Shown here: one piece after another, positions 1 through 64,000 of the stretch
How the letters are laid out: each line of letters starts with the position of its first letter
How positions within the stretch are numbered: the stretch's first letter is position 1
From: Microbispora sp. ZYX-F-249
GTDB lineage: Bacteria; Actinomycetota; Actinomycetes; Streptosporangiales; Streptosporangiaceae
Reading direction: 5' to 3'
NCBI RefSeq assembly: GCF_039649665.1
Contig: NZ_JBDJAW010000033.1
Span: forward strand, 1-64,000
Length of the DNA stretch: 64,000 nt
Position numbers and translations under genes: made by a program
Notes under the pieces: model-generated
Seen by the model: the letters and a program-made list of their open reading frames with translations, nothing else
The model's database searches: none
What the model was told of the DNA's origin: nothing

Positions 1-428
1 CGGACGCGGCCGCCCGTCAGTTCACCGGCACCCTGCCGACGGTCACGGTGACCGACACCCGCACGCCGGAGGAGATCCCCGCCGGCGAGTACTGGGCGGT
101 CGTGGGCCAGGCCGGCCGGTTCGTCGCGGCCGACGACCCGGGCAAGACCATCGGCCCGGAGTTCCTGGGCTGGAAGCCGCGTCTGCTGAGCGACTCCTCC
201 ACCGGCGCGGTGTCGGCCGGTGAGCCGGTCTCCAGTGTCATCTCCGACGGCTCCGGAGCCCCCGAGGTGGGTCTGGAGGGCCAGGAGCTGCTGGTCTCGA
301 CCGCCGACTCCGCCGACGAGATCGGCACCTCGCAGGTCAACGCCGATCTGGCCCTGCGCACTCCGGTCGACGTCGCCGCCGGCGAATACCACTCCACCCT
401 GACGCTTTCGCTGTTCAACCAGTCCTGA
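1..428 (+). CDS. WxL-domain-like surface protein, C-terminal fragment
   Basis: The reading frame is open from the first bases of the window and ends at 428, so the start lies outside. The visible ~142 residues are acidic and rich in Gly, Ala, Ser and Thr, with no membrane segment and no LPxTG sorting signal. The end (AGEYHSTLTLSLFNQS) resembles the last strand of WxL cell-surface domains, where a Tyr-x-x-Thr-Leu-Thr pattern closes the protein. WxL proteins bind peptidoglycan non-covalently in Firmicutes, and relatives occur in actinomycetes. The family assignment rests on this short pattern only. A hairpin terminator follows 27 bases downstream. Confidence 0.5.
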   Translation, partial: DAAARQFTGTLPTVTVTDTRTPEEIPAGEYWAVVGQAGRFVAADDPGKTIGPEFLGWKPRLLSDSSTGAVSAGEPVSSVISDGSGAPEVGLEGQELLVSTADSADEIGTSQVNADLALRTPVDVAAGEYHSTLTLSLFNQS

Positions 429-454
429 ACCGGCGGCGGGATCAGAAAGGAAAC

Positions 455-481
455 GGGCCCCCCTTCGCCGAAGGGGTGGCC
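455..481 (+). terminator. hairpin terminator after the surface-protein gene
   Basis: CCCCTTC and GAAGGGG form a stem around a GCC loop, extended past one mismatch by GGGCC/GGCCC arms. It lies 27 bases after the stop, has no strong T tract, and fits the GC-rich terminators of actinomycetes. Confidence 0.6.
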
Positions 482-557
482 CGCCAACCGACTGGAGAGC
501 TTTTCGGGGTGCGACATTTTCGAGGCACGCGTCGTGCTTGTAAAGGGCCTGAATAGA

Positions 558-589
558 AGAACCTGCTTGAGAGGCTAGGAGCAGGTTCT
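558..589. terminator. inverted repeat, probable terminator of the ROK gene
   Basis: AGAACCTGCT and AGCAGGTTCT are a perfect 10-base inverted repeat with a 12-base loop, about 40 bases beyond the stop of the minus-strand ROK gene. Read on the minus strand, the stem is followed by a T-rich stretch (TCTATTC), which suits a terminator for that gene. The two converging genes meet in this 200-base gap. Confidence 0.55.
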
Positions 590-629
590 GCGACGACCGG
601 CGGATAGATATGCCGTGATTCGACAGAAC

Positions 630-1805
630 TTACGCGGAAACTGACCGATCGATGGTCTCGGGAGCCAGGATGCGCTCGATGACCATGACAGCGGCGCCGG
701 TGACGCCCGCCCGGTCACCGAGCTCGCTGGCACGGATGCCGAGACTCTGGGTGGCCAGTGGCAACGAGCGGCCGTAGATCATTTCGCGGACGCCTGCCAG
801 AAGGTGATCGCCCGCTTCGACCAGGTCGCCGCCGATCACGATCAGCGTCGGGTTGAAGAAGTTGACGATCGAGGCGAGCGCGCTGCCGACCTCTCTGCCG
901 CCCTGCCGGACAAGGCGGATGGCCAGGGGATTGCCTTCCCTGGTCAGGCGGACGACGTCCCGGCCATCGGCGACGTCGAGCCCCACGTCGCGGAGGCGGG
1001 CGACCAGAGCCGCGCCGCCGGCCACGGCCTCCAGGCAGCCGACGTAGCCGCAGCGGCATTGCACCTGGTCGATGGTGGGTATGCGAATGTGGCCGATATC
1101 CCCTGCGGCGCCCCGGGCGCCGCGATGCAGCCGGCGTCCGGCGATGATGCCACAGCCGATGCCGGTGCCCGCCTTGACGAAGATCAGATGCTCGACCTCG
1201 GGGCAGACGGCCCAGTGCTCGCCCAGCGTCATGATGTTCACGTCGTTGTCGACGAGCACCGGAGCGCCGAGCCGCTCGCCGAGCCAGTCGGGTACGGGGA
1301 AGCCGTCCCAGCCCGGCATGATCGGAGGGTTGACCGCCGTGCCGCTTTCGTGGTCCACAGGGCCGGGGAGGCCGACGCCGGCTCCGCATACGTCCGACGC
1401 AGTGTGACCGCACTCGGCGAGCAACTCGCGGAAGGTGTCGAGAACCCAGCTCAGCGTCGGCTCGGGTCCGCGGTCGATGGGCAGGTCGGCGGCACGTTCC
1501 GCCAGGACCGCGCCACCGAGGTCGCTGACGGCGATCCTGGCGTGGGTGACGCCGAGGTCGGCGGCGAGCACCACGCGGGCCTCACGGTTGAAGGAGAAGG
1601 CGGTGGCGGGCCTGCCGCCCGACGGAGTCGTCTCCTCGGCGGGCAGGATCAGGCGCTGGTGCAGCAGAGCGTCGATCCGCTGGGACACCGCGCTCCGTGA
1701 CAGACCGGTGAGCTGGACCAGCTCGGCGCGGGTACGCGCCCGCCCGTCGCGCAGGATCGAGAGTAGTGCTCCCGCTCCGGTCCCACCGGGCATGCCCTGA
1801 GCCAC
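630..1805 (-). CDS. ROK-family transcriptional regulator (NagC/XylR type)
   Basis: An N-terminal winged helix (about residues 10-70, with the recognition-helix stretch LTGLSRSAVSQRIDALL) precedes a ROK sugar-kinase-like domain. The ROK signature is visible (AGTGIGCGIIAG ... GAAGDIGHI), as is the zinc-binding CRCGYVGCLE motif. Such proteins bind DNA and are released by a sugar or sugar phosphate. An AGAAGGAG ribosome site ends at 1811, so the GTG at 1805 is the best start (391 aa); the GTG at 1811 would overlap that site. The gene is divergent from a ribose-type ABC operon, which it probably controls. Confidence 0.85.
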   Translation of the reverse strand: MAQGMPGGTGAGALLSILRDGRARTRAELVQLTGLSRSAVSQRIDALLHQRLILPAEETTPSGGRPATAFSFNREARVVLAADLGVTHARIAVSDLGGAVLAERAADLPIDRGPEPTLSWVLDTFRELLAECGHTASDVCGAGVGLPGPVDHESGTAVNPPIMPGWDGFPVPDWLGERLGAPVLVDNDVNIMTLGEHWAVCPEVEHLIFVKAGTGIGCGIIAGRRLHRGARGAAGDIGHIRIPTIDQVQCRCGYVGCLEAVAGGAALVARLRDVGLDVADGRDVVRLTREGNPLAIRLVRQGGREVGSALASIVNFFNPTLIVIGGDLVEAGDHLLAGVREMIYGRSLPLATQSLGIRASELGDRAGVTGAAVMVIERILAPETIDRSVSA

Positions 1806-2111
1806 TGGCACTCCTTCTGCTCGACGTTTCCTTATGTCTTACACTACGCCGCCTTTTGCTTGACCGAAGTCATAAGTCGTGTATACGCTCACGGCGATAT
1901 GTAGCGGCACACCTAAAGTTCCGACAGCAGACCGGGTGCCGGTCGGGAGCGAGTTTATGAATTGTGTCAACGGCGTGCCCGAGCCGAGAATCCAGAGAGC
2001 CCAGCAGTACGGCATTGGCCGGGCACTTACTTACTTCGCCCCTATGGGTGACCGTGCCACGCGAATCCGCGCGGCCTTTCTCTCTTCCGTTCCCGCGGCG
2101 GAGTAGACCCG
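1806..2111. promoter_or_regulatory. divergent regulatory gap between the ROK regulator and sugar ABC operon
   Basis: This 306-base gap is more AT-rich than its surroundings and has no convincing coding frame. Its first part holds an inverted repeat (listed separately). It must contain promoters for both the regulator and the ABC operon. I could not fix either promoter with confidence. Confidence 0.5.
1831..1876. promoter_or_regulatory. candidate ROK operator, inverted repeat CTTATGTCTT/AAGTCATAAG
   Basis: CTTATGTCTT (1831-1840) and AAGTCATAAG (1867-1876) are inverted copies with one mismatch, 26 bases apart, in the gap between the ROK regulator and the sugar operon. The AT-rich arms stand out from the local GC content. 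Their position 26 to 71 bases upstream of the regulator start suits autoregulation and control of the divergent operon. Binding is inferred. Confidence 0.45.
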
Positions 2112-3557
2112 ATGCTGACCATGACGGGCATCGGCAAGAGCTTCTTCGGCGTGCGGGTGTTATCCGGCGTGGACCTCGCGGTCGCGGCGGGCGAGGTCCA
2201 CGCGATCGTGGGGGAGAACGGAGCGGGCAAGTCCACGCTCATGAAGATCCTCGCCGGAGTGCACGCGCACGACGAGGGAACGATCGAGATCGACGGCCGG
2301 CGCGTAGCGTTCGGCCATCCGCTGGACGCCCAGCGCGCCGGCGTGGCGATCATCTACCAGGAGTTCAACCTGCTGCCCGAGCGGACCGTGTCCGAGAACG
2401 TCTTCCTCGGCAGGGAACCGATACGGCGCGGCCTGGTCGACCGGACCGCGATGGACACCGCGACCGCCCGGCTGCTCGCCGAACTGGGTGAGGACTCCTT
2501 CGGCCCCCGACAGCTGGTCAAGCGCCTGTCGGTCGCTCAGCAGCAGGTCGTGGAGATCGTCAAGGCGCTGTCGCTCAATGCCCGGATCGTCGTGATGGAC
2601 GAACCCACCGCCGCGCTCGCCGAGCACGAGGTCGAGCTGCTCTACCGGCTGGTGCGGCGATTGCAGGAGCGAGGCATCGCCGTGCTCTACATCTCTCACC
2701 GGCTGCGCGAGGTGTTCGACCTCAGCGATCACGTGACGGTCATCAAGGACGGCAAGCTGGTCACCACGGTCGCCACCGAGGACGTCACCTCCGAGGATCT
2801 GGTCCGCCTCATGGTCGGGCGCGATCTGAGCGGTTACTTCCCGCCACGCTCCACCTCGATCGGGGAGACGCGGCTCCAGGTCACCGGCGGCGGCAACGAC
2901 CGGCTGCACGACATCGACCTGAAGCTGAACGCGGGAGAGATCGTCGGCGTCGCCGGGCTGCAGGGGTCCGGCCGGTCGGAGCTGGCCAAGGCCCTGTTCG
3001 GCGCCGAGCCGTTCACCCGGGGCGAGATGACGCCGGTGCGCCCGCACTCGGTCCGTGCGGGCATCCGGGCCGGAGTCGGCCTGGTGACCGAGGACCGCAA
3101 GAGCGAGGGCCTGGCCCTGCGCCAGTCGGTGCGCGACAACGCCCTTCTCGTGACCCGCGCGATGGGCCGCGGTGCTCGCCGCAGCGGGGTGCGGGAAATG
3201 CTGGAACGTGTACGGCTCAAGCCGCCCCGGGAGGAGCAGGAGGTTCGCTATCTGTCCGGCGGCAACCAGCAGAAGGTCGTGCTCGCCAAGTGGATGACCG
3301 TCGCACCGAAAGTGCTCCTGTTCGACGAGCCCACCCGTGGGGTCGACGTGGGCGCCAAGGCGGCCATCCACGACCTGATGCGCGAGCTGGCCGAAGACGG
3401 CGTCGCGATCATGATGATCTCCTCCGAGCTGCCCGAGCTGATCGGCATGAGCGACCGCATCGTCGTGCTCCGGGAGGGCCGCATCGTGGGCACCCTTCCC
3501 GCGGGCTCCTCAGAGGAGGCCATCATGAGCCTGGCCGCGGGCGAGGTGTCCCCATGA
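2112..3557 (+). CDS. sugar ABC transporter ATP-binding protein (RbsA/XylG type)
   Basis: At 481 aa with two tandem ATPase domains, this is the usual layout of carbohydrate-uptake CUT2 transporters. Domain 1 has Walker A GENGAGKST near residue 34, signature LSVAQQQ and Walker B VVMDEPTAAL. Domain 2 has a degenerate Walker A (GLQGSGRSEL), signature LSGGNQQK and LLFDEPTRGVD. A weakened second P-loop is normal for RbsA-like proteins. It energises import through the two permeases that follow. The next gene begins within this stop codon (ATGA). The sugar is unknown; the co-transcribed epimerase-like gene hints at a ketose or related polyol. Confidence 0.92.
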   Translation: MLTMTGIGKSFFGVRVLSGVDLAVAAGEVHAIVGENGAGKSTLMKILAGVHAHDEGTIEIDGRRVAFGHPLDAQRAGVAIIYQEFNLLPERTVSENVFLGREPIRRGLVDRTAMDTATARLLAELGEDSFGPRQLVKRLSVAQQQVVEIVKALSLNARIVVMDEPTAALAEHEVELLYRLVRRLQERGIAVLYISHRLREVFDLSDHVTVIKDGKLVTTVATEDVTSEDLVRLMVGRDLSGYFPPRSTSIGETRLQVTGGGNDRLHDIDLKLNAGEIVGVAGLQGSGRSELAKALFGAEPFTRGEMTPVRPHSVRAGIRAGVGLVTEDRKSEGLALRQSVRDNALLVTRAMGRGARRSGVREMLERVRLKPPREEQEVRYLSGGNQQKVVLAKWMTVAPKVLLFDEPTRGVDVGAKAAIHDLMRELAEDGVAIMMISSELPELIGMSDRIVVLREGRIVGTLPAGSSEEAIMSLAAGEVSP

Positions 3558-4552
3558 CCCAAAACGTGCTTGCCGATCGCAGGGCCAGGTTCGCCGCGTT
3601 GGTGAACCCGACGAGTGTCGTCTTCCTGGCACTGGCCGCCGTGATCCTCGTGGGCTGGACGCTGGTCGCCGTGGACGGTGGTCAGTTCCTCACCATGGAG
3701 ACCGTCGTCGGGGTGCAGCAGCGCTCGGCGGCGCTCGGGATCGTCGCGGTAGGGCAGACGCTGGCCATCCTGGCGGGATCCCTCGACCTGTCGGTCGCCT
3801 ATCTGATCAGCCTCACCTCGCTGGTCGCGGCGGTGACCATGGCGGGCCAGGACTCCAACATCGTGCTCGCGGTCGGCGCCGTCGTGGGAGTGAGCGCACT
3901 GGTCGGGCTGGTCAACGGCTTGATGATCAGCAAGTTGCGCGTGCACGCGTTCATCGCCACGCTCGGCATCGCACTGGTCATCAAGGGCATCCTGAGCGAC
4001 CTCTACGACGGCCCGGCCGGCCGGGTGCCGGAGTCCTTCCAGCACCTCGGCTACGACCGGTTGGGCCCCGTGCCCGTCTCGGCGTTGCTCTGGGCCGCGG
4101 TCGCACTCGTCGCCTGGTTCCTGCTCAGACGGACCAAATACGGCTATCGGGTGTACGCCGTCGGGGGTGACATCGAGGTCGCCAGGTTGTCCGGGATCCG
4201 CACCGACCGGGTGATCATCATCACGCACGTGCTGTGCTCGCTCTGCGCCGGCATCGCGGGACTGCTGCTGGCCAGCAGGCTCGGCGCCGGAGCCCCGACC
4301 GTGGGCACCGACGGTGGATACGACCTCGAGTCCATCGCCGCCGTCGTCCTCGGCGGCACCGCGCTGGCCGGGGGGAGAGGCGGAGTCGCGGGCACCGTGG
4401 GCGGCGTGCTGTTGCTCGCCGTCCTGGACAGCGTGTTCAACCAGCTGGAAGTGAACTCCTTCTTCAAGGACGTCGTGCGGGGCGTGGTGATCGTCGTCGC
4501 CGTTGCCGTCTACGCCCGGCGTACGGGCCTGGCCGGAAGGAGGCGGACGTGA
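3554..4552 (+). CDS. sugar ABC transporter permease 1 (RbsC type)
   Basis: A 332-residue, highly hydrophobic inner-membrane protein of the BPD_transp_2 family, with multiple membrane segments and the conserved EAA-like cytoplasmic stretch GGDIEVARLSGIRTDRV. The motif GQTLAILAGSLDLSV is characteristic of RbsC-like permeases. The ATG at 3554 overlaps the ATPase stop by four bases, which decides the start against an upstream in-frame extension. It pairs with the following permease, probably as a heterodimer. Confidence 0.9.
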   Translation: MTQNVLADRRARFAALVNPTSVVFLALAAVILVGWTLVAVDGGQFLTMETVVGVQQRSAALGIVAVGQTLAILAGSLDLSVAYLISLTSLVAAVTMAGQDSNIVLAVGAVVGVSALVGLVNGLMISKLRVHAFIATLGIALVIKGILSDLYDGPAGRVPESFQHLGYDRLGPVPVSALLWAAVALVAWFLLRRTKYGYRVYAVGGDIEVARLSGIRTDRVIIITHVLCSLCAGIAGLLLASRLGAGAPTVGTDGGYDLESIAAVVLGGTALAGGRGGVAGTVGGVLLLAVLDSVFNQLEVNSFFKDVVRGVVIVVAVAVYARRTGLAGRRRT

Positions 4553-5490
4553 AACGCGCGCTGCCGATTCTCGCGGTGCTGGCGGTGCTGCTGGCCGCCA
4601 TCGCGATCGTCAACCCGTTCTTCCTCGAGCCCGCCGGGTTCCTGTCCTTCGTCAGGCGCGCCGCGCCCCTGGTCATCCTCGCCGCAGGGCAGTATCTGGT
4701 GATCGTCTCCGGCGAGTTCGACCTGTCGGTCGGATCGCTGGTCACCGTCGAGGTGGTCGTCGCCGCCCGCTTGATCGACGGGGACGACGCGGCGACCTGG
4801 CCGGTGCTGGCCCTGCTGATCGTTCTCGGCCTGTTCGTCGGCCTGGTCAACGGTGCGGTGACGACCCTCCTCCGCGTGCCGTCGTTCATCACCACGCTCG
4901 GCATGATGCTCGTGCTGTCCGGCGCGGTCTTCCTGTGGACGGGGGGCGCACCGCGCGGCGCGCTCTCCCAAGCCTTCCGCATGTTCGGCAGGCAGACCGG
5001 GTGGGCCGTGATTATCCTCGTGGTCGTCGCCGTCGCGGCCGTGCTGCTGATGCGGGCGAACTTCGGCAGGACACTCATCGCCGTCGGGGACAACGAGCGC
5101 GCGGCCGCCCTGTCCGGCGTACGGGTCACCAGGGTGAGGATCATCGCCTTCGCCCTGTCCGGCGTGTCCGCCGCAGTGGCCGGAATCCTGCTCGGCGGGT
5201 TCGCCGGAGTGTCCGCCCAGGTCGGCCAGGGACTGGAGTTCCAAGCGATCACCGCGGTCGTCCTGGGCGGCGTCGTCCTCGGCGGCGGTCGCGGCACGGT
5301 CGTCGCCGCGATGGCCGGAGCGTTCACCCTGGAGGCCTTGTTCGCCCTGCTCAACCTGTACGGCGTGTCCGGGGCGCTGAAGTTCACTGTGCAGGGCGTC
5401 GTCCTCATCGCGGCCGTAGCGGCCGGAGCCATCCGTCTTCCCTTCCTCGATGCCCTGAAAGTAAAAGGAGACGCCCATGCCGCCTCATAG
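4549..5490 (+). CDS. sugar ABC transporter permease 2 (RbsC type)
   Basis: A 313-residue membrane protein paralogous to the preceding permease, with the same hallmarks (GQYLVIVSGEFDLSVGSLV near the N-terminus and VLGGVVLGGGRGTV near the C-terminus). The GTG at 4549 overlaps the previous stop (GTGA) and is preceded by GGAAGGAGG, fixing the start. Two distinct permeases for one importer are common in this family. The binding-protein gene begins 14 bases before this gene ends. Confidence 0.9.
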   Translation: MKRALPILAVLAVLLAAIAIVNPFFLEPAGFLSFVRRAAPLVILAAGQYLVIVSGEFDLSVGSLVTVEVVVAARLIDGDDAATWPVLALLIVLGLFVGLVNGAVTTLLRVPSFITTLGMMLVLSGAVFLWTGGAPRGALSQAFRMFGRQTGWAVIILVVVAVAAVLLMRANFGRTLIAVGDNERAAALSGVRVTRVRIIAFALSGVSAAVAGILLGGFAGVSAQVGQGLEFQAITAVVLGGVVLGGGRGTVVAAMAGAFTLEALFALLNLYGVSGALKFTVQGVVLIAAVAAGAIRLPFLDALKVKGDAHAAS

Positions 5491-6709
5491 ACCGCTCATC
5501 CTCGCCGTTGCGGCTCTGACGGTGCTCGCCGTCGGCGGCTGCACCAGCGACAAGCCCAGCACCACCACGGCCGCCGACACTGCCGCCGACACGGCGCCGA
5601 CCGCGGCCGATTCGACGGCGCCGGCCTCGGGGACCGGCGAGCAGTCCAAGTTCTTCGTCCAGGCGGACTATGACGCTCAGCTCGCGATGCGCTCGCAGAC
5701 GGCGGAGGGACCGGCGGACAAGCCTTGGGAGCAGGCCATCGCGCCCCAGATGGTGTCCACCGCCGAGTACAAGAAGAAGGATGGACCATACCACCTGTGC
5801 TTCTCCAACGCGGCGGTCGACAACCCCTGGCGGCAGGTCGGCTGGAAGACCATGCAGGCCGAGGTGGCGTTGCACAAGGAGATTTCCGAGTTCACCGCCC
5901 TCGACGCCGAGGGCAAGGACGACAAGCAGATCTCCGACATCGCCGAGCTGCAGGCCAAGGGGTGCGACGCGTTGATCGTCTCGCCCAACACCACGGCGAC
6001 GCTCACTCCGGCGGTCAAGGGCGCCTGCGGGAAGGTCCCGGTCATCGTCTTCGACCGGGGCGTGGAGACCGACTGCCCGGTGACGTTCATCAAGCCGATC
6101 GGCGGCTACGCGTTCGGTGCCGACGCGGCCGAGTTCCTCGTGGAGAAGGTGCCGGCCGGCGGGAAGATCCTGGCGCTGCGCATCAGCCCCGGAGTGGATG
6201 TGCTGGAGACCCGCTGGTCGGCGGCGAAGGTCGCCTTCGACTCCAGCGGCCTCCAGGTCGTCGGTGTGGAGTTCACCGATGGCGACGCGGCCAAGGCCAA
6301 GGGCATCGTCAACGACTACATCCAGCGGCACGGCAAGCTCGACGGCGTCTGGATGGACTCGGGAGCCACATCCGTGGCCGTCGCCGAGGCGTTCGAGGAC
6401 GCCGGCATGCCCGTCCCGCCGATGACCGGTGAAGACCAGCAGGACTTCCTGCGTAAGTGGAAGGACGACGGCCTGACCGCCGTCGCTCCCACGTACCCCA
6501 CCTACCAGTGGCGCACACCGATCATCGCCGCCTTGAAGATCCTCAAGGGTGAGGAGGTGCCGAAGGTGTGGAACCTTCCGCAGCCCAAGATCACATCGGA
6601 GAACCTCGACCGGTACCTGCAGCCGAACATGCCGCCGCTGCACTACGCGCTGTGCGGCTGTGAGGGGATGCCGGGATTCCCCGAGAAGTGGGGCGGTAAG
6701 AAGGGATGA
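5477..6709 (+). CDS. sugar ABC transporter substrate-binding lipoprotein
   Basis: A 410-residue protein with a lipoprotein signal (MPPHRPLILAVAALTVLAVGGC, lipobox VGGC). A low-complexity Thr/Ala/Asp linker separates it from a periplasmic-binding-protein type 1 fold with typical elements (KQISDIAELQAKGCDALIVSP, VIVFDRG). It would be anchored outside the membrane and deliver sugar to the two permeases. A long insert between signal and binding domain makes it larger than typical RbsB (about 300 aa). The next gene starts within its stop codon. Confidence 0.88.
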   Translation: MPPHRPLILAVAALTVLAVGGCTSDKPSTTTAADTAADTAPTAADSTAPASGTGEQSKFFVQADYDAQLAMRSQTAEGPADKPWEQAIAPQMVSTAEYKKKDGPYHLCFSNAAVDNPWRQVGWKTMQAEVALHKEISEFTALDAEGKDDKQISDIAELQAKGCDALIVSPNTTATLTPAVKGACGKVPVIVFDRGVETDCPVTFIKPIGGYAFGADAAEFLVEKVPAGGKILALRISPGVDVLETRWSAAKVAFDSSGLQVVGVEFTDGDAAKAKGIVNDYIQRHGKLDGVWMDSGATSVAVAEAFEDAGMPVPPMTGEDQQDFLRKWKDDGLTAVAPTYPTYQWRTPIIAALKILKGEEVPKVWNLPQPKITSENLDRYLQPNMPPLHYALCGCEGMPGFPEKWGGKKG

Positions 6710-7545
6710 CCGCGTTCCCTCTCGGAGTGAACACCTGGGTGTGGGTGTCGCCGCTGACGGACGGCGACCTCGCGTCCCTGGTGCCCCGGGTCGCGGCCTG
6801 GGGGTTCGACGTGATCGAGCTGCCGGTGGAGCGGCCCGGCGACTGGGATCCTCACAAGGCCGCGGCACTGCTGGCCGAACACGGGCTGAAGGCATCGGTG
6901 GTGCTGGTCATGCCGCCGGGGCGGGAGCTCGTGGCGGCCACGGCCGGGGTCGTCGAGGAGACGCAGGACTACCTGCGGCACTGCGTGGACGTGGCGGTGG
7001 CCGTGGGCTCCCCGGTGATCGGCGGACCCGCCTACGCCTCCGTCGGCAGGACCTGGCGGATGTCGTCCGGCGAGCGCCGGGCGATCTGCACCGAGCTCCG
7101 GAACAACCTGGAACCCGTGGTCGACTACGCCGGCGAGCGCGGTGTGGCGATCGCGGTCGAGCCGCTCAACCGCTACGAGACCAGTGTGCTCAACACCGTT
7201 GAGCAGGCTCTCGACGCATTGCCCGACGGATGCGGCCTGGCGCTCGACGTCTATCACATGAACATCGAGGAGAAGGATCCGGCGCAAGCCGTACGTGCCG
7301 CGGCGGGCCGGATCGCGCATGTGCAGGTCTGCGGAACGGATCGGGGGACACCAGGCGCCGACCGCTTCGACTGGCCCGCCTTCACCGGGGCCCTGCGTGA
7401 AGCGGGCTATGCGGGCCCCCTCGTCATCGAATCCTTCACCGCTCACAACCAGACGATCGCCACCGCGGCCTCCATCTGGCGGCCGCTCGCACCGAGCCAG
7501 GACTCCCTCGCCGTGGACGGTCTGGCCTTCCTCAGGTCGCTGTAG
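6706..7545 (+). CDS. ketose 3-epimerase-like sugar isomerase (TIM barrel)
   Basis: A 279-residue AP-endonuclease-2/xylose-isomerase-like barrel. The metal-site residues expected for tagatose/psicose 3-epimerases are visible: Glu in VEPLNRYE, Asp in LALDVYHMN, His in IAHVQ and Glu in LVIESF. The family interconverts ketoses at C3 or acts on hydroxypyruvate and inositol-pathway compounds, so the exact substrate is open. The start overlaps the lipoprotein stop (ATGA), making it the fifth gene of the sugar operon and suggesting it works on the imported sugar. A strong terminator follows. Confidence 0.8.
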   Translation: MTAFPLGVNTWVWVSPLTDGDLASLVPRVAAWGFDVIELPVERPGDWDPHKAAALLAEHGLKASVVLVMPPGRELVAATAGVVEETQDYLRHCVDVAVAVGSPVIGGPAYASVGRTWRMSSGERRAICTELRNNLEPVVDYAGERGVAIAVEPLNRYETSVLNTVEQALDALPDGCGLALDVYHMNIEEKDPAQAVRAAAGRIAHVQVCGTDRGTPGADRFDWPAFTGALREAGYAGPLVIESFTAHNQTIATAASIWRPLAPSQDSLAVDGLAFLRSL

Positions 7546-7552
7546 CCGGCGG

Positions 7553-7586
7553 CCCGCGGTTCCCCGCCATGGCGGGGAACCGCGGG
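7553..7586 (+). terminator. perfect 34-base palindromic terminator of the sugar operon
   Basis: CCCGCGGTTCCCCGCCA is followed at once by its exact reverse complement, giving a hairpin with no mismatches beginning eight bases after the epimerase stop. A perfect stem this long can act in both directions. Confidence 0.8.
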
Positions 7587-7641
7587 AGCGCCCGGCGAGA
7601 TCACGATCTACAGGTGTGCCGTCAGCAGGCCGTCATGCTGG

Positions 7642-7866
7642 GCCGTCACGCTCGCGGCGCGGGAGTTCGGCCGCCTCGACGCGGTCGTGCTCAACGCCTG
7701 CATCGGCGGCGCCCGCGCTGCGCGCGGCGGGAGGAGGCGCGACAGTCGTCACCGCCTCCGTCGCGGGCTCGCGTGCCGCTGCAGCGGTTCGCCGAGCCCC
7801 GGGAGCAGGCCGAGGCCGTCCGGTTATGGCTGGTCTCCCTCGCGGCGGCCGGCGTAGAGTCCGGGT
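7642..7866 (+). pseudogene. decayed short-chain dehydrogenase (SDR) remnant
   Basis: Three SDR landmarks appear in order but in three different frames. Frame 1 from 7642 reads AVTLAAREFGRLDAVVLNA, the strand before the NAG motif. Frame 2 then gives GGGATVVTASVAGSRA, the catalytic-serine strand. Frame 3 gives PLQRFAEPREQAEAVR, the C-terminal segment seen in most classical SDRs. The distances are far shorter than in an intact ~250-residue enzyme, so internal deletions as well as frameshifts have occurred. No N-terminal Rossmann glycine motif remains. Confidence 0.65.
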
Positions 7867-7941
7867 CGTGCCGACTCGCGGTTGTGATCGACAAAGCTGA
7901 CCACGCTCCATGCCGTCCGCTCTGTCCGACCCGCCGGGATT

Positions 7942-7953
7942 GGAGAGCGCTCT
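7942..7953. promoter_or_regulatory. LacI/CebR-like operator upstream of the GH3 gene
   Basis: GAGAGCGCTCTC is a perfect 12-base palindrome with the central CG of LacI-family operators. It resembles the CebR site of Streptomyces (TGGGAGCGCTCCCA, established knowledge). It lies 90 bases upstream of the GH3 glucosidase start, as expected for cello-oligosaccharide-type control. No CebR gene is in the window. Confidence 0.6.
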
Positions 7954-8043
7954 CTTGACCGATGGGCCGTACGGGGTGACGATCTGCGCAACACGCCCGT
8001 ACCACCCGAACTGGTCCTCGTGGCCCATCGAGAACGGACGTTC

Positions 8044-10719
8044 ATGCGCAGAGTCATCACCCGATCGCCCCGGCGCGTCCTCGCGGCCCTGGCCGGCCTC
8101 GCCCTGCTGCCGGGCGCCGTCGCGGCGGCGACCCCCGGCGAGCCGCACGGGAAGCCGCCGGGAAAGTCACCGGGCACGCCCCCGGCCCGGCCGGTGGTAG
8201 GCACGCCGGACATGGACCACGGCTGCGCCCGGATCGACAAGCGCCTGCCCACGTTGCCCGACTGGCCGGCGGTCAGGAGTGAGATCAAGCGGAACCCGGC
8301 CGACGAGAAGCGCATCGCGAGGATCGTCGCGGGGATGACCCTGGCCGAGAAAGTGGGCCAGATGACCCAGCCGGAGATCGCCGCGATCACCCCCGAGGAG
8401 GTCGGCCGGTACGGCATCGGCTCGGTGCTCAACGGCGGCGGGTCCTGGCCGGGCCGGGACAAGCACGCCTCCCCGCAGGACTGGCTGGCCCTCGCCGACG
8501 CCTACTGGCAGGCGTCGGTGAGCACCCGCACCAAGATCCCGGTGATCTGGGGCATCGACGCCGTCCACGGCAACAACAACGTCTACGGCGCGACGCTCTT
8601 CCCGCACAACATCGGCCTGGGCGCCGCGCACGACCCCTGCCTGCTGCGCGACATCGGCGCCGCCACCGCCGCGCAGGTCCGGGCGACCGGGCAGGACTGG
8701 GCCTTCGCGCCGACCCTCGCCGTCGTCAGGGACGACCGATGGGGCCGCACGTACGAGGGCTTCTCCGAGGACCCGCGCATCACCCGCGCATACGGCTACG
8801 AGGTCGTACGCGGCCTGCAGGGCGGCGACTCCCGAGGACTGGGCCGCCGGGGCGTCATCGCCACGGCCAAGCACTTCATCGGCGACGGCGGCACGCTCAA
8901 GGGGCAGGACCAGGGGGTCAACCCCTCGTCCGAGGCCGAAATGATCAACATTCACGGCCAGGGTTACTACGGCGCGCTCGCCGCCGGAGCGCAGACCGTC
9001 ATGGCGTCCTTCAACAGCTGGACCAACGAGGATCTCGGCATCACCGAGGGCAAGGCGCACGGCAGCAGGAAGCTGCTCACCGAGGTGCTGAAGCAGAAGA
9101 TGGGCTTCGACGGCGTCGTCGTCTCCGACTGGAACGGCATCGGCCAGGTCGCCGGCTGCACCAACGCGAGCTGCGCCCGGGCGATCAACGCCGGGATCGA
9201 CGTCGTCATGGTGCCGAACGACTGGAAGGCGTTCATCTCCACCACCGTCGCCCAGGTCGAGGCGGGGGAGATCCCGATGTCCCGCATCGACGACGCGGTG
9301 ACGCGCATCCTCCGGGTGAAGCTGCGCGCGGGCCTGTTCGAGGCGCCCAAGCCCTCCGCGCGACCCGGTGCGGGCGCGCAGAAGGCCCTCCAGGCGCGGG
9401 CGCTGGCCAGGAAGGCCGTGCGGGAGTCGCAGGTCCTGCTGAAGAACAACCGCAAGATCCTCCCGCTCTCCCCCCGGTCCAAGGTGCTGGTGGTGGGCAA
9501 GAGCGCCGACAGCATGGCGAACCAGACCGGCGGCTGGAGCCTCACCTGGCAGGGGACCGGCAACGCCAACGCCGACTTCCCGAACGGCACGACCATCCTC
9601 GGCGGGCTGCGGGAGGTCCTCGGCGCCGGCAACGTGACCTTCAGCGAGACCGCCGACGGCGTGGACCCGAAGGCGTACGACGCGGTGATCGCAGTGATCG
9701 GTGAGACGCCGTACGCCGAGGGCGTGGGCGACCTCGGGCGTCGCTCGCTGGAGGCCGCCAAGCTCTACCCCGGCGACCTCGCGGTGCTCGACAAGGTCTC
9801 CGGCAAGGGCGCGCCGGTCGTCACCGTGTACGTCACCGGCCGTCCGCTGCACGTGAACAAGGAGCTCAACCGCTCCGACGCGTTCGTGGTCGCCTGGCTG
9901 CCCGGCACCGAGGGCGGCGGCGTGGCCGACCTGCTGGTCAGGAGCCGCGAGAGCGGTCCCGGCTACACGGGCGAACTGTCGTACTCGTGGCCGGGAAGCG
10001 CCTGTCAGACGCCGCTGAATCCCGGGCAGGAGGGTTACGACCCGCTCTTCCCCGCCGGGTACGGCCTGCGCTACGGCCAGACCGGGTCGGTCGGCACGCT
10101 CGACGAGACCTCGCCCGAGTTCGGTTGTGGCGGCACGGGCGGCGGCGGCACCGCGACCGAGGACCTGGAGATCTACAACCGGCAGGACGTCGCGCCGTAC
10201 AAGAGCCTGATCGGCTCGGCCGAGAACTGGAGCGGCACGGAGATCGGCGCGGACGGCGAGGCGGCGCACGCGGAGATCGCCGTCGTCCCGGCGGACGTTG
10301 ACGTCCAGGGCGACGGGCTGAAGGTGACCTGGAACGGCACCGGGGCGGCGCAGATCTACATGCAGGACCCGGCGGGAGGCGGCGACCTGCGCGGCTACCT
10401 GAACGCCGACGCCGCGCTCGTCTTCGACACGATCGTCCATCAGCCGCCCGCGGCCCGCACGGTCGTCAGCGCGCACTGCGTCTACCCGTGCTTGGCCGAG
10501 GTCGTGGCGACGTCGCTGTTCCAGCGGCTGCCCGTGGGCGCCAAGGCGACCGTCAAGATCCCGGTGTCCTGCTTCGCGCCCAACCTGGACTTCGAGAACG
10601 TCAACACGCCGTTCCTCGTGTACACGGACGGCGCGTTCTCCGCGTCGTTCGCGAACATCCGGTGGGTGCCGGGCGCGGGCAAGGACGCCGACGCGCGCGA
10701 CTGCGCGGACCTGACGTAG
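8044..10719 (+). CDS. secreted GH3 beta-glucosidase / exo-glucanase (ExoP type)
   Basis: The start at 8044 gives a typical signal peptide (MRRVITRSPRRVLAALAGLALLPGAVAAA) and 891 residues; a GTG 24 bases upstream would add a charged prefix and is less likely. The GH3 N-terminal barrel carries KHFIGDGGT and the nucleophile Asp in VVVSDWNG. A GH3 C-terminal domain follows (ARKAVRESQVLLKN onwards). The last ~190 residues match the galactose-binding-like C-terminal domain of ExoP exo-1,3/1,4-beta-glucanases. It should release glucose from beta-glucans outside the cell. A CebR-like palindrome upstream suggests induction by cello-oligosaccharides. Confidence 0.9.
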   Translation: MRRVITRSPRRVLAALAGLALLPGAVAAATPGEPHGKPPGKSPGTPPARPVVGTPDMDHGCARIDKRLPTLPDWPAVRSEIKRNPADEKRIARIVAGMTLAEKVGQMTQPEIAAITPEEVGRYGIGSVLNGGGSWPGRDKHASPQDWLALADAYWQASVSTRTKIPVIWGIDAVHGNNNVYGATLFPHNIGLGAAHDPCLLRDIGAATAAQVRATGQDWAFAPTLAVVRDDRWGRTYEGFSEDPRITRAYGYEVVRGLQGGDSRGLGRRGVIATAKHFIGDGGTLKGQDQGVNPSSEAEMINIHGQGYYGALAAGAQTVMASFNSWTNEDLGITEGKAHGSRKLLTEVLKQKMGFDGVVVSDWNGIGQVAGCTNASCARAINAGIDVVMVPNDWKAFISTTVAQVEAGEIPMSRIDDAVTRILRVKLRAGLFEAPKPSARPGAGAQKALQARALARKAVRESQVLLKNNRKILPLSPRSKVLVVGKSADSMANQTGGWSLTWQGTGNANADFPNGTTILGGLREVLGAGNVTFSETADGVDPKAYDAVIAVIGETPYAEGVGDLGRRSLEAAKLYPGDLAVLDKVSGKGAPVVTVYVTGRPLHVNKELNRSDAFVVAWLPGTEGGGVADLLVRSRESGPGYTGELSYSWPGSACQTPLNPGQEGYDPLFPAGYGLRYGQTGSVGTLDETSPEFGCGGTGGGGTATEDLEIYNRQDVAPYKSLIGSAENWSGTEIGADGEAAHAEIAVVPADVDVQGDGLKVTWNGTGAAQIYMQDPAGGGDLRGYLNADAALVFDTIVHQPPAARTVVSAHCVYPCLAEVVATSLFQRLPVGAKATVKIPVSCFAPNLDFENVNTPFLVYTDGAFSASFANIRWVPGAGKDADARDCADLT

Positions 10720-10732
10720 CGGTAGGACAGGA

Positions 10733-10771
10733 AGCGCTCATCGGGGGCGGCCCGCCGTCCCGATGAGCGCT
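10733..10771 (+). terminator. terminator after the GH3 gene
   Basis: AGCGCTCATCGGG and CCCGATGAGCGCT form a perfect 13-base stem with a 13-base loop, starting 14 bases after the GH3 stop. Confidence 0.75.
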
Positions 10772-10833
10772 CCCACCGCTCCGGACGAGCGGACACTCAC
10801 GATTCTCCAAGGCTGACACACTAGCCTGACCGG

Positions 10834-12318
10834 ATGTCCGTCGATGTTGTGGAAAAGCGCCGGAGCGAAGCCGGGCAGGAGGCCGCGCCCGCGGGCCCCC
10901 GGCCGCCGGCCCCGGCGCCGCGGCAGGGATGGCTGGACGCGCTGCGCGGCATGGCCGCGCTCGTCGTGGTGTTCGAGCACTGCCTGGACGCGTTGTTCCC
11001 CGAGGTCCGCGCGGGCGTGGGCCCGTGGTTCAACTTCGGCCAGTACGGCGTGCTGGTGTTCTTCCTCGTCAGCGGATACGTGGTGCCGGTCTCGCTGGAA
11101 CGGCGCGGCAGTGTCGGCGGGTTCTGGATCAACCGGGTTTTCCGCCTGTATCCGCTGTGGTTCGTCGCGGCGGCGGCCGGGACGGTGTTCGCCGCCCGGG
11201 GCGTGTACTCCCCGTTGCCGCGTCAGCTGGGGGACGACCCGGGCATCGCGGTCCTGGCGCACCTGACGATGCTGCAGGACCTCCTCCAGGTGCCCGGCGT
11301 CGTCAACGTGTTCTGGACACTGTCGTACGAGATGGTCTTCTACCTGCTCGTGACGGCGATGTTCGTGGCCGGGGTGCACCGCGCGAGCACGACCGGCATG
11401 CTCGCCTTCGCCGTGGCGGCCGTCACCGTGGGCGGCCTGCTTCCGGCGGGCGCGCTGTCGCGCGGCGCCGGCACCGCCCAGATCGTGGTGATCACGGCGG
11501 TGGTGCTGCTCGCGGCGGCCGCGTCGCTCGTGGCCGGCGGGCGGGCGCGCGTGTGCGGCACCGCCGTCGCGGCCGTGCTGGCGCTCGCGCTGCTCGGCGC
11601 CAACAGCCGGATCGGGGCCTGGCAGAGTCTCGCCGTCGTCGCCACGATGTTCGCCGGCACCGTGCTCTACCGCCTCGACCGGGGACAACTGCGCTGGAGG
11701 ACGAGCGGGTGGGCGCTGGCCTGCGTGCCGGTCGCCTCCGTGGGCGCCGCATGGGCCTTCGGCCCGGGCTGGGGCATGCCGGGCGACCAGGCGCTGGCGT
11801 TCACCCGGGGCTGGTCCACCGCCGTCGCCGCGGCGTGGGCGACCTTCCTGGCCGCCCGTCTCCTGCGGCGCCGCCCGATGCCCCGCGCCCTCGTGTGGCT
11901 CGGTCTGATCAGTTACTCCGTCTACCTGCTGCATCCGCTCGCCGTGCAGGTGCTCCGGCGGCTGACCATGGACCCGGGCCGGTTCGCCCTCGCCGAACGC
12001 CTGGCCATGGCCGCCCTGCTGCTGGCGGTGGTGCTCGCCTGCTCCGCGCTGACCCACCGGTTCGTCGAACGCCCTGCCCAGGCCCTGGGCCGCCGGCTAC
12101 TGGCCGCTGTGCGGAGCCGGCCGGATGTCCCGGCGCGCCTGCCCGGCCGAGGGCGCGAGCCTGCCCGCGCCCAGCAGGACCGCCAGCAGCAGGACGGTGA
12201 CCAGCGCGAACGAGGCGGGCAGACCGGTCAGCGAGGCGATCCCGCCGATCGCGCTCGGCGCGACGAAGCCCGACGCGTAGCTGACCGTGGCCGCCCCCGC
12301 GACGCCTTCGCTCGGTGA
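10834..12318 (+). CDS. acyltransferase family 3 membrane protein with extended tail
   Basis: An N-terminal cytoplasmic stretch rich in Pro and Ala leads into the acyltransferase-3 fold: GWLDALRGMAALVVVFEH holds the conserved Arg and His, followed by FLVSGYVVPVSL and INRVFRLYPLWF, with about ten membrane segments. The family O-acylates sugars, antibiotics or lipids at the membrane. The expected end (HRFVERPAQALGRRLLA) lies near 12100, but the frame runs on for about 70 more residues, antisense to the convergent MFS gene. That tail is Arg/Gln-rich and unlike a conserved domain, so the original stop was probably lost. Confidence 0.82.
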   Translation: MSVDVVEKRRSEAGQEAAPAGPRPPAPAPRQGWLDALRGMAALVVVFEHCLDALFPEVRAGVGPWFNFGQYGVLVFFLVSGYVVPVSLERRGSVGGFWINRVFRLYPLWFVAAAAGTVFAARGVYSPLPRQLGDDPGIAVLAHLTMLQDLLQVPGVVNVFWTLSYEMVFYLLVTAMFVAGVHRASTTGMLAFAVAAVTVGGLLPAGALSRGAGTAQIVVITAVVLLAAAASLVAGGRARVCGTAVAAVLALALLGANSRIGAWQSLAVVATMFAGTVLYRLDRGQLRWRTSGWALACVPVASVGAAWAFGPGWGMPGDQALAFTRGWSTAVAAAWATFLAARLLRRRPMPRALVWLGLISYSVYLLHPLAVQVLRRLTMDPGRFALAERLAMAALLLAVVLACSALTHRFVERPAQALGRRLLAAVRSRPDVPARLPGRGREPARAQQDRQQQDGDQRERGGQTGQRGDPADRARRDEARRVADRGRPRDAFAR

Positions 12319-13290
12319 GGGCGCGGCGTTGCCGGCCGCCGCGAACACCAGCGGGATGACCACCGCGATCCCCACACCGATCAGCATGAACCCGGCGGTC
12401 GCCGGCACCGGGGTGCGGGAGACCACGACGAGCAGCCCGCCGAGCGACGCCAGCGCCGCGCCGCCGCGCACGGTCGCCACCGGTCCCAGCCGCCGCACCG
12501 CCGCGTCCCCGCACAGCCGCCCCGCCGCCATCATGCAGGCGAAGGCGGTGTACGCCGCGGCGCCCACCGCCGGGGACGCGCCGGCGACCTGGCGGAGATA
12601 GACCGCGCACCAGTCCTGGGCGGCGGCCTCGCCGAACACCGCGCAGAAGCCCACCAGCCCGATGAGCAGCACTCCGCGCGGCGGCAGCACGAAGTGGGGC
12701 GGGGCGGGCTCGTCGTCGGCCGCCCGCACGTCGAGCAGCGGCGGCCCCACGGCCAGGGCCGCGAGGAACAGCACGACCGCCGCCCCGGCCAGATGGAGCC
12801 GGGCGTCGACGTCCGCGCTCGCGGCCAGCGTGCCCACCGCGCCGCCCGCCAGCGTGCCCACGCTCCACATCCCGTGCAGCCCGGACATGATCGACCGGCC
12901 GAGCCGCTGCTCGACCTCCACCCCCTGGGCGTTCATCGCGACGTCGGCCATGCCGGCCACCGCGCCGTACAGCAGGAGCGCCGCGCACAGCGAGGGGAGA
13001 TCCGGGGCCAGCGGGGGCAGGACGAGGACCAGGCACCACAGGCCGATCGACACGCGGGTGACGGCCCGCCCGCCGAAGCGGTGCGTGATGCGGCCCGCGG
13101 TCGGCATCGCGAGGACGGAGCCGGCCGCGGGCGCGAGCAGGGCGAGACCGAGGGCGCCGGGCCCGGCCCCGACGTGGTCCTGGATCCAGGGGATGCGGGA
13201 GGCGAAGCCGCCGGTGACCGCCCCGTGCAGGGCGAAGACGGCCGACACCGCGAACCTGGCCCGTCTCAGCTCCCGAAGATCCACGATCAC
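12097..13290 (-). CDS. MFS transporter (YbjJ-like)
   Basis: A 397-residue membrane protein with twelve hydrophobic segments. The pattern GFASRIPWIQDHVG and the later MSGLHGMWSVGTLAGG resemble YbjJ/fucose-permease-like facilitators. It starts with ATG at 13290, 14 bases from the end of the downstream-oriented copper-monooxygenase gene on the same strand. Its last 222 bases overlap the tail of the convergent acyltransferase gene; the C-terminus here (LLAVLLGAGRLAPS) looks normal, so the overlap is due to the other gene. Substrate unknown. Confidence 0.83.
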   Translation of the reverse strand: MIVDLRELRRARFAVSAVFALHGAVTGGFASRIPWIQDHVGAGPGALGLALLAPAAGSVLAMPTAGRITHRFGGRAVTRVSIGLWCLVLVLPPLAPDLPSLCAALLLYGAVAGMADVAMNAQGVEVEQRLGRSIMSGLHGMWSVGTLAGGAVGTLAASADVDARLHLAGAAVVLFLAALAVGPPLLDVRAADDEPAPPHFVLPPRGVLLIGLVGFCAVFGEAAAQDWCAVYLRQVAGASPAVGAAAYTAFACMMAAGRLCGDAAVRRLGPVATVRGGAALASLGGLLVVVSRTPVPATAGFMLIGVGIAVVIPLVFAAAGNAAPSPSEGVAGAATVSYASGFVAPSAIGGIASLTGLPASFALVTVLLLAVLLGAGRLAPSAGQARRDIRPAPHSGQ

Positions 13291-13304
13291 ACGTTATGCC
13301 GCGT

Positions 13305-14492
13305 TCACGCCTTCGGCGACCACACCAGCAGCCCCAGGCACATCTCGTCGCTGGTGCCCTCGCCCCAGACCACGTACCGGGGCGCCTGCCCGCGCAGCGC
13401 GGGCAGCATGGCGCGCAGCCCCGCGTCGTGCGTGCAGGTCACCCGGAGCGTGTCGCCCGCCTTGACCTCCAGCGGCCGGGCCAGCGGGCGGATCGCCTGG
13501 TCGTCGAAGTTGTACGCGGGGATGTCGAGGATGGTCTTCGCGTCCGGGGCGCCGGGGTTGAGGTCGACCTTGATGGAGCGGCCGAGCAGGTGCATGTGCC
13601 CGGCGGTGGCGTACAGCGTCGCGTCCCTTCTCACGGGCATGTCGCAGTGCTGCGTCGGGCCGGGCTGCGGGGGCCGGCCCTGCCCGCACATCCGGGTCAG
13701 GCCGTCGACCATCTGGCGCGCCTGCTCGCCGAACCGGTGGGCCACGTTCTCGACGGCCGCCTCACGGTCGCACAACGGCCCCGACTCCTCGGCCGTGCAG
13801 GGCAGTTCGATCGGCCCGGTGATCAGCCCCGTCTCCAGAGGGGCCAGGCCGCTCCCGCCGTCGGCGAGCCGGAGCCGGATGCCGGACCTGTCCGTGCCGG
13901 CGCCGCCCAGCAGGTTGTAGTGGATCTGCAGCACCATCTGGCTGCCCGCGGGGAGGGGGTAGCCGACCTTCTGCCGCAGCAGCGTCTCGTCGACCCCGGG
14001 AGCCCAGGAACCGACCCACGCGCCGTTCTCGATCCCGGAGTCGCCGAAGCAGGTCCAGCCCTCGCCCGGCGTCGCGGCGTCCGCCTTGCGCGCCGTCTCC
14101 GCCTCCTTGGGCCCGACCCGGAAGACGATCGCGTGGTGCACGATGTCGGTGTTCTGCGGCAGGAACTGGCTGCCGGTCAGGAACGCGGACCCGGTGAGCC
14201 CGGGGTCGACCAGGAAGCAGCGGTATTCGTCGGTGCCGCCCGAGGGCGCCGAGGGCCGGTAGGGCTGCGGGAGCGTCAGCGTCATGAACCGCTCGCCCGG
14301 CCGCAGCGGCGCCGCCGCCGCGGCCGGCTCGGCCGTGCCGTGACCGGCGTGACCGCTGTGCGCGGCGGGTGCGGTGGAGGCGCCGGGGGTGGCCCCGGGC
14401 GCCGCGTCGCCGCACGACGCGACGAGAAGGGTGGCGGCGAGCGCGACGGCGGCGCCGCCCGCCCACCGGGTGAACCGTGCCTTTCCTTGCAT
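13305..14492 (-). CDS. PHM-like type II copper monooxygenase, lipoprotein
   Basis: A 395-residue protein with a lipobox (LLVASCGD) after an N-terminal membrane segment. It resembles the catalytic core of peptidylglycine alpha-hydroxylating and dopamine beta-monooxygenases, which use ascorbate and two coppers. All candidate copper ligands are present in order: a His pair in DIVHHAI, His in QIHYN, the His-x-His of AGHMHLLG, and a Met in GTSDEMCLG near the C-terminus. It should face outside the membrane. The substrate in bacteria is unknown. An MFS gene follows 14 bases downstream, so the two may be co-transcribed. Confidence 0.8.
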   Translation of the reverse strand: MQGKARFTRWAGGAAVALAATLLVASCGDAAPGATPGASTAPAAHSGHAGHGTAEPAAAAAPLRPGERFMTLTLPQPYRPSAPSGGTDEYRCFLVDPGLTGSAFLTGSQFLPQNTDIVHHAIVFRVGPKEAETARKADAATPGEGWTCFGDSGIENGAWVGSWAPGVDETLLRQKVGYPLPAGSQMVLQIHYNLLGGAGTDRSGIRLRLADGGSGLAPLETGLITGPIELPCTAEESGPLCDREAAVENVAHRFGEQARQMVDGLTRMCGQGRPPQPGPTQHCDMPVRRDATLYATAGHMHLLGRSIKVDLNPGAPDAKTILDIPAYNFDDQAIRPLARPLEVKAGDTLRVTCTHDAGLRAMLPALRGQAPRYVVWGEGTSDEMCLGLLVWSPKA

Positions 14493-14737
14493 GGATCGCC
14501 TCCTGGCTGTCGGGGGACCCTTCCAGGCTTCCTTGCCGGGGCGGTCACGTCGACCGACTTCGGATGTAAACCTCTCCTACGACCTCGGCAGTAGGGGCAT
14601 CCGCCGCAAGGGCCAGAGGGAGGAGCGCGCCGAGTGCCGGAGGCGGCGTTCGGGGTAAGGGCGGAAAGACCGTAAGGTCGTCCAGTGCACAGTCGCCCCG
14701 CCAGGAGCGAAACCAGCAGCAGGACCAGGAGCAGGAC

Positions 14738-16456
14738 ATGGCCGTGAACGAGATCGACGAGGGACCCGGATTCGCCGATTTGGCACTGATTCCCGAGCTC
14801 CTCAAGGCCCTGTCCGGCCTCGGCTACGAGGAGCCCACGCCGATCCAGCGGGAGGCGATCCCGCCGTTGCTGGAGGGCCGTGACCTGCTCGGCCAGGCCG
14901 CGACCGGCACGGGCAAGACGGCCGCGTTCGCCCTGCCCATGCTCCAGCGGCTGCACGGCGCCCATCCGCTGGGCATGGAGGACGGCGAACGCGGCGAGCC
15001 CGGCGGGCTCGTGCTCGTGCCGACCCGTGAGCTGGCCGTCCAGGTCTCGGAGGCCATGCACCGCTACGGCCGCGACCTCGGCACGCGGGTGCTGCCCATC
15101 TACGGCGGCCAGCCGATCGGGCGGCAGTTGCGGGCGCTGGAGCGCGGTGTGGACGTCGTCGTCGCCACGCCGGGACGGGCGCTCGACCACATCGGCAGGG
15201 GCACCCTGCCGCTGAAGGGCCTGCGGATGATCGTCCTCGACGAGGCCGACGAGATGCTCGACATGGGCTTCGCCGACGACATCGAGGCGATCCTCCAGGA
15301 GACCCCGGAGGACCGGCAGACCGTGCTGTTCTCCGCGACCATGCCGCCGCGCATCGACGGGATCGCCCGCCGCCACCTGCGCACGCCGGTGCGGATCAGG
15401 ATCGAGCGGGAGGCGCCCGCCGCCGGCGAGGCGCCGCTCATCCGGCAGAGCGCCTACATCGTGTCCCGGGCCTACAAGCCGGCCGCGCTGGGCCGGGTGC
15501 TCGACGTGGAGGCCCCCACCGCGGCGATCGTCTTCTGCCGCACCCGGGAGGAGGTCGACCAGCTCACCGAGACCATGAACGGCCGGGGTTACCGCGCCGA
15601 GGCCCTGCACGGCGGCATGGGGCAGGAGCAGCGCGACCGGGTCATGAGCCGGCTGCGCAGCGGGACCGCCGACCTGCTCGTCGCGACCGACGTGGCCGCC
15701 CGCGGCCTCGACATCGAGCAGCTCACCCACGTCATCAACTACGACGTCCCGTCCGCCCCCGAGTCGTACGTGCATCGCATCGGCCGGGTGGGCCGGGCCG
15801 GGCGCGAGGGCGTCGCGATCACGCTCGCCGAGCCGCGTGAGCACCGCATGCTCAAGACCATCGAGCGCGTCACCCGCAGCAGGATCGCGGTCGAGAAGGT
15901 GCCGACGGTCGCCGACCTGCGCGCCCGGCGCCTGGAGCTGACCCGGGCCGCGCTGCAGGAGAGCCTGATGGAGGACGGCGACCTCGACCGCTTCCGCGTG
16001 GTGGTCGAGACGCTCGCCGACGAGTTCGACCTGGTCGCCATCGCGCTCGCGGCGGTCAAGCTCGCCCACGAGTCCACCGGCGCCGCCGCCGACGAGGAGG
16101 AGATCCCCGAGGTCGCGCCGCGCGCCCAGCGGCCCGAGCGCGGGCCGCGCGACGACAGGCACGGCCGCGACGACCGGCGCGGGCGGCGCGGCGGCGGCGC
16201 GATGAGCCGCGTCTTCGTCGGCGCGGGCCGCAGCGCGGGCGTGCGCCCCCAGGACATCGTCGGCGCGATCACCGGGGAGACCCGGGTCAGCGGGCGTGAG
16301 ATCGGGGCGATCGAGATCGCCGACCGGTTCACCCTGGTCGAGATCCCGGACGGCGCCGTGGACGAGGTGGTGTCGGCGCTGCGCCGCACCACGATCAAGG
16401 GCAAGAAGCCGATCGTGCGCAGGGACCGCGACGACGCCCCGCGCGGCCGTCGCTGA
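14738..16456 (+). CDS. DEAD-box RNA helicase with DbpA-type RNA-binding tail
   Basis: A 572-residue ATP-dependent RNA helicase. In order it shows the Q motif (GFADLALIPELLKAL ... TPIQ), Walker A AATGTGKT, PTREL, TPGR, DEAD, SAT, ARGLDIEQ and HRIGRVGR. A linker rich in Arg and Asp leads to a C-terminal RRM-like domain (MSRVFVGAGRSAGVRPQDIV to the end) of the DbpA/CsdA type, which directs these proteins to structured rRNA. It probably acts in ribosome assembly or RNA remodelling. The start is set by an AGGAGCAGGAC ribosome site, and a hairpin terminator follows. Confidence 0.93.
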   Translation: MAVNEIDEGPGFADLALIPELLKALSGLGYEEPTPIQREAIPPLLEGRDLLGQAATGTGKTAAFALPMLQRLHGAHPLGMEDGERGEPGGLVLVPTRELAVQVSEAMHRYGRDLGTRVLPIYGGQPIGRQLRALERGVDVVVATPGRALDHIGRGTLPLKGLRMIVLDEADEMLDMGFADDIEAILQETPEDRQTVLFSATMPPRIDGIARRHLRTPVRIRIEREAPAAGEAPLIRQSAYIVSRAYKPAALGRVLDVEAPTAAIVFCRTREEVDQLTETMNGRGYRAEALHGGMGQEQRDRVMSRLRSGTADLLVATDVAARGLDIEQLTHVINYDVPSAPESYVHRIGRVGRAGREGVAITLAEPREHRMLKTIERVTRSRIAVEKVPTVADLRARRLELTRAALQESLMEDGDLDRFRVVVETLADEFDLVAIALAAVKLAHESTGAAADEEEIPEVAPRAQRPERGPRDDRHGRDDRRGRRGGGAMSRVFVGAGRSAGVRPQDIVGAITGETRVSGREIGAIEIADRFTLVEIPDGAVDEVVSALRRTTIKGKKPIVRRDRDDAPRGRR

Positions 16457-16487
16457 CCCTACTCGAAGGGCGCCGTCCGGCCCGGGC

Positions 16488-16514
16488 GACGGCCGTCCGC
16501 ACCGGACGGCCGTC
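16488..16514. terminator. bidirectional terminator between helicase and GH39 genes
   Basis: GACGGCCGTCCG and CGGACGGCCGTC are a perfect 12-base stem with a three-base loop (CAC), placed between two converging genes. Confidence 0.75.
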
Positions 16515-16561
16515 CTCGGGCGTCGCGCGTTCTCCGGCGCCGCGCCGGCGCGGATGCGCGG

Positions 16562-18199
16562 TCAGGCCGACTGCCGCAACGACATCACCGCCCACGGCGC
16601 GAGTTCGACGTCGAGGTCGAGCACACCGGTGCCGGGCACGGTCAGCGTGAACCTGAGGAGCGAGTCGGCCACCGCGCGCAGGTGCGCGCTCTCGGCCCGG
16701 GACGGGTTGAGGGGAGACCCGAGCCGATACCAGGCCTCGGCGGCGTTCCCGTGCTCCCAGTCCACGATCTCGACGAGGAACGCGGTGCCCGGCTCCAGCC
16801 CGCCGATCGAGTGGCGGATCCTCCGGCTCGGCCCCACCTCGGCCAGCGCGCGTGCCGCCGCGTACGAGCTCTGCGCCCGGACACCCCGCAGGGCCATGTC
16901 CTCGGGGTAGTTGAAGAACACCGCCGACACGGCCGAGGTCCGGCTGTCCCGGGTCACGACCCCGGTCGGCGTCGCGAGGAGCAGCCGGTCGCCGAGCCGC
17001 GCGAGCATCGTGAACGCGTGGAAGGCGGGCTTGTGGACGCCCCACTCGTTCACCAGGCCGAACCCGCCGTGGAACGGGCCGATTCCGGCGCCGCCCTCCT
17101 CGAACACGTCGGTGAAGGTCCAGTAGGAGATCGAGTCGGCGAGGGTGGCGCACCGCAGGTACGCCCGGGTGATGTAGGCCGCCGCGGACGGCGTGTCGTG
17201 GACGAAGTCGCGGGATGACGGCGACGTCGACCACTCCGTGATGTGGATCTCCGCTTCGGGATAGGCGCTGTTCTCGACGAGCTCGCGGAGCAGGGTGAGG
17301 TCGTCGAACGTCGCGTCGGCGTACCGGGTGATCTGCACCGCCTCGCCGTCGGCGGCGAAGGCGAAGTCGGTGGGGTAGGTGTGGGTCGAGACGAAGTCGA
17401 CCGGGAGGTCGCGCTTGGCGCACCAGGTGAGGAAGTCCTCGATCCAGACCGGGCGCCAGTCGAGCGCGTCCACGTCGGCCGCGGCGGCCGTCGCGTGGGT
17501 CGCGGAGCGGTCCTCGACCTCGCCGCTGTAGCGGTCGTCGGGCACGAAGACGCTCGTCGCGGGCCCGCCCACCTTCAACGCGGGGTCGATCCTCTTGATC
17601 GCCGTCACGGTCTGCTCGTACAGCTCGAAGTACTCGGTCTTCGTCCCGGTCCAGAAGTGGGGAACCAGGTTCGGCTCGTTCCACACCTCGAACCGCCACT
17701 CCCGCACCTCGTCGAGGCCGTACCGGTCGATCCAGTGCCCGACCGTCCTCGTGACCAGCTCGACCCAGCGCGCCATGTCCTTGGGCGGGCTGCAGTGGGC
17801 GCCCCACCAGAACACGGTCTCGGTCTCCGTCGCCAGCTCGCGCGGCATGAAGCCGAGCTCGACGAACGGACGGACACCGTGGTCGAGGATGAAGTCGAAC
17901 ACCTTGTCCACGTAGCTGAACGTGTACACGGGCGAGGCGAGGGGTGCGTCAGGGCCGAAACCACCGCCGTAGCTCTCCCGGTACACGAACATGTCGTCGT
18001 GGAAGACGCCGTGGAAACGGACGTACCGGAACCCGCACGCGGCCACGGCCTCGGCGAACTGCTGCTGCCAGTCCGCACGCAGCGCCTCGTTCGCCCGCCC
18101 GGCGCCGACGCACCTGGCCCAGACGTGCGGGAACGGACTCTCGTCGCACGGTTCTCCGTCGATCCGCAACCGGTGGCCGGACACGCCGTCACTCGTCAT
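16562..18199 (-). CDS. GH39 beta-xylosidase-like glycosidase
   Basis: A 545-residue protein without a signal peptide, so probably cytoplasmic. The GH39 barrel is recognisable: YVRFHGVFHDDMFVY near the N-terminus, the acid/base Glu in FEVWNEPNLVPHFW, and the nucleophile Glu in IHITEWSTSP. A beta-sandwich C-terminal region follows. GH39 enzymes remove xylose or related sugars from short oligosaccharides or glycosides. The gene is divergent from a LacI-type regulator across 187 bases, and that regulator probably represses it. Confidence 0.87.
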   Translation of the reverse strand: MTSDGVSGHRLRIDGEPCDESPFPHVWARCVGAGRANEALRADWQQQFAEAVAACGFRYVRFHGVFHDDMFVYRESYGGGFGPDAPLASPVYTFSYVDKVFDFILDHGVRPFVELGFMPRELATETETVFWWGAHCSPPKDMARWVELVTRTVGHWIDRYGLDEVREWRFEVWNEPNLVPHFWTGTKTEYFELYEQTVTAIKRIDPALKVGGPATSVFVPDDRYSGEVEDRSATHATAAAADVDALDWRPVWIEDFLTWCAKRDLPVDFVSTHTYPTDFAFAADGEAVQITRYADATFDDLTLLRELVENSAYPEAEIHITEWSTSPSSRDFVHDTPSAAAYITRAYLRCATLADSISYWTFTDVFEEGGAGIGPFHGGFGLVNEWGVHKPAFHAFTMLARLGDRLLLATPTGVVTRDSRTSAVSAVFFNYPEDMALRGVRAQSSYAAARALAEVGPSRRIRHSIGGLEPGTAFLVEIVDWEHGNAAEAWYRLGSPLNPSRAESAHLRAVADSLLRFTLTVPGTGVLDLDVELAPWAVMSLRQSA

Positions 18200-18348
18200 G
18201 ATCTCACTTCCGGCTTCGCAGGCATGCTGCTCCGAAAAACTTTCGCAACTGATTCGATGTGCTCAGGACGCTAAGAGCGTACGTGCGCAGTGTCAACGGG
18301 TGGGCGTGGGCGAATGCCGCGGAGCGGGCGGCGAAAAATCGCCCATGG

Positions 18349-18371
18349 TAAATTCGAAACAATTTCGAAAC
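18349..18371. promoter_or_regulatory. candidate LacI operator, tandem TTCGAA palindromes
   Basis: AATTCGAAAC is followed immediately by AATTTCGAAAC, placing two TTCGAA palindromes 11 bases apart just before the LacI-family gene's ribosome site. A central CG in an AT-rich palindrome is typical of LacI-type operators. A weaker GAAAAACTTTCGC element lies near the GH39 start, at about 18234-18246. The regulator may therefore control itself and GH39. Confidence 0.45.
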
Positions 18372-18386
18372 CCGGAAGGAGCCCTG

Positions 18387-19430
18387 ATGGTGCGGCGAGG
18401 TCGTTCCGAGCGAGCCACCTTGGCGGATGTCGCCCGACTGGCCGGCGTCTCGCCGACGACCGCGTCGAAGGTCCTCAACGGGCGCAGCGACGTGGGGCCG
18501 AACACGCGCGAGCGCGTCCTCGCGGTCATGGCCGAGATCGGCTACAAGCCGACCGCGGCGCGGCACGAGCGGGCACGGGACCGGGCCCTCGTCACCATGC
18601 TCGACTTCGTGGAGTCCCGTTACGCCGGGACGGTGCTCAAGGGGATACTCGTGGCCGCGACCTCCGCGCGGGCCGAGCTCCTCCTCCGCCTGCCCCCCGG
18701 CGAGCCGATCAGCACGAGCCGTACGGCGGCCCGTGGATGGATGGAGGAGCAGAAGGAGTCCGGCGTCGCCGGTCTCGTCGCGCTCGCCGTCGCCGTGCCC
18801 GACGCGGTGCTCCTCGCCGCGGAGGATCTCGAGGTGCCCGTCGTGTCGATCGACCCGATCGACACGACCGAATCACGCGTCGTCAGCATCGGCTCCACCA
18901 ACTGGGCGGGCGGTCGCTCGGCGACCGAGCACGTCATCCAGCTCGGCCATCGCAGGATCGCCTGGATCGGCGGCCCGCCGGGCTCCGCCCCCTCGGTGGA
19001 ACGCTTCCACGGGTACCAGGCCGCACTCGACTCGGCCGGCCTCACACCGGACCGCGCGCTGATCCGCCACGAGGCGTTCTCCGTCGAGGCGGGCCTGCGG
19101 CACGGCCGTGACATCCTCGCGCTCGCCGAGCGGCCGACCGCGATCGTCGCCGGCAACGACGAGATCGCCGTCGGCGTCCTCGCCGCGGCCAAGGAACTGC
19201 ACATCACGGTCCCGGGGGAGCTGTCGGTCACCGGGTTCGACGACACCCCGCAGACCGAGTGGACCACACCCCGGCTCACCTCCGTCCGGCAGCCTCTCGT
19301 CGGCATGGGCCGGATGGCCGTCGAGACCGTCCTCGGCATGGCGGACGGCGTCCAGCCCGCCTCCCGGCACCTCCAGCTGGCGACGACCCTCAGCGTCCGC
19401 GACTCGACGGGCCCCGTCCCGTCTGCCTGA
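18387..19430 (+). CDS. LacI-family transcriptional regulator
   Basis: A 347-residue repressor with the LacI helix-turn-helix at the start (ATLADVARLAGVSPTTASKVLNG) and a periplasmic-binding-like effector domain (GHRRIAWIGGPP, GNDEIAVGVL, VTGFDDTP). The ATG at 18387 follows a GGAAGGAG ribosome site; the frame is open far upstream, but that part is antisense to GH39. It is divergent from GH39, so xylo-oligosaccharide or glycoside sensing is a reasonable inference. Its last 41 bases overlap the convergent CopD-CtaG gene. Confidence 0.88.
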   Translation: MVRRGRSERATLADVARLAGVSPTTASKVLNGRSDVGPNTRERVLAVMAEIGYKPTAARHERARDRALVTMLDFVESRYAGTVLKGILVAATSARAELLLRLPPGEPISTSRTAARGWMEEQKESGVAGLVALAVAVPDAVLLAAEDLEVPVVSIDPIDTTESRVVSIGSTNWAGGRSATEHVIQLGHRRIAWIGGPPGSAPSVERFHGYQAALDSAGLTPDRALIRHEAFSVEAGLRHGRDILALAERPTAIVAGNDEIAVGVLAAAKELHITVPGELSVTGFDDTPQTEWTTPRLTSVRQPLVGMGRMAVETVLGMADGVQPASRHLQLATTLSVRDSTGPVPSA

Positions 19431-21291
19431 TCCGCCCGGGCCCGGACACCGCGCCGGCCCGCGCCGCGCGCTGCCGGACGAGCAGCAGCGCGAGCAGGCC
19501 CGCGAGGACGGCGACGGTCGCGCCCGTGCCGAGCAACGCCCCCAGCTGCTGGTCGGCCGCGCGATCCGGCGCCCACGGCAGTTCCAGCGCCGCGTACCAT
19601 TCCGGCGCCTGCGGCGGCCCCGCGAGCACCGCCAGCCCCGTCCACGCGCGTACGGCGATCGCCCCCGTGAGTATCCAGGCGCGGACCTGCGGCCGGATCG
19701 CGTGCGGAAGCGGGTCCACACCGGCCGCCACCGTGAGGAAGAGCACGGCGGTGACCGTCACCACCGCCTGCGCGGCCAGCCGCAGGGCGAGGCTCGGCTG
19801 AGCGTGGCCGAACAGGCCCGTCAGGTACAGCACCGGGTACGGCAGCGCGTACAGCGCCAGGACGGTCACCGGGTGGGACAGCGCACGGCCGGCCGGGCCG
19901 GCGAAGGGCTCGGACCCCGGGTGAGCGCGCCGCCACAGTGTCACCGGGGCTCCGAAGACGAGCAGGACGGGCCCCACGGCGCCGAGCAGCGCGTACTGCG
20001 CCGCGTGCGCGGAGAACACCGCGGGCGCGTAGGCCGCCACCCCTCCCGACGTGGCGTAGCCGAGCACGACCAGGCCGGCGACCCAGGACGCGGTGCGTCC
20101 GGCCGGCCATCTCTCGCCGTCGCCCGGCGACGCGGCGCGCGACAGCCGCCGCACGCCGGCCAGGTACGCGGCGAGGGCCGCGGCCAGCAGGAGCAGCGCG
20201 ATCGGGTCGGGCCGCACCTCGGTGGCGAGCGTGCCCGGCGTGAGCGCGGGCAGGGCGTATCCCAGCGCGTCGTGCTGGTGCGCGGCCGCCTCCGTGGGCG
20301 GCGGGGGCGTGCGGCCCAGCGCCACGGCCAGGCCCAGGGTGCCGGCCATCACCGCGATCTCGCCGCAGGCGAGGCGGAGGAACGGCGCGCGGGCCACGCC
20401 GGACTCCATCGCCCCGATGGTCCTGCGCCGGTGCCGCCACCCGAACCAGCAGAGCACGGCCAGCGCGGCGACCTTGGCCAGCACGAGCAGGCCGTACCTC
20501 GACTGCCACAGCAGGGGCAGCGAGCCGAGCCTGACCCAGGCGTTGAGCGCGCCGGACGTCCCGACGGCGGCGAAGCAGCCCAGCGCGAGCGTGCTGAAGC
20601 GGCGCACGGCGACGGTGAGCCCGGGCGCGGCGCGCAGGTGCGCCACGAGGGCGTACAGGCCGCCGACCCACAGCGCGACGGCCGCGACGTGCGCCATCAG
20701 GCTGAGGACGGCGAGGTTGTGGTCGGCGGCCGAGGCCGAGTGGCCCACGTACGCCGGGGGCAGCACCGCGAGCACCGCCACCGCGAGCAGCGCGGGCCGC
20801 ACCAGTGCGGACCGGTGCCGGGGCCCGTGCGGCAGGAGCGACCCGGCGGCGACCATCAGGGCCGCGACCGTCACCGTCAGGAACGCCTGTCCCTGCGGGA
20901 TGTAGAAGAGGAAGGCGGACAGCGCGCCGGAGCGCAGCGCGTCGCCCGGGGGCAGCCCGAGGAAGTCCGACAGCGTCAGGACCTCGGTGACCGCCGCGCT
21001 CGCCGCCCAGCCGAGCGCCCAGGCCCCGGCCGACCGCATGACGGCCCTGCCGCTCGCGGGGGCGAGGACGACGGCGGCCAGCAGGACCCCGACCGTGGCG
21101 ACGGCGCAGGCGTCGTGCACGAGGCGCACGACCGGCAGACCCCACGTGGTCAGGGCGCCGGGGGAGGGCAGCCCCTGGATCGCCGGTCGCGGCCTGCCGC
21201 CGCCGAACCACAGGGCGAGCGCCAGTACGGCGAACGCCGTCGCGGCGACGGCGGGATCGACCACGCGGCGGTGGCGCGGGGGGTGTGTCAT
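19390..21291 (-). CDS. CopD-CtaG fusion membrane protein (copper handling / cytochrome oxidase assembly)
   Basis: A 633-residue integral membrane protein of two parts. The N-terminal half has a CopD-like core (DHNLAVLSLMAHVAAVALWVGGLYAL). The C-terminal half is a CtaG/Caa3-type domain (FSAHAAQYALLGAVGPVLLVFGAPVTL). The fusion is common in actinomycetes, where it is thought to move copper into the cell or to cytochrome c oxidase. The start at 21291 follows a GAGGA sequence. Other copper genes lie 4-7 kb to the right (YcnI, PCuAC), so the region as a whole concerns copper supply. Confidence 0.87.
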   Translation of the reverse strand: MTHPPRHRRVVDPAVAATAFAVLALALWFGGGRPRPAIQGLPSPGALTTWGLPVVRLVHDACAVATVGVLLAAVVLAPASGRAVMRSAGAWALGWAASAAVTEVLTLSDFLGLPPGDALRSGALSAFLFYIPQGQAFLTVTVAALMVAAGSLLPHGPRHRSALVRPALLAVAVLAVLPPAYVGHSASAADHNLAVLSLMAHVAAVALWVGGLYALVAHLRAAPGLTVAVRRFSTLALGCFAAVGTSGALNAWVRLGSLPLLWQSRYGLLVLAKVAALAVLCWFGWRHRRRTIGAMESGVARAPFLRLACGEIAVMAGTLGLAVALGRTPPPPTEAAAHQHDALGYALPALTPGTLATEVRPDPIALLLLAAALAAYLAGVRRLSRAASPGDGERWPAGRTASWVAGLVVLGYATSGGVAAYAPAVFSAHAAQYALLGAVGPVLLVFGAPVTLWRRAHPGSEPFAGPAGRALSHPVTVLALYALPYPVLYLTGLFGHAQPSLALRLAAQAVVTVTAVLFLTVAAGVDPLPHAIRPQVRAWILTGAIAVRAWTGLAVLAGPPQAPEWYAALELPWAPDRAADQQLGALLGTGATVAVLAGLLALLLVRQRAARAGAVSGPGRIRQTGRGPSSRGR

Positions 21292-21557
21292 CGTCGGAGT
21301 CCTCGGCTCGGCACCGTTGATCGGTGCGAGTATGACCCAAATGCTCCTTTCGGTGTGCGGCCGGGTGCGAGCATCGGCCGCCGCCCCCGCATCCGGGCGA
21401 CGTTCAGGGTCACGTCTCGGGTGCTCTCGTTCCTCTCGTCAGGTGTGAGCCCGTAGGGGAGAAGCCCGGGTGACGGGCGCGGTCTCGCGGGGTCGGATGC
21501 GAGACACCGCGCTGATCGGGACAAGGGCCGGTCTTCCTCGGTGCGTCCGGACACGGA

Positions 21558-21573
21558 TTGTTAGCGCTAACAA
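21558..21573. promoter_or_regulatory. LacI-family operator TTGTTAGCGCTAACAA
   Basis: A perfect 16-base palindrome with the TTAGCGCTAA core typical of actinomycete LacI-family sugar repressors. It is 577 bases before the alpha-galactosidase start and 267 bases before the CopD-CtaG start, unusually far from any gene it might control. Confidence 0.6.
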
Positions 21574-21833
21574 ATCGACTGCAGGGGTGCTCCTCTCCCT
21601 GAGGGGACCGAAGGCGCTGATGTAGCGGAGCAAATACGACGCGGCGAGTGTCGTCAAGGGACCCCGGCCGGGACCGCCGCGGCGCCTGCGCCGCGCCGGG
21701 CGCTCAGCTGCTGTCATCGGGGCGGGATCGCCCGTCTCGTCGCCGGCGGAGCCCTCTGAAGGTTTCATCGGCCGGAGCGCGGGTGAGGGCCCGATTCACC
21801 GGGTCCGGGAGTCGTGCGACGCGGGGCGTCCGC

Positions 21834-21884
21834 GCGAATCGATTCGCCAATGGTCTTGACACTGCTCGCGGAGATTTCCACACT
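21834..21884 (+). promoter_or_regulatory. candidate alpha-galactosidase promoter with adjacent palindrome
   Basis: GCGAATCGATTCGC (21834-21847) is a perfect 14-base palindrome. Nine bases later comes a consensus -35 box TTGACA (21856-21861), then a 17-base spacer and a weak -10 CACACT (21879-21884). If used, it gives a leader of about 255 bases for the alpha-galactosidase gene, with the palindrome well placed for a regulator. Confidence 0.45.
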
Positions 21885-21924
21885 GAGTGCGCGTTCGGCT
21901 TCCTCCTGCCGGGGTCGGTGATGA

Positions 21925-23910
<1,986 letters not shown>

Positions 23911-23950
23911 CCTCTCACCGCATGCCTGCGCCGGGACGGCGCTGTCCGTC

Positions 23951-24219
23951 CCGGCGCCGGCCGCGCTCCTCACGGGCGTGCTCGTGGTCGCGGCCGTCGC
24001 GGCGGGCTTCTCGCGGTGTGCGGAAGATCGCAGGCGGGACCGGCCGAGATCGCCCGCGTGTGAGACAATCCCCGCGACATGCGCGCCTCACTCTCCTTCC
24101 GGCTCGCGCGGTCGGCCGCCTTCTCGGCCGTCTGCGTGCTCCTCGCCGTCGGCGCGCACCGGTTCGCCGGGGGAGGCGGGCCGACGCCGGCCGCGCTCCT
24201 CACGGGCGTGCTCGTGGTC
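23951..24219 (+). repeat. 39-base direct repeat, period 230, copied from a coding sequence
   Basis: Bases 23951-23989 match 24181-24219 at 38 of 39 positions (35 in a row identical). The second copy lies inside the membrane-protein gene at 24079 (residues about 35-47); the first lies in the gap before it. Similarity continues weakly into GCGGCCGTCGC. The pattern suggests partial duplication of that gene's 5' part, with the left copy decayed. Confidence 0.75.
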
Positions 24220-24672
24220 TCGGCGGGCGCGGCCGTCGCCGCGGGCCGGGAGCGATCACCCCAGGCGATCGTCGGGCTGCTGCTCGGCGCTCAGGCATTC
24301 CTGCACTTCCTCCTCGATGTCACGGCCTCCGCCGCCGATGCGGGGCATGCCACGTGGCACGGCGGTCTGAGCGCACAGACCGGAATGCTCACCGCCCACC
24401 TCACCGCGGCGCTGCTGACCGGCTGGTGGCTGGCGCGCGGCGAGGAGGCCCTGTGGTCCGTGCTGCGGGGGATCGGCGCCGGGGCGGGGCGCTGCCTGCG
24501 GGCGGTGGCCGCGCTCTTGGCCGCGCTCTCGGCACCGCTGGACGCGGATCTCGCGGCCGCCCGGCGTCCTCGCCGGCGCCCGGCGGCCGGTGCCGGGCGC
24601 CCCCCGCGCAGCGCGGGCGTGCTCCGGCACGCGGTCGTCCGCCGCGGGCCTCCGGTTCTTCCCGTCTTCTGA
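24079..24672 (+). CDS. small membrane protein, paralogue of the one at 27681-28244
   Basis: A 197-residue protein with about four hydrophobic segments and a basic C-terminal tail. No function is established that I know of. It shares clear sequence with the gene at 27681-28244: both begin with LARxAAFSAVC, both have a central Ala-rich segment ending in SAADA or SAADG, both contain a GML-x-AH helix followed by LARGEEALW or LARGEAALW, and both end with RRGPP. The paralogues flank the copper genes YcnI, Dyp and PCuAC, so a role in copper handling is possible. Transcribed towards ycnI, 102 bases away. Confidence 0.7.
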   Translation: MRASLSFRLARSAAFSAVCVLLAVGAHRFAGGGGPTPAALLTGVLVVSAGAAVAAGRERSPQAIVGLLLGAQAFLHFLLDVTASAADAGHATWHGGLSAQTGMLTAHLTAALLTGWWLARGEEALWSVLRGIGAGAGRCLRAVAALLAALSAPLDADLAAARRPRRRPAAGAGRPPRSAGVLRHAVVRRGPPVLPVF

Positions 24673-24774
24673 GCTTCACGCGCGGGCGGCGCGTATCTCC
24701 CAGGGGATCGGTCTGTCCCCTTCTGGGCCACGCTCGCGCGCCTCCGTACCATCGCAGACGACTGGAGAACCCCC

Positions 24775-25509
24775 ATGACCTCGTACGTCCGCCGTGCGGC
24801 CGCCGTCACCGCCGGTGCCCTCGCGCTCACCCTCGGCCTCGCCGTTCCCGCCCTCGCCCACGTGACCGTCAACCCCGGCAGCGCAGTCCAGGGCAGCTGG
24901 ACCAAGATCGCCTTCCGGGTCCCCAACGAGCGCGACAACGCCTCGACCACCAAGGTGGAGGTCGAGTTCCCCACCGACCACCCGCTGCCGTTCGTCTCAG
25001 TCCGCCCGGTCCCCGGCTGGGACGTCAAGCTCACCCGCGGCAAGCTGCCCAAGCCCGTCGTGTCGGACTCGGGCGACACGATCACCGAGTCGGTGCTGAA
25101 GATCACCTGGTCCGGCGGGAAGATCGAGTCCGGCCAGTTCCAGGAGTTCGAGGCGTCGGTCGGCCCGCTGCCGAAGAACGTGGACGCGCTCGCGTTCCCC
25201 ACCGTGCAGACCTACTCCAACGACGAGGTGGTCAAGTGGGCGGACGCGCCGAAGGCCGACGGGTCCGAGCCCGAACATCCCGCGCCGACACTGAAGCTCG
25301 TCGCCGCCGAGGAGGGGGAGGACGACCATGACGGCGCCGCCTCCGCCTCGCCTGCCGCCGCCCCCACGGTCGCGGCGGCCGCCGCGGACGATGACGACGA
25401 CGAGGGCGGAAACACCACCCCGGCCCTGGTGCTCGGCGGCATCGGCCTCGTCGCCGGCCTGGTCGGGGCCGGCGCGGGCATCACGGCCCTGCGCCGCTCC
25501 CGCGGCTGA
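24775..25509 (+). CDS. YcnI-like copper-binding protein (DUF1775)
   Basis: A 244-residue exported protein. The signal peptide ends at ALA, so the mature protein begins with His (AHVTVNPGSA), the residue that binds copper in YcnI homologues. The DUF1775 domain covers about residues 28-165, with the Trp near VVKWAD expected near the metal. A charged Asp/Glu linker and a C-terminal membrane anchor (LVLGGIGLVAGLVGAGAGITAL) with basic residues follow. It probably presents or buffers copper at the membrane surface, with the PCuAC and CopD-CtaG proteins nearby. A good hairpin terminator follows. Confidence 0.9.
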   Translation: MTSYVRRAAAVTAGALALTLGLAVPALAHVTVNPGSAVQGSWTKIAFRVPNERDNASTTKVEVEFPTDHPLPFVSVRPVPGWDVKLTRGKLPKPVVSDSGDTITESVLKITWSGGKIESGQFQEFEASVGPLPKNVDALAFPTVQTYSNDEVVKWADAPKADGSEPEHPAPTLKLVAAEEGEDDHDGAASASPAAAPTVAAAAADDDDDEGGNTTPALVLGGIGLVAGLVGAGAGITALRRSRG

Positions 25510-25527
25510 CCGGCGCGGTCCCTGCAT

Positions 25528-25567
25528 GGAGCCCCCTTGCCGGTCACACGGCCCGGAAGGGGGCTCC
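25528..25567. terminator. terminator between ycnI-like and Dyp peroxidase genes
   Basis: GGAGCCCCCTT pairs perfectly with AAGGGGGCTCC across an 18-base loop, 18 bases after the ycnI stop. The next minus-strand gene ends about 214 bases further on. The 213 bases in between show nothing recognisable. Confidence 0.75.
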
Positions 25568-25780
25568 CCCGTCGTGGTGCGACGGCGGCGGCGCCGGTCA
25601 GGCCACGCCTCCGGTGGCGCGCTCGTTCTGACCAGTGACCCAGCGGCCATCCCGACCGACGCAGAACGCCACCGACGCCGGCCGCATCGGACGGCTGCCC
25701 GAGCCGGCCGGGCGGGTCATAGCGACGATCATCTGCAGGGCCTCGGCCGAGTCGGCGCCGCGCAGCAGGCCGCGCGACGG

Positions 25781-26983
25781 TCAGGTCAGGAGGGTCTCTC
25801 CGATCCAGCCGTCCGGGGAGCATCCGGGCGGTACGGCGAAGACGGCCGACCCGATGGGGGTCGTCCACTGGTTCAGCAGATCCATCTCCGCCAGCCGCGC
25901 CTGGATCGGGACGAACTGCCGTGCCACGTCGGCCTGGTAGGACGCGAACAGCAGGCCCGCGTCCGGTCGTCCCTCCGGGCTCAGGCCGTCCTCGTAGTTG
26001 TAGGCCCGTCGCAGGACGCGCATGCCCGGGTCGGCCGTCCGAGCGCGACGGATGTGCGCGAACTCGGAGATCACCGGCAGGCCCGACGGGCCGAGCGCGG
26101 CGAAGTCGGGCTCGTCGGTCTCGGCCCGGCCGGTCAGCGGCGCACCGTCGTCCAGCCGCCGCCCGACGCTGAACTCCTTGGCCGCACGGTCCGCGGCGTC
26201 CCACTTCTCCAGGTCCATCCGGATGCGGCGCAGCACCAGCGTGGTGCCGCCGCGCAGCCACCCGTCGCGCACCCACACGGCCCGCTCGAAGTCCGCCGAC
26301 CCCGGGCGGGGGTTGACGGTGCCGTCGAGCTGGCCCATCAGGTTGCGCTGGGTGGTGCCCGGTGCCCGGACCTGCGGGCTCTGCCGGAAGCCGTGCTGTG
26401 TCCACCGTACGGTCGCGAAGGAACGGGCGTCCCTGACGAGCACGCGCAGCGCGTGCGCCAGCGTTACGCGGTCGTCCGCACACACCTGCACCAGCAGGTC
26501 GCCGCCGCTCCATCGGGGCTGCAGGGCGTCGACCTTGAAGGCAGGCAGCGGCCGTGGCGCCAGGTGCCCGGCCCCCGCCGCCTCGAACAGCCCGGCGCCG
26601 AACCCGAAGGTGACGGTGAGCCGCGCGGGCAGCAGCGCCAGTTCGGCGTCGGTGTCGGCGAGGGCGGGCTCGCCCCGGGTGAGCCGTCGCGCGTCGTCGG
26701 TCAGCAGCCGCATCAGGCGTGTCAGCGCCACGCGACCGGTTTGCGGCCGCAGGTCGAACCCGGCGAACACCGCGAACGTCTGCGGAGAGGTCGCGACGCC
26801 CGCCTGGTGGACGCCGTGGAAGGGTTCGACGGCGTCACCGCCGGGGAGGGGCGCGGACCCGGCCGCCGCGCGTCCGGCCACGTCAGGTACGGCGCAGGCC
26901 GCCGCGGCGGCGGCGACGGCTCCTCCCGCGAGCAGGCCGCGCCGGGTCAGCCGCCGTCCCGCTCGGAACTCGCGCTCACTCAT
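25781..26983 (-). CDS. Dyp-type haem peroxidase (EfeB-like), Tat-exported
   Basis: A 400-residue protein with a twin-arginine signal (RRLTRRGLLAGG). The Dyp signature GxxDG is present as GQLDG, with its distal Asp, and the likely proximal His lies in EFAHIRRA. RRAYNYEDG is also typical. EfeB-like enzymes act outside the membrane on haem, peroxide or iron. The ATG at 26983 overlaps the stop of the copper-chaperone gene by eight bases; an upstream GTG would overlap by 32 and is less likely. It appears co-transcribed with PCuAC and the membrane protein, a common actinomycete grouping. Confidence 0.88.
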   Translation of the reverse strand: MSEREFRAGRRLTRRGLLAGGAVAAAAAACAVPDVAGRAAAGSAPLPGGDAVEPFHGVHQAGVATSPQTFAVFAGFDLRPQTGRVALTRLMRLLTDDARRLTRGEPALADTDAELALLPARLTVTFGFGAGLFEAAGAGHLAPRPLPAFKVDALQPRWSGGDLLVQVCADDRVTLAHALRVLVRDARSFATVRWTQHGFRQSPQVRAPGTTQRNLMGQLDGTVNPRPGSADFERAVWVRDGWLRGGTTLVLRRIRMDLEKWDAADRAAKEFSVGRRLDDGAPLTGRAETDEPDFAALGPSGLPVISEFAHIRRARTADPGMRVLRRAYNYEDGLSPEGRPDAGLLFASYQADVARQFVPIQARLAEMDLLNQWTTPIGSAVFAVPPGCSPDGWIGETLLT

Positions 26984-27515
26984 GGGGCGCGTAGGACTCG
27001 TTGGCACCGGCGAAGTCCTTGGCCACTGCGGTGAAGGACACCGTCCTGCCGTCCTTCAGGGTGAGCGTGAAGGGCACCTCGGCCCCGGGCTCGACGGCCG
27101 TGCGGACGTCCATGAGCATGATGTGGTCGCCGCCGGGCCGGAGCACGTGCCGCCCGCCGGCGGGGATCACGAACCCGCCCTGCTTGCGGCGCATGGTCGT
27201 GGCTCCGGCGTCTCCGGCGACCTCGTGCAGTTCCACGGACGGGGAGACGGGGGTGCTCGCCCCGACGACGGTGACCGCCTCGCGGCTGGTGTTGACGAGC
27301 GTGCCGAAAGCGGCGCTCATGCCGGAGCGGGCCGTCTTCACCCACGGATCGGCGATCGACAGCGGAGCGGCGGCCGTCGTTGCGGACACGGAGGCGGGGG
27401 CCTGCGCCGCGGCCGGGGAAGCGGCGGTGGTGCCGGCCGGACCGGCGCAGGCGGCCGCGGCGAGTAGGGCGGCGAGCGCCGCCGGGAGGACTCGGTGAAC
27501 GGTCGTGCTGGTCAT
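26976..27515 (-). CDS. periplasmic copper chaperone PCu(A)C, lipoprotein
   Basis: A 179-residue lipoprotein (LLAAAACAGPAG lipobox) with a PCuAC domain. The copper site is visible as His, ten residues, Met, about 22 residues, then His-Ile-Met (HEVAGD ... TTM ... GDHIM), matching the H-x10-M-x21-H-x-M pattern within one residue. Such proteins deliver Cu(I) to the CuA centre of cytochrome oxidase. The ATG at 27515 gives a normal lipoprotein signal; the frame is open for 40 more codons without one. The end overlaps the Dyp peroxidase start. Confidence 0.9.
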   Translation of the reverse strand: MTSTTVHRVLPAALAALLAAAACAGPAGTTAASPAAAQAPASVSATTAAAPLSIADPWVKTARSGMSAAFGTLVNTSREAVTVVGASTPVSPSVELHEVAGDAGATTMRRKQGGFVIPAGGRHVLRPGGDHIMLMDVRTAVEPGAEVPFTLTLKDGRTVSFTAVAKDFAGANESYAPHE

Positions 27516-27680
27516 GCGGAAGCCTTCTCTCGGTCGTCCGGCGGACATGCGGGCGCGTCCCGTGGGCCGGCCAGGGCTCGGCTGAGGAACGGGACATGCG
27601 CGCGGGCATGCTCCGCCGGGAAAGATCATGATCACGTCCCGGGCCGTACGCGGCCGGGGAACGGGGTGAGGAGCGTCGTC

Positions 27681-28244
27681 TCAGACGGACGGCTGGAGAA
27701 GGCGGGGCGGGCCGCGCCGGGTGACGCTGTGACGCGGCGCGACGGAGCGGGGGAGACGCGGCTCGTCCGGATGCGGCGACGCCAGGGTCGTGAACACGGG
27801 CGGCGCCGGATCGGCCGCGATCCGCGTCAGGCGCACGGCCAGCCGCCGCAGCAGCGCCCACAGGGCGGCCTCGCCCCTGGCGAGCCACAACGACGTCAGG
27901 GCCACCGCCCAGCCGTGGGCGATGAGCATCCCCACGCCGGGTCCGGCGTGCGCGTGCCCGGCCAGGACGTGCCTGATCGCGCCGTCCGCGGCCGACGGGG
28001 ACGACACGGCGAACAGCACGTGCAACGCGGCCTGCAGGGCCGCGAGCAGGGGCAGGATCGTACGCAGTGTCCGTTCCCCGCCGGACAGGGGCAGCGCGAC
28101 GGCGAACACCGCGGGCAGCCCCAGCGCGAGCGCGCCGGGGGCCGCCTCGCCGCCGCTGAACAGGTGCGCCAGCACGCCCAGACCGAGGCATACCGCGCTG
28201 AAGGCGGCGGCTCGGGCGAGACGGAGAGGCGATGTCACCGGCAT
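27681..28244 (-). CDS. small membrane protein, paralogue of the one at 24079-24672
   Basis: A 187-residue protein with about four hydrophobic segments and a polar tail ending RRGPPRLLQPSV. It shares LARAAAFSAVC, GVGMLIAHGWAVALT and LARGEAALWALLRR with the paralogue on the other side of the copper genes. It is the first gene of a minus-strand run leading to PCuAC and Dyp, separated from PCuAC by 165 bases. Two His residues in LAGHAHAGPG between helices could bind metal. No function is known to me. Confidence 0.7.
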   Translation of the reverse strand: MPVTSPLRLARAAAFSAVCLGLGVLAHLFSGGEAAPGALALGLPAVFAVALPLSGGERTLRTILPLLAALQAALHVLFAVSSPSAADGAIRHVLAGHAHAGPGVGMLIAHGWAVALTSLWLARGEAALWALLRRLAVRLTRIAADPAPPVFTTLASPHPDEPRLPRSVAPRHSVTRRGPPRLLQPSV

Positions 28245-28349
28245 GGCCCTGCCAATATCGCATGCCCGGCGCCCGGTCCCCGTTCCGGGACACCGTGTCG
28301 CGCGCGGGATGCCCGGCCCATGGACCGCCCCGCCCGCAGGCGACGCGGT

Positions 28350-29306
28350 TCAGCCGGCCCGCGACGCCTGGCCCGGGGACGGCTCGGGGAGCAGGGCGCC
28401 CGCGCTTCGCCGACGATACTCACGCGGCGAGCTGCCGGTGATCCGCTTGAACGCGCTGCTGAGGGCGCTTTCCGAGCCGTAGCCGACGGCGTGGGCGATC
28501 GTGGCGAGTGTGTCGCCGCCGTCGCGCAGGCGCCGGGAGGCGAGCTCGATCCGCCACCGGGTGAGGTAGTCCAGGGGGCCGAGACCGACCGTGTCCTTGA
28601 ACCGCGCGGCGAGGGTGGACCGGGACACCGCGCCGGTCCTGGCCAGCTCCGCGACGGTCCACGGGTGGGCGGGCCGCGCGTGCATGGACCGTAGTGCCGC
28701 CGCGACCACGGGGTCGGCGAGACCGGCGAGCCAGCCCGACACCGCGCGGGGCTCCCGCGCCAGGTGCAGACGCAGGACGTGGATGAGCATGACCACGGCG
28801 AGATGCTCGGCCGCGAGCGTCGAGCCGATGGCACACCCCCGCAGCTCGGTGTCGATCTGGTCGAGGGCCCACCGCACCGCGCTCGCCTCGCCGGTTTCGG
28901 CGGGCACGTGGATGACCGGCGGCAGCCCGTCGAGCAGGAGCGAGCGTGCCCGGTCGCCGAACGAGAAGCGGCCGCCGACGAGGAGCGTGTCCGCGCCGTC
29001 GCCGACGTGGGGGAGGCCGTCCCCCGCCGCCGTCCACAACGGCCCGGCGTCGACCGGGACGGCAAGCGGGTCGCTGAAGAGCGTGAAGACGAGCGGGCGC
29101 GTGAGCAGAAAACAGTCGCCCTGGGCCAGGGAGATCGGCGCGTCGAGGCCCTCGACGCCCAGGAAGCACCGGCCGCGCAGGACGGCGTTGAACTTCACGC
29201 CGTCCGGCGGCTCGAAACGCACCGCCCAGCTGCCGCCCGCCGACATGCCCGTGGACAGGTGCGCCCTGGTGCCCAGCAGCGCGAGCACGTCTTCGAGCGG
29301 ATCCAT
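28350..29306 (-). CDS. AraC-family regulator with cupin domain
   Basis: A 318-residue regulator. The N-terminal ~170 residues form a cupin-like sensor (GVKFNAVLRGRCFLGVEG). The C-terminal ~100 residues hold the two AraC helix-turn-helix units (WTVAELARTGAVSRSTLAARFKDTVG and TLATIAHAVGYGSESALSSAFKR). The start follows GGGAGAAA. It is divergent from an SDR gene with a 100-base gap and probably controls it; AraC/cupin-SDR pairs of this type are common in actinomycetes. The effector is unknown. Confidence 0.87.
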   Translation of the reverse strand: MDPLEDVLALLGTRAHLSTGMSAGGSWAVRFEPPDGVKFNAVLRGRCFLGVEGLDAPISLAQGDCFLLTRPLVFTLFSDPLAVPVDAGPLWTAAGDGLPHVGDGADTLLVGGRFSFGDRARSLLLDGLPPVIHVPAETGEASAVRWALDQIDTELRGCAIGSTLAAEHLAVVMLIHVLRLHLAREPRAVSGWLAGLADPVVAAALRSMHARPAHPWTVAELARTGAVSRSTLAARFKDTVGLGPLDYLTRWRIELASRRLRDGGDTLATIAHAVGYGSESALSSAFKRITGSSPREYRRRSAGALLPEPSPGQASRAG

Positions 29307-29357
29307 CGGCTTTCTCCCGCGACGATCGGGTGACAGTGGACGATCGATAAAGTATGC

Positions 29358-29382
29358 CGGACTTTCCCCTATAGATGGTCCG
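29358..29382. promoter_or_regulatory. weak inverted repeat CGGAC/GTCCG in the AraC-SDR gap
   Basis: CGGAC and GTCCG are inverted five-base arms 15 bases apart around an AT-rich core that contains CTATAG, midway between the divergent genes. It may be the regulator's site, but the arms are short. Confidence 0.25.
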
Positions 29383-29406
29383 AATCCGGCGCTCTAGCGT
29401 GGCGGC

Positions 29407-30399
29407 ATGAACAGCGAACAGACTCGTCTCACCACTCCGTTCCACTCCCACGCCACCGCCGCCGAGGTCGTCGAAGGGGTGGATCTGTCCGGGCGGCGCG
29501 TCGTCGTCACCGGCGGCGCCTCCGGCATCGGTGCGGAAACCGTCCGCGTTCTGGCCGGGGCCGGGGCGGAGGTCACCATCGCCACCCGCGACCCGGCCAC
29601 GGCGGCGCCGATCGTCGCGAGCCTCGCCGGCGGGCCGGGAACCGTCCGGTCCGCCGCGCTCGACCTGGCCGATCTGTCGTCGGTCGCGGCGTTCGTACGG
29701 GACTGGCGTGGCCCGCTCGACGTGCTGGTCGCCAACGCCGGGGTCATGGCGCTCCCGGTGCGCCGGGTTACCGCTCAAGGTTGGGAGATGCAGCTCGCGA
29801 CGAACTATCTCGGACATTTCGCCCTCGCCGTGGGTCTGTACGGCAATCTGCGGGCGGCGGGCCGGGCGCGGATCGTCGTCGTCAGCTCCGGCGCCCATGC
29901 CGGGACGCCGTTCGACTTCGACGACCCGCAGTTCGAGCGCCGGCCGTACCACCCGTGGACGGCCTACGGGCAGTCCAAGACGGCGGACGTCCTGCTGGCG
30001 GTGGGGGCACGGCGGTGGGCGGCCGACGGAATCACGGCGAACGCGCTCAACCCCGGCTGGATATTGACGAACCTCCAGCGTCACATGAACGAAGCGACCA
30101 TGCGCGAGATGGGCGCGATCGACGAGAACGGCGAGATCATTCCCCAGCCCTACCTCAAGACTGCCGCCCAGGGCGCGGCGGCGTCCGTGCTGCTGGCGGC
30201 ATCGCCACTGGTGGAAGGTGTGACCGGCCGCTACTTCGAGGACAACCGGGAGGCCCCGCCCGCCGCCCCCGGGATCCCCGGCGGAGTGGCGGCCCATGCG
30301 CTCGACAGGGACGCGGCGGACCGCCTGTGGGACTACGGAAGCGCCGCGCTCGGCCGCGCGCGGTTCGCCGGCCGGCTGAAGGAGCCCACGGCGGAGTAG
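29407..30399 (+). CDS. short-chain dehydrogenase, paralogue of the one at 45155
   Basis: A 330-residue NAD(P)-dependent SDR. The cofactor motif is VVTGGASGIGAETVR, followed by NAG (VANAGVMALP), a catalytic Ser in VVVSSGAHA, and Tyr-Lys in YGQSKTADVLL. The C-terminal stretch VEGVTGRYFEDN is characteristic of the retinol-dehydrogenase/light-dependent-protochlorophyllide-reductase-like group. It is closely similar to the SDR at 45155-46099 over its whole length, including the shared N-terminal TRITTPF-type lead. The regulators differ (AraC here, TetR there). Substrate unknown. Confidence 0.88.
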   Translation: MNSEQTRLTTPFHSHATAAEVVEGVDLSGRRVVVTGGASGIGAETVRVLAGAGAEVTIATRDPATAAPIVASLAGGPGTVRSAALDLADLSSVAAFVRDWRGPLDVLVANAGVMALPVRRVTAQGWEMQLATNYLGHFALAVGLYGNLRAAGRARIVVVSSGAHAGTPFDFDDPQFERRPYHPWTAYGQSKTADVLLAVGARRWAADGITANALNPGWILTNLQRHMNEATMREMGAIDENGEIIPQPYLKTAAQGAAASVLLAASPLVEGVTGRYFEDNREAPPAAPGIPGGVAAHALDRDAADRLWDYGSAALGRARFAGRLKEPTAE

Positions 30400-30496
30400 G
30401 GCCGCCCGGCGTGCGGCGGGAGGTTCACGAGCGCATAGGAATTGGGCCCTTTGGGCACTTCAAGAGGTATCGGGGGCGTGTTCGATGGGGGGAACC

Positions 30497-30721
30497 ATGG
30501 CTGTATCGGCGGACCTGGCGAAGCTGCTCGACCGCGAGTACGAGGACAAGACCTTGGACGAACTCCTCAAGGCGCCGGTGGACGCGCTGGCCGGGGTGAG
30601 CGCGGAGGACGCGGAACTGCTGAAGAAGGCCTTCCATATCAAGACCGTCGGAGACCTCGGCCGCAACAAGTTCTTCCGGGCGGCCACGGCGCTCGTCGAT
30701 CTCACCGACAGCAGGAAATAA
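30497..30721 (+). CDS. 74-residue conserved-looking helical protein, function unknown
   Basis: An acidic 74-residue protein without signal or membrane segment. It appears to be a helix-hairpin-helix-like fold: LAGVSAEDAELLKKAFHIKTVGDLGRNKFFRAA has the spacing of proteins that end helices with a glycine before a second helix, as in some DNA-binding or scaffold proteins. GGGGGGA lies four bases before the ATG at 30497; an in-frame ATG 12 bases upstream would overlap this site. It lies between the SDR and the amino-sugar kinase gene, which has its own promoter, so I infer a separate unit. Confidence 0.65.
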   Translation: MAVSADLAKLLDREYEDKTLDELLKAPVDALAGVSAEDAELLKKAFHIKTVGDLGRNKFFRAATALVDLTDSRK

Positions 30722-30748
30722 TCGGGTCTCCCGCCTTACCGGCGGCCG

Positions 30749-30786
30749 TTGTAGAAGATTTCCATCGCCTTATAGGTTGATGGAAA
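30749..30786 (+). promoter_or_regulatory. candidate promoter and operator of the amino-sugar kinase/nagZ unit
   Basis: TTGTAG (30749-30754) and TATAGG (30771-30776), 16 bases apart, make a plausible promoter. TTTCCATC (30759-30766) and GATGGAAA (30779-30786) are perfect inverted arms flanking the -10 box, where a bound repressor would block transcription. The expected start of transcription lies just before the ribosome site at 30795, which supports the GTG at 30807 as translational start. Confidence 0.45.
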
Positions 30787-30806
30787 GTGCCTACAAGGGA
30801 GCGGCC

Positions 30807-31811
30807 GTGGGGGCTCTGTTCGTCGGCGTGGACGGGGGAGGCACCAGTACGCGCTGCGTCGTGGTCACGGAATCGGGCGAGATCGCCGGGCGTGGACGGG
30901 CCGGCGGCGCCAACGCGATCTCGGTCCCCGATCCGGCGGCCAATCTGCGTTCCGCGCTGCTCGGCGCACTGGAGGGCCTCGACCGCGCGCTGATCGCGGG
31001 CGGCGTGTTCGGCCTTGCCGGGGCGGCCCGCGCGGCGGAGCCGGCGGAGCGGGCCTGGCGGGAGGCAGGGCTCGCCGGGCGGCCGGCGGTGGTCGCGGAC
31101 GTGCTCGTCGCCTTCACCGGCGCCACCGAGGAGCCGGACGGTGCGGTCCTGGTGGCCGGCACCGGTGCGATCGGCGCGCGGGTCCGCGACCGCCGGATCG
31201 TGCGGCGGGCCGACGGCCTCGGCTGGCTCCTGGGCGACGAGGGCTCGGGCGTGTGGCTGGGCCGCCGGGCCGCCGCCGCGGCGTTGAACGCGATCGACGG
31301 CCGGGGCGAGCCCACCGTGCTGGTCGCCCGGGTGGCCGAGGCCGTCCTGGGCGCCGGGGCGGCCGGCGAGGACGACGGGCCCGCGCTCGCCCAGGCCCTG
31401 GTCGGGGCGGTGTACGCGCGGGTCGCCGAGCTCGGTCCCGCCTGGCTCGGCACGCTCGCGCCCGTGGTGGACGCCGCGGCCCGCGAGGGCGACGAGGTGG
31501 CCCGCGGCGTCGTCGCCGAGGCGGCCCGCAGGCTGTGCCGTACGGCACGGGTCGTCACCGGGGGTGCCGCCCGCGACAGGGGAGCACGGGCGGCGGGAGA
31601 CGGAGGGCCGCTGGTGCTCGCGGGGTCGCTGCTGACCGAGCCGACCGAGCTCGCCCACCTGGTCAGGGCCGAGCTGGGCAGGCGAGCCAGGCTGGTGCGC
31701 GCCCGGGACGCCGCGGCGGGCGCCGCCGCGCTCGCGGTGCGGGCGGCCCTGCCCGGCGACCCGCGCGCCGCCGAGGCGCACCGCGCGCTGATCCGGCAGG
31801 GGGGCGCATGA
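30807..31811 (+). CDS. BadF-type N-acetylglucosamine / N-acetylmuramic acid kinase
   Basis: A 334-residue BadF/BadG-type ATPase with the sugar-kinase fold. It shows FVGVDGGGTSTRC (phosphate 1), VLVAGTGAIGA (phosphate 2) and GWLLGDEGSGVWLGR (GlcNAc-kinase hallmark). The GTG at 30807 follows AAGGGAG by five bases. Members phosphorylate GlcNAc, and Clostridium MurK phosphorylates both MurNAc and GlcNAc (established). With NagZ, MurQ and NamZ nearby, phosphorylation of MurNAc to the MurQ substrate is a natural inference, since no PTS is present. A repeat array begins at its stop codon. Confidence 0.85.
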   Translation: MGALFVGVDGGGTSTRCVVVTESGEIAGRGRAGGANAISVPDPAANLRSALLGALEGLDRALIAGGVFGLAGAARAAEPAERAWREAGLAGRPAVVADVLVAFTGATEEPDGAVLVAGTGAIGARVRDRRIVRRADGLGWLLGDEGSGVWLGRRAAAAALNAIDGRGEPTVLVARVAEAVLGAGAAGEDDGPALAQALVGAVYARVAELGPAWLGTLAPVVDAAAREGDEVARGVVAEAARRLCRTARVVTGGAARDRGARAAGDGGPLVLAGSLLTEPTELAHLVRAELGRRARLVRARDAAAGAAALAVRAALPGDPRAAEAHRALIRQGGA

Positions 31812-31969
31812 GCGAGCGGAGCGGGCGCATCGGCAGGCACTGTGCGAGCGGAGCGGGCGAGCCGGTGCGCACTGTGCGAGCGGAGCGCGCGCATGGGCAG
31901 GCACTGCGAGCGGAGCGCACGCATCGGCAGGCACTGTGCGAGCGGAGCGCGCGCATCGGCAGGCCCTGT
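31812..31969 (+). repeat. five tandem ~32-base units between the kinase and nagZ genes
   Basis: Units start at 31812, 31844, 31876, 31906 and 31938. Each begins GCGAGCGGAGCG and most end GGCAGGCACTGT; four are 32 bases and one is 30. Units 1, 4 and 5 are nearly identical, and unit 2 has a diverged middle. The array starts directly after the kinase stop and ends 64 bases before nagZ. An ATG overlapping the kinase stop (31808) opens a frame through the whole array to beyond the nagZ start, but its product is Arg-rich and probably not a real protein. Confidence 0.85.
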
Positions 31970-32033
31970 CCGCGAGGGGCTGTCCCGCGCCTCCGGCACG
32001 ACCTGACGCCGAGCCGCCGGGCGAGGAGGCGGC

Positions 32034-33503
32034 ATGAGTGAGGGCGAGCTGGGCCGGATGGCGATGGCGGTGCTCCAGCCCGGGTTCGAGGGTACGGAGC
32101 CGCCCGCGTGGCTGCGGCGGGCGCTCGCGGACGGCCTCGGCGGCGTGATCCTGTTCGCCCGCAACGTCGCCGGCCTGGAGGGGACGGCCGCGCTGGCGGC
32201 GAAGCTGCGCCGGGAGCGGCCGGACGTGGTCGTCGCCGTGGACGAGGAGGGCGGCTCGGTCACCCGGCTGGAGGCCGCCGGCGGCAGCTCGTGGCCGGGC
32301 AACATGGCGCTGGGCGTCGCCGGCGACGAGGAGCTGACCCGCCGGGTGGCGCGGCAGATCGGCCGGATGGTCGCCGCCGCCGGCGTCACCCTCGACTACG
32401 CCCCCGTGGTGGACGTCAACGCCGACCCCCGCAACCCCGTCATCGGCGTGCGTTCCTTCGGCTCCGACCCCGAGGAGGTCGGCCGCCACGGCGCCGCCTG
32501 GATCGAGGGGCTGCAGAGCGCCGGGGTGGCCGCCTGCGCCAAGCACTTCCCGGGCCACGGCGACACCGTGACCGACTCCCATCTGGCGCTGCCCGCCGTA
32601 CGGGCCTCCCGTGAGGTGATAGAACGGCGCGACCTGCCGCCGTTCCGGGCCGCCATCGCGGCCGGGGTGCGCGCCGTGATGTGCGGGCACCTGCTCGTCC
32701 CCGCCGTCGACGCGCTCCCCGCGACGCTGAGCCGGGCCGTGCTGACCGGCCTGCTGCGGGAGGAAATGGGGTTCGAGGGGCTCGTGGTGACCGACGCGAT
32801 CGAGATGCGGGCGGTCGCCGCCCTCCACCCGCCCGGCGAGATCGCGGTCCGCGCGCTGGCCGCCGGGGCCGACGCGATCTGCGTCGGGGTGTCCTCGGCC
32901 AGGGGGGAGAGCGTGTACGCGCTGCGCGACGCGATCATCGGCGCGGTCCGCGAGGGCCGGCTGGCGGAGGAGCGCCTGGCCGAGGCGGCGGGCCGGGTGC
33001 GGGACCTGGCCGCGTGGTACGACGCGCAGGCGGAGGCCAGGAAGGCGGTGGCCCGCGACGCCGACGAGGGCCTCGGCCTGGCGGCGGCGATGGCGGCGCT
33101 GCGCGCGACCCCCGCGGAGCCGCCGGAGCCGCTCACCCGGGCGCCGCTGGTGGTGCACCTGGCGGCGCGCCCCAGCCAGGCGGTCGGCCGCGCCACCCCT
33201 CTCACCCTGGGGGAGGCGCTCGGCGAGCTCCTGCCCGGGACGGTGACGGCCCAGATGCACGACGACGGGCGGCTGCCGGATCTGCGCGACACCGGGCGTC
33301 CTCTCGTGATCGCCGTCCACGACGCCGTACGGCACGCCTGGATGCGGCGGCTCCTGGAGGAGGCGCTGCGGGCCCGCCCGGACGCGATCGTGGTGGAGAC
33401 GGGGGTGCCGGGGCCGCCCGCCGGGCGGGTGTACCTCGCCACCCACGGCGCCTCCACGGCCTCCGCGCGGGCGGCGGCCCGCTGGCTCGCCGGAGGCGTC
33501 TGA
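32034..33503 (+). CDS. nagZ: GH3 beta-N-acetylglucosaminidase NagZ-like
   Basis: A 489-residue protein without a signal peptide. The NagZ hallmarks are present: DEEGGSVTRL, KHFPGHGDT with the Asp-His dyad that serves as acid/base, and the nucleophile Asp in VVTDAIEM. Unlike the short Gram-negative NagZ (about 340 aa), a C-terminal domain of about 150 residues follows, as in the Bacillus protein. It removes GlcNAc from GlcNAc-anhydroMurNAc or GlcNAc-MurNAc-peptides. GAGGAGG precedes the ATG. Its placement with MurQ, NamZ, a kinase and an importer supports peptidoglycan recycling. Confidence 0.9.
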   Translation: MSEGELGRMAMAVLQPGFEGTEPPAWLRRALADGLGGVILFARNVAGLEGTAALAAKLRRERPDVVVAVDEEGGSVTRLEAAGGSSWPGNMALGVAGDEELTRRVARQIGRMVAAAGVTLDYAPVVDVNADPRNPVIGVRSFGSDPEEVGRHGAAWIEGLQSAGVAACAKHFPGHGDTVTDSHLALPAVRASREVIERRDLPPFRAAIAAGVRAVMCGHLLVPAVDALPATLSRAVLTGLLREEMGFEGLVVTDAIEMRAVAALHPPGEIAVRALAAGADAICVGVSSARGESVYALRDAIIGAVREGRLAEERLAEAAGRVRDLAAWYDAQAEARKAVARDADEGLGLAAAMAALRATPAEPPEPLTRAPLVVHLAARPSQAVGRATPLTLGEALGELLPGTVTAQMHDDGRLPDLRDTGRPLVIAVHDAVRHAWMRRLLEEALRARPDAIVVETGVPGPPAGRVYLATHGASTASARAAARWLAGGV

Positions 33504-33553
33504 CGCGTCGGCGGACCCCTCGCGCGGGACGTATTCCCAGGTAGCAGGCGTGG

Positions 33554-33624
33554 GTAAAAATTAACTCCATCGAGGTGTGTGTCCGTGGAAAAAATTGACG
33601 GCGTCGCGAGAGCGCCCGTATTGT
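33554..33624 (+). promoter_or_regulatory. promoter of the peptide/muropeptide ABC operon with 34-base-spaced repeats
   Basis: A -35 box TTGACG (33595-33600), an 18-base spacer and a -10 TATTGT (33619-33624) make a good promoter. Upstream, TAAAAATTAAC is repeated as AAAAAATTGAC 34 bases later (12 of 18 matches over a longer window), and the second copy overlaps the -35. The AT-rich pair is unusual here and may be a regulator site. Confidence 0.5.
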
Positions 33625-33652
33625 CCAGGCAATCGGGAACCAGGAGCAGCCC

Positions 33653-35473
33653 ATGAAGCGACTCGCGGCGATCGTGGCTCTGGCGTCGATCGTCACAGCC
33701 ACCGCCTGCGGCACTACCGGTACGACGGACAGCGCCCAACAGGGCGGCGGCGTGTACACGACGATCGACGGCAGCAAGCAGATCAACGCCAGCGCGCCGA
33801 TCAACCCGTTCAACCCCGTCGGATCGGTCTTCTCGGGATACAACGGCATGGCGCTGGCGTGGCCCAAGAACGACCCCACCGATCCCAACCAGTTCTACCC
33901 GGCCATCGCCAGGAGCTGGAGCATGTCCCCGGACCGGTCGGAGGTCGTCATCCACCTGCAGCCGGACGCCAGGTGGTCCGACGGCAAGCCGGTGACCAGC
34001 GAGGACGTGCGCGTCTCGATCGGTCTCGCCTACACCCAGGGCGGCACGGCGTACGCGCTCGACCCGAAGGCGGCGGGCGCCGCCGCCGACATCCAGGTCG
34101 TCGACCCCAAGACGATCCGGGTGACCCAGGGCGCCAACCGCAGTTCGACGTTCCTCGCCAACCTGCTGTCGACCGTGGTCGTGCCCGCGCACGTCTTCGG
34201 GAAGCTGCTGCCGGCCGACTTCTGGCAGACGCTCAAGGTCGCCCAGCACGGCCAGGGCGCGGCGGCGGAGAAGGCGAAGAACCAGATCACCGGGCTGGCG
34301 GAGAAGGTCATCGCCTTCGACCCCGGCCACGACGTGTCGGCCGGGCCGTTCGTGCTCGAGCGGGTCAACCCGGGCGCGGCGCTGCTCAAGCGCAACCCCT
34401 ACTTCTACGCCCGGCAGAACATCGCGCCGGCAAAGGTGAAGATCCTGAACTACACCGGCAACGAGCAGATCTGGAACTACCTGATCGCCGGCCGGCTGGA
34501 CAACGCCCCCTTCACCTCCGTGCCCACCGCCGTCATGGACCGGATCCGCGACGCGCGGGGCAGCAAGGTGGTCAAGGGCTACTCGCCGGTGGCGGTCTCC
34601 CTCGCGTTCAACCAGTCGCACAAGCCGTACGACAACGTGCACGTGCGGCGGGCGCTGGCCTACCTCATCGACCGCGCCCAGGTCACGAAGATCGCCTCGC
34701 CGGAGGGCGGCACGCCCGCCGCCACCACCTCGGGCATCCACGCCAAGGCGGCCCGGGCCTGGCTCGGCGACGCGTTCGACACCCTGGAGCAGTACCGGGT
34801 CGACCCCGCAAAGGCCGACGCCGAGCTCAAGGCGGCGGGCATGACCAAGCGGGGCGGCCGGTGGGCCATGCCGGACGGCAGCCCGTGGAAGGTCCGCATC
34901 CACGTGCCCGCGTCGTTCTCCGACTGGGTCGCCGCGGGCAAGTCGATCAGCAGCCAGCTCAGCGACCACGGCATCGACGCGGCCGTGGTCACCGCGGCCG
35001 ACTACACGCTCTATCTTGGAGAGCTGGCCGACGGCAAGTACGACCTCGGGTTCTGGCTGATCGGCCTCGGCCCCTCGCCGTACAACATCTTCCAGCGGCT
35101 GTTCGGACAGGCGAACGGCTGGCAGATGTTCGGCGGCCGCCTGCGGCACGTCGCGCCGGGCACCGAGGGCAACTGGATGGGCGGGCCGGAGAAGGTCGAC
35201 GCCGGCGCCGCCGGCACGGTCGACCCGGGCGACCTGACCAGCAGGCTGAACTTCGCGTCCCAGGACGAGCAGAAGCGCATCGTCGGCGTCCTGGCCAAGG
35301 TCGCCAACGAGCAGCTTCCCGTCGTCCAGCTGTGGGACTACGTGAACACCCAGTTCGTGAACACCTCCCGGTACACGGCGTTCCCGCCCGACGACGACGA
35401 GTCCCTGCGGCTGTCGTCCGGCGTGTGGATGCAGCTCGGGATGATCAGGAAAGCGGAGAAGGGGCAGGCATGA
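33653..35473 (+). CDS. peptide-type ABC transporter substrate-binding lipoprotein (family 5)
   Basis: A 606-residue lipoprotein (lipobox near TATACGTTG) of the SBP_bac_5 family, with the typical SVFSGYNGMALAWP, VVIHLQPDARWSDGKPVTSEDV and RRALAYLIDRAQV segments. The family binds oligopeptides, nickel and also muropeptides (MppA and related). Neighbouring murein-recycling genes make muropeptides or MurNAc-containing fragments the likely cargo. It heads a seven-gene run with tight overlaps, reaching to the GNAT gene. Confidence 0.88.
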   Translation: MKRLAAIVALASIVTATACGTTGTTDSAQQGGGVYTTIDGSKQINASAPINPFNPVGSVFSGYNGMALAWPKNDPTDPNQFYPAIARSWSMSPDRSEVVIHLQPDARWSDGKPVTSEDVRVSIGLAYTQGGTAYALDPKAAGAAADIQVVDPKTIRVTQGANRSSTFLANLLSTVVVPAHVFGKLLPADFWQTLKVAQHGQGAAAEKAKNQITGLAEKVIAFDPGHDVSAGPFVLERVNPGAALLKRNPYFYARQNIAPAKVKILNYTGNEQIWNYLIAGRLDNAPFTSVPTAVMDRIRDARGSKVVKGYSPVAVSLAFNQSHKPYDNVHVRRALAYLIDRAQVTKIASPEGGTPAATTSGIHAKAARAWLGDAFDTLEQYRVDPAKADAELKAAGMTKRGGRWAMPDGSPWKVRIHVPASFSDWVAAGKSISSQLSDHGIDAAVVTAADYTLYLGELADGKYDLGFWLIGLGPSPYNIFQRLFGQANGWQMFGGRLRHVAPGTEGNWMGGPEKVDAGAAGTVDPGDLTSRLNFASQDEQKRIVGVLAKVANEQLPVVQLWDYVNTQFVNTSRYTAFPPDDDESLRLSSGVWMQLGMIRKAEKGQA

Positions 35474-36504
35474 CGCACGCGGTCCCGGGGCGTCCCCGGG
35501 TGGGCGCCATCGCCAGGAAGGTCGGCGGCCATCTGGTCCGCGGCCTGGCGATGATCTGGGTCGTCGCCACGATCAGCTTCGTCATCATCCGGGAGATCCC
35601 CGGCAACCCCGTGCTGGGGCAGTACGAGAGCCTGATCCAGAAGGGCATGTCGCCCGAGCAGGCCGAGCGGGCCACGGCCGTCCTGTACGGCTTCCTGCCC
35701 ACCGGCAACCTGTGGGAGCAGTACGTCGGCTACATGGGCTCGCTGCTCCACCTCGACCTCGGTCGTTCGCTCAGCACGCCCGGCGTGGAGGTGACCACGC
35801 TCATCGGCCACGCGGCCCGGTGGACCGTGCTGCCGGTGCTCGCCGGCACGCTGCTGAGCTTCCTGCTCGGCGTCACCATGGGCGTCTACGCCGCGATCAA
35901 GCGGTCCGGCAAGCTCGGCGACATGCTCGCGCTGTCCGGCTCGCTGCTGCACGGCGTGCCCGTGTACGTCATCGGCCTGCTGCTCACCGCGATCTTCGCC
36001 ACGCTGTGGCCGATCATGCCGTCGGGCGGGCCGGTGGACGTCGAGTTCGTCCCCGGCTTCAACGCCGGCTACATCGGCTCGCTGGTCCACCACGCCGTGC
36101 TGCCGGTCGTCACGTACACGCTGGCCAGCTACGGCGGGTGGATCCTCGCCATGAAGTCCAACGTGGTCGCCGTGCTCGGCGACGACTTCATCCTCGCGGC
36201 CGAGCTGCGCGGCCTGCGGCGCGGCTTCGTGTTCCGCTACCTGGCGCGCAACGCGATCCTGCCGCTGTTCACGATCCTCGCTCTGTCGATCGGCATGCTG
36301 TTCGGCGGCTCGATCTTCATCGAGCAGATCTTCAACTACCCGGGCCTCGGCCTGCTGCTCGTCAACAGCATCAGCAGCCGCGACTACGCCCTGATGGGCG
36401 GGACGTTCCTGGTGATCACGGTGGGCATCGTCGTCGCCAACATCGCCGCCGACCTGCTGTACACGGTGATCGACCCGCGGGTCAGGAGCGGAGGCGCGGC
36501 ATGA
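35470..36504 (+). CDS. peptide-type ABC transporter permease (DppB/OppB)
   Basis: A 344-residue membrane protein of the binding-protein-dependent family, with the N-terminal TISFVIIREIPGNP motif of DppB and the cytoplasmic loop LAAELRGLRRGFVFRYLARNAILP (EAA-like). The ATG at 35470 overlaps the binding-protein stop (ATGA), which defines the start against a long upstream in-frame stretch. It forms the channel with the next permease. Confidence 0.88.
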   Translation: MTHAVPGRPRVGAIARKVGGHLVRGLAMIWVVATISFVIIREIPGNPVLGQYESLIQKGMSPEQAERATAVLYGFLPTGNLWEQYVGYMGSLLHLDLGRSLSTPGVEVTTLIGHAARWTVLPVLAGTLLSFLLGVTMGVYAAIKRSGKLGDMLALSGSLLHGVPVYVIGLLLTAIFATLWPIMPSGGPVDVEFVPGFNAGYIGSLVHHAVLPVVTYTLASYGGWILAMKSNVVAVLGDDFILAAELRGLRRGFVFRYLARNAILPLFTILALSIGMLFGGSIFIEQIFNYPGLGLLLVNSISSRDYALMGGTFLVITVGIVVANIAADLLYTVIDPRVRSGGAA

Positions 36505-37433
36505 CCGTCATCGTCAGCCCCGAAGGGGCGATGCGGCCCGAGGCCGGGCCGCCCGGGACCACGCGGGCCACGCTGCGGCGCAACTTCTGGCGCGGGGTGT
36601 GGCGCGTGCTGCGGCGCAAGCCCAGCCGAATGGCGGGTGTGGTCATCGTCGCCGCGTTCGCGCTCATGGGCGTGGCCGGGCCGCTGCTCTACCCCGCCCA
36701 GCTGCCGCGCGACGACGACGCGCTGTACGCGCCGCCCAGCCTGGCGCACCCCTTCGGCACCGACTTCGAGGGCACCGACGTGCTCGCGCTGGTCGTCACC
36801 GGCGCGCGCTACGTGCTGCTGACCGGCCTGGCCACGGCCGTCATCACGGTCGCGCTCGGCACGCTCATCGGGCTGGTCGCGGGCTTCCACCGCGGCCGCT
36901 GGGACACGCTGCTCATGCGGCTGACCGACATGAACCTCGCGATCCCCGGCCTGCCGCTGCTGCTCGTGCTGTCCACCGTGTGGAAGTTCGAGAGCCCGCT
37001 GGAGATGGGCCTGGTGCTCGGGGTGCTCGGCTGGGGCGGCATCGCCCGCGCCGTGCGGTCGCAGACGCTGTCGATGCGCGAGCGCGGCTTCATCGAGGCG
37101 GCCCGCGGCCTCGGCCTGCCGACGCGGCACATCATCGGCCGCGAACTGCTGCCGAGCATGGCGCCGTACATCGCGATGAACATGCTCATCGCCGTCACCG
37201 GCGCGGTGTACGCCCAGGTGGGCCTGTTCTTCCTCGGCGTGCTGCCGTTCGAGTCGAACAACTGGGGCGTGATGCTGAACCTCGCGGTCTTCAACGGCGG
37301 GGCGCTCACCACCCCGGCCGCGCTGCCGTACCTGCTGGCCCCGCTGATCGCGATCCTGCTGCTCACCCTGGGCATCGTGCTGATCGTGGACGCGATGGAC
37401 GAGATCTTCAACCCCCGGCTGCGGGAGGAGTAG
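36501..37433 (+). CDS. peptide-type ABC transporter permease (DppC/OppC)
   Basis: A 310-residue membrane protein with the DppC N-terminal arrangement (WRVLRRKPSRMAGVVIVAAFALMG), a HPFGTDFEGTDV periplasmic motif and the EAA loop FIEAARGLGLPTRHIIGRELLP. The ATG overlaps the previous stop by four bases. It pairs with the preceding permease. Confidence 0.88.
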   Translation: MTVIVSPEGAMRPEAGPPGTTRATLRRNFWRGVWRVLRRKPSRMAGVVIVAAFALMGVAGPLLYPAQLPRDDDALYAPPSLAHPFGTDFEGTDVLALVVTGARYVLLTGLATAVITVALGTLIGLVAGFHRGRWDTLLMRLTDMNLAIPGLPLLLVLSTVWKFESPLEMGLVLGVLGWGGIARAVRSQTLSMRERGFIEAARGLGLPTRHIIGRELLPSMAPYIAMNMLIAVTGAVYAQVGLFFLGVLPFESNNWGVMLNLAVFNGGALTTPAALPYLLAPLIAILLLTLGIVLIVDAMDEIFNPRLREE

Positions 37434-37439
37434 CCCCCA

Positions 37440-38464
<1,025 letters not shown>

Positions 38465-38468
<4 letters not shown>

Positions 38469-39484
38469 TCACGGGAACCGGGATCACCAAGATCTTCAAG
38501 CAGCGCGGCGGGGTGCTCGGCGCCCGCGAGGTGCCCGCGCTGCGCGGCGTGGACTTCGCCATCGCCAAGGGCGGGGCCGTCTCGTTCATCGGCGAGTCGG
38601 GCAGCGGCAAGACCACCCTCGGCCGGATCATCGCCGGGCTGGAGACCCACGACGCCGGCGAGATCGTGATCGACGGCGTGCCGATGTCGTCGCTGAGCCA
38701 CCGCGCGCGGCAGCCGTACTTCCGGCGGGTCCAGCTCATCCACCAGGACCCCTACTCCGCGCTCAACCCCACCCGGACGATCCACCAGACGCTGGAGGCG
38801 CCGCTGCGGCTGCGCGCCAAGCAGACGGGCCGCCTGAGGTCGTGGGTCGACGGGCGGGCCGAAGAACTGCTGGCGATGGTCGGCATCGACCCCGGCTACG
38901 TGCTCCCGCGCTACCCCCACCAGCTGTCGGGCGGCATGCGCCAGCGCGTGGTGATCGCCCGCGCGCTCACCATGGACCCCGAGGTCCTCGTCGCCGACGA
39001 GGCCGTCTCGATGATCGACGTGTCGCTGCGCCTGGGCATCCTCGCGCTGCTGAAGGACCTGCGCGAGCGGCTCGGCGTGGGCGTGCTGTTCATCACCCAC
39101 GACATCGCCACCGCCCGCTACATCGGCGACGACGGCGAGCTGTACGTGCTCTACCGCGGCCAGGTCGTCGAGCGGGGCGCCACCGAGAAGATCATCGCCG
39201 ACCCGGTCCACCCGTACACGCAGTCGCTGCTGTCGGCGATCCCGGTGCTGCACGGCCTGGAACGGCCGGGCGCGGAGCGGGTGGTGCCGCGGGAGATGCA
39301 GCGGGAGGGGCTGCCCGACGGCGGGTGCCTGTTCGCGCGGCGCTGCCCGTTCAGCACGGAGCGCTGCGAGAGCGAGATGCCCGTGCTGGGCCGCGACGGC
39401 GGGCCCGGAGCGGAGACTGAGCAGGAGTACGCCTGCTTCCATCCCGAGCGGCGCAGCGTGATCCCGGTGGGGGTGGGGGAGTGA
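38465..39484 (+). CDS. peptide-type ABC transporter ATPase (DppF/OppF)
   Basis: A 339-residue ATPase with Walker A GESGSGKTT, signature LSGGMRQRV and the C-terminal Cys motif (GGCLFARRCPFSTERC). Its Walker B reads VLVADEAVSMID, with Ala for the usual Pro after DE and Ile for Leu near the D-loop; the catalytic Glu is kept. The GTG start overlaps the previous stop (GTGA). Last transport subunit of the operon; the GNAT gene follows by another GTGA overlap. Confidence 0.88.
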
Positions 39485-40371
39485 CGGACATCGTCCCCGT
39501 CGCCGTCGACGACCGCGTGGCGGACGTCGCGGCCGCCGCTCTCTGGGCGGACGCCGCGGACGCCCCGCTGCTCGTCCGGCGGCTCGCCGCCCCGCCGCCG
39601 GAGCGCGAGTGGACCGTCCTGTCCACTCCCGGCCGTGAGGGCGTCGTGTTCGCCTCGATCGGCGCGGACGGCGCGGGCCACGTCACCGGCCACGTCGACC
39701 TGGTCGCCGTGGACCCCGCCGCGCAGGGCCGGGGGATCGGGCGGGCGCTGGTCGGCGCGGCCGAGGAGTGGATGCGGGCGCACGGCGCCGCCGAGTCGAG
39801 GTTCGCCGGCAACCCGCCCTGCTACGCCTGGCCCGGCATCGACGTGCGCTACACCCCGGCGGCCTGCCTCGCCGAGCGCCTGGGATACGAGCGGTACCGC
39901 GTCGCCTGGAACATGACGGCCGTCCTGCCGGCCCGCTACGACGAGGCCGAGCACGAGGCCGACCTGGCGAGGCTCGCCGCCGCCGGGGTCACGGTCGCGG
40001 CGGCCGCCGCCGACCGCGCGAGGATCGCCGACTTCGTGCGCGAGCAGTGGAACGACAAGTGGGCCTGGGAGGCCGAGCAGGCGACCGGTCTCCACTATGC
40101 CTTCCGCGACGGGGCCTTCCGCGACGGGGAGATCCTCGGCTTCGCCGCCTGGGGTGCCCGGCCGCTGTGGTTCGGGCCGATGGGCACGGCCGAGGCCGCA
40201 CGCGGGCTCGGCGTGGGCCGGGTGCTGCTGCGCCGCTGCCTCGCCGAGCAGGCCGCCGCGGGGCAGACGTCCACGCAGATCGGCTGGGTCGGCCCGCTCC
40301 GCTTCTACTCCCGGGCGGTGGGCGCCCGCGCCGAGCGGGTCTTCTGGCTCTACCGCCGCCCGCTGGGCTGA
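39481..40371 (+). CDS. double-domain GNAT acetyltransferase
   Basis: A 296-residue protein of two GNAT halves. The first carries VDPAAQGRGIGRALVG, the acetyl-CoA pyrophosphate-binding motif; the second has ARGLGVGRVLLRRCL. Both keep the Gly-rich signature, so both may bind cofactor. The gene overlaps the ATPase stop by four bases and probably shares its operon, so its substrate may be an imported muropeptide-derived amino acid or amino sugar. It converges with namZ, two bases apart. Confidence 0.82.
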   Translation: MTDIVPVAVDDRVADVAAAALWADAADAPLLVRRLAAPPPEREWTVLSTPGREGVVFASIGADGAGHVTGHVDLVAVDPAAQGRGIGRALVGAAEEWMRAHGAAESRFAGNPPCYAWPGIDVRYTPAACLAERLGYERYRVAWNMTAVLPARYDEAEHEADLARLAAAGVTVAAAAADRARIADFVREQWNDKWAWEAEQATGLHYAFRDGAFRDGEILGFAAWGARPLWFGPMGTAEAARGLGVGRVLLRRCLAEQAAAGQTSTQIGWVGPLRFYSRAVGARAERVFWLYRRPLG

Positions 40372-40373
40372 TG

Positions 40374-41480
40374 TCAGCCGTACAGCAGATCGCCGTGGGG
40401 CGGGCCCGGCGGGGGGCACAGCTCCCGGGGGTCGCGGCCCGCCTCCAGGTGCTCGCGCAGCGACGCCGAGCCCCACAGCAGGTCGAGGAACGGCTCGCAG
40501 GCGAAGTCACCCGGATAGAGGGCGCGCAGCGCGTGCAGGACGGACACGCCCGTGCGCACCGGCAGGAAGGCCCGCCGATCGGTCACGTGCAGCTGCGCGC
40601 CGCGCACCACGACGCCCGCGTGCCTGCCGAACGTCGGGGTGAACCACGTGTCGCGGAAGCGCACGCCGGGCAGGCCGAGACCGTTCAGCGCCGCGGCGAA
40701 CCGGCCGTCCGCGTACGGCGCGCCGACCAGCTCGAACGGCCGGGTCGTGCCGCGGCCCTCGGCGGCGTTCACGCCCTCCAGCAGCCCGGTGCCCGGATAG
40801 ACCAGGGCGGTGTCGAGGGTCGGCATGTTGGCCGACGGCATCACCCAGGGCAGCCCGGTGCGGTCGAAATGCCACTCCCTGCGCCAGCCCTCCATCGGCA
40901 CGACCTCCAGCTCGGCGCCGAGCTCGCGGCTGACGGTCGACGCGATCTCGCCCGGCGTGAGGCCGTGCCGTACGGGCAGGGCGGCGCGGCCGACGAAACT
41001 CGCGAACGCCGGGTCGAGCAGCGGGCCCTCGGCCACATCGCCGCCGATCGGGTTGGGCCGGTCGAGCACGGTGAACCGCAGCCCGAGCCGGGCCGCAGAG
41101 CCCATCAGGTCGTACATCGTCCAGACGTAGGTGTAGAAACGCGTGCCCACGTCGCACACGTCGAAGACGATCGCCTCCACCCCGGACGACGCGACCAGCG
41201 CGTCCAGGTCCGCGCCCGACCGCTGGTAGGTGTCGAGCACGGGCAGGCCGGTGACCGGGTCGACGGTGTCGCCCTCGCCGCCGCCCGCCTGGGCCGTGCC
41301 GCGCAGGCCGTGCTCGGGGCTGAACAGCGTGGTCACGGGCACTCCGGCGGCCAGCAGGGCCGGTGCGGCGGCGGTCAGATCGGGCAGGACTCCGGTGGGG
41401 TTGGTGACGAGGCCCACCCGCTCCCAGCCGGCCTTCGGCGCGCCCACCAGCAGCTCAAGCCCTGTACGCACGCGATCCAT
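40374..41480 (-). CDS. namZ: DUF1343 exo-beta-N-acetylmuramidase (NamZ-like)
   Basis: A 368-residue protein of family DUF1343, represented by Bacillus YbbC/NamZ, which removes MurNAc from the non-reducing end of murein fragments (established). Family stretches include RVGLVTNPTGV, TLFSPEHGLRG and DVGTRFYTYVWTMYD. There is no signal peptide, so it may act inside the cell on imported fragments, unlike the exported Bacillus protein. The start is ATG at 41480, after GGAG; a longer reading from 41522 would overlap murQ. The gene is divergent from murQ with a 29-base gap. Confidence 0.85.
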   Translation of the reverse strand: MDRVRTGLELLVGAPKAGWERVGLVTNPTGVLPDLTAAAPALLAAGVPVTTLFSPEHGLRGTAQAGGGEGDTVDPVTGLPVLDTYQRSGADLDALVASSGVEAIVFDVCDVGTRFYTYVWTMYDLMGSAARLGLRFTVLDRPNPIGGDVAEGPLLDPAFASFVGRAALPVRHGLTPGEIASTVSRELGAELEVVPMEGWRREWHFDRTGLPWVMPSANMPTLDTALVYPGTGLLEGVNAAEGRGTTRPFELVGAPYADGRFAAALNGLGLPGVRFRDTWFTPTFGRHAGVVVRGAQLHVTDRRAFLPVRTGVSVLHALRALYPGDFACEPFLDLLWGSASLREHLEAGRDPRELCPPPGPPHGDLLYG

Positions 41481-41509
41481 AAGCACTCCGAAGCCGAGGA
41501 ACCACGACC

Positions 41510-42412
41510 ATGACGCATTCACTCGCCGCTCTCGCCACCGAACAGAGCGATCCCCGCTTCAGCGCCATCGACACGTTGCCGACGGAGGAGATCGCGCGGC
41601 TCATGAACGCCGCCGACGCCGCCGTCCCCGCCGCGGTGGGCCGGGCCGTCCCGGCGATCTCCGCGGCCGTCGACGCGATCGCGGCGCGGATGGCCGACGG
41701 GGGCAGGCTCCTCTACGTCGGCGCGGGCACCTCCGGGCGGCTCGCGGTGCTCGACGCCTCCGAGTGCCCGCCGACCTTCGGCACGCACCCCGACCTGGTC
41801 CAGGGCATCATCGCGGGCGGCGAGGCCGCGCTGGTGCGGTCCGTCGAGGGCGCCGAGGACGACGCCGAGGCGGGCGCCGCCGTGATCCGCGGCAAGCACG
41901 TCGGCCCGCTCGACTCCGTCGTGGGCATCTCCGCCAGCGGGCGCGCGCCGTACGTCGTCGCGGCGGTCGAGCAGGCCCGGCGGCTCGGCGCGCTGACCGT
42001 GGGCCTGGCCTGCAACACCGGCACCCCGCTCGCGCGGGCGGCCGACCACGCCGTCGAGGTCATCGTGGGACCCGAGGTGGTCACCGGCTCGACGCGGCTG
42101 AAGGCCGGCACGGCCCAGAAGCTGGTCCTCAACATGATCTCCACGATCACGATGATCAGGTCGGGCCGGACGTACGGGAACTTCATGGTCGACGTCGTGG
42201 CCAGCAACTCCAAGCTGGTCGACCGGGCGGCCCGCATCGTCTCCGACATCACCGGCACGCAGGTGCCGCGGGCCCGGGAGGTCCTGGAGAACGCCGGGCG
42301 GGACGTGAAGACGGCCGTCGTGATGATCGAGCGCGGCGTGGGCGCCGACGACGCCCGGGCGCTGCTCGCGGCGCACGGCAACCGCCTCGGCCCGGCGCTG
42401 CACAGTGCTTGA
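41510..42412 (+). CDS. murQ: N-acetylmuramic acid 6-phosphate etherase
   Basis: A 300-residue SIS-domain lyase that cleaves the lactyl ether of MurNAc-6-phosphate, giving GlcNAc-6-phosphate and D-lactate. MurQ hallmarks are IDTLPTEEIARLMN, YVGAGTSGRLAVLDASECPPTF, GISASGRAPYV and TGSTRLKAGTAQKLVLNM, where the catalytic Glu residues lie. ATG 41510 follows CCGAGGA. The last codon sits in a 15-base tandem array that runs into the serine-hydrolase gene. Its substrate would come from the BadF kinase acting on MurNAc released by NamZ or NagZ. Confidence 0.95.
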   Translation: MTHSLAALATEQSDPRFSAIDTLPTEEIARLMNAADAAVPAAVGRAVPAISAAVDAIAARMADGGRLLYVGAGTSGRLAVLDASECPPTFGTHPDLVQGIIAGGEAALVRSVEGAEDDAEAGAAVIRGKHVGPLDSVVGISASGRAPYVVAAVEQARRLGALTVGLACNTGTPLARAADHAVEVIVGPEVVTGSTRLKAGTAQKLVLNMISTITMIRSGRTYGNFMVDVVASNSKLVDRAARIVSDITGTQVPRAREVLENAGRDVKTAVVMIERGVGADDARALLAAHGNRLGPALHSA

Positions 42413-42465
42413 TGACACGGTGCTTGATGACACGGTGCTTGATGACACGGTGCTTGATGACACGG
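42406..42465 (+). repeat. four tandem 15-base units spanning the murQ stop and serine-hydrolase start
   Basis: TGCTTGATGACACGG occurs four times without interruption; the fourth copy has one change (CGCCT follows). The first copy contains the murQ stop codon (TGA at 42410). Each unit also contains ATGA, so in-frame ATG codons for the next gene occur at 42412, 42427, 42442 and 42457. As the unit is five codons long, changes in copy number keep the frame. Confidence 0.9.
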
Positions 42466-42486
42466 CGCCTGACGGGACCTGAGCAC

Positions 42487-43506
42487 ATGATTGAGGACGT
42501 CCTGCGGGCCGCGGTGCCCGAGGTCGCCTCGGCGGCGGTCGCGCTGATCGCGGTCGACGGCCGCACGGTCGCCGGGGCCGCCGTGGGGGAGGCCGTGCGG
42601 TACGCCGATCCGTCCGGGGGGCTGCTGCCGGAGCGGCCGCCCGTGTCGGTGGACGCGCTGTTCGACATCGCCTCCCTGACCAAGATGTTCACCGCCGCGG
42701 TGCTGGTCTCGCTGGCGCAGGAGGGCGCGCTCGGCCTCGACGAGCCGGTGGCCGCCCGGCTGCCCCGGTTCTACGGGCACCGGCCCGGGATCACCGTCCG
42801 GCACCTGCTGACGCATTCGGCGGGCCTGCCCGCGAGCCGCCGGGTGGAGAAGGAACCGGAGGAGACCCGCTGGGACCTCGTGCTGTCCACCCCGGTTGAG
42901 GGGCCGCCGGGCACGCACCTGTACTCGGACGTCGGCATGATCACGGCCGGGCGGGTGGCGGAGGCCGCCGGCGGGGCGCCGCTGGACGTGCTCGTACGCG
43001 AGCGGGTCACCCGGCCGCTCGGCCTCGGCGCCACGACGTACGGGCCGGTCGATCGGGGCCGCGCCGTGGCCACGGAGTTCAAGCGCGGCACGTGCGTCAG
43101 GGGACAGGTGCACGACGAGACCGCCCACGCGCTGGGCGGCGTGACCGGGCACGCGGGGCTGTTCTCCACCGCCGCCGACCTCGTGCGCTTCGGCGAGGCG
43201 CTGCGCACCGGCGGCGGCCCGATCCTGTCTCCCGAATGGACCGCCGAGATGCTGCGCGACCAGGGGGTCCCGGGCGCCGCGTTCCGCCAGGGGCTCGGGG
43301 TGCGGATCGGCGATCCCGCCATCGTGGGGCCGCTCACGGACGCGTTCGGCCACTCGGGCTTCACCGGCACGTCGCTGGTCGTCGACCCCGCCCGCCGGCT
43401 GACCGTCGTGCTGCTCACCAACAACGTGCACCCCCTCCGGGGGCGGCCCGGCATCCGCGACCTGCGGCACGCCGTCGCGGCGGAGGCGCTGCGCCTGGCC
43501 GGCTGA
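42487..43506 (+). CDS. beta-lactamase-fold serine hydrolase (AmiE/YbbE-like candidate)
   Basis: A 339-residue serine hydrolase of the class C beta-lactamase/DD-peptidase family: Ser-x-x-Lys in DIASLTKMF, Tyr-Ser-Asp in LYSDVGMI and a His-Ser-Gly motif (GHSGFTGTS) in place of KTG. No signal peptide is seen. In Bacillus, the murein-recycling cluster includes YbbE, reported as the amidase AmiE, of this broad family, so a role on muropeptides is plausible. I list the ATG at 42487, where the domain starts. Earlier in-frame ATGs in the tandem repeat, the first overlapping the murQ stop, could add CLMTR pentapeptides. Confidence 0.8.
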   Translation: MIEDVLRAAVPEVASAAVALIAVDGRTVAGAAVGEAVRYADPSGGLLPERPPVSVDALFDIASLTKMFTAAVLVSLAQEGALGLDEPVAARLPRFYGHRPGITVRHLLTHSAGLPASRRVEKEPEETRWDLVLSTPVEGPPGTHLYSDVGMITAGRVAEAAGGAPLDVLVRERVTRPLGLGATTYGPVDRGRAVATEFKRGTCVRGQVHDETAHALGGVTGHAGLFSTAADLVRFGEALRTGGGPILSPEWTAEMLRDQGVPGAAFRQGLGVRIGDPAIVGPLTDAFGHSGFTGTSLVVDPARRLTVVLLTNNVHPLRGRPGIRDLRHAVAAEALRLAG

Positions 43507-43587
43507 TGTTTGATCGTCCTCGTCCGGGTCAGTAGGGAGAACGTTCGGCAGGCAGACCGATCCGTCCCCCCAAGGAGAGGAGCCGTG

Positions 43588-44400
43588 ATGACGACCGCGC
43601 ATCAGGCGGGCCGGCGGCTGGAAGGCACGGCCCGGAGAGCGGCCGACCATCCTGTCCTGGAGAAGCTCGCCAAGGTCGGGTTCGCCGCCCGGGGCGTCCT
43701 GTACGCGATCATCGGCCTGGTCGCCCTCCACATCGCCTTCGGCGGGGGAGGGGAGGCCGACAAGAGCAGCGCGATCCACATCGTGCGCGAATCGCCCCTG
43801 GGCGACACCCTCCTGTGGATCATGGCCGTCGGCTTGGCCGCGCTGGCGATCTGGCAGGTCTCCGAGGCCGTCTGGGGCCGTCCCGAGGTCAAGGACCGCG
43901 TGGAGTCCGTGTCCAGGGCCGTCGTCTACGCGGCCCTCGTGTTCTCGATGGTGGCCCTGCTCACCCGGAACAAGCCCGCCTCCTCGTCCGACAGCCAGTC
44001 GCAGGACGTCACCAAGGCGCTGTTCGAGCTGCCGGGCGGCCAGTTCCTGGTCGGCCTGCTGGCGCTCGGCGTGATCGCCCTCGGCGTCTACTGGATCTAC
44101 GAGGGCTGGACCGAGAAGTTCATGAAGGACATGCACGTGACCGAGCCCCGCGCCCGCGGCGTCGTGGTCAAGCTCGGCAAGGCCGGCTACATCGCCCGCG
44201 GCGTGATCGCGCTGGCCGCCGGCGTCCTGATCGGCAAGGCCGCACTCACCTACGACCCCGACAAGGCGGCCGGCATCGACGGCGCGCTCAAGGCGCTCGC
44301 CGACACCCCGGCCGGTCCCTGGCTGCTCGTCGTGGTCGCGCTCGGCCTGGTGCTGTTCGCCGTCTACTGCTTTGCCGAGGCGCGCTGGCACCGCGTCTGA
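43588..44400 (+). CDS. DUF1206 six-helix membrane protein
   Basis: A 270-residue membrane protein made of three repeats of two helices: GFAARGVLYAIIGLVAL, SRAVVYAALVFSMVAL and GYIARGVIALAAGVLIG. That is the arrangement of family DUF1206, with a Gly-Arg-Gly at each first helix. Function unknown. AAGGAGAGGAG precedes GTG 43585 and ATG 43588; either may be used. It converges with the TetR gene at a good terminator. Confidence 0.85.
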   Translation: MTTAHQAGRRLEGTARRAADHPVLEKLAKVGFAARGVLYAIIGLVALHIAFGGGGEADKSSAIHIVRESPLGDTLLWIMAVGLAALAIWQVSEAVWGRPEVKDRVESVSRAVVYAALVFSMVALLTRNKPASSSDSQSQDVTKALFELPGGQFLVGLLALGVIALGVYWIYEGWTEKFMKDMHVTEPRARGVVVKLGKAGYIARGVIALAAGVLIGKAALTYDPDKAAGIDGALKALADTPAGPWLLVVVALGLVLFAVYCFAEARWHRV

Positions 44401-44408
44401 GTGAATCC

Positions 44409-44440
44409 GCCGGGGCGACGTCTCAGGCCGTCGCCCCGGC
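44409..44440. terminator. bidirectional terminator overlapping the TetR 3' end
   Basis: GCCGGGGCGACG and CGTCGCCCCGGC are perfect 12-base arms with an eight-base loop. It lies between the converging DUF1206 and TetR genes and includes the last codons of the TetR gene. Confidence 0.75.
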
Positions 44441-45010
44441 TTCCGCGTGTCGCAGGCCGTCCATGAGCAGGTCGAGCAGCCGCCCGGCCTGCTCGCGTCT
44501 GTCCGGCTCCACAGTGGCCAGGCAGATGCCGTTCATCCCCACCAGCAGGTCCTCGGCTGTCACGTCCCCCCGCAGGATCCCGGCCTCGACCCCTGCCCCG
44601 AGCAGCGTGCCGATCGCGCCGATCAGCAGGTCGCGACTGTTCTCGTACGGGTTCGCGCCCGCGGCGATGACGACCCGCAACGCGTCGGCCATGCCGCGCT
44701 TGGTCGCGAGGTAGCCGGCCGCCCGGTCCATCCAGGCGCGCAGCGCCACGTCGGGCGGCATCTCCTTCAGCAGCTCGGTCGCGACGTCGCACAGCTTCAC
44801 CAGCTCGTTGCGGTAGGCCGCCTCGATCAACGCCTCCCTCGTGGGGAAGTGGCGGTAGAGCGTCCCGATGCCGACGCCCGCCTCCTTCGCGATCGCGTCG
44901 AGCGTGACGTCCGGCCCGTCGTGTGAGAACGCCCGTACGGCGACGTCGAGCAGTCGCTCGCGGTTGCGCCGGGCGTCAGCGCGCAACGGCTTGGGTCCGG
45001 GGGTGGACAC
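44423..45010 (-). CDS. TetR-family repressor of the adjacent SDR gene
   Basis: A 195-residue TetR regulator with the N-terminal helix-turn-helix ERLLDVAVRAFSHDGPDVTL ... EAGVGIGTLYRHF and a TetR C-terminal ligand domain with an LMDGLRHA-type end. GTG 45010 follows GGAGGAG. It is divergent from an SDR across 144 bases that contain two matching palindromes, so repression of both genes is well supported. The ligand is unknown. Confidence 0.87.
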   Translation of the reverse strand: MSTPGPKPLRADARRNRERLLDVAVRAFSHDGPDVTLDAIAKEAGVGIGTLYRHFPTREALIEAAYRNELVKLCDVATELLKEMPPDVALRAWMDRAAGYLATKRGMADALRVVIAAGANPYENSRDLLIGAIGTLLGAGVEAGILRGDVTAEDLLVGMNGICLATVEPDRREQAGRLLDLLMDGLRHAEAGATA

Positions 45011-45035
45011 GGCTCCTCCACGCAGGTGCGGGTTG

Positions 45036-45089
45036 CTAACCGGAGGATTCTCCGGTTAGAGTCGTCGACGTACCGGAGGATCCTCCGGT
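45036..45089. promoter_or_regulatory. twin TetR operators (ACCGGAGGAT-type palindromes)
   Basis: The 24 bases 45036-45059 form a near-perfect palindrome with arms CTAACCGGAG/CTCCGGTTAG. The 18 bases 45072-45089 (ACCGGAGGATCCTCCGGT) are a perfect palindrome sharing the same arms. Centres are 33 bases apart, three helical turns. Both lie in the gap between the TetR and SDR genes, so I assign them to this regulator. Confidence 0.75.
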
Positions 45090-45154
45090 TTCCTCATTGT
45101 AGCGGCCGGGGTCGTCGCGGATCCCCGCGCCGCCGTACGGGACGGGGACGGGAC

Positions 45155-46099
45155 ATGAGTCAGACCACGCGCATCACCACGCCGTTCGGCGGGCAGTCCA
45201 CCGCGGCCGAGGTCCTGGAAGGGGTCGACCTGAGCGGCCGTCGTGCGGTCGTCACCGGCGGGGCGTCGGGGATCGGCGTCGAGACCGCCCGGGCGCTGGC
45301 CGCCGCCGGGGCGGAGGTGACGATCGCGGTCCGCGACCTCGACGCGGGCAAGCGGACGGCCGGGGACATCGCCGCGACCACCGGAGGAGCACCCGTCCGC
45401 GTGGCGCCGCTGGACCTCGCCGACCGGGCTTCCGTCGCGTCGTTCGCCGCCGGCTGGGAGGGCCCGCTGCACATGCTGGTCAACAACGCCGGGGTGATGG
45501 CGTGCCCCGAGACCCGGACGCCGGAGGGGTGGGAGCTGCAGTTCGCCACCAACCACCTCGGCCACTTCGCGCTCGCCGTCGCGCTGCACCCCGCGCTCGC
45601 GGCGGCCGGCGGCGCCCGCGTCGTGTCGGTCAGCTCCAGCGCCCACCTGTACTCGCCGGTCGTCTTCGACGACATCCACTTCCGGGAGCGCCCGTACGAC
45701 CCGATCCTCGCGTACGGGCAGTCGAAGACGGCCAATGTGCTGTTCGCGGTCGAGGCCGCCAGGCGCTGGGCCGGCGACGGCGTCGCGGTCAACGCGCTGA
45801 TGCCCGGGGGCATCCCGACCAATCTCCAGCGGCACCTGGAGCCGGGTTACCTCGAGCGCCGCCGGGCGTCGGGGGACTCGGGCGGAGTGACGTGGAAGAA
45901 CACCGAGCAGGGTGCCGCCACCTCCGTGCTGCTCGCCGCGTCGCCGCTGGTGGAGGGCGTGACCGGACGGTACTTCGAGGACAACCAGGAGGCGGAGATC
46001 GGCGAGCCGGGCGGTCGCCGGGGCGTCGCGGCCTACGCGCTCGACCCGGAGGCGGCCACCCTGCTCTGGCAGGTGTCGGCAGACCTGCTCGACCTGTGA
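45155..46099 (+). CDS. short-chain dehydrogenase, paralogue of the one at 29407
   Basis: A 314-residue SDR with AVVTGGASGIGVETAR (cofactor), NNAGVMA, Ser in VVSVSSSAHL and Tyr-Lys in YGQSKTANVLF. The C-terminal VEGVTGRYFEDNQEAE matches the paralogue at 29407-30399, and the similarity runs from end to end. The ATG at 45155 gives an MSQTTRITTPFGG start like the paralogue's; the frame is open further upstream through the operators and is not used. Control by the divergent TetR is expected. A 114-base gap to the converging metallophore operon shows nothing clear. Confidence 0.88.
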   Translation: MSQTTRITTPFGGQSTAAEVLEGVDLSGRRAVVTGGASGIGVETARALAAAGAEVTIAVRDLDAGKRTAGDIAATTGGAPVRVAPLDLADRASVASFAAGWEGPLHMLVNNAGVMACPETRTPEGWELQFATNHLGHFALAVALHPALAAAGGARVVSVSSSAHLYSPVVFDDIHFRERPYDPILAYGQSKTANVLFAVEAARRWAGDGVAVNALMPGGIPTNLQRHLEPGYLERRRASGDSGGVTWKNTEQGAATSVLLAASPLVEGVTGRYFEDNQEAEIGEPGGRRGVAAYALDPEAATLLWQVSADLLDL

Positions 46100-46213
46100 T
46101 TCCACCACGATCCGCCCGGGGAGAGACCCCGCCGTGCCTGGCAGCCTCGGCGGCACCTGACCGCACGGCGGCACCCGGCCGCGCCAGGACGGACCCCGCT
46201 GACCGCCGTGCTG

Positions 46214-47662
46214 TCACAGGGCATGGGAGGAGCCGCCGGTGAGGGCGCGGGTGACGGGGTGGGACGGGTGGCGGAGCACCCGATCGGCCGGACCGTGCTC
46301 GACGAGCCGCCCTTCGTGGACGACCGCGACCCGGTCGGCGATCCGCGCGGCCACGGGAAGGTCGTGACTGATGACGATCAGGGTCAGGCCGAGGCCGGTG
46401 AGCAGGTCGAGGACCTCCGACTGGGTGACGGGATCCAGGCCGGAGGTGATCTCGTCGCAGATCAGCACGTCGGGGTGGGCGAGCAGGGCGCGGGCCAGGG
46501 CGGCGCGCTGGAGTTCGCCCCCGGACAACGCGCCGGGGCGTCGTCGCGCGGTGTCGTGGTCCAGCCCGAGTGAGGCCAGGGTCGCGAGGGCTTCCGCGCG
46601 GGCGGCGGGGGCGGCCAGCTCGCGCAGCCGCACCGCGGTCCTGGCGACTTGGTCGACCACGGAACGCCAGGGAACGAACGAGGCCCGGGCGTCCTGAAAA
46701 ACGTATTGCACGCGGGCGAAGTCGGCGCGGCCGCGCCGGCGGGGGGACCTCGGGAGTGGACGGCCGGCCAGCCGTACGCTCCCGGATGTCCAGGGGTGCA
46801 GACCGGCGACGCAGCGGGCGAGAGTGGTCTTCCCGCTGCCCGAGCGGCCGGCGACGACCAGTCGCTCGCCGAGGGCGACGTCGAAGGTCACATCGCGCAG
46901 GACCTCCGTGCTCAGGCCCGCGATTTCCAGGAGCGGGCGTGGTTTCATGCGGGTCCGCGCCGTGCGGGGTTGCGCGGTGACCAGTGCCCTGACGTACACG
47001 TCGCGTGGGGCGTCCAGCACCGCGGGGCCGGACTCCACGACCCGGCCGTGCCTGAGCACGACGACATGGTCGGCCAGCTCCCGCACCAGGTCGAGATCGT
47101 GGCTGAGCAGGACGACGGCGACGCCGAGACTGGACAGCTCGGCGGCGACCTCGGCCCGGGTGACGGCGTCCTGGCCGGTGGTGGGTTCGTCGGCGACGAT
47201 CACGGATGGGCCGGCCAGCAGCGCCTGTGCCAGGACGAGCCGCTGCTGCTGTCCCCCTGACAGCTGGTGAGGGAAACGGCGCAGGAAATCGCGGTCGCCG
47301 GGGAGCCGCGCCCTGCGCAGCGCGTCGCCGACGCTGCCGCTGTGCCGCGCCGCGATCTGCCGGAGCACGGTCCCGATGCGCAGCACCGGGTTGAGCACCG
47401 CGGAGGGGTGCTGGGGGATGTAGGCGATGGTCCCGGGCGGCGGGGGCCTGCCCGGGGCGACCTTGTGCCCGGCGACGGTGATACGGCCGGTGACACGGGC
47501 ACCCGCGGGATGCTCCCCGAGCAGCGCGAGTGCGGTGGTCGTCTTGCCGCTGCCGGACGCGCCGACCAGGGCCAGTGTCTTCCCTGCGGGCAGGGTGAAG
47601 CCGACCCCGTTCACCAGGGTCCGGTCTCCGACGGAGACCACCAGCCCGTTCACTTCGATCAC
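46214..47662 (-). CDS. fused dual-ATPase of a nickel/peptide-type ABC importer
   Basis: A 482-residue protein holding both ATPases of a DppD/DppF-type importer in one chain. Half 1 has Walker A GASGSGKTT, signature LSGGQQQR and Walker B VIVADEPTTGQD. Half 2 has GRSGSGKTT, LSGGELQR and VLICDEITSGLD. The GTG at 47662 follows an AGAAGGCGG ribosome site and overlaps the permease stop (GTGA), ruling out the longer open frame. It is the last gene of the ten-gene operon. The domain order matches CntD-CntF-type metallophore importers, but as a fusion. Confidence 0.85.
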   Translation of the reverse strand: MIEVNGLVVSVGDRTLVNGVGFTLPAGKTLALVGASGSGKTTTALALLGEHPAGARVTGRITVAGHKVAPGRPPPPGTIAYIPQHPSAVLNPVLRIGTVLRQIAARHSGSVGDALRRARLPGDRDFLRRFPHQLSGGQQQRLVLAQALLAGPSVIVADEPTTGQDAVTRAEVAAELSSLGVAVVLLSHDLDLVRELADHVVVLRHGRVVESGPAVLDAPRDVYVRALVTAQPRTARTRMKPRPLLEIAGLSTEVLRDVTFDVALGERLVVAGRSGSGKTTLARCVAGLHPWTSGSVRLAGRPLPRSPRRRGRADFARVQYVFQDARASFVPWRSVVDQVARTAVRLRELAAPAARAEALATLASLGLDHDTARRRPGALSGGELQRAALARALLAHPDVLICDEITSGLDPVTQSEVLDLLTGLGLTLIVISHDLPVAARIADRVAVVHEGRLVEHGPADRVLRHPSHPVTRALTGGSSHAL

Positions 47663-48405
47663 GATGCCGCCTTCTGAGCACGGTCCACTGTGAGGTTCAG
47701 CCCGACGGCGAGCATCACGATCAGTAGTGCGGGGGTGAGGACCGCCCACGGGTTGAGGAAGAGCCCGCCCCGGTTCCGGTCGACCATCACCGCCCAGTCG
47801 GCGGCGTCCGGCGGCGCCCCCACGCCGAGGAAGCTCGCGGCGGCGACGAGGTACAGCGACCCGGTGAGCCGGGTGCCCGCGTCGGTGGCGAGCACCCGGG
47901 CCATGGAGGGCACGACGAATCCGGCGGTGATCCGCCACCGGCTCTCGCCCTGCAGCCGCAAGGCCTCCACGGCGGGCCTGGCGCTAATCTCCAGTGCGCA
48001 GGCGCGTACCAGGCGGGCGACGTCGGGCAGGTGGACCAGCATGACGATCCAGGCGAGCGCCCCGTCGGGAGCCAGCGCCGCCACCACCAGGAGCAGCAGC
48101 AGGGAGGGCACCGCCAGGAGCACATCGAGCGGCCGCATAAGGATCTCGTCGGCCATCCGGGGGGCTCTTGCCGCGGTCAGACCCCACACCGTGCCCAGCA
48201 GGTAGGCCCCGGCGGTGGCGAACCCGGCCGTCAGCACCAGGGATCGCCCGCCCAGGAGTACCTGGTGCCACACGTCGCGTCCGGCGAAGTCGGTGCCGAG
48301 CAGCCCCAGGGCCGTGAAGGAGGCGCCGTGGACCGTCGAGTCCGGAACCGACCACGGGCCCGCGAGGGCGACGGCCAGGGGCACGGCGAGCAGGAGAAAC
48401 CTCAT
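47659..48405 (-). CDS. nickel/peptide-type ABC permease (DppC/NikC)
   Basis: A 248-residue membrane protein with a LLGTDFAGRDVWHQVLLG periplasmic motif typical of DppC/NikC. It is shorter than usual (about 280-300 aa) because the N-terminal cytoplasmic tail is missing: the start ATG at 48405 leads straight into the first helix. It overlaps the other permease gene (ATGA) and the ATPase by four bases each. Confidence 0.82.
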   Translation of the reverse strand: MRFLLLAVPLAVALAGPWSVPDSTVHGASFTALGLLGTDFAGRDVWHQVLLGGRSLVLTAGFATAGAYLLGTVWGLTAARAPRMADEILMRPLDVLLAVPSLLLLLVVAALAPDGALAWIVMLVHLPDVARLVRACALEISARPAVEALRLQGESRWRITAGFVVPSMARVLATDAGTRLTGSLYLVAAASFLGVGAPPDAADWAVMVDRNRGGLFLNPWAVLTPALLIVMLAVGLNLTVDRAQKAAS

Positions 48406-49313
48406 GCGCGGGGCGCCAGCCGGAAGGCCGCGACGTCGGCGAGCAGGTTCACCGATACGGTCGTGGCGGCGAACAGGAGCGCGAGTCCCTGGAGCACGGG
48501 AAGATCGCGCCGGCCGACCGCGTCGGCCAGGACGGTGCCCAGCCCCGGGACCACGAAGACGGCCTCCACGACGATGACGCCGCCGAGCAGCCAGTCGACG
48601 GTGCGGGCCAGGTGCTGTACGGCGGGGATGAGCGCATTGGGCAGCGCGTGCGCGAGCCGGTTGAGTCCGAGGCGCCGTGCGTGCCCGACGTACGGCGTGG
48701 CCAGCGCGTCGAGCATCGCGGAGCGGACCAGCCGCCCGGTCGAGCAGACGGGCCGCACCAGCAGCACCGTCACCGGCAGCACCAGGGCGGCGGGGGTGAG
48801 CCCGCCGAGCCCGGTCGGCGGCAGCCACGCCAGCGCGACGCCGAAGACCGCCACCAGCACGATGGCGAGCGCGAACTCCGGGACCGCGTAGAGCGCCGTG
48901 CTCGCCGCGGTCAGTGCCCGATCCGCCCGGCTCCCCTCGCGAAGCGCGGCGGCCACCCCGAACAGGATCGACAGCGGGACCAGGAGCAGCAGAGTGATCC
49001 CGGCCAGCACCGCGGTGGGGCCGAGCGCGTCCATCATGATCTCGCTCACCGGTCGGCCGGAGACGAGCGAGGCGCCGAAGTCGCCCCGTATGGCGGTGGC
49101 GGCCCACGCGGCGAGGCGTTCGGTGAGGGGGCGGTCCAGGCCGAGCCCGGCGCGGATCTGCTCGATCCGCGCCGGATCCGGTTGGTCGCCCGCCAGCACC
49201 ACCGCGGCGTCGCCCGGCAGCGCCTCTGCCATGAGGAACACCAGGCAGGCGACCCCGGCGACCTGCAGGACGCCCACGGCCAGCCGCCGCCCCACATAGC
49301 GGGCCAGGTTCAC
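48402..49313 (-). CDS. nickel/peptide-type ABC permease (DppB/NikB)
   Basis: A 303-residue membrane protein with the DppB start (VNLARYVGRRLAVGVLQVAGVACLVFLMAEALPGD), the RIEQIRAGLGLDRPL stretch and the cytoplasmic motif TPYVGHARRLGLNRLAHALPNAL. The GTG overlaps the binding-protein stop (GTGA), fixing the start. Part of the presumed metallophore uptake system. Confidence 0.85.
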   Translation of the reverse strand: MNLARYVGRRLAVGVLQVAGVACLVFLMAEALPGDAAVVLAGDQPDPARIEQIRAGLGLDRPLTERLAAWAATAIRGDFGASLVSGRPVSEIMMDALGPTAVLAGITLLLLVPLSILFGVAAALREGSRADRALTAASTALYAVPEFALAIVLVAVFGVALAWLPPTGLGGLTPAALVLPVTVLLVRPVCSTGRLVRSAMLDALATPYVGHARRLGLNRLAHALPNALIPAVQHLARTVDWLLGGVIVVEAVFVVPGLGTVLADAVGRRDLPVLQGLALLFAATTVSVNLLADVAAFRLAPRA

Positions 49314-50839
49314 GCCAAGCTCACCTTGTCGAACCGGGCCCAGTCCAGGGTGTTGGCGGGCGCCGCCCGGACTCCGCTGACCTTCGGCGAGGTCGCCACG
49401 ATCCAGTCGGCGAAGCCCCACACCAGCAGGCCGCCCTCGGCGTGGAGCGTTTGCTGCATCTTCAGGTAGGCGGCCTCCCGATCGGCGGGGTTCCGCGCCG
49501 AGACGGCCGTCTCGTAGAGCGCGTCGAACTCCGGCCGCGCCCATCTGGTGGAGTTGGTCGTCGAGGTCGACAGCAGCCGCTGCGCGATGTGGGTCTCGAT
49601 CGGCATGGCCCCGGAGCGGAAGCTGACGATGGACCCCTTGGTGAGGATGTCCGACCAGTAGGTGTCCTTGCTCGCGGTGACGATCTCGGCCTTCAGTCCG
49701 GCGGCGCGCAGCTGGCCGGCGAAGACCGTGGCCGCCTCGACGAAGCCGGCCGCGGCGGCGGAAGTGGTCAGCTCGACGGGGAGCCCTTCCGCGCCGGCCT
49801 TCCTGATCAGCGCCTTGGCCCTGTCGAGGTCGGGGGTGCGCTGGGGGATGCTGCCGGCGTAGTGCAGGTAGCCCTTGCCGAACAGGTCGTTGCCGAGCTG
49901 TCCGGCACCGGGCAGGACGGTGTCGACCAACTGCTGCCGGTCGGTGAGCAGGAACAGGGCCTCTCGCAGGTCCCGGTCGTCGAACGGGGGGCGGTCCACC
50001 TTCATGGCGAACGCCTGCATCGCGCTGTTGGGGGCGCGGACGACCGTGACTCGTCCCTCGTACTGGCGCGCGGAGGCCGGGCTGAGGTCGTGCGCGTACT
50101 CGACCTGCCCCCCCAGCAGCGCGTTGATTCGCGCGGACTCCTCATTGGCGATGAGGAACTCCAGCTCCTCGATGGACGGCGCGCCGTCCCAGTAGTCCGG
50201 GTTGCGCTTGAGCAGCACGGAGCTGCCCGGCTTCCAGGACACGAAGGAGAACGGGCCCGAGCCCACCGGCCTGGCGAAGTCCGTGGTGCCCTCGGGCACG
50301 ATGTAGGCGCCGAAGGCGGCCAGGACGTTGGAAAACTCGGCGAACGGCCGCTTGAGCCGGAACTCGATCGCCCGTTCCCCGGCCGCCCGGCTGTTCGGCA
50401 GGTCGATGAGCGCCAGGCTGGACTTGGCGCGGAAGGTCCCGTGGGGATCGGTGATCCGGGCGTAGCTGGCCAGGACGTCCTGGGCGCGCACCGGCCGCCC
50501 GTCGTGGAAGCGCGCCTGCCGCAGGGTGATCCGCCAGACGGTGAAGTCCGCGTTCGGCTCCCACGTCTCGGCCAGGCGCGGCCGCGGGGAGACGTCCGGG
50601 CCGAGATCGGCGAGCTTGTCGTAGAGGGCCTTGGCGCGTGCGGCCTCGTTGAACAGGTTGGCGAGGTGCGGATCCAGCACTTCGGTGGCGCCGCCGCCGG
50701 CGAACACGGCCCGCAGTCTTCCACCGGAGCCGCCGGCGTCCCCGGAGGAGGTGGCGGTGGTGCCGGTGCCGCACCCGGCGAGCAGGGCGGCTCCGGCGGT
50801 CAGTCCGAGGAAGCCGCGTCGGCTGAGATGGTCACGCAT
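49310..50839 (-). CDS. nickel/peptide-type substrate-binding lipoprotein (family 5), Tat-like signal
   Basis: A 509-residue SBP_bac_5 protein. The signal has twin arginines and a lipobox (SRRGFLGLTAGAALLAGC), suggesting Tat export with lipid anchoring. Domain stretches include LRQARFHDGRPVRAQDVLASY and RDLREALFLLTDRQQLV. Family members bind nickel, peptides, or metal-staphylopine (CntA). Its place between biosynthetic genes and the permeases in a metal-box operon suggests it captures the loaded chelator. The ATG overlaps the methyltransferase stop by eight bases. Confidence 0.85.
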   Translation of the reverse strand: MRDHLSRRGFLGLTAGAALLAGCGTGTTATSSGDAGGSGGRLRAVFAGGGATEVLDPHLANLFNEAARAKALYDKLADLGPDVSPRPRLAETWEPNADFTVWRITLRQARFHDGRPVRAQDVLASYARITDPHGTFRAKSSLALIDLPNSRAAGERAIEFRLKRPFAEFSNVLAAFGAYIVPEGTTDFARPVGSGPFSFVSWKPGSSVLLKRNPDYWDGAPSIEELEFLIANEESARINALLGGQVEYAHDLSPASARQYEGRVTVVRAPNSAMQAFAMKVDRPPFDDRDLREALFLLTDRQQLVDTVLPGAGQLGNDLFGKGYLHYAGSIPQRTPDLDRAKALIRKAGAEGLPVELTTSAAAAGFVEAATVFAGQLRAAGLKAEIVTASKDTYWSDILTKGSIVSFRSGAMPIETHIAQRLLSTSTTNSTRWARPEFDALYETAVSARNPADREAAYLKMQQTLHAEGGLLVWGFADWIVATSPKVSGVRAAPANTLDWARFDKVSLA

Positions 50840-51593
50840 GGTGGGGGTCCTTCGGTAGTCGGGCGACGACATGGAGCCGGTCGGCGGACAGAGGCGGGCC
50901 GTCGTGCGGCTCCGCCCGTGGCCCTGGCTGGTCGAACAGGTCGAGAACCTCGAACCCGGCGACGGCCAGGAAGTAGGTGAGCTCCTGCGGGAAGAGCAGC
51001 CGCCATGCCGAGTGCTGCTCCAGCGGGCCGCCGCCGGGCCAGCTCCACGTGCGGCGCCGCCGCAACAGCTGGGCGCCGTGGTCGATCCACAGCTCGGTGC
51101 GGGAGGTGTAGGTGACGCCCGCACGAGTCACCGTGCGGGTGAACGGAACCGGAACCGGGTGGGTGAGGAAGTGGGCGCCGCCGCGCATCTCGGCGATCAG
51201 CAGCCCGCCGGGACGCAGGTGCTCGCGGCAGCGACGCAGAAACGCGGCGAGGTCGGCGTTGGTGTGGCAGTACAGCATGGCGCTGTCCAGGCACGTCACC
51301 ACACTGAAGCGGCGGCCGAGCGCGAAGTCGCGCATGTCGGCGCGGATGAAGGTCACCCGCGAATGGCGGTCGCGCGCGTAGGCCAGCATCGCCTCGGACA
51401 CGTCGATGCCGGTGACGTCGTAGCCGAGGACGGCCAGGCGGCCGGCGTCGCGGCCCGTGCCGCAGCCGACGTCGAGGAGGCTCCGCCCGCCGTCGAAGCG
51501 CCGCACCTGGTCGTCCACGAAACGAGCCGCTCTGCGCTCCGGGTCGGGAAACTGCGCCTCGTACAGGGCGGGATTGTCGGTCAGGAAGTTCAC
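50832..51593 (-). CDS. SAM-dependent methyltransferase
   Basis: A 253-residue class I methyltransferase with SAM motif LLDVGCGTGRDAGRLAVLGYDVTGIDVSE in parts (Gly-rich loop, then acidic Asp at the next strand), and motif ALGRRFSVVTCLDSAML. It resembles small-molecule methyltransferases rather than RNA enzymes. The GTG at 51593 overlaps the MFS stop by four bases. Within the operon it probably N-, O- or S-methylates the chelator or a precursor. Confidence 0.8.
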   Translation of the reverse strand: MNFLTDNPALYEAQFPDPERRAARFVDDQVRRFDGGRSLLDVGCGTGRDAGRLAVLGYDVTGIDVSEAMLAYARDRHSRVTFIRADMRDFALGRRFSVVTCLDSAMLYCHTNADLAAFLRRCREHLRPGGLLIAEMRGGAHFLTHPVPVPFTRTVTRAGVTYTSRTELWIDHGAQLLRRRRTWSWPGGGPLEQHSAWRLLFPQELTYFLAVAGFEVLDLFDQPGPRAEPHDGPPLSADRLHVVARLPKDPHHA

Positions 51594-52732
51594 GTGGGCA
51601 CCGCCGTCCGCCGTTCCTGGACGAGCACGGCCGCCGCGCAGAGCAGGCCGATCACCGAGCACACGGCGGCTCCGGCCGTGCCCGCCCAGCCGATCAGCGC
51701 GGTGCTCGCGGCGGCGACCGCTCCGGACACGAGATAGAACACGCCGAAGTAGGTGCCGGACAGGGAATCGCCGCCGAATCGGCCGATCCGCTCGTACACG
51801 AACGGCTGCGCCATCATCACGCCGACGGCCAGCGCCAGCACCGCCACCAGGACCGGGACGACCCCGGGCAGCAGCGCGAGGGGGAGGAACCCGCTTCCCA
51901 TCACGGCCAGGCCCAGCGCCATCGCCCGGTCCCGGCTCGTCGCCTCCCGCAGCCACGTGGTGATCCGCACCTGGAAGAGCAGGCTCACCACCGTGGAGAC
52001 CAGGAACAGCAGCGCCACCGAGCCCGCCGTGCCGGTCGCCCGCTGCGCGGCCAGGGGCAGCACCAGGTAGAGCTGGTTCTCCAAGGCGAACATGCCGCTG
52101 AGGGCGAAGGTGAAGGCGAGGAAACGCCGGTCGGTCAGGCAGCGCCGCCAGTCGCCCAGCACGGAGGAACCGCTGCGCGGCACCTCCCTCGCGGGCAGCG
52201 CGAGTACCTGCGCGACGGTCAGCACCGCGAAGACCGCCGCGGCGGCGAGCGCGGCGGCCCGGAAGTCCACCAGCAGCAGCGCGCCGCCCAGCACCGGCCC
52301 GCACAGCGCTCCCGCCTGGGCGAACACGTTGAACAGCGCGAAGGCCCTGACCTTGTCGGACGCCGCCACGGCGACGTACGCCCGGACGGCCGGGTTGAAC
52401 AGTGCGCCGGCCAGCCCGCTGAGCACGGCGGCCGACAGCAGCAACGGCACCGCGTCGCCGAACGCGAACAGGGCGAATCCGGTGGTGCGCAACGCGCAGC
52501 CCAGAATGATCACCGGCCGCGCGCCGAGGCGGTCGGCGGCTGAGCCGCCGATGAGGAACAGGCCCTGCTGACTGAGGTTGCGCGCCCCGAGGATGACGCC
52601 GGTCACCGCGGCGGACAGGCCCAGGTCTCCGGTGAGGTGACCGGCCAGATAGGGAACCAGCAGGTAGAAGCCGATGTTGACGCCGAACTGGTTGACCAGT
52701 AACAGCCGCACCGGCCAGGAGAGCTCTCTCAC
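51590..52732 (-). CDS. MFS exporter of the metallophore operon
   Basis: A 380-residue transporter with about eleven to twelve hydrophobic segments and the MFS loop motif GGSAADRLGARPV. The family resembles MdtH-type drug exporters. Its position between biosynthetic genes and the importer genes, in one transcription unit, suggests it exports the product. It overlaps both neighbours by four bases. Confidence 0.82.
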   Translation of the reverse strand: MRELSWPVRLLLVNQFGVNIGFYLLVPYLAGHLTGDLGLSAAVTGVILGARNLSQQGLFLIGGSAADRLGARPVIILGCALRTTGFALFAFGDAVPLLLSAAVLSGLAGALFNPAVRAYVAVAASDKVRAFALFNVFAQAGALCGPVLGGALLLVDFRAAALAAAAVFAVLTVAQVLALPAREVPRSGSSVLGDWRRCLTDRRFLAFTFALSGMFALENQLYLVLPLAAQRATGTAGSVALLFLVSTVVSLLFQVRITTWLREATSRDRAMALGLAVMGSGFLPLALLPGVVPVLVAVLALAVGVMMAQPFVYERIGRFGGDSLSGTYFGVFYLVSGAVAAASTALIGWAGTAGAAVCSVIGLLCAAAVLVQERRTAVPT

Positions 52733-53724
52733 GCCGGGCGCACCCCCAGTCCGGGCTCACCGCTCAGCCGCAGCACGCCGTCGTGCCCGCCGATACCGGT
52801 CCACGGGTCCTCGGCGAGCAGCAGGTGCCCGTCCAGATCGACCCAGCGGGCCGAGTGCGCCAGGTGTACGGCGGGCGCGATGCCCAGGCTGCTGGCCACC
52901 TGGCAGCCGAGCATGACCTGAAGACTGTGGTCGCGGGCGAACCCGACGATCCGCCGCGCGGCCGTCAGGCCACCGCATTCGGCGAGCTTGACGTTGACGC
53001 CGTGCACGGCGCCCGGCAGGTTGCGCACGTCTTCCAACGTCCGCGCGTCCTCGTCGGCGATCACGGGGATAGCCGAACGCGCCGCCACCCAGGCCAGGGC
53101 GTCCGGGGCTCCGGGGGCGACCGGCTGCTCGACGGCCTCGATCCCCAGCGGCGCGACCCGATCGAGGATCCGCACCGCCTCGTCCGCCGTCCACGCCCCG
53201 TTGGGGTCCAGGAGCAGCCGGGCTCCCGGCGCGGCACGGCGGATCTCGCGGACACGCGCGACGTCGTCCCCGCCGCCCAGCTTGATTTTGATCAGCCGGA
53301 AGCCGCGGTCGAGAACCGGAACGGAGTCCTGGCCGATGCCCACGGTGAAGGCGGTCGCGGTGTCGGACCACCCATGACCGAAGAGCGCGTGAACCGGCAG
53401 GCCGCGCCGCTTCCCGACCAGGTCGTGCAGGGCCGCGTCCACCGCGGCGAGCACACCGGGGGCTTCGGCCACAGGGCCGGGCACGGCCGCCAGCGCCGCC
53501 TCGGGGCCGGGCAGCTCCTCCAGCGCCGGACGCAGCCGCCGGAGCAGGCTCGTGATCCGCTCGACGTCGAGCCGGTGGTAGACGCTGGTCACCGCCTCCC
53601 CGTGGCCGCGCAGCCCTTCGTGGGCCACGGTGAGCTGGACGGCGTCCCGGCCGGCCATCACCGAGCGGGAGATCCGCAGCGGTTCGCGCAGTGCCAGCGG
53701 CGTCACGGTCCAGGTAAGTTTCAC
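52729..53724 (-). CDS. enolase-superfamily enzyme, dipeptide-epimerase/muconate-cycloisomerase subgroup
   Basis: A 331-residue enolase-superfamily barrel. The N-terminal capping domain leads to a Lys-x-Lys acid/base pair (RLIKIKLGGG), metal ligands Asp (LLLDPNGAW), Glu (IEAVEQP) and Asp (VIADEDART), and the second Lys (VNVKLAECGG). This is the set found in L-Ala-D/L-Glu epimerases and o-succinylbenzoate synthases. In the operon it would epimerise or eliminate on an amino-acid-like intermediate. The GTG at 53724 overlaps the PLP-enzyme stop, confirming that gene's final frame. Confidence 0.85.
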   Translation of the reverse strand: MKLTWTVTPLALREPLRISRSVMAGRDAVQLTVAHEGLRGHGEAVTSVYHRLDVERITSLLRRLRPALEELPGPEAALAAVPGPVAEAPGVLAAVDAALHDLVGKRRGLPVHALFGHGWSDTATAFTVGIGQDSVPVLDRGFRLIKIKLGGGDDVARVREIRRAAPGARLLLDPNGAWTADEAVRILDRVAPLGIEAVEQPVAPGAPDALAWVAARSAIPVIADEDARTLEDVRNLPGAVHGVNVKLAECGGLTAARRIVGFARDHSLQVMLGCQVASSLGIAPAVHLAHSARWVDLDGHLLLAEDPWTGIGGHDGVLRLSGEPGLGVRPA

Positions 53725-54763
53725 GCCGGGACCTCCGCGAGCAGGGGGTCGGCCAGCGTTCGGCAGCGGGCCCAGCCGGACACCTCGACGGCGCCGGGAT
53801 GCGCGATCTCCACGGGCCCGTCCTCGGGCCGCCCCAGCAGACCGCGGGCCCGGCAGTACTCGTCGTCGAAGATCGATCCGAGGTAACGGTCCGGCCCGTC
53901 CGGGAAGATCGCGACCACCACGGCCCCGGGCTCCCGGCGCGCCGTCCACGCGGCGACCCGGGCGACCGCGCCGGTGCTCCACCCTCCGGTCACTACGACC
54001 CTCGTGCCAGCCTGCGGCAGGCGTCGACGGCCTCGACCGGGCCCAGCCAGTGCACCTCGTCGAACAGGTCGTAGTCCACGTTGCGCGGGTGGATGCTGCT
54101 GCCCAGCCCGCGCATGAGCCTGGGACGCGCCGGCTGGCCGAATACGGCCGAGCCCACCGTGTCCACCCCGATCAGACGCAGGCCCGGCCAGTAACGGCGC
54201 AGGCCGCGGAACACCCCGGCGCTGTGACCGCCGGTGCCCACGCTGCACACCAGCGCGTCGGCGTGGGTCAGCCGCTCGGCCAGCTCCCGTGCCAGCGAGG
54301 CGTACCCGGCAGGGTTGTCGGGGTTGTTGTACTGGTCGGGCCAGTACGCGCCCGGAAGCCGCTCCAGCAGATCGCGCAGCCGGTTCAGCCGGGCCTGCTG
54401 CCAACCACCTCGCGGGTGCGGGCGGTCCACGACTTCCAGACGCACGCCGTACGCGCGCAACAGGGTGCGCATCACCGGTTCGAGCTCGGCGTCGACCACC
54501 AGAATCACCGGATGCCCGAGGCACTGGCCGGCGAAAGCCAACCCGATCCCGAGCGTCCCGCTGGTGGACTCCACGACGGGGGCGCCGGGTCGGAGTTCGC
54601 CGCGGGCGCGGGCGGCGGTGAGCATGGAGACGGCGGCGCGGGCCTTCATCCCGCCGACACCGAAGCCTTCCAGCTTCGCCCAGAATCCGCCGTGCGGGTG
54701 GGGAAGCGGGACGGTGATCCGGGCCAGGGGCGTACGTCCGACCAGGGACAGCAGCTCGTTCAT
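53721..54763 (-). pseudogene. cysteine-synthase-like PLP enzyme, interrupted by one frameshift
   Basis: Residues 1-256 (54763-53993) read as a CysK/SbnA-type fold-type II PLP enzyme: Lys for PLP in GGMKARAAV, the substrate loop [10 protein letters not shown] and the phosphate cup [10 protein letters not shown]. At about 54000 this frame ends prematurely (RRLARGS), while the next frame continues the protein ([15 protein letters not shown] to PLLAEVPA) and ends in a TGA overlapping the next gene by four bases. So the gene is whole except for one indel near 53995-54015, which may be a sequencing error or a recent mutation. SbnA-type enzymes join O-phosphoserine or acetylserine to an amine. Confidence 0.8.
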
Positions 54764-55545
54764 GCCCGCTCCCGATAGCGGAACAGGACGGTGTCGCCGC
54801 CGTCGAGCCAGAAGAAGGGGTACGGCTCCGCCGACACCGCCGTCACCCCCCAGCCCAGGAAGTGCGGCAGGATCGCGCTGCCCGTCTGAGCGAACATCAC
54901 CAGCGGCTTGCGGTGTGCGCGGGCGTGCTCCAGCAGGGTCTCGAAGCTCCCGTTGCCGAGGGTCATCCCCGAGGCGAGCACGGCGTCGCAGGCGGCGAGT
55001 GCACGGGCCGCATCGGCGGTCACCGGCTCACCCCACTCGGTGGAGCCGCCCTTCAGATCGCACGGTACGTAGCGGACGCCCCGTTCCCGTAAGCGATGCA
55101 GTACCGAGTTGACCACGCCCACCACGAGGACCCGATCCGTCCCGGCGGGCAGTAGGTCCACCACGGCCGCCGCCCGGGCCAGGGACTTCTCCAGCGACGT
55201 TCCCGCCGCCACGGTGACCCGCTCCCCCCAGTGAGGGCGGGCCGACATCAGGTAGGCGTCGAGCGTGGCCACCCGGACCGCCGGCACCGGGTGGAGCAGC
55301 AGGTCGGCGACGGCGACGCCGGCGCACTCCTCGACGATCTCGTCCGCGACGTCGCCGGGCTCGACCGCGCAGGAGCCGACGGCCCGGCCGACCCGCAGGC
55401 TGACCACATGGTTGCGATAGCCACGCCTGCGGGAATCGTGCCGTGCGCCCTGCCGGGTGGTGAAGGCGGTGGTGACCCGCTCCCGCACGGGATCGGGACC
55501 CAGTTCGCCGGCGAGTGCCCGTTTGATGATCGATGTCAGGTTCAT
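54760..55545 (-). CDS. DUF364 putative heavy-metal-chelation protein
   Basis: A 261-residue protein whose C-terminal half matches DUF364/DUF4213 Rossmann-like proteins, annotated in families as 'putative heavy-metal chelation': [48 protein letters not shown] and the terminal FRYRE. No biochemical role is established that I know of. Such genes often accompany metal or siderophore genes. It overlaps both neighbours by four bases, so it is part of the pathway rather than a chance neighbour. Confidence 0.78.
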
Positions 55546-56795
55546 CGCTCGTACTCGACCTTCAGAGCCGAGACCAGCTCCTGCGCCCGCGCTCCGGCGC
55601 CGCTGCCGAGGGTGTCGGTCACCATGACGTGACCGAGGTACTGGTTGTTGCTCGTGGGCTCACCCGTCCGGTGCCCGGCCGGCTTGACGGACCAGTCGAC
55701 GACGTCCGCGGCGGCGGCGAGCACGCCGGTGCCGTGGACGGCGGTGATCCGGCCGGCGTGTCCGGGCAGCAGGAAGGCGATGGCGGCGCTGCGCACCCCC
55801 GTGTCGGCGAAAGTCAGGTCGGGTTGCTGGCCGGCGGCCAGGCGGGCGTGAACCATCGGCAGGTCGACGCCCGTGACCCGGCGGACCAGCTCGGTGATCT
55901 GGTTGCCGGCGGGGCGCGGGTTGACCTCGATCAGCGCCGGGCCGTCCGGGGTGAGCCGCAGCTCCGTATGGGCCACGCCCCGGTCCAGGCCCAGCGCCCG
56001 CACCGCTGACACCGCGGCCTCCTTCGCCTTCCTTGCCAGGTCGGCGTCCAGGACGGCGGGGAACATGTGGCCGCTCTCGACGAACCACGGCTCCCCCGTC
56101 AGGCTCTTGCCGGTCACCCCCACCACATGGACGTCACCGTCAACGCTGACCGTCTCGACACTGACCTCCGGCCCGGCGAGCAGCTCCTCCAGCAGCACGA
56201 CCGGCACCCGGCGCTGACCTCGCGCGTTCACGGGAAACTCCTCAAGAGCGAGGAAGGCCGTGCGCAGCTCGGCCTGGTCGCGCACTTTCCGCACGTACAT
56301 GCCGGCGCACAGGTCGACCGGCTTGACCACCAGTGGGTAACCGACACCGTTCGCGGCCTCCGCGGCCTGTTCCCAGGAGGAGGCCGGCGCGTACCGCGGG
56401 CCCGGCACCCCCGCGTCCCCGAGGGCGGCGCGGGCGAGGTCCTTGCGGCAGGCCCGCCGTACGGCGTCCGGTGAGGGACCGGGCAGGCCCAGGTGTGCCG
56501 CGACCTCCGCCACGGCCGGCAGGTAGTAGTCGCATGAGGACAGGACCCCGTCGAAGCCGAGCGCGTCGTGTAATCGCTCCACGTGGGACAGGAGTGCGGG
56601 GAGGTCGTTGGTCTCCGTGGTCAGCACGTTGTCGGCGGCCAGTAGCGGATGCGATCGGGCGCTGGGCGCGGCACGCAGGTAGTGGTGCAGGTCACGGGTG
56701 AGGAACGTGAACCTGTGCCCCGCGTCGCGGATGGCGCGGGGCAGCAGTGTGCTCATCGCCCCGACCCAGCTCTCGATCACCAACAGATGAGCCAT
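55542..56795 (-). CDS. ATP-grasp ligase, first gene of the metallophore operon
   Basis: A 417-residue ATP-grasp enzyme of the carboxylate-amine ligase type (like BacD or carbamoyl-phosphate-synthase-like ligases): YPLVVKPVDLCAGMYV gives the ATP Lys, LLEELLAGPEVSVETV the second lobe, and ALIEVNPRPAG the metal-binding Glu and Asn. It activates a carboxylate as acyl phosphate and joins it to an amine. The start follows AAGGAGA. It lies directly downstream of a Zur/Fur-like box and would form the amide of a small chelator. Confidence 0.85.
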   Translation of the reverse strand: MAHLLVIESWVGAMSTLLPRAIRDAGHRFTFLTRDLHHYLRAAPSARSHPLLAADNVLTTETNDLPALLSHVERLHDALGFDGVLSSCDYYLPAVAEVAAHLGLPGPSPDAVRRACRKDLARAALGDAGVPGPRYAPASSWEQAAEAANGVGYPLVVKPVDLCAGMYVRKVRDQAELRTAFLALEEFPVNARGQRRVPVVLLEELLAGPEVSVETVSVDGDVHVVGVTGKSLTGEPWFVESGHMFPAVLDADLARKAKEAAVSAVRALGLDRGVAHTELRLTPDGPALIEVNPRPAGNQITELVRRVTGVDLPMVHARLAAGQQPDLTFADTGVRSAAIAFLLPGHAGRITAVHGTGVLAAAADVVDWSVKPAGHRTGEPTSNNQYLGHVMVTDTLGSGAGARAQELVSALKVEYER

Positions 56796-56812
56796 ATCGT
56801 CTCCTTGAGTTT

Positions 56813-56827
56813 TGATAATGATTATCG
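56813..56827 (-). promoter_or_regulatory. Zur/Fur-like box of the metallophore operon
   Basis: GATAATGATTATC is a perfect 13-base palindrome around one central base, starting 18 bases upstream of the ATP-grasp start. The 15-base window TGATAATGATTATCG matches the actinomycete Zur consensus TGAAAATGATTTTCA at 12 positions, and also resembles the Fur-type GATAATGAT core. Its place at the promoter of a ten-gene unit suggests metal-dependent repression. Zinc versus iron cannot be decided from this alone. Confidence 0.7.
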
Positions 56828-56933
56828 TTTTCTATCTCGGGACGCAACAGGAGAGGGGAAGATCGCCTCACAGACGGCGATGGCGGGAACGGGCGCGGCG
56901 AACGCGGCCGCCGGATCGGCCGCCGGCCCGGCC

Positions 56934-57123
56934 TTCTCCATCGCGGGTTCGCCAGGACCGACCGGATCAGGTCGTCGCCGGCGACCAGCCAGCCCTGGTG
57001 CCCGCCAGGGGGGGAATCGGCTGATAGGGCCGTGCTGGCGGGCCTGGATCCGCTCCTTCGTGGGTCGAAGGGACAGCCGGGCTGACGCGCCGGCACCGTC
57101 GTGACGGTGTGAAGGCTGTTCAT
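56934..57123 (-). pseudogene. N-terminal remnant of a cytochrome P450
   Basis: From an ATG at 57123 the frame reads QPGCPFDP, the typical start of actinomycete P450s. It shifts to the next frame for TKERIQARQHGPISRFPPW, then returns to the first for HQGWLVAGDDLIRSVLANPRW, the B-helix region. All three pieces are in P450 order and spacing, so two indels explain it. The haem-binding part is absent; the sequence runs into the metallophore promoter. It seems a truncated gene once next to, or inside, the cluster. Confidence 0.7.
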
Positions 57124-57154
57124 CCCCGCACTTCCCCAAGAGGAGGGCCCGTCA

Positions 57155-57189
57155 CTGGCCGATCGGTCAGATCCTGTCCGATCGGTCAG
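57155..57189. promoter_or_regulatory. twin operators CTGNCCGATCGGTCAG upstream of the TetR gene
   Basis: CTGGCCGATCGGTCAG (57155-57170) and CTGTCCGATCGGTCAG (57174-57189) are two 16-base palindromes with one mismatch each, 19 bases apart, ending 15 bases before the TetR start. They should be the regulator's own operators, giving negative autoregulation and control of the MMPL gene that follows. Confidence 0.75.
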
Positions 57190-57203
57190 CTAAGGTGTCT
57201 CCC

Positions 57204-57752
57204 ATGGCGCGTTCCGTAACCACCCTGCGCGCGGACATCCTCGACTCGGCGGTACGGCTGTTCGCCGCCCACGGTTTCCGCGGCACCTCCCTGCAGGAGA
57301 TCGCCACGGACGCCGGCTGCTCCAAGGCGTCCTTGCTCTACCACTTCACGAACAAGGACGCGATCCTGACCGAGCTGCTGGCGCCCGTCGGGTCGCAGGT
57401 CGCCGAACTCGAGGCGCGGCTCGCCGGGCTGGACGGCGAGGCGGCCGCCCGTGCCGCAGTCGCCGCGCTCGTCGACCTGTCCCTGCGCTTCCGGCTGCAG
57501 GTGAAGATCCTCCTGCAGGACGTCGACGCGCTGATCAACCGGCCGGAGCTGCCGGACGTGGACGGCTTCATCGAACGGCTGACAGACGCCCTGTCCGGCC
57601 GTTCGGCCGCTCCCCAGGCCCGGGTCTGGGCCTGGATGGCGATGCTGGGGATCATCCTGACCAGCGCCGGCGAGCTCACGGTCCCGGAGGAGACGCTGCG
57701 CGCGGAACTGACCCGCGGGGCGCTGCGGACGCTCGGTCTGCAGGCCGACTGA
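57204..57752 (+). CDS. TetR-family repressor of the MMPL transporter
   Basis: A 182-residue TetR regulator with helix-turn-helix ILDSAVRLFAAHGFRGTSLQEIATDAGCSKASLLYHF and a ligand domain. The ATG at 57204 is preferred over a GTG nine bases upstream because it leads straight into the TetR motif. It precedes an MMPL transporter by 23 bases and probably shares its transcript. Such pairs usually answer to a lipid or toxic compound. Confidence 0.87.
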   Translation: MARSVTTLRADILDSAVRLFAAHGFRGTSLQEIATDAGCSKASLLYHFTNKDAILTELLAPVGSQVAELEARLAGLDGEAAARAAVAALVDLSLRFRLQVKILLQDVDALINRPELPDVDGFIERLTDALSGRSAAPQARVWAWMAMLGIILTSAGELTVPEETLRAELTRGALRTLGLQAD

Positions 57753-57775
57753 CCTTCAGAAGAAAGAGACCTGTT

Positions 57776-59938
57776 TTGGCAACCCTGCTGTACCGGCTGG
57801 GCCGGTTCTCCTTCCGCAGACGCGGGCGCGTGGCCGCCGTGTGGCTGCTGCTGCTCGTGGTCCTGGGCCTGGCCGCGGCCGCCTTCCACGGCCCGACCGG
57901 CGACAAGTTCGCCATGCCGGGCACCGAGTCCCAGCGGGCGCTGGACGCCCTGGCCAAGGAGTTCCCGCAGGCCAGCGGGGCCACCGGCACCATCGTCGTG
58001 GCCGCCCCGCAGGGCGGCAAGCTCGATCCCGCCGCGGTCGCGCCGGTGGTCGAGCAGGCCGCCGCCGTCCCCGGCGTCGTCGCCGCCCTCGACCCGTTCA
58101 AGTCCGGCGCCGTCTCCGCCGACGGCCGCCACGCCCTGATCCAGGTGCAGTTCGACCGCGAGGCGCAGGACGTGACCGACGCGCAGCGCGCGGCGTACCT
58201 GAAGGCCGGCTCCTCGGCGCAGGGGCTGCGGGTCGAGCACGGCGGCGAGATCCTCAACGGCGCACCGGAGGTCGGCGGGTCGGAAGGGATCGGCGTCGTG
58301 ATCGCCGCGGTGGTCCTGATCGTCACCTTCGGCTCGCTGGTGGCCGCCGGCATGACCCTGCTGAACGCGCTGATCGGCGTGGGGGCCGGCATGGGCGGCC
58401 TGTTCGCGCTCAGCGGCGTCGTCGAGCTGACCTCCGTCACGCCGGTGCTGGCGCTGATGCTGGGCCTGGCCGTCGGCATCGACTACTCGCTGTTCATCAC
58501 CTCCCGCTACCGCCAGTTCCTGGCCGAGGGCGTGACGCCGGAGGAGGCCGCGGGCCGGGCGGTCGGCACCGCCGGATCTGCGGTCGTGTTCGCCGGGGCC
58601 ACCGTGGTCATCGCGCTCGCCGGCCTGTCGGTGGTCGGCATCCCGTTCCTGAGCGTGATGGGCCTGGCCGCCGCCGGGACCGTGGCCGTCGCTGTCCTGG
58701 TCGCCCTCACGCTGCTGCCCGCCTTCCTGTCGTACGCCGGCGCCCGCGTGCTGCCCCGCAAGCAGCGCACCGGTCAGAGCGCGGGCGCGGGCGCGGAGGG
58801 CTTCGGCTACACGTGGGGACGGGCCGTCACCCGGCTGCGCGTGCCGATCCTGCTGGCCGGCGTGATCGGCCTCGGCGCGCTCACGCTGCCGGCCCAGGAC
58901 CTGCGCCTGGCCCTGCCCGACGCCGGCACCGCCGCCCCCGGCACCCCGGCCCGCGAGGCCTACGACCTGACCAGCGAGGGCTTCGGCGAGGGCTTCAACG
59001 CCCGCCTGATCGCCGTCGTCTCCGCCGCGGACCCCGCGGCCACGACCGCCGCCGCCGGCGAGGCCGCCAAGCTGATCCAGCAGACCCCCGGCGTGCTGGC
59101 CGTGGCCCCGCCGCAGCCCAACGCCGCGGGCACCACCGCGCTGCTGACCATCATCCCCAAGGCCGGGCCCACCGACGCGGCCACCGAGGACGCCGTCCAC
59201 GCCATCCGCGCCAAGGTCGCCTCCATCCGCGGCGCGGAGATCGCCGTCACCGGTGCGACGGCCGTGGGCATCGACGTCTCCGACAAGCTCGCCGACGCCA
59301 TGCCGGTGTACCTGCTGCTGGTGGTCGGCCTGTCGGTGCTGCTGCTCATGCTCGTCTTCCGCTCGATCCTGGTGCCGGTCAAGGCCGCGCTGGGCTTTTT
59401 GCTCACCGTCGGCTCGACCTTCGGCATCACGGTGGCGATCTTCCAGGAGGGCCACCTGGCCGGTCTGCTGGGCGTGGACGTGCCGGGCCCGCTGGTCAGC
59501 TTCCTGCCGATCCTGCTCATCGGCATCCTGTTCGGCCTGGCCATGGACTACGAGGTGTTCCTGGTCTCGCGGATGCGCGAGGACTACGTGCACGGCGACA
59601 CGCCCCGCCAGGCAACGATCAACGGCATGGGACACAACGCACGGGTCGTCACCGCCGCGGCGCTGATCATGACGGCCGTGTTCGGCGGGTTCGTGTTCAT
59701 GGAAGACCCGATCATCAAGTCGATGGGCTTCGCGCTGGCCGTCGGCGTGCTCATCGACGCCTTCGTCGTCCGCATGACGCTCGTCCCCGCCGTGATGTCC
59801 ATGCTCGGCCGCGCCGCCTGGCGGCTGCCCCGCGCCCTGGACCGGGTGCTGCCCGACCTGGACGTCGAGGGCGAACGCCTGCGTCACCACCTCACCGCCG
59901 GCGCCGGCGCGTCCCCGGAGCGGGCCGGCGTGAGGTGA
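57776..59938 (+). CDS. MMPL-family (RND-like) transporter
   Basis: A 720-residue membrane protein with two blocks of about five helices, separated by large external loops. The proton-relay positions are visible as Asp-Tyr in GLAVGIDYSLFITSRYR and in GLAMDYEVFLVSRMRED. MMPL proteins export lipids, siderophores or drugs in actinomycetes. The start is TTG at 57776, after AGAAGAAAGAGA, the only start that yields the expected first helix (VAAVWLLLLVVLGLAA). It follows and is probably controlled by the TetR gene. Confidence 0.88.
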   Translation: MATLLYRLGRFSFRRRGRVAAVWLLLLVVLGLAAAAFHGPTGDKFAMPGTESQRALDALAKEFPQASGATGTIVVAAPQGGKLDPAAVAPVVEQAAAVPGVVAALDPFKSGAVSADGRHALIQVQFDREAQDVTDAQRAAYLKAGSSAQGLRVEHGGEILNGAPEVGGSEGIGVVIAAVVLIVTFGSLVAAGMTLLNALIGVGAGMGGLFALSGVVELTSVTPVLALMLGLAVGIDYSLFITSRYRQFLAEGVTPEEAAGRAVGTAGSAVVFAGATVVIALAGLSVVGIPFLSVMGLAAAGTVAVAVLVALTLLPAFLSYAGARVLPRKQRTGQSAGAGAEGFGYTWGRAVTRLRVPILLAGVIGLGALTLPAQDLRLALPDAGTAAPGTPAREAYDLTSEGFGEGFNARLIAVVSAADPAATTAAAGEAAKLIQQTPGVLAVAPPQPNAAGTTALLTIIPKAGPTDAATEDAVHAIRAKVASIRGAEIAVTGATAVGIDVSDKLADAMPVYLLLVVGLSVLLLMLVFRSILVPVKAALGFLLTVGSTFGITVAIFQEGHLAGLLGVDVPGPLVSFLPILLIGILFGLAMDYEVFLVSRMREDYVHGDTPRQATINGMGHNARVVTAAALIMTAVFGGFVFMEDPIIKSMGFALAVGVLIDAFVVRMTLVPAVMSMLGRAAWRLPRALDRVLPDLDVEGERLRHHLTAGAGASPERAGVR

Positions 59939-59948
59939 CCGGGGCCGG

Positions 59949-59970
59949 AGGTCCCGTCCCGACGGGACCT
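59949..59970 (+). terminator. hairpin after the MMPL gene
   Basis: AGGTCCCGTC and GACGGGACCT are perfect 10-base arms with a two-base loop (four if the last pair opens), starting 10 bases after the stop. Confidence 0.65.
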
Positions 59971-60032
59971 TCGGCGCTCGCGCCCTCCGACGGGTGAGCG
60001 GTCTGATGGAAGGACCGGCGAAGGAGGGCCTC

Positions 60033-60893
60033 ATGATCGTGGTGGGTGTCGACGGTTCGCAGGCCGGCATGGCGGCGGCGGCCTGGGCGGCCCGGGAGGC
60101 CGGACTGCGCGGCGTCCCCCTGCGGATCGCCAACGCTATCCCCGCCTGGGCGTGCTCGACCGCGCAGCAGGGCCGGTACACGACCGTCGCCGCGTGGATG
60201 CGCGACGGCGCCGCCGACGTGCTCGGGGCCGCCACCGGGCGGGCTCAGGCGGAGGCGCCCGGGGTGGCGGTCGACACCGCGATCCTGGCCGGCGACCCGC
60301 GCCCGGCGCTCATCGAGGCGGCCGCGGACGCCGATCTCCTGGTGCTCGGCAACCACGGGCTCGGCGGCTTCCGCGGCCTGCTGCTCGGCTCGGTCGCGTA
60401 CGGCGTGGCCGGTCGCGCCCCCTGCGACGTGGCCGTCGTGCGGGAGGTGCCCTCGGCGCCGCGCCCGGAGATCGTGGTGGGCGTCGACGGTTCGCCCGCC
60501 TGCGCGAAGGTGCTCGACTTCGCCTTCGCCGAGGCGGCGCTGCGCGGGGTGGGCCTGCGGGCGGTGCACGCCTACAGTCCGCTGGAGGCGGGCGGCGGCT
60601 TCGCGCCGCTGCCGGACGACTTCGACGACGAGAAGGTCGAGGTGCGGATGGTCAGGGAGGCTCTCGCCGGGCGGCGAGAGCACTATCCCGACGTCAAGGT
60701 CGTCGAGGAGGTCGTCCGGGGTCATCCCGTGGACGTGCTGCGGCACGCGTCGGTGGGCGCCGACCTGCTCGTCATCGGCTCCCGGGGGCAGAGTCAGTTC
60801 ACCGGTCTGGTCCTCGGTTCGGTCTGCCAGGCCATGCTGCACTACGCGAGGTGCCCCATGGTCGTCGTCCGCGCGCCGGCGCCGGTCGACTGA
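60033..60893 (+). CDS. universal stress protein with two Usp domains
   Basis: A 286-residue protein of two tandem UspA domains, each of about 140 residues. Both keep the ATP-binding pattern: GNHGLGGFRGLLLGSV in the first, GSRGQSQFTGLVLGSV in the second. The start is ATG 60033, after GAAGGAGG; in-frame GTG 59994 and ATG 60006 would extend it but lack this site. Tandem ATP-binding Usps are common in actinomycetes and are linked to hypoxia or stress. A strong terminator separates it from rbpA. Confidence 0.9.
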   Translation: MIVVGVDGSQAGMAAAAWAAREAGLRGVPLRIANAIPAWACSTAQQGRYTTVAAWMRDGAADVLGAATGRAQAEAPGVAVDTAILAGDPRPALIEAAADADLLVLGNHGLGGFRGLLLGSVAYGVAGRAPCDVAVVREVPSAPRPEIVVGVDGSPACAKVLDFAFAEAALRGVGLRAVHAYSPLEAGGGFAPLPDDFDDEKVEVRMVREALAGRREHYPDVKVVEEVVRGHPVDVLRHASVGADLLVIGSRGQSQFTGLVLGSVCQAMLHYARCPMVVVRAPAPVD

Positions 60894-60943
60894 CGCCGGG
60901 TCGACCGACTCGGCCGGTCGACTGGACTGATCGCACACGCGAA

Positions 60944-60984
60944 ACGCCCCCGGCGGCCCGGTTGGTCCGGGCCGCCGGGGGCGT
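60944..60984. terminator. bidirectional terminator between the Usp and rbpA genes
   Basis: ACGCCCCCGGCGGCCCGG pairs without mismatch to CCGGGCCGCCGGGGGCGT across a five-base loop (18-base stem), between converging genes. Confidence 0.85.
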
Positions 60985-60994
60985 CGCCGGCGTC

Positions 60995-61339
60995 CTACGC
61001 GCTCTTGCGCCGCTGCTCGCGCAGAATGGCGAGGCGCTCGTTCAGCACCTCTTCGAGGTCCTCGATCGAGCGGCGCTCCAGCAGCATGTCCCAGTGGGTC
61101 CGCGGGGGCTTCGCCTTCTTCTGCTGGGGCTGCTCCGCGTCCACCCGCAGCGCGGGGCTGCCGCAGTGACGGCACTCCCACGTCGTGGGAATCTCGGCCT
61201 CGACGGCGAGCGGAACGGTGGTGAGATGGCCCTTCGGGCACGTGTAGGACACCTCCTGACGCGGGGCCAGGTCGGTGTTGCGGTCGTTCTCGTAGCTGGT
61301 CGCGCCGAGCCGGGTACCGCGAAGTGCACGTTCGCCCAT
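60995..61339 (-). CDS. rbpA: RNA polymerase-binding protein RbpA
   Basis: A 114-residue actinobacterial transcription factor that binds RNA polymerase and the principal sigma factor. It shows the RbpA N-terminal tail (LRGTRLGATSYENDRNTDLAPRQ), a core with Cys-Pro-Lys-Gly-His (TCPKGH) and a second ECRHCG pair that can bind zinc, and the basic sigma-interaction segment (KPPRTHWDMLLERRS). ATG 61339 lies nine bases after AGGAGG; a longer frame would begin upstream of the presumed promoter. A SigR-like promoter is present, as in Streptomyces. Confidence 0.95.
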   Translation of the reverse strand: MGERALRGTRLGATSYENDRNTDLAPRQEVSYTCPKGHLTTVPLAVEAEIPTTWECRHCGSPALRVDAEQPQQKKAKPPRTHWDMLLERRSIEDLEEVLNERLAILREQRRKSA

Positions 61340-61394
61340 GTCTTCAAGCCTCCTGAGGTCCCCGCCTTCGAGGGGTTCGTTCGCCACCGCGTAC

Positions 61395-61421
61395 AACGCC
61401 TGATACCGTGTGTGGATTCCC
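61395..61421 (-). promoter_or_regulatory. SigR-type promoter upstream of rbpA
   Basis: On the minus strand GGGAAT (61421-61416), an 18-base spacer and GTTG match the SigR consensus GGAAT-N18-GTT known for oxidative (thiol) stress control. rbpA is an established SigR target in Streptomyces, so the position, 55 bases upstream of the start codon, is convincing. Confidence 0.65.
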
Positions 61422-61464
61422 AGCCGAGACCTGATCCAATCGCGCTTTTTCCGTCCCAGTGGTC

Positions 61465-62814
61465 TCAGATGTGCTCGGGCACCTCGTTCCCCGCCTCACG
61501 GATGGCCCGGGGCAGGTTGACAAGGGTGAGCAGCACGAATCCGATGACGAAGAACACCACCAGCGAGACGATCGCGGTGCGGTAGCTGTTGGTGAGCTCG
61601 ATCGCCAGCGTGAGCACCAGCGAGCCGAGGAACGCCGACCCCTTGTCGCTGATCTGGTAGAGGCTGAAGTACTCCGCCTCCCGGCCGGGCGGGATCACCA
61701 GGGAGTACAGCGAGCGGGACAGCGCCTGCGTGCCGCCCATGACGATCGCGATGGCGAAGGCGATCGCGTAGAACTGGATGGCCGCGCCCTTCTGGAGGAA
61801 ATAGGCCACCCCAACCACCGCCGTCCACACGACCAGACTGGCCAGGATCGTGCGCTTGGTCCCGACCCTGGCCGCGAGCCGCGCGAGCCCGAGCGCGCCG
61901 CCGATGGCGATGAACTGCACCATGAGGATCGCGCCGATCTGGTGCGTCTGACCCAGACCGAGCTCGTGGTCGGCGTACGTGGCGGAGAAGGTGATCACCG
62001 TCTGCACGCCGTCGTTGTAGACCAGGTAGGCCGCGAGGAACAGCAGCGTGCGGGGGTAGCGCCGCAGGTCGGCGATCGTACGGCCGAGCTGGCGCATGCT
62101 GCCGGCCACGGCCCGGTCCGCGGTCGCCTCGTGGACGGGCACCCGCCGGTTGCGCAGGCGCAGCATCGGGATCAGGGCGAACGCGCCCCACCACACGCCC
62201 GCAGAGGCCAGGCTGATCCGCACCGCCAGGCTCGTCTCGATATCGGCGAACAGGTAGACCACCAGGTTGAGCGCGAGCAGCAGGCCGCCGCCGAGGTAGC
62301 CGAAGCCCCACCCCCTGCTGGAGATGGCGTCGCGTTCCTCCGCGCCGGAGATCTGGGGCAGGAAGGAGTCGTAGACCACCCGCGCCGCGCCGAAGGTCAC
62401 GTTGGCGACCAGGAACAGCACGCCGCCGAGCAGGTAGCCGCCGCCGGAGACGAGGTAGAAGCCCAGCGTGGCCGCCACGCCCGTATAGGCGAAGACTCCC
62501 AGGATCTGCTTCTTGCGGCCCGTGTGGTCGGCCAGGGCGCCGATCACCGGCATGATCACGATCTGCAGCAGCACCGAGATCGTCACCAGGGTGGTGAAAT
62601 ACGCTTTCGGCCGCAGGTCCAGGCCGAGGAACGCCACGAAGCCGTTCTCGCCGCCCGCCGCCGTCGTGGCGATCGAGGTCAGGTACGGCCCGAGGAAGAC
62701 GGTCAGGACGGTCGTCTGGAACGCCGAGTCCGCCCAGTCGTACCAGTACCAGCCGCGTTGCTCGCGCCGCCGCGCCTCGGGAAGCTCCTCGTGGACGACC
62801 TGGGGGGCGGTCAT
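61465..62814 (-). CDS. UMF1/Atg22-family MFS transporter
   Basis: A 449-residue membrane protein of the UMF1 (Atg22-like) group, with the family hallmark YDWADSAFQTTVLTVFLGPYL near the N-terminus, GALADHTGRKKQILG and YNDGVQTVITF. These are common in actinomycetes, but substrates are unknown. The ATG follows GGAGAG. A 15-base tandem array lies in its upstream gap. It ends 125 bases before the rbpA start and may have its own promoter. Confidence 0.88.
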   Translation of the reverse strand: MTAPQVVHEELPEARRREQRGWYWYDWADSAFQTTVLTVFLGPYLTSIATTAAGGENGFVAFLGLDLRPKAYFTTLVTISVLLQIVIMPVIGALADHTGRKKQILGVFAYTGVAATLGFYLVSGGGYLLGGVLFLVANVTFGAARVVYDSFLPQISGAEERDAISSRGWGFGYLGGGLLLALNLVVYLFADIETSLAVRISLASAGVWWGAFALIPMLRLRNRRVPVHEATADRAVAGSMRQLGRTIADLRRYPRTLLFLAAYLVYNDGVQTVITFSATYADHELGLGQTHQIGAILMVQFIAIGGALGLARLAARVGTKRTILASLVVWTAVVGVAYFLQKGAAIQFYAIAFAIAIVMGGTQALSRSLYSLVIPPGREAEYFSLYQISDKGSAFLGSLVLTLAIELTNSYRTAIVSLVVFFVIGFVLLTLVNLPRAIREAGNEVPEHI

Positions 62815-62865
62815 TTTCTCTCCTCGCCGGGGGTGGGCGGTCGTACGAACAGGTCGGGGGACGGC

Positions 62866-62940
62866 AGGGGTTCGAGGGGCAGGGGTTCGAGGGGCATGGG
62901 TTCGAGGGGCAGGGGTTCGAGGGGCAGGGGTTCGAGGGGC
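62866..62940. repeat. five tandem 15-base units in the UMF1 leader
   Basis: AGGGGTTCGAGGGGC is repeated five times; the third copy differs at one position (ATGGG). The array sits 52 bases before the UMF1 start, between it and the preceding gene on the same strand. It has no obvious start codons. Its unit length matches that of the murQ array, but the sequences are unrelated. Confidence 0.9.
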
Positions 62941-62958
62941 GGAGTCAGCGTGCGGCCG

Positions 62959-63756
62959 TCACGGCGCGGCCGGGCGGGGGTGCCACTGCCCGCGCGACTT
63001 GAGCACGTCGCGCAGGCCGCTGACGTTGTCCGTCATGATCCCGTCGACGCCGAGATCGAGCAGGTGGGCCATCGTCACCGGGTCGTTCACCGTCCACACG
63101 TGCACCTGCATGCCGATCGCGTGCGCGGTGCGCACGAGAGCGCGGGTGGTCACCCGCACGCCGCGGAACCCGATGGGCGCCTGCGCGCACGGCACCCCGG
63201 CCCGGGCCAGCCCGGCCAGCAGCCTGCCGTACCCGCCGCCCATCGCGGCCGTGCGCAGGGCGGCCAGGCCGCGCGGGCCGAGCGAGAAGCAGACCTCCCG
63301 GCCGATCGCGCGCCGGGCGCGGGCCAGCCGCGCCTCGGAGAACGAGGTCAGGCACACCCGGTCGTAGGCGCGGGTGCGGTGGACGGCCCGGGCGAGCGGC
63401 GCGATCGCCGCGCTCTCCTTGACGTCGATGTTGAACCGCGTGTCCGGCCAGGTGCCGAGCAGGTCCTCCATCAGCGGGATCTCGTGCCGGCCGCCGATCC
63501 TGGCCTCGCGGACCTCGCGGTAGGGCAGCCGCGAGATGCGGCCGGTGCGGTCGGTGACACGGTCAAGGGTGTGGTCGTGGAACGCGAGCAGGACGCCGTC
63601 GGCGGTCGCGTGCGCGTCGGTCTCCAGGTAGGTGTACCCGAGCTCGACCGCGCGGGAGAACGCCTCCATGGTGTTCTCGCGGGCTTCCGCCGCCCCGCCT
63701 CGGTGCGCGAAGGCGAGCGGGCCGGGATGGTCGAGGAACGCGAAACGGCGGTGCAC
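62959..63756 (-). CDS. glycerophosphodiester phosphodiesterase
   Basis: A 265-residue GDPD protein without a signal peptide. Its TIM barrel carries the catalytic His and the metal residues: AHRGGAAEARENTMEAF, ETDAHATADGVLLAFHDHTLDR and VHVWTVND. It hydrolyses glycerophosphodiesters to glycerol-3-phosphate and an alcohol. The GTG at 63756 has no Shine-Dalgarno site but sits about seven bases after a -10-like CATACT, so it may be read from a leaderless transcript. Confidence 0.9.
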   Translation of the reverse strand: MHRRFAFLDHPGPLAFAHRGGAAEARENTMEAFSRAVELGYTYLETDAHATADGVLLAFHDHTLDRVTDRTGRISRLPYREVREARIGGRHEIPLMEDLLGTWPDTRFNIDVKESAAIAPLARAVHRTRAYDRVCLTSFSEARLARARRAIGREVCFSLGPRGLAALRTAAMGGGYGRLLAGLARAGVPCAQAPIGFRGVRVTTRALVRTAHAIGMQVHVWTVNDPVTMAHLLDLGVDGIMTDNVSGLRDVLKSRGQWHPRPAAP

Positions 63757-63762
63757 GGAAGG

Positions 63763-63791
63763 AGTATGCCGGGTCCCGGCCGAACAGTCAG
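63763..63791 (-). promoter_or_regulatory. candidate leaderless promoter of the GDPD gene
   Basis: On the minus strand CTGACT (-35), a 17-base spacer and CATACT (-10) lie so that transcription should start at the GTG codon itself. Confidence 0.45.
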
Positions 63792-63870
63792 CGCACGTAG
63801 GTGAACATTTGCGTCACAAGAGTCCCTTGTCATGCTCGGGGATCGATGGGGCGCTTCCGCGTGTCGCGGT

Positions 63871-64000
63871 TCACTCAGGGTCCGCCGCCGGCTCTCGCCC
63901 GGGCCGGTCCCGCGCCAGGAGGCCGGTCAGGTGCGCGGCGATGTCGTCGATCGTGGGGTGATCCCAGGCCAGGGTCGGCTCGACCAGCAGGCCGACGGCC
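63871..64000 (-). CDS. C-terminal end of an acyl-carrier-protein domain (PKS-like), partial
   Basis: A minus-strand frame enters at the window edge and ends at 63871. Its 43 residues read VGLLVEPTLAWDHPTIDDI then AAHLTGLLARDRP, the end of a phosphopantetheine carrier domain as found at the C-terminus of polyketide synthase modules (the 'tlvFDhPTp..LA.hL' pattern). The serine that carries the cofactor lies outside the window. It may be the last module of a PKS or a stand-alone ACP; the stop is not followed by an obvious terminator within 110 bases. Confidence 0.75.
   Translation of the reverse strand, partial: AVGLLVEPTLAWDHPTIDDIAAHLTGLLARDRPGREPAADPE

Follow-up and report, generated by a model that had tools for sequence, protein, structure and literature searches.

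A 15-bp tandem repeat of variable copy number between murQ and a serine hydrolase gene in Microbispora

Genes and repeat at the murQ junction

The window, i.e., the whole analyzed stretch of DNA (64,000 nucleotides of the genome of Microbispora sp. ZYX-F-249, designated G000; other G numbers denote compared genomes), contains the murQ gene (positions 41510–42412, + strand). It encodes an N-acetylmuramic acid 6-phosphate etherase of 300 aa and was recognized from its open reading frame and a match to the TIGR00274 equivalog (370 bits, cut-off 302). It is followed on the + strand by the gene of a serine hydrolase of the beta-lactamase family (42487–43506; PF00144, 200 bits), whose product comprises 339 aa, or 364 aa when counted from position 42412. 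ATG 42487 is the family-conserved start of this hydrolase. The protein could not be assigned to a named equivalog (the best NCBIfam match, PBP4B, gave 120.9 bits with a cut-off of 385), and its closest PDB relatives were beta-lactamase-like proteins. Upstream of murQ, a divergent namZ gene encoding exo-beta-N-acetylmuramidase was found (40374–41522, − strand; PF07075, PF20732); its start is uncertain and its longest ORF overlaps the murQ start. According to the available text of PMC5061867, murQ operons include PBP4B in E. coli and amiE in B. subtilis, and for this reason the murQ–hydrolase locus likely belongs to a muropeptide-recycling context. A second murQ paralogue (69% identity) is located at G000:C44:14026-14904 (L022) and is also present in several other genomes of the genus; the fetched flank of L022 did not contain a match to the hydrolase that adjoins the array.

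The junction of murQ and the hydrolase gene carries a tandem array of four identical copies of TGCTTGATGACACGG (42406–42465, + strand), detected using TRF and sequence reading. The copies occupy positions 42406–42420, 42421–42435, 42436–42450 and 42451–42465 and are followed by a degenerate fifth unit CGCCTGACGGGACCT (42466–42480, + strand), found through sequence reading. The TRF score of the array was 123 (span 42401–42465, 4.3 copies, 98%), and 40 dinucleotide shuffles of the window reached at most 79; as a series of short perfect units above the chance level, the array can be classified as a minisatellite (VNTR). The murQ stop codon TGA (42410–42412) lies inside copy 1, so the murQ protein is unaffected by the copy number. 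Frame reading revealed ATG codons of the hydrolase frame at 42412, 42427, 42442 and 42457, one per perfect copy, and at 42487, with predicted hydrolase lengths of 364, 359, 354, 349 or 339 aa, and this frame gains the pentapeptide CLMTR with every copy. The initial annotation, which had described four 15-base copies across the murQ stop, each supplying an in-frame ATG and a CLMTR to the hydrolase, is confirmed by these data, as is its statement that a change in copy number preserves the frame, since 15 bp correspond to five codons.

The murQ stop and the first ATG of the hydrolase frame overlap by one base in the sequence TGATG (42410–42414, + strand), which is proposed as a reinitiation site; the downstream start is thus located at the upstream stop and in the downstream frame, as in coupled gene pairs. 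If translation started here, the hydrolase would possess a putative N-terminal extension of 25 codons, MTRCLMTRCLMTRCLMTRRLTGPEH (42412–42486, + strand). In the third frame, an open mini-ORF encoding VLDDTx4-APDGT (42405–42482, + strand) extends from GTG 42405, which precedes the murQ stop codon by 5 nt, to a TGA at 42480–42482, which ends 4 nt before ATG 42487. RNA folding of the array region was no stronger than that of shuffled sequences (z −0.02). A search of the window's own genome (8.78 Mb draft, 206 contigs) for two tandem units with up to two mismatches matched only the murQ junction.

Copy number and origin of the repeat in Microbispora

A junction query of 601 bases matched all 15 genomes of the genus Microbispora, and the junction was readable in 14 of them; in G012, murQ reaches the contig end, and no close hydrolase was found in that genome. 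Homologous 15-bp arrays were present at this junction in five of the 14 genomes, namely four copies in the window's genome, about four in M. hainanensis G005 (TRF 3.9), about three in G009 (TRF 3.2), about 2.5 in M. catharanthi G003 (TRF 2.5) and at least nine in M. rosea G007 (TRF 9.5; the array includes a 10-N run). The junction of M. bryophytorum G002 showed an 18-bp pair by eye, without a TRF call, and the 15-bp array was absent from the eight other readable junctions, among them that of G011, the sister of G000, which contains one unit. The units were nearly identical within a species and different between species (GTGCTTGATGACACG, GTGCCCGATAACGCG, GTGCCCGATAACACA, GTGCCTGACAACGCG and GTGCCTGATAACGCG). 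In three related Microbispora genomes (loci L011, L012 and L014 of G014, G013 and G001, respectively), a different, shared linker with TTACTTTGTAAA (YFVKA or YFVNA) precedes the hydrolase domain.

A FastTree tree of murQ and the hydrolase grouped G000 with G011 and G005 with G009; the node uniting G002, G003, G007, G005 and G009 carried no support value, and that adding G008 had a value of 0.774. G000 and its closest relative, G011, have four versus one copies at 97.3% identity, and the pair of G005 and G009 has four versus three copies at 97.1% identity. Since sister pairs differ, the copy number of the junction has changed recently, as seen between species. The variability proposed in the initial annotation is therefore found at the level of species, with about 2.5 to at least nine copies where an array is present and a single unit in G011.

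A compact overlap of the hydrolase start and the murQ stop, ATGCTTGA, was found in M. corallina, Sphaerimonospora, Herbidospora, G053 and G023. This outgroup overlap is matched by the (G)TGCTTGA or (G)TGCCTGA present in the array unit, and the resemblance suggests tandem duplication of the stop/start overlap plus a few bases as the simplest origin of the array. The junctions with no, one, about 2.5, three, four and at least nine copies constitute a clear natural series of a repeat growing from a gene overlap.

Hydrolase start codons and arrays at other loci

Each of the five array-bearing Microbispora species has an ATG or GTG of the hydrolase frame overlapping or abutting the murQ stop (−8 to +2), with offsets of +2 in G000 and G005, −8 in G009 and −5 in G007 and G003. 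No stop codon was found between this start and the hydrolase domain in any of the five species (the N run in G007 is unreadable); among shuffled units, 75% are open in a given frame. Pentapeptides of the VPDNA type are read in four of the species and CLMTR in G000, because the length of the spacer between the array and the domain differs there. Consequently, the old GTG frame of G000 (VLDDT) does not match that of the hydrolase, and TGATG supplies the overlapping in-frame ATG instead. In G003, G007 and G011, the overlapping start appears to be a GTG at the offset of the mini-ORF GTG. Since G003 has no ATG, GTG or TTG between the array and the domain, its hydrolase must start either within the array or at the overlap, barring the use of a rare codon. 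Among the Microbispora junctions without arrays, four of nine had an overlapping start, and the others had a close start or a Shine–Dalgarno site (SD) of their own.

SD strength was scored as the best duplex energy over any in-frame ATG or GTG of the hydrolase. It was weak in the five array-bearing Microbispora (−2.7 to −4.0 kcal/mol), and the median was −10.15 kcal/mol in array-bearing orthologues from other genera (18 loci). The SD of ATG 42487 is weak (−4.0 kcal/mol), and the outcome that the initial annotation had named as contrary to its proposal, namely that 42487 is the sole start and has a ribosome site of its own, was not upheld. This ATG is 74 nt beyond the murQ stop. In the accessible part of PMC10666635, reporter work is described in which reinitiation is nearly lost at a stop-to-start spacing of about 20 nt and is (almost) completely abolished at 38 nt in E. 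coli; this distance rule derives from E. coli and Haloferax, not from actinobacteria.

In total, 80 loci were compared, 78 with murQ upstream of the hydrolase and two without it. Arrays were found at 21 of the 78 murQ–hydrolase junctions (23 arrays within 5,873 bp, a density of 3.9 per kb); the density elsewhere at these loci was 0.77 per kb over the 200 bp that follow the hydrolase and 0.20–0.26 per kb within the genes. The junction arrays of other genera of the family are unrelated in sequence to the Microbispora unit; junction array periods range from 8 to 54 and are multiples of three in 11 of the 23 cases. The relationship of period and start was evaluated for 23 array loci (these 21 plus G000 and G009; best array per locus) using two groupings, both picked after seeing the data. 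The period was a multiple of three at 8 of 8 overlap-start junctions versus 3 of 15 others (Fisher P 0.0003), or 4 of 4 versus 3 of 15 when Microbispora was counted once (P 0.009). Grouping by SD with a cut at −6 kcal/mol gave 7 of 7 weak versus 4 of 16 strong loci (P 0.0013), or 3 of 3 versus 4 of 16 with Microbispora counted once (P 0.036, or 0.058 with a period of 15 assigned to L185). Because multiples of three are favoured by an open frame as such, the overlap-start grouping is partly circular; this applies much less to the SD grouping. The period contrast supports in-frame read-through of arrays at overlap-start junctions. Two junctions in other genera are of a particular structure. In Nonomuraea sp. 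PA05 (L169), a 21-bp array between murQ and the hydrolase repeats the hydrolase's own start in frame, with several ATGs and the peptide AMSGPPE AMSGPPG EMSGPLE. In Thermocatellispora tengchongensis (L152), the murQ stop overlaps an ATG, after which an 18/54-bp array between the two genes continues in frame and encodes a long Pro/Asp-rich N-terminal tail (MPEPPAPAPIPDPAPIPDP...).

To describe how ordinary such arrays are, 864 kb of G000 and G009 were analyzed, and 54 arrays (at least 2.9 copies and 85% identity) were found. In gene gaps of up to 400 bp, delimited with a crude purpose-made gene caller rather than the annotation, there were 29 arrays in 244 co-directional, one in 68 divergent and 15 in 86 convergent gaps. 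With similar arrays so common in co-directional gaps, the murQ array itself is ordinary. Preferential seeding at stop codons was not confirmed, as 10 of the 29 co-directional gap arrays touch the upstream stop with a null value of 7.46 (P 0.17); the downstream start is reached by only 2 of the 29. Two further arrays were noted in the window: a 32-bp-period array of five copies (31808–31969) right after the ATGA that ends the preceding gene (stop 31809–31811), another array abutting a stop/start-like overlap, and a 15-bp array of GGCAGGGGTTCGAGG (5.2 copies, 62863–62940) in a co-directional gap, unrelated in sequence to the murQ array.

A dispersed family was also considered. The murQ unit, at 15 bp, lies outside the 40–100 bp range of MIRU units, which reportedly overlap flanking stop and start codons, an observation ascribed to Supply et al. 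(1997). The TGACACGGTGC core plus N4 in tandem gave 40 matches in 10 of 15 genomes of the genus versus three for the reversed control, and loci with this core (up to two mismatches) were found in 5 of 15 Microbispora versus 18 of 235 other genomes of the family. None of 42 sampled 15-bp units matched TGACACGGTGC at nine or more of 11 positions, three loci known beforehand being set aside. A genus-wide dispersed TGACACGGTGC family is not convincing: many of the other loci are coding DTVxx repeats and one is an orthologous tRNA-Gly/tRNA-Cys spacer. Likewise, about three chance loci were expected in G000 and five were seen besides the murQ junction; the estimate was scaled from 45 15-bp arrays per 864 kb and a shuffled-unit rate of 0.6% (at least 9 of 11), and the 864-kb sample is not random, as two G009 blocks were chosen for holding known loci. 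Long open frames with tandem DTVxx or DTAxx pentapeptides of 15-bp period occur in several Microbispora species (L056, L069, L072 and L058). The tRNA-Gly(gcc)/tRNA-Cys(gca) spacer with a 15-bp repeat (L066 1495–1536 in G000:C14; orthologues L071, L048, L050, L059 and L052) measures 27 or 41–42 nt in different Microbispora species, a difference of about one unit.

Possible explanations and relation to known systems

We consider it somewhat probable that the array is a young minisatellite that arose from the stop/start overlap, with the hydrolase reinitiating at ATG 42412 and reading the array as an N-terminal extension. The 15-bp unit would have multiplied by tandem duplication at the site of overlap between the murQ stop and the hydrolase start, and ribosomes ending murQ would reinitiate at the stop-overlapping ATG 42412, which is the most likely start because the hydrolase has no good ribosome site of its own. 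As judged from the reading frames, the array is probably translated, and each copy would add five residues to a repetitive tail before the conserved M[IL]EDVLRAAV... domain. A unit would persist at this junction only if its length were a multiple of three; within this limit, slippage or unequal recombination may let the copy number drift almost or entirely without effect. Two observations argue against such an extension: the conserved M[IL]EDVL start at 42487 and in several relatives indicates that the domain can start without the array, and the array peptide is not conserved, CLMTR being read in G000 versus VPDNA in the others. The same conserved start would be expected if the array were an untranslated neutral spacer, an ordinary minisatellite open by chance, and the hydrolase started only at ATG 42487 with its weak ribosome site. 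This less probable alternative also agrees with the abundance of arrays in co-directional gaps, which seldom straddle the downstream start, and with the unrelated junction arrays of other genera, many of which are not multiples of three. However, it leaves the hydrolase with a weak SD at a distance from the murQ stop at which coupling would be lost by the rules given in the available text of PMC10666635, and it does not explain G003, which has no start codon after its array.

A selected element, in which rapid variation of copies within populations sets the hydrolase level or N-terminus, appears improbable. The closest species do differ in copy number, the perfect copies suggest recent turnover, and the accessible text of PMC2734929 describes a correlation of repeat length upstream of M. 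tuberculosis fpg1 with expression. Nevertheless, gain or loss of a 15-bp unit cannot toggle the reading frame as in phase-variable contingency loci, the RNA fold equals that of shuffles, several relatives have no array and similar minisatellites are common elsewhere in the genome, so the phase-variable or tuning role suggested in the initial annotation is not supported. It is also unlikely, if slightly less so, that the additional overlaps act as a ladder allowing restarts at several ATGs, with copy number setting the lengths of the N-terminus and the murQ:hydrolase ratio. Still more doubtful is a relay through the mini-ORF, i.e., a restart at GTG 42405, translation of VLDDTx4-APDGT to the stop at 42480–42482 and a second restart at ATG 42487. 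The short distances at both ends of this open frame and the GTG at the equal offset in G003, G007 and G011 are in its favour; yet the arrangement is seen in one genome only (G000), the TGATG start, which is in the hydrolase frame, is just as close, and the mini-ORF is possibly a remnant of the old frame. An assembly artefact is very improbable: the genome is a draft of 206 contigs and there is an N run in the G007 array, but the array is only 60 bp long and independently assembled genomes, among them the single-contig G009, carry homologous arrays.

As far as the available parts of PMC10666635 and PMC6728339 describe them, termination–reinitiation pairs with TGATG or ATGA overlaps resemble the murQ junction in the co-directional stop/start overlap and in lacking a good SD at the overlap start, coupling being expected from the overlap. 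Unlike these pairs, the overlap here is tandemly multiplied with successive in-frame starts, and coupling is predicted. The MIRUs of M. tuberculosis senX3-regX3, according to the available text of PMC4213456, are likewise tandem units between two operon genes; their copy number differs between strains and that of the murQ array between species. The murQ unit is 15 bp long versus 53–77 bp, has no convincing dispersed family and appears to have grown in place. VNTR3239 upstream of M. tuberculosis fpg1 is also a tandem array of variable length in a two-gene gap. In the accessible portion of PMC2734929, it is described as absent from relatives outside the M. tuberculosis complex, its units of 55/79 bp are, unlike the murQ unit, not multiples of three, and a link to expression was shown for VNTR3239. 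A survey of prokaryotic satellites (PMC6749651, part of the text) found many periods that are multiples of three, located in genes. In the titles and abstract openings of the literature on tandem repeats, coupling, actinobacterial minisatellites, MIRUs and phase variation, no report of the murQ array was found. Intergenic VNTRs in operons, the kind of array described here, are already known from MIRU (PMC4213456) and VNTR3239 (PMC2734929), each as presented in the available text; the rule relating period and ribosome site is testable.

If the ladder of restarts operated, it would provide a heritable, frame-safe tuning of peptidoglycan recycling, and parallel inventions would be found in Thermocatellispora, Planobispora and Streptosporangium, whose in-frame arrays have an overlapping start, and in the array of Nonomuraea sp. 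PA05 that repeats the hydrolase ATG. The suggested rule is that a multiple-of-three period is obligatory for arrays separating coupled genes that lack a ribosome site of their own, but not for those in front of a gene that has one. The annotated starts of coupled genes preceded by arrays may be wrong by tens of residues.
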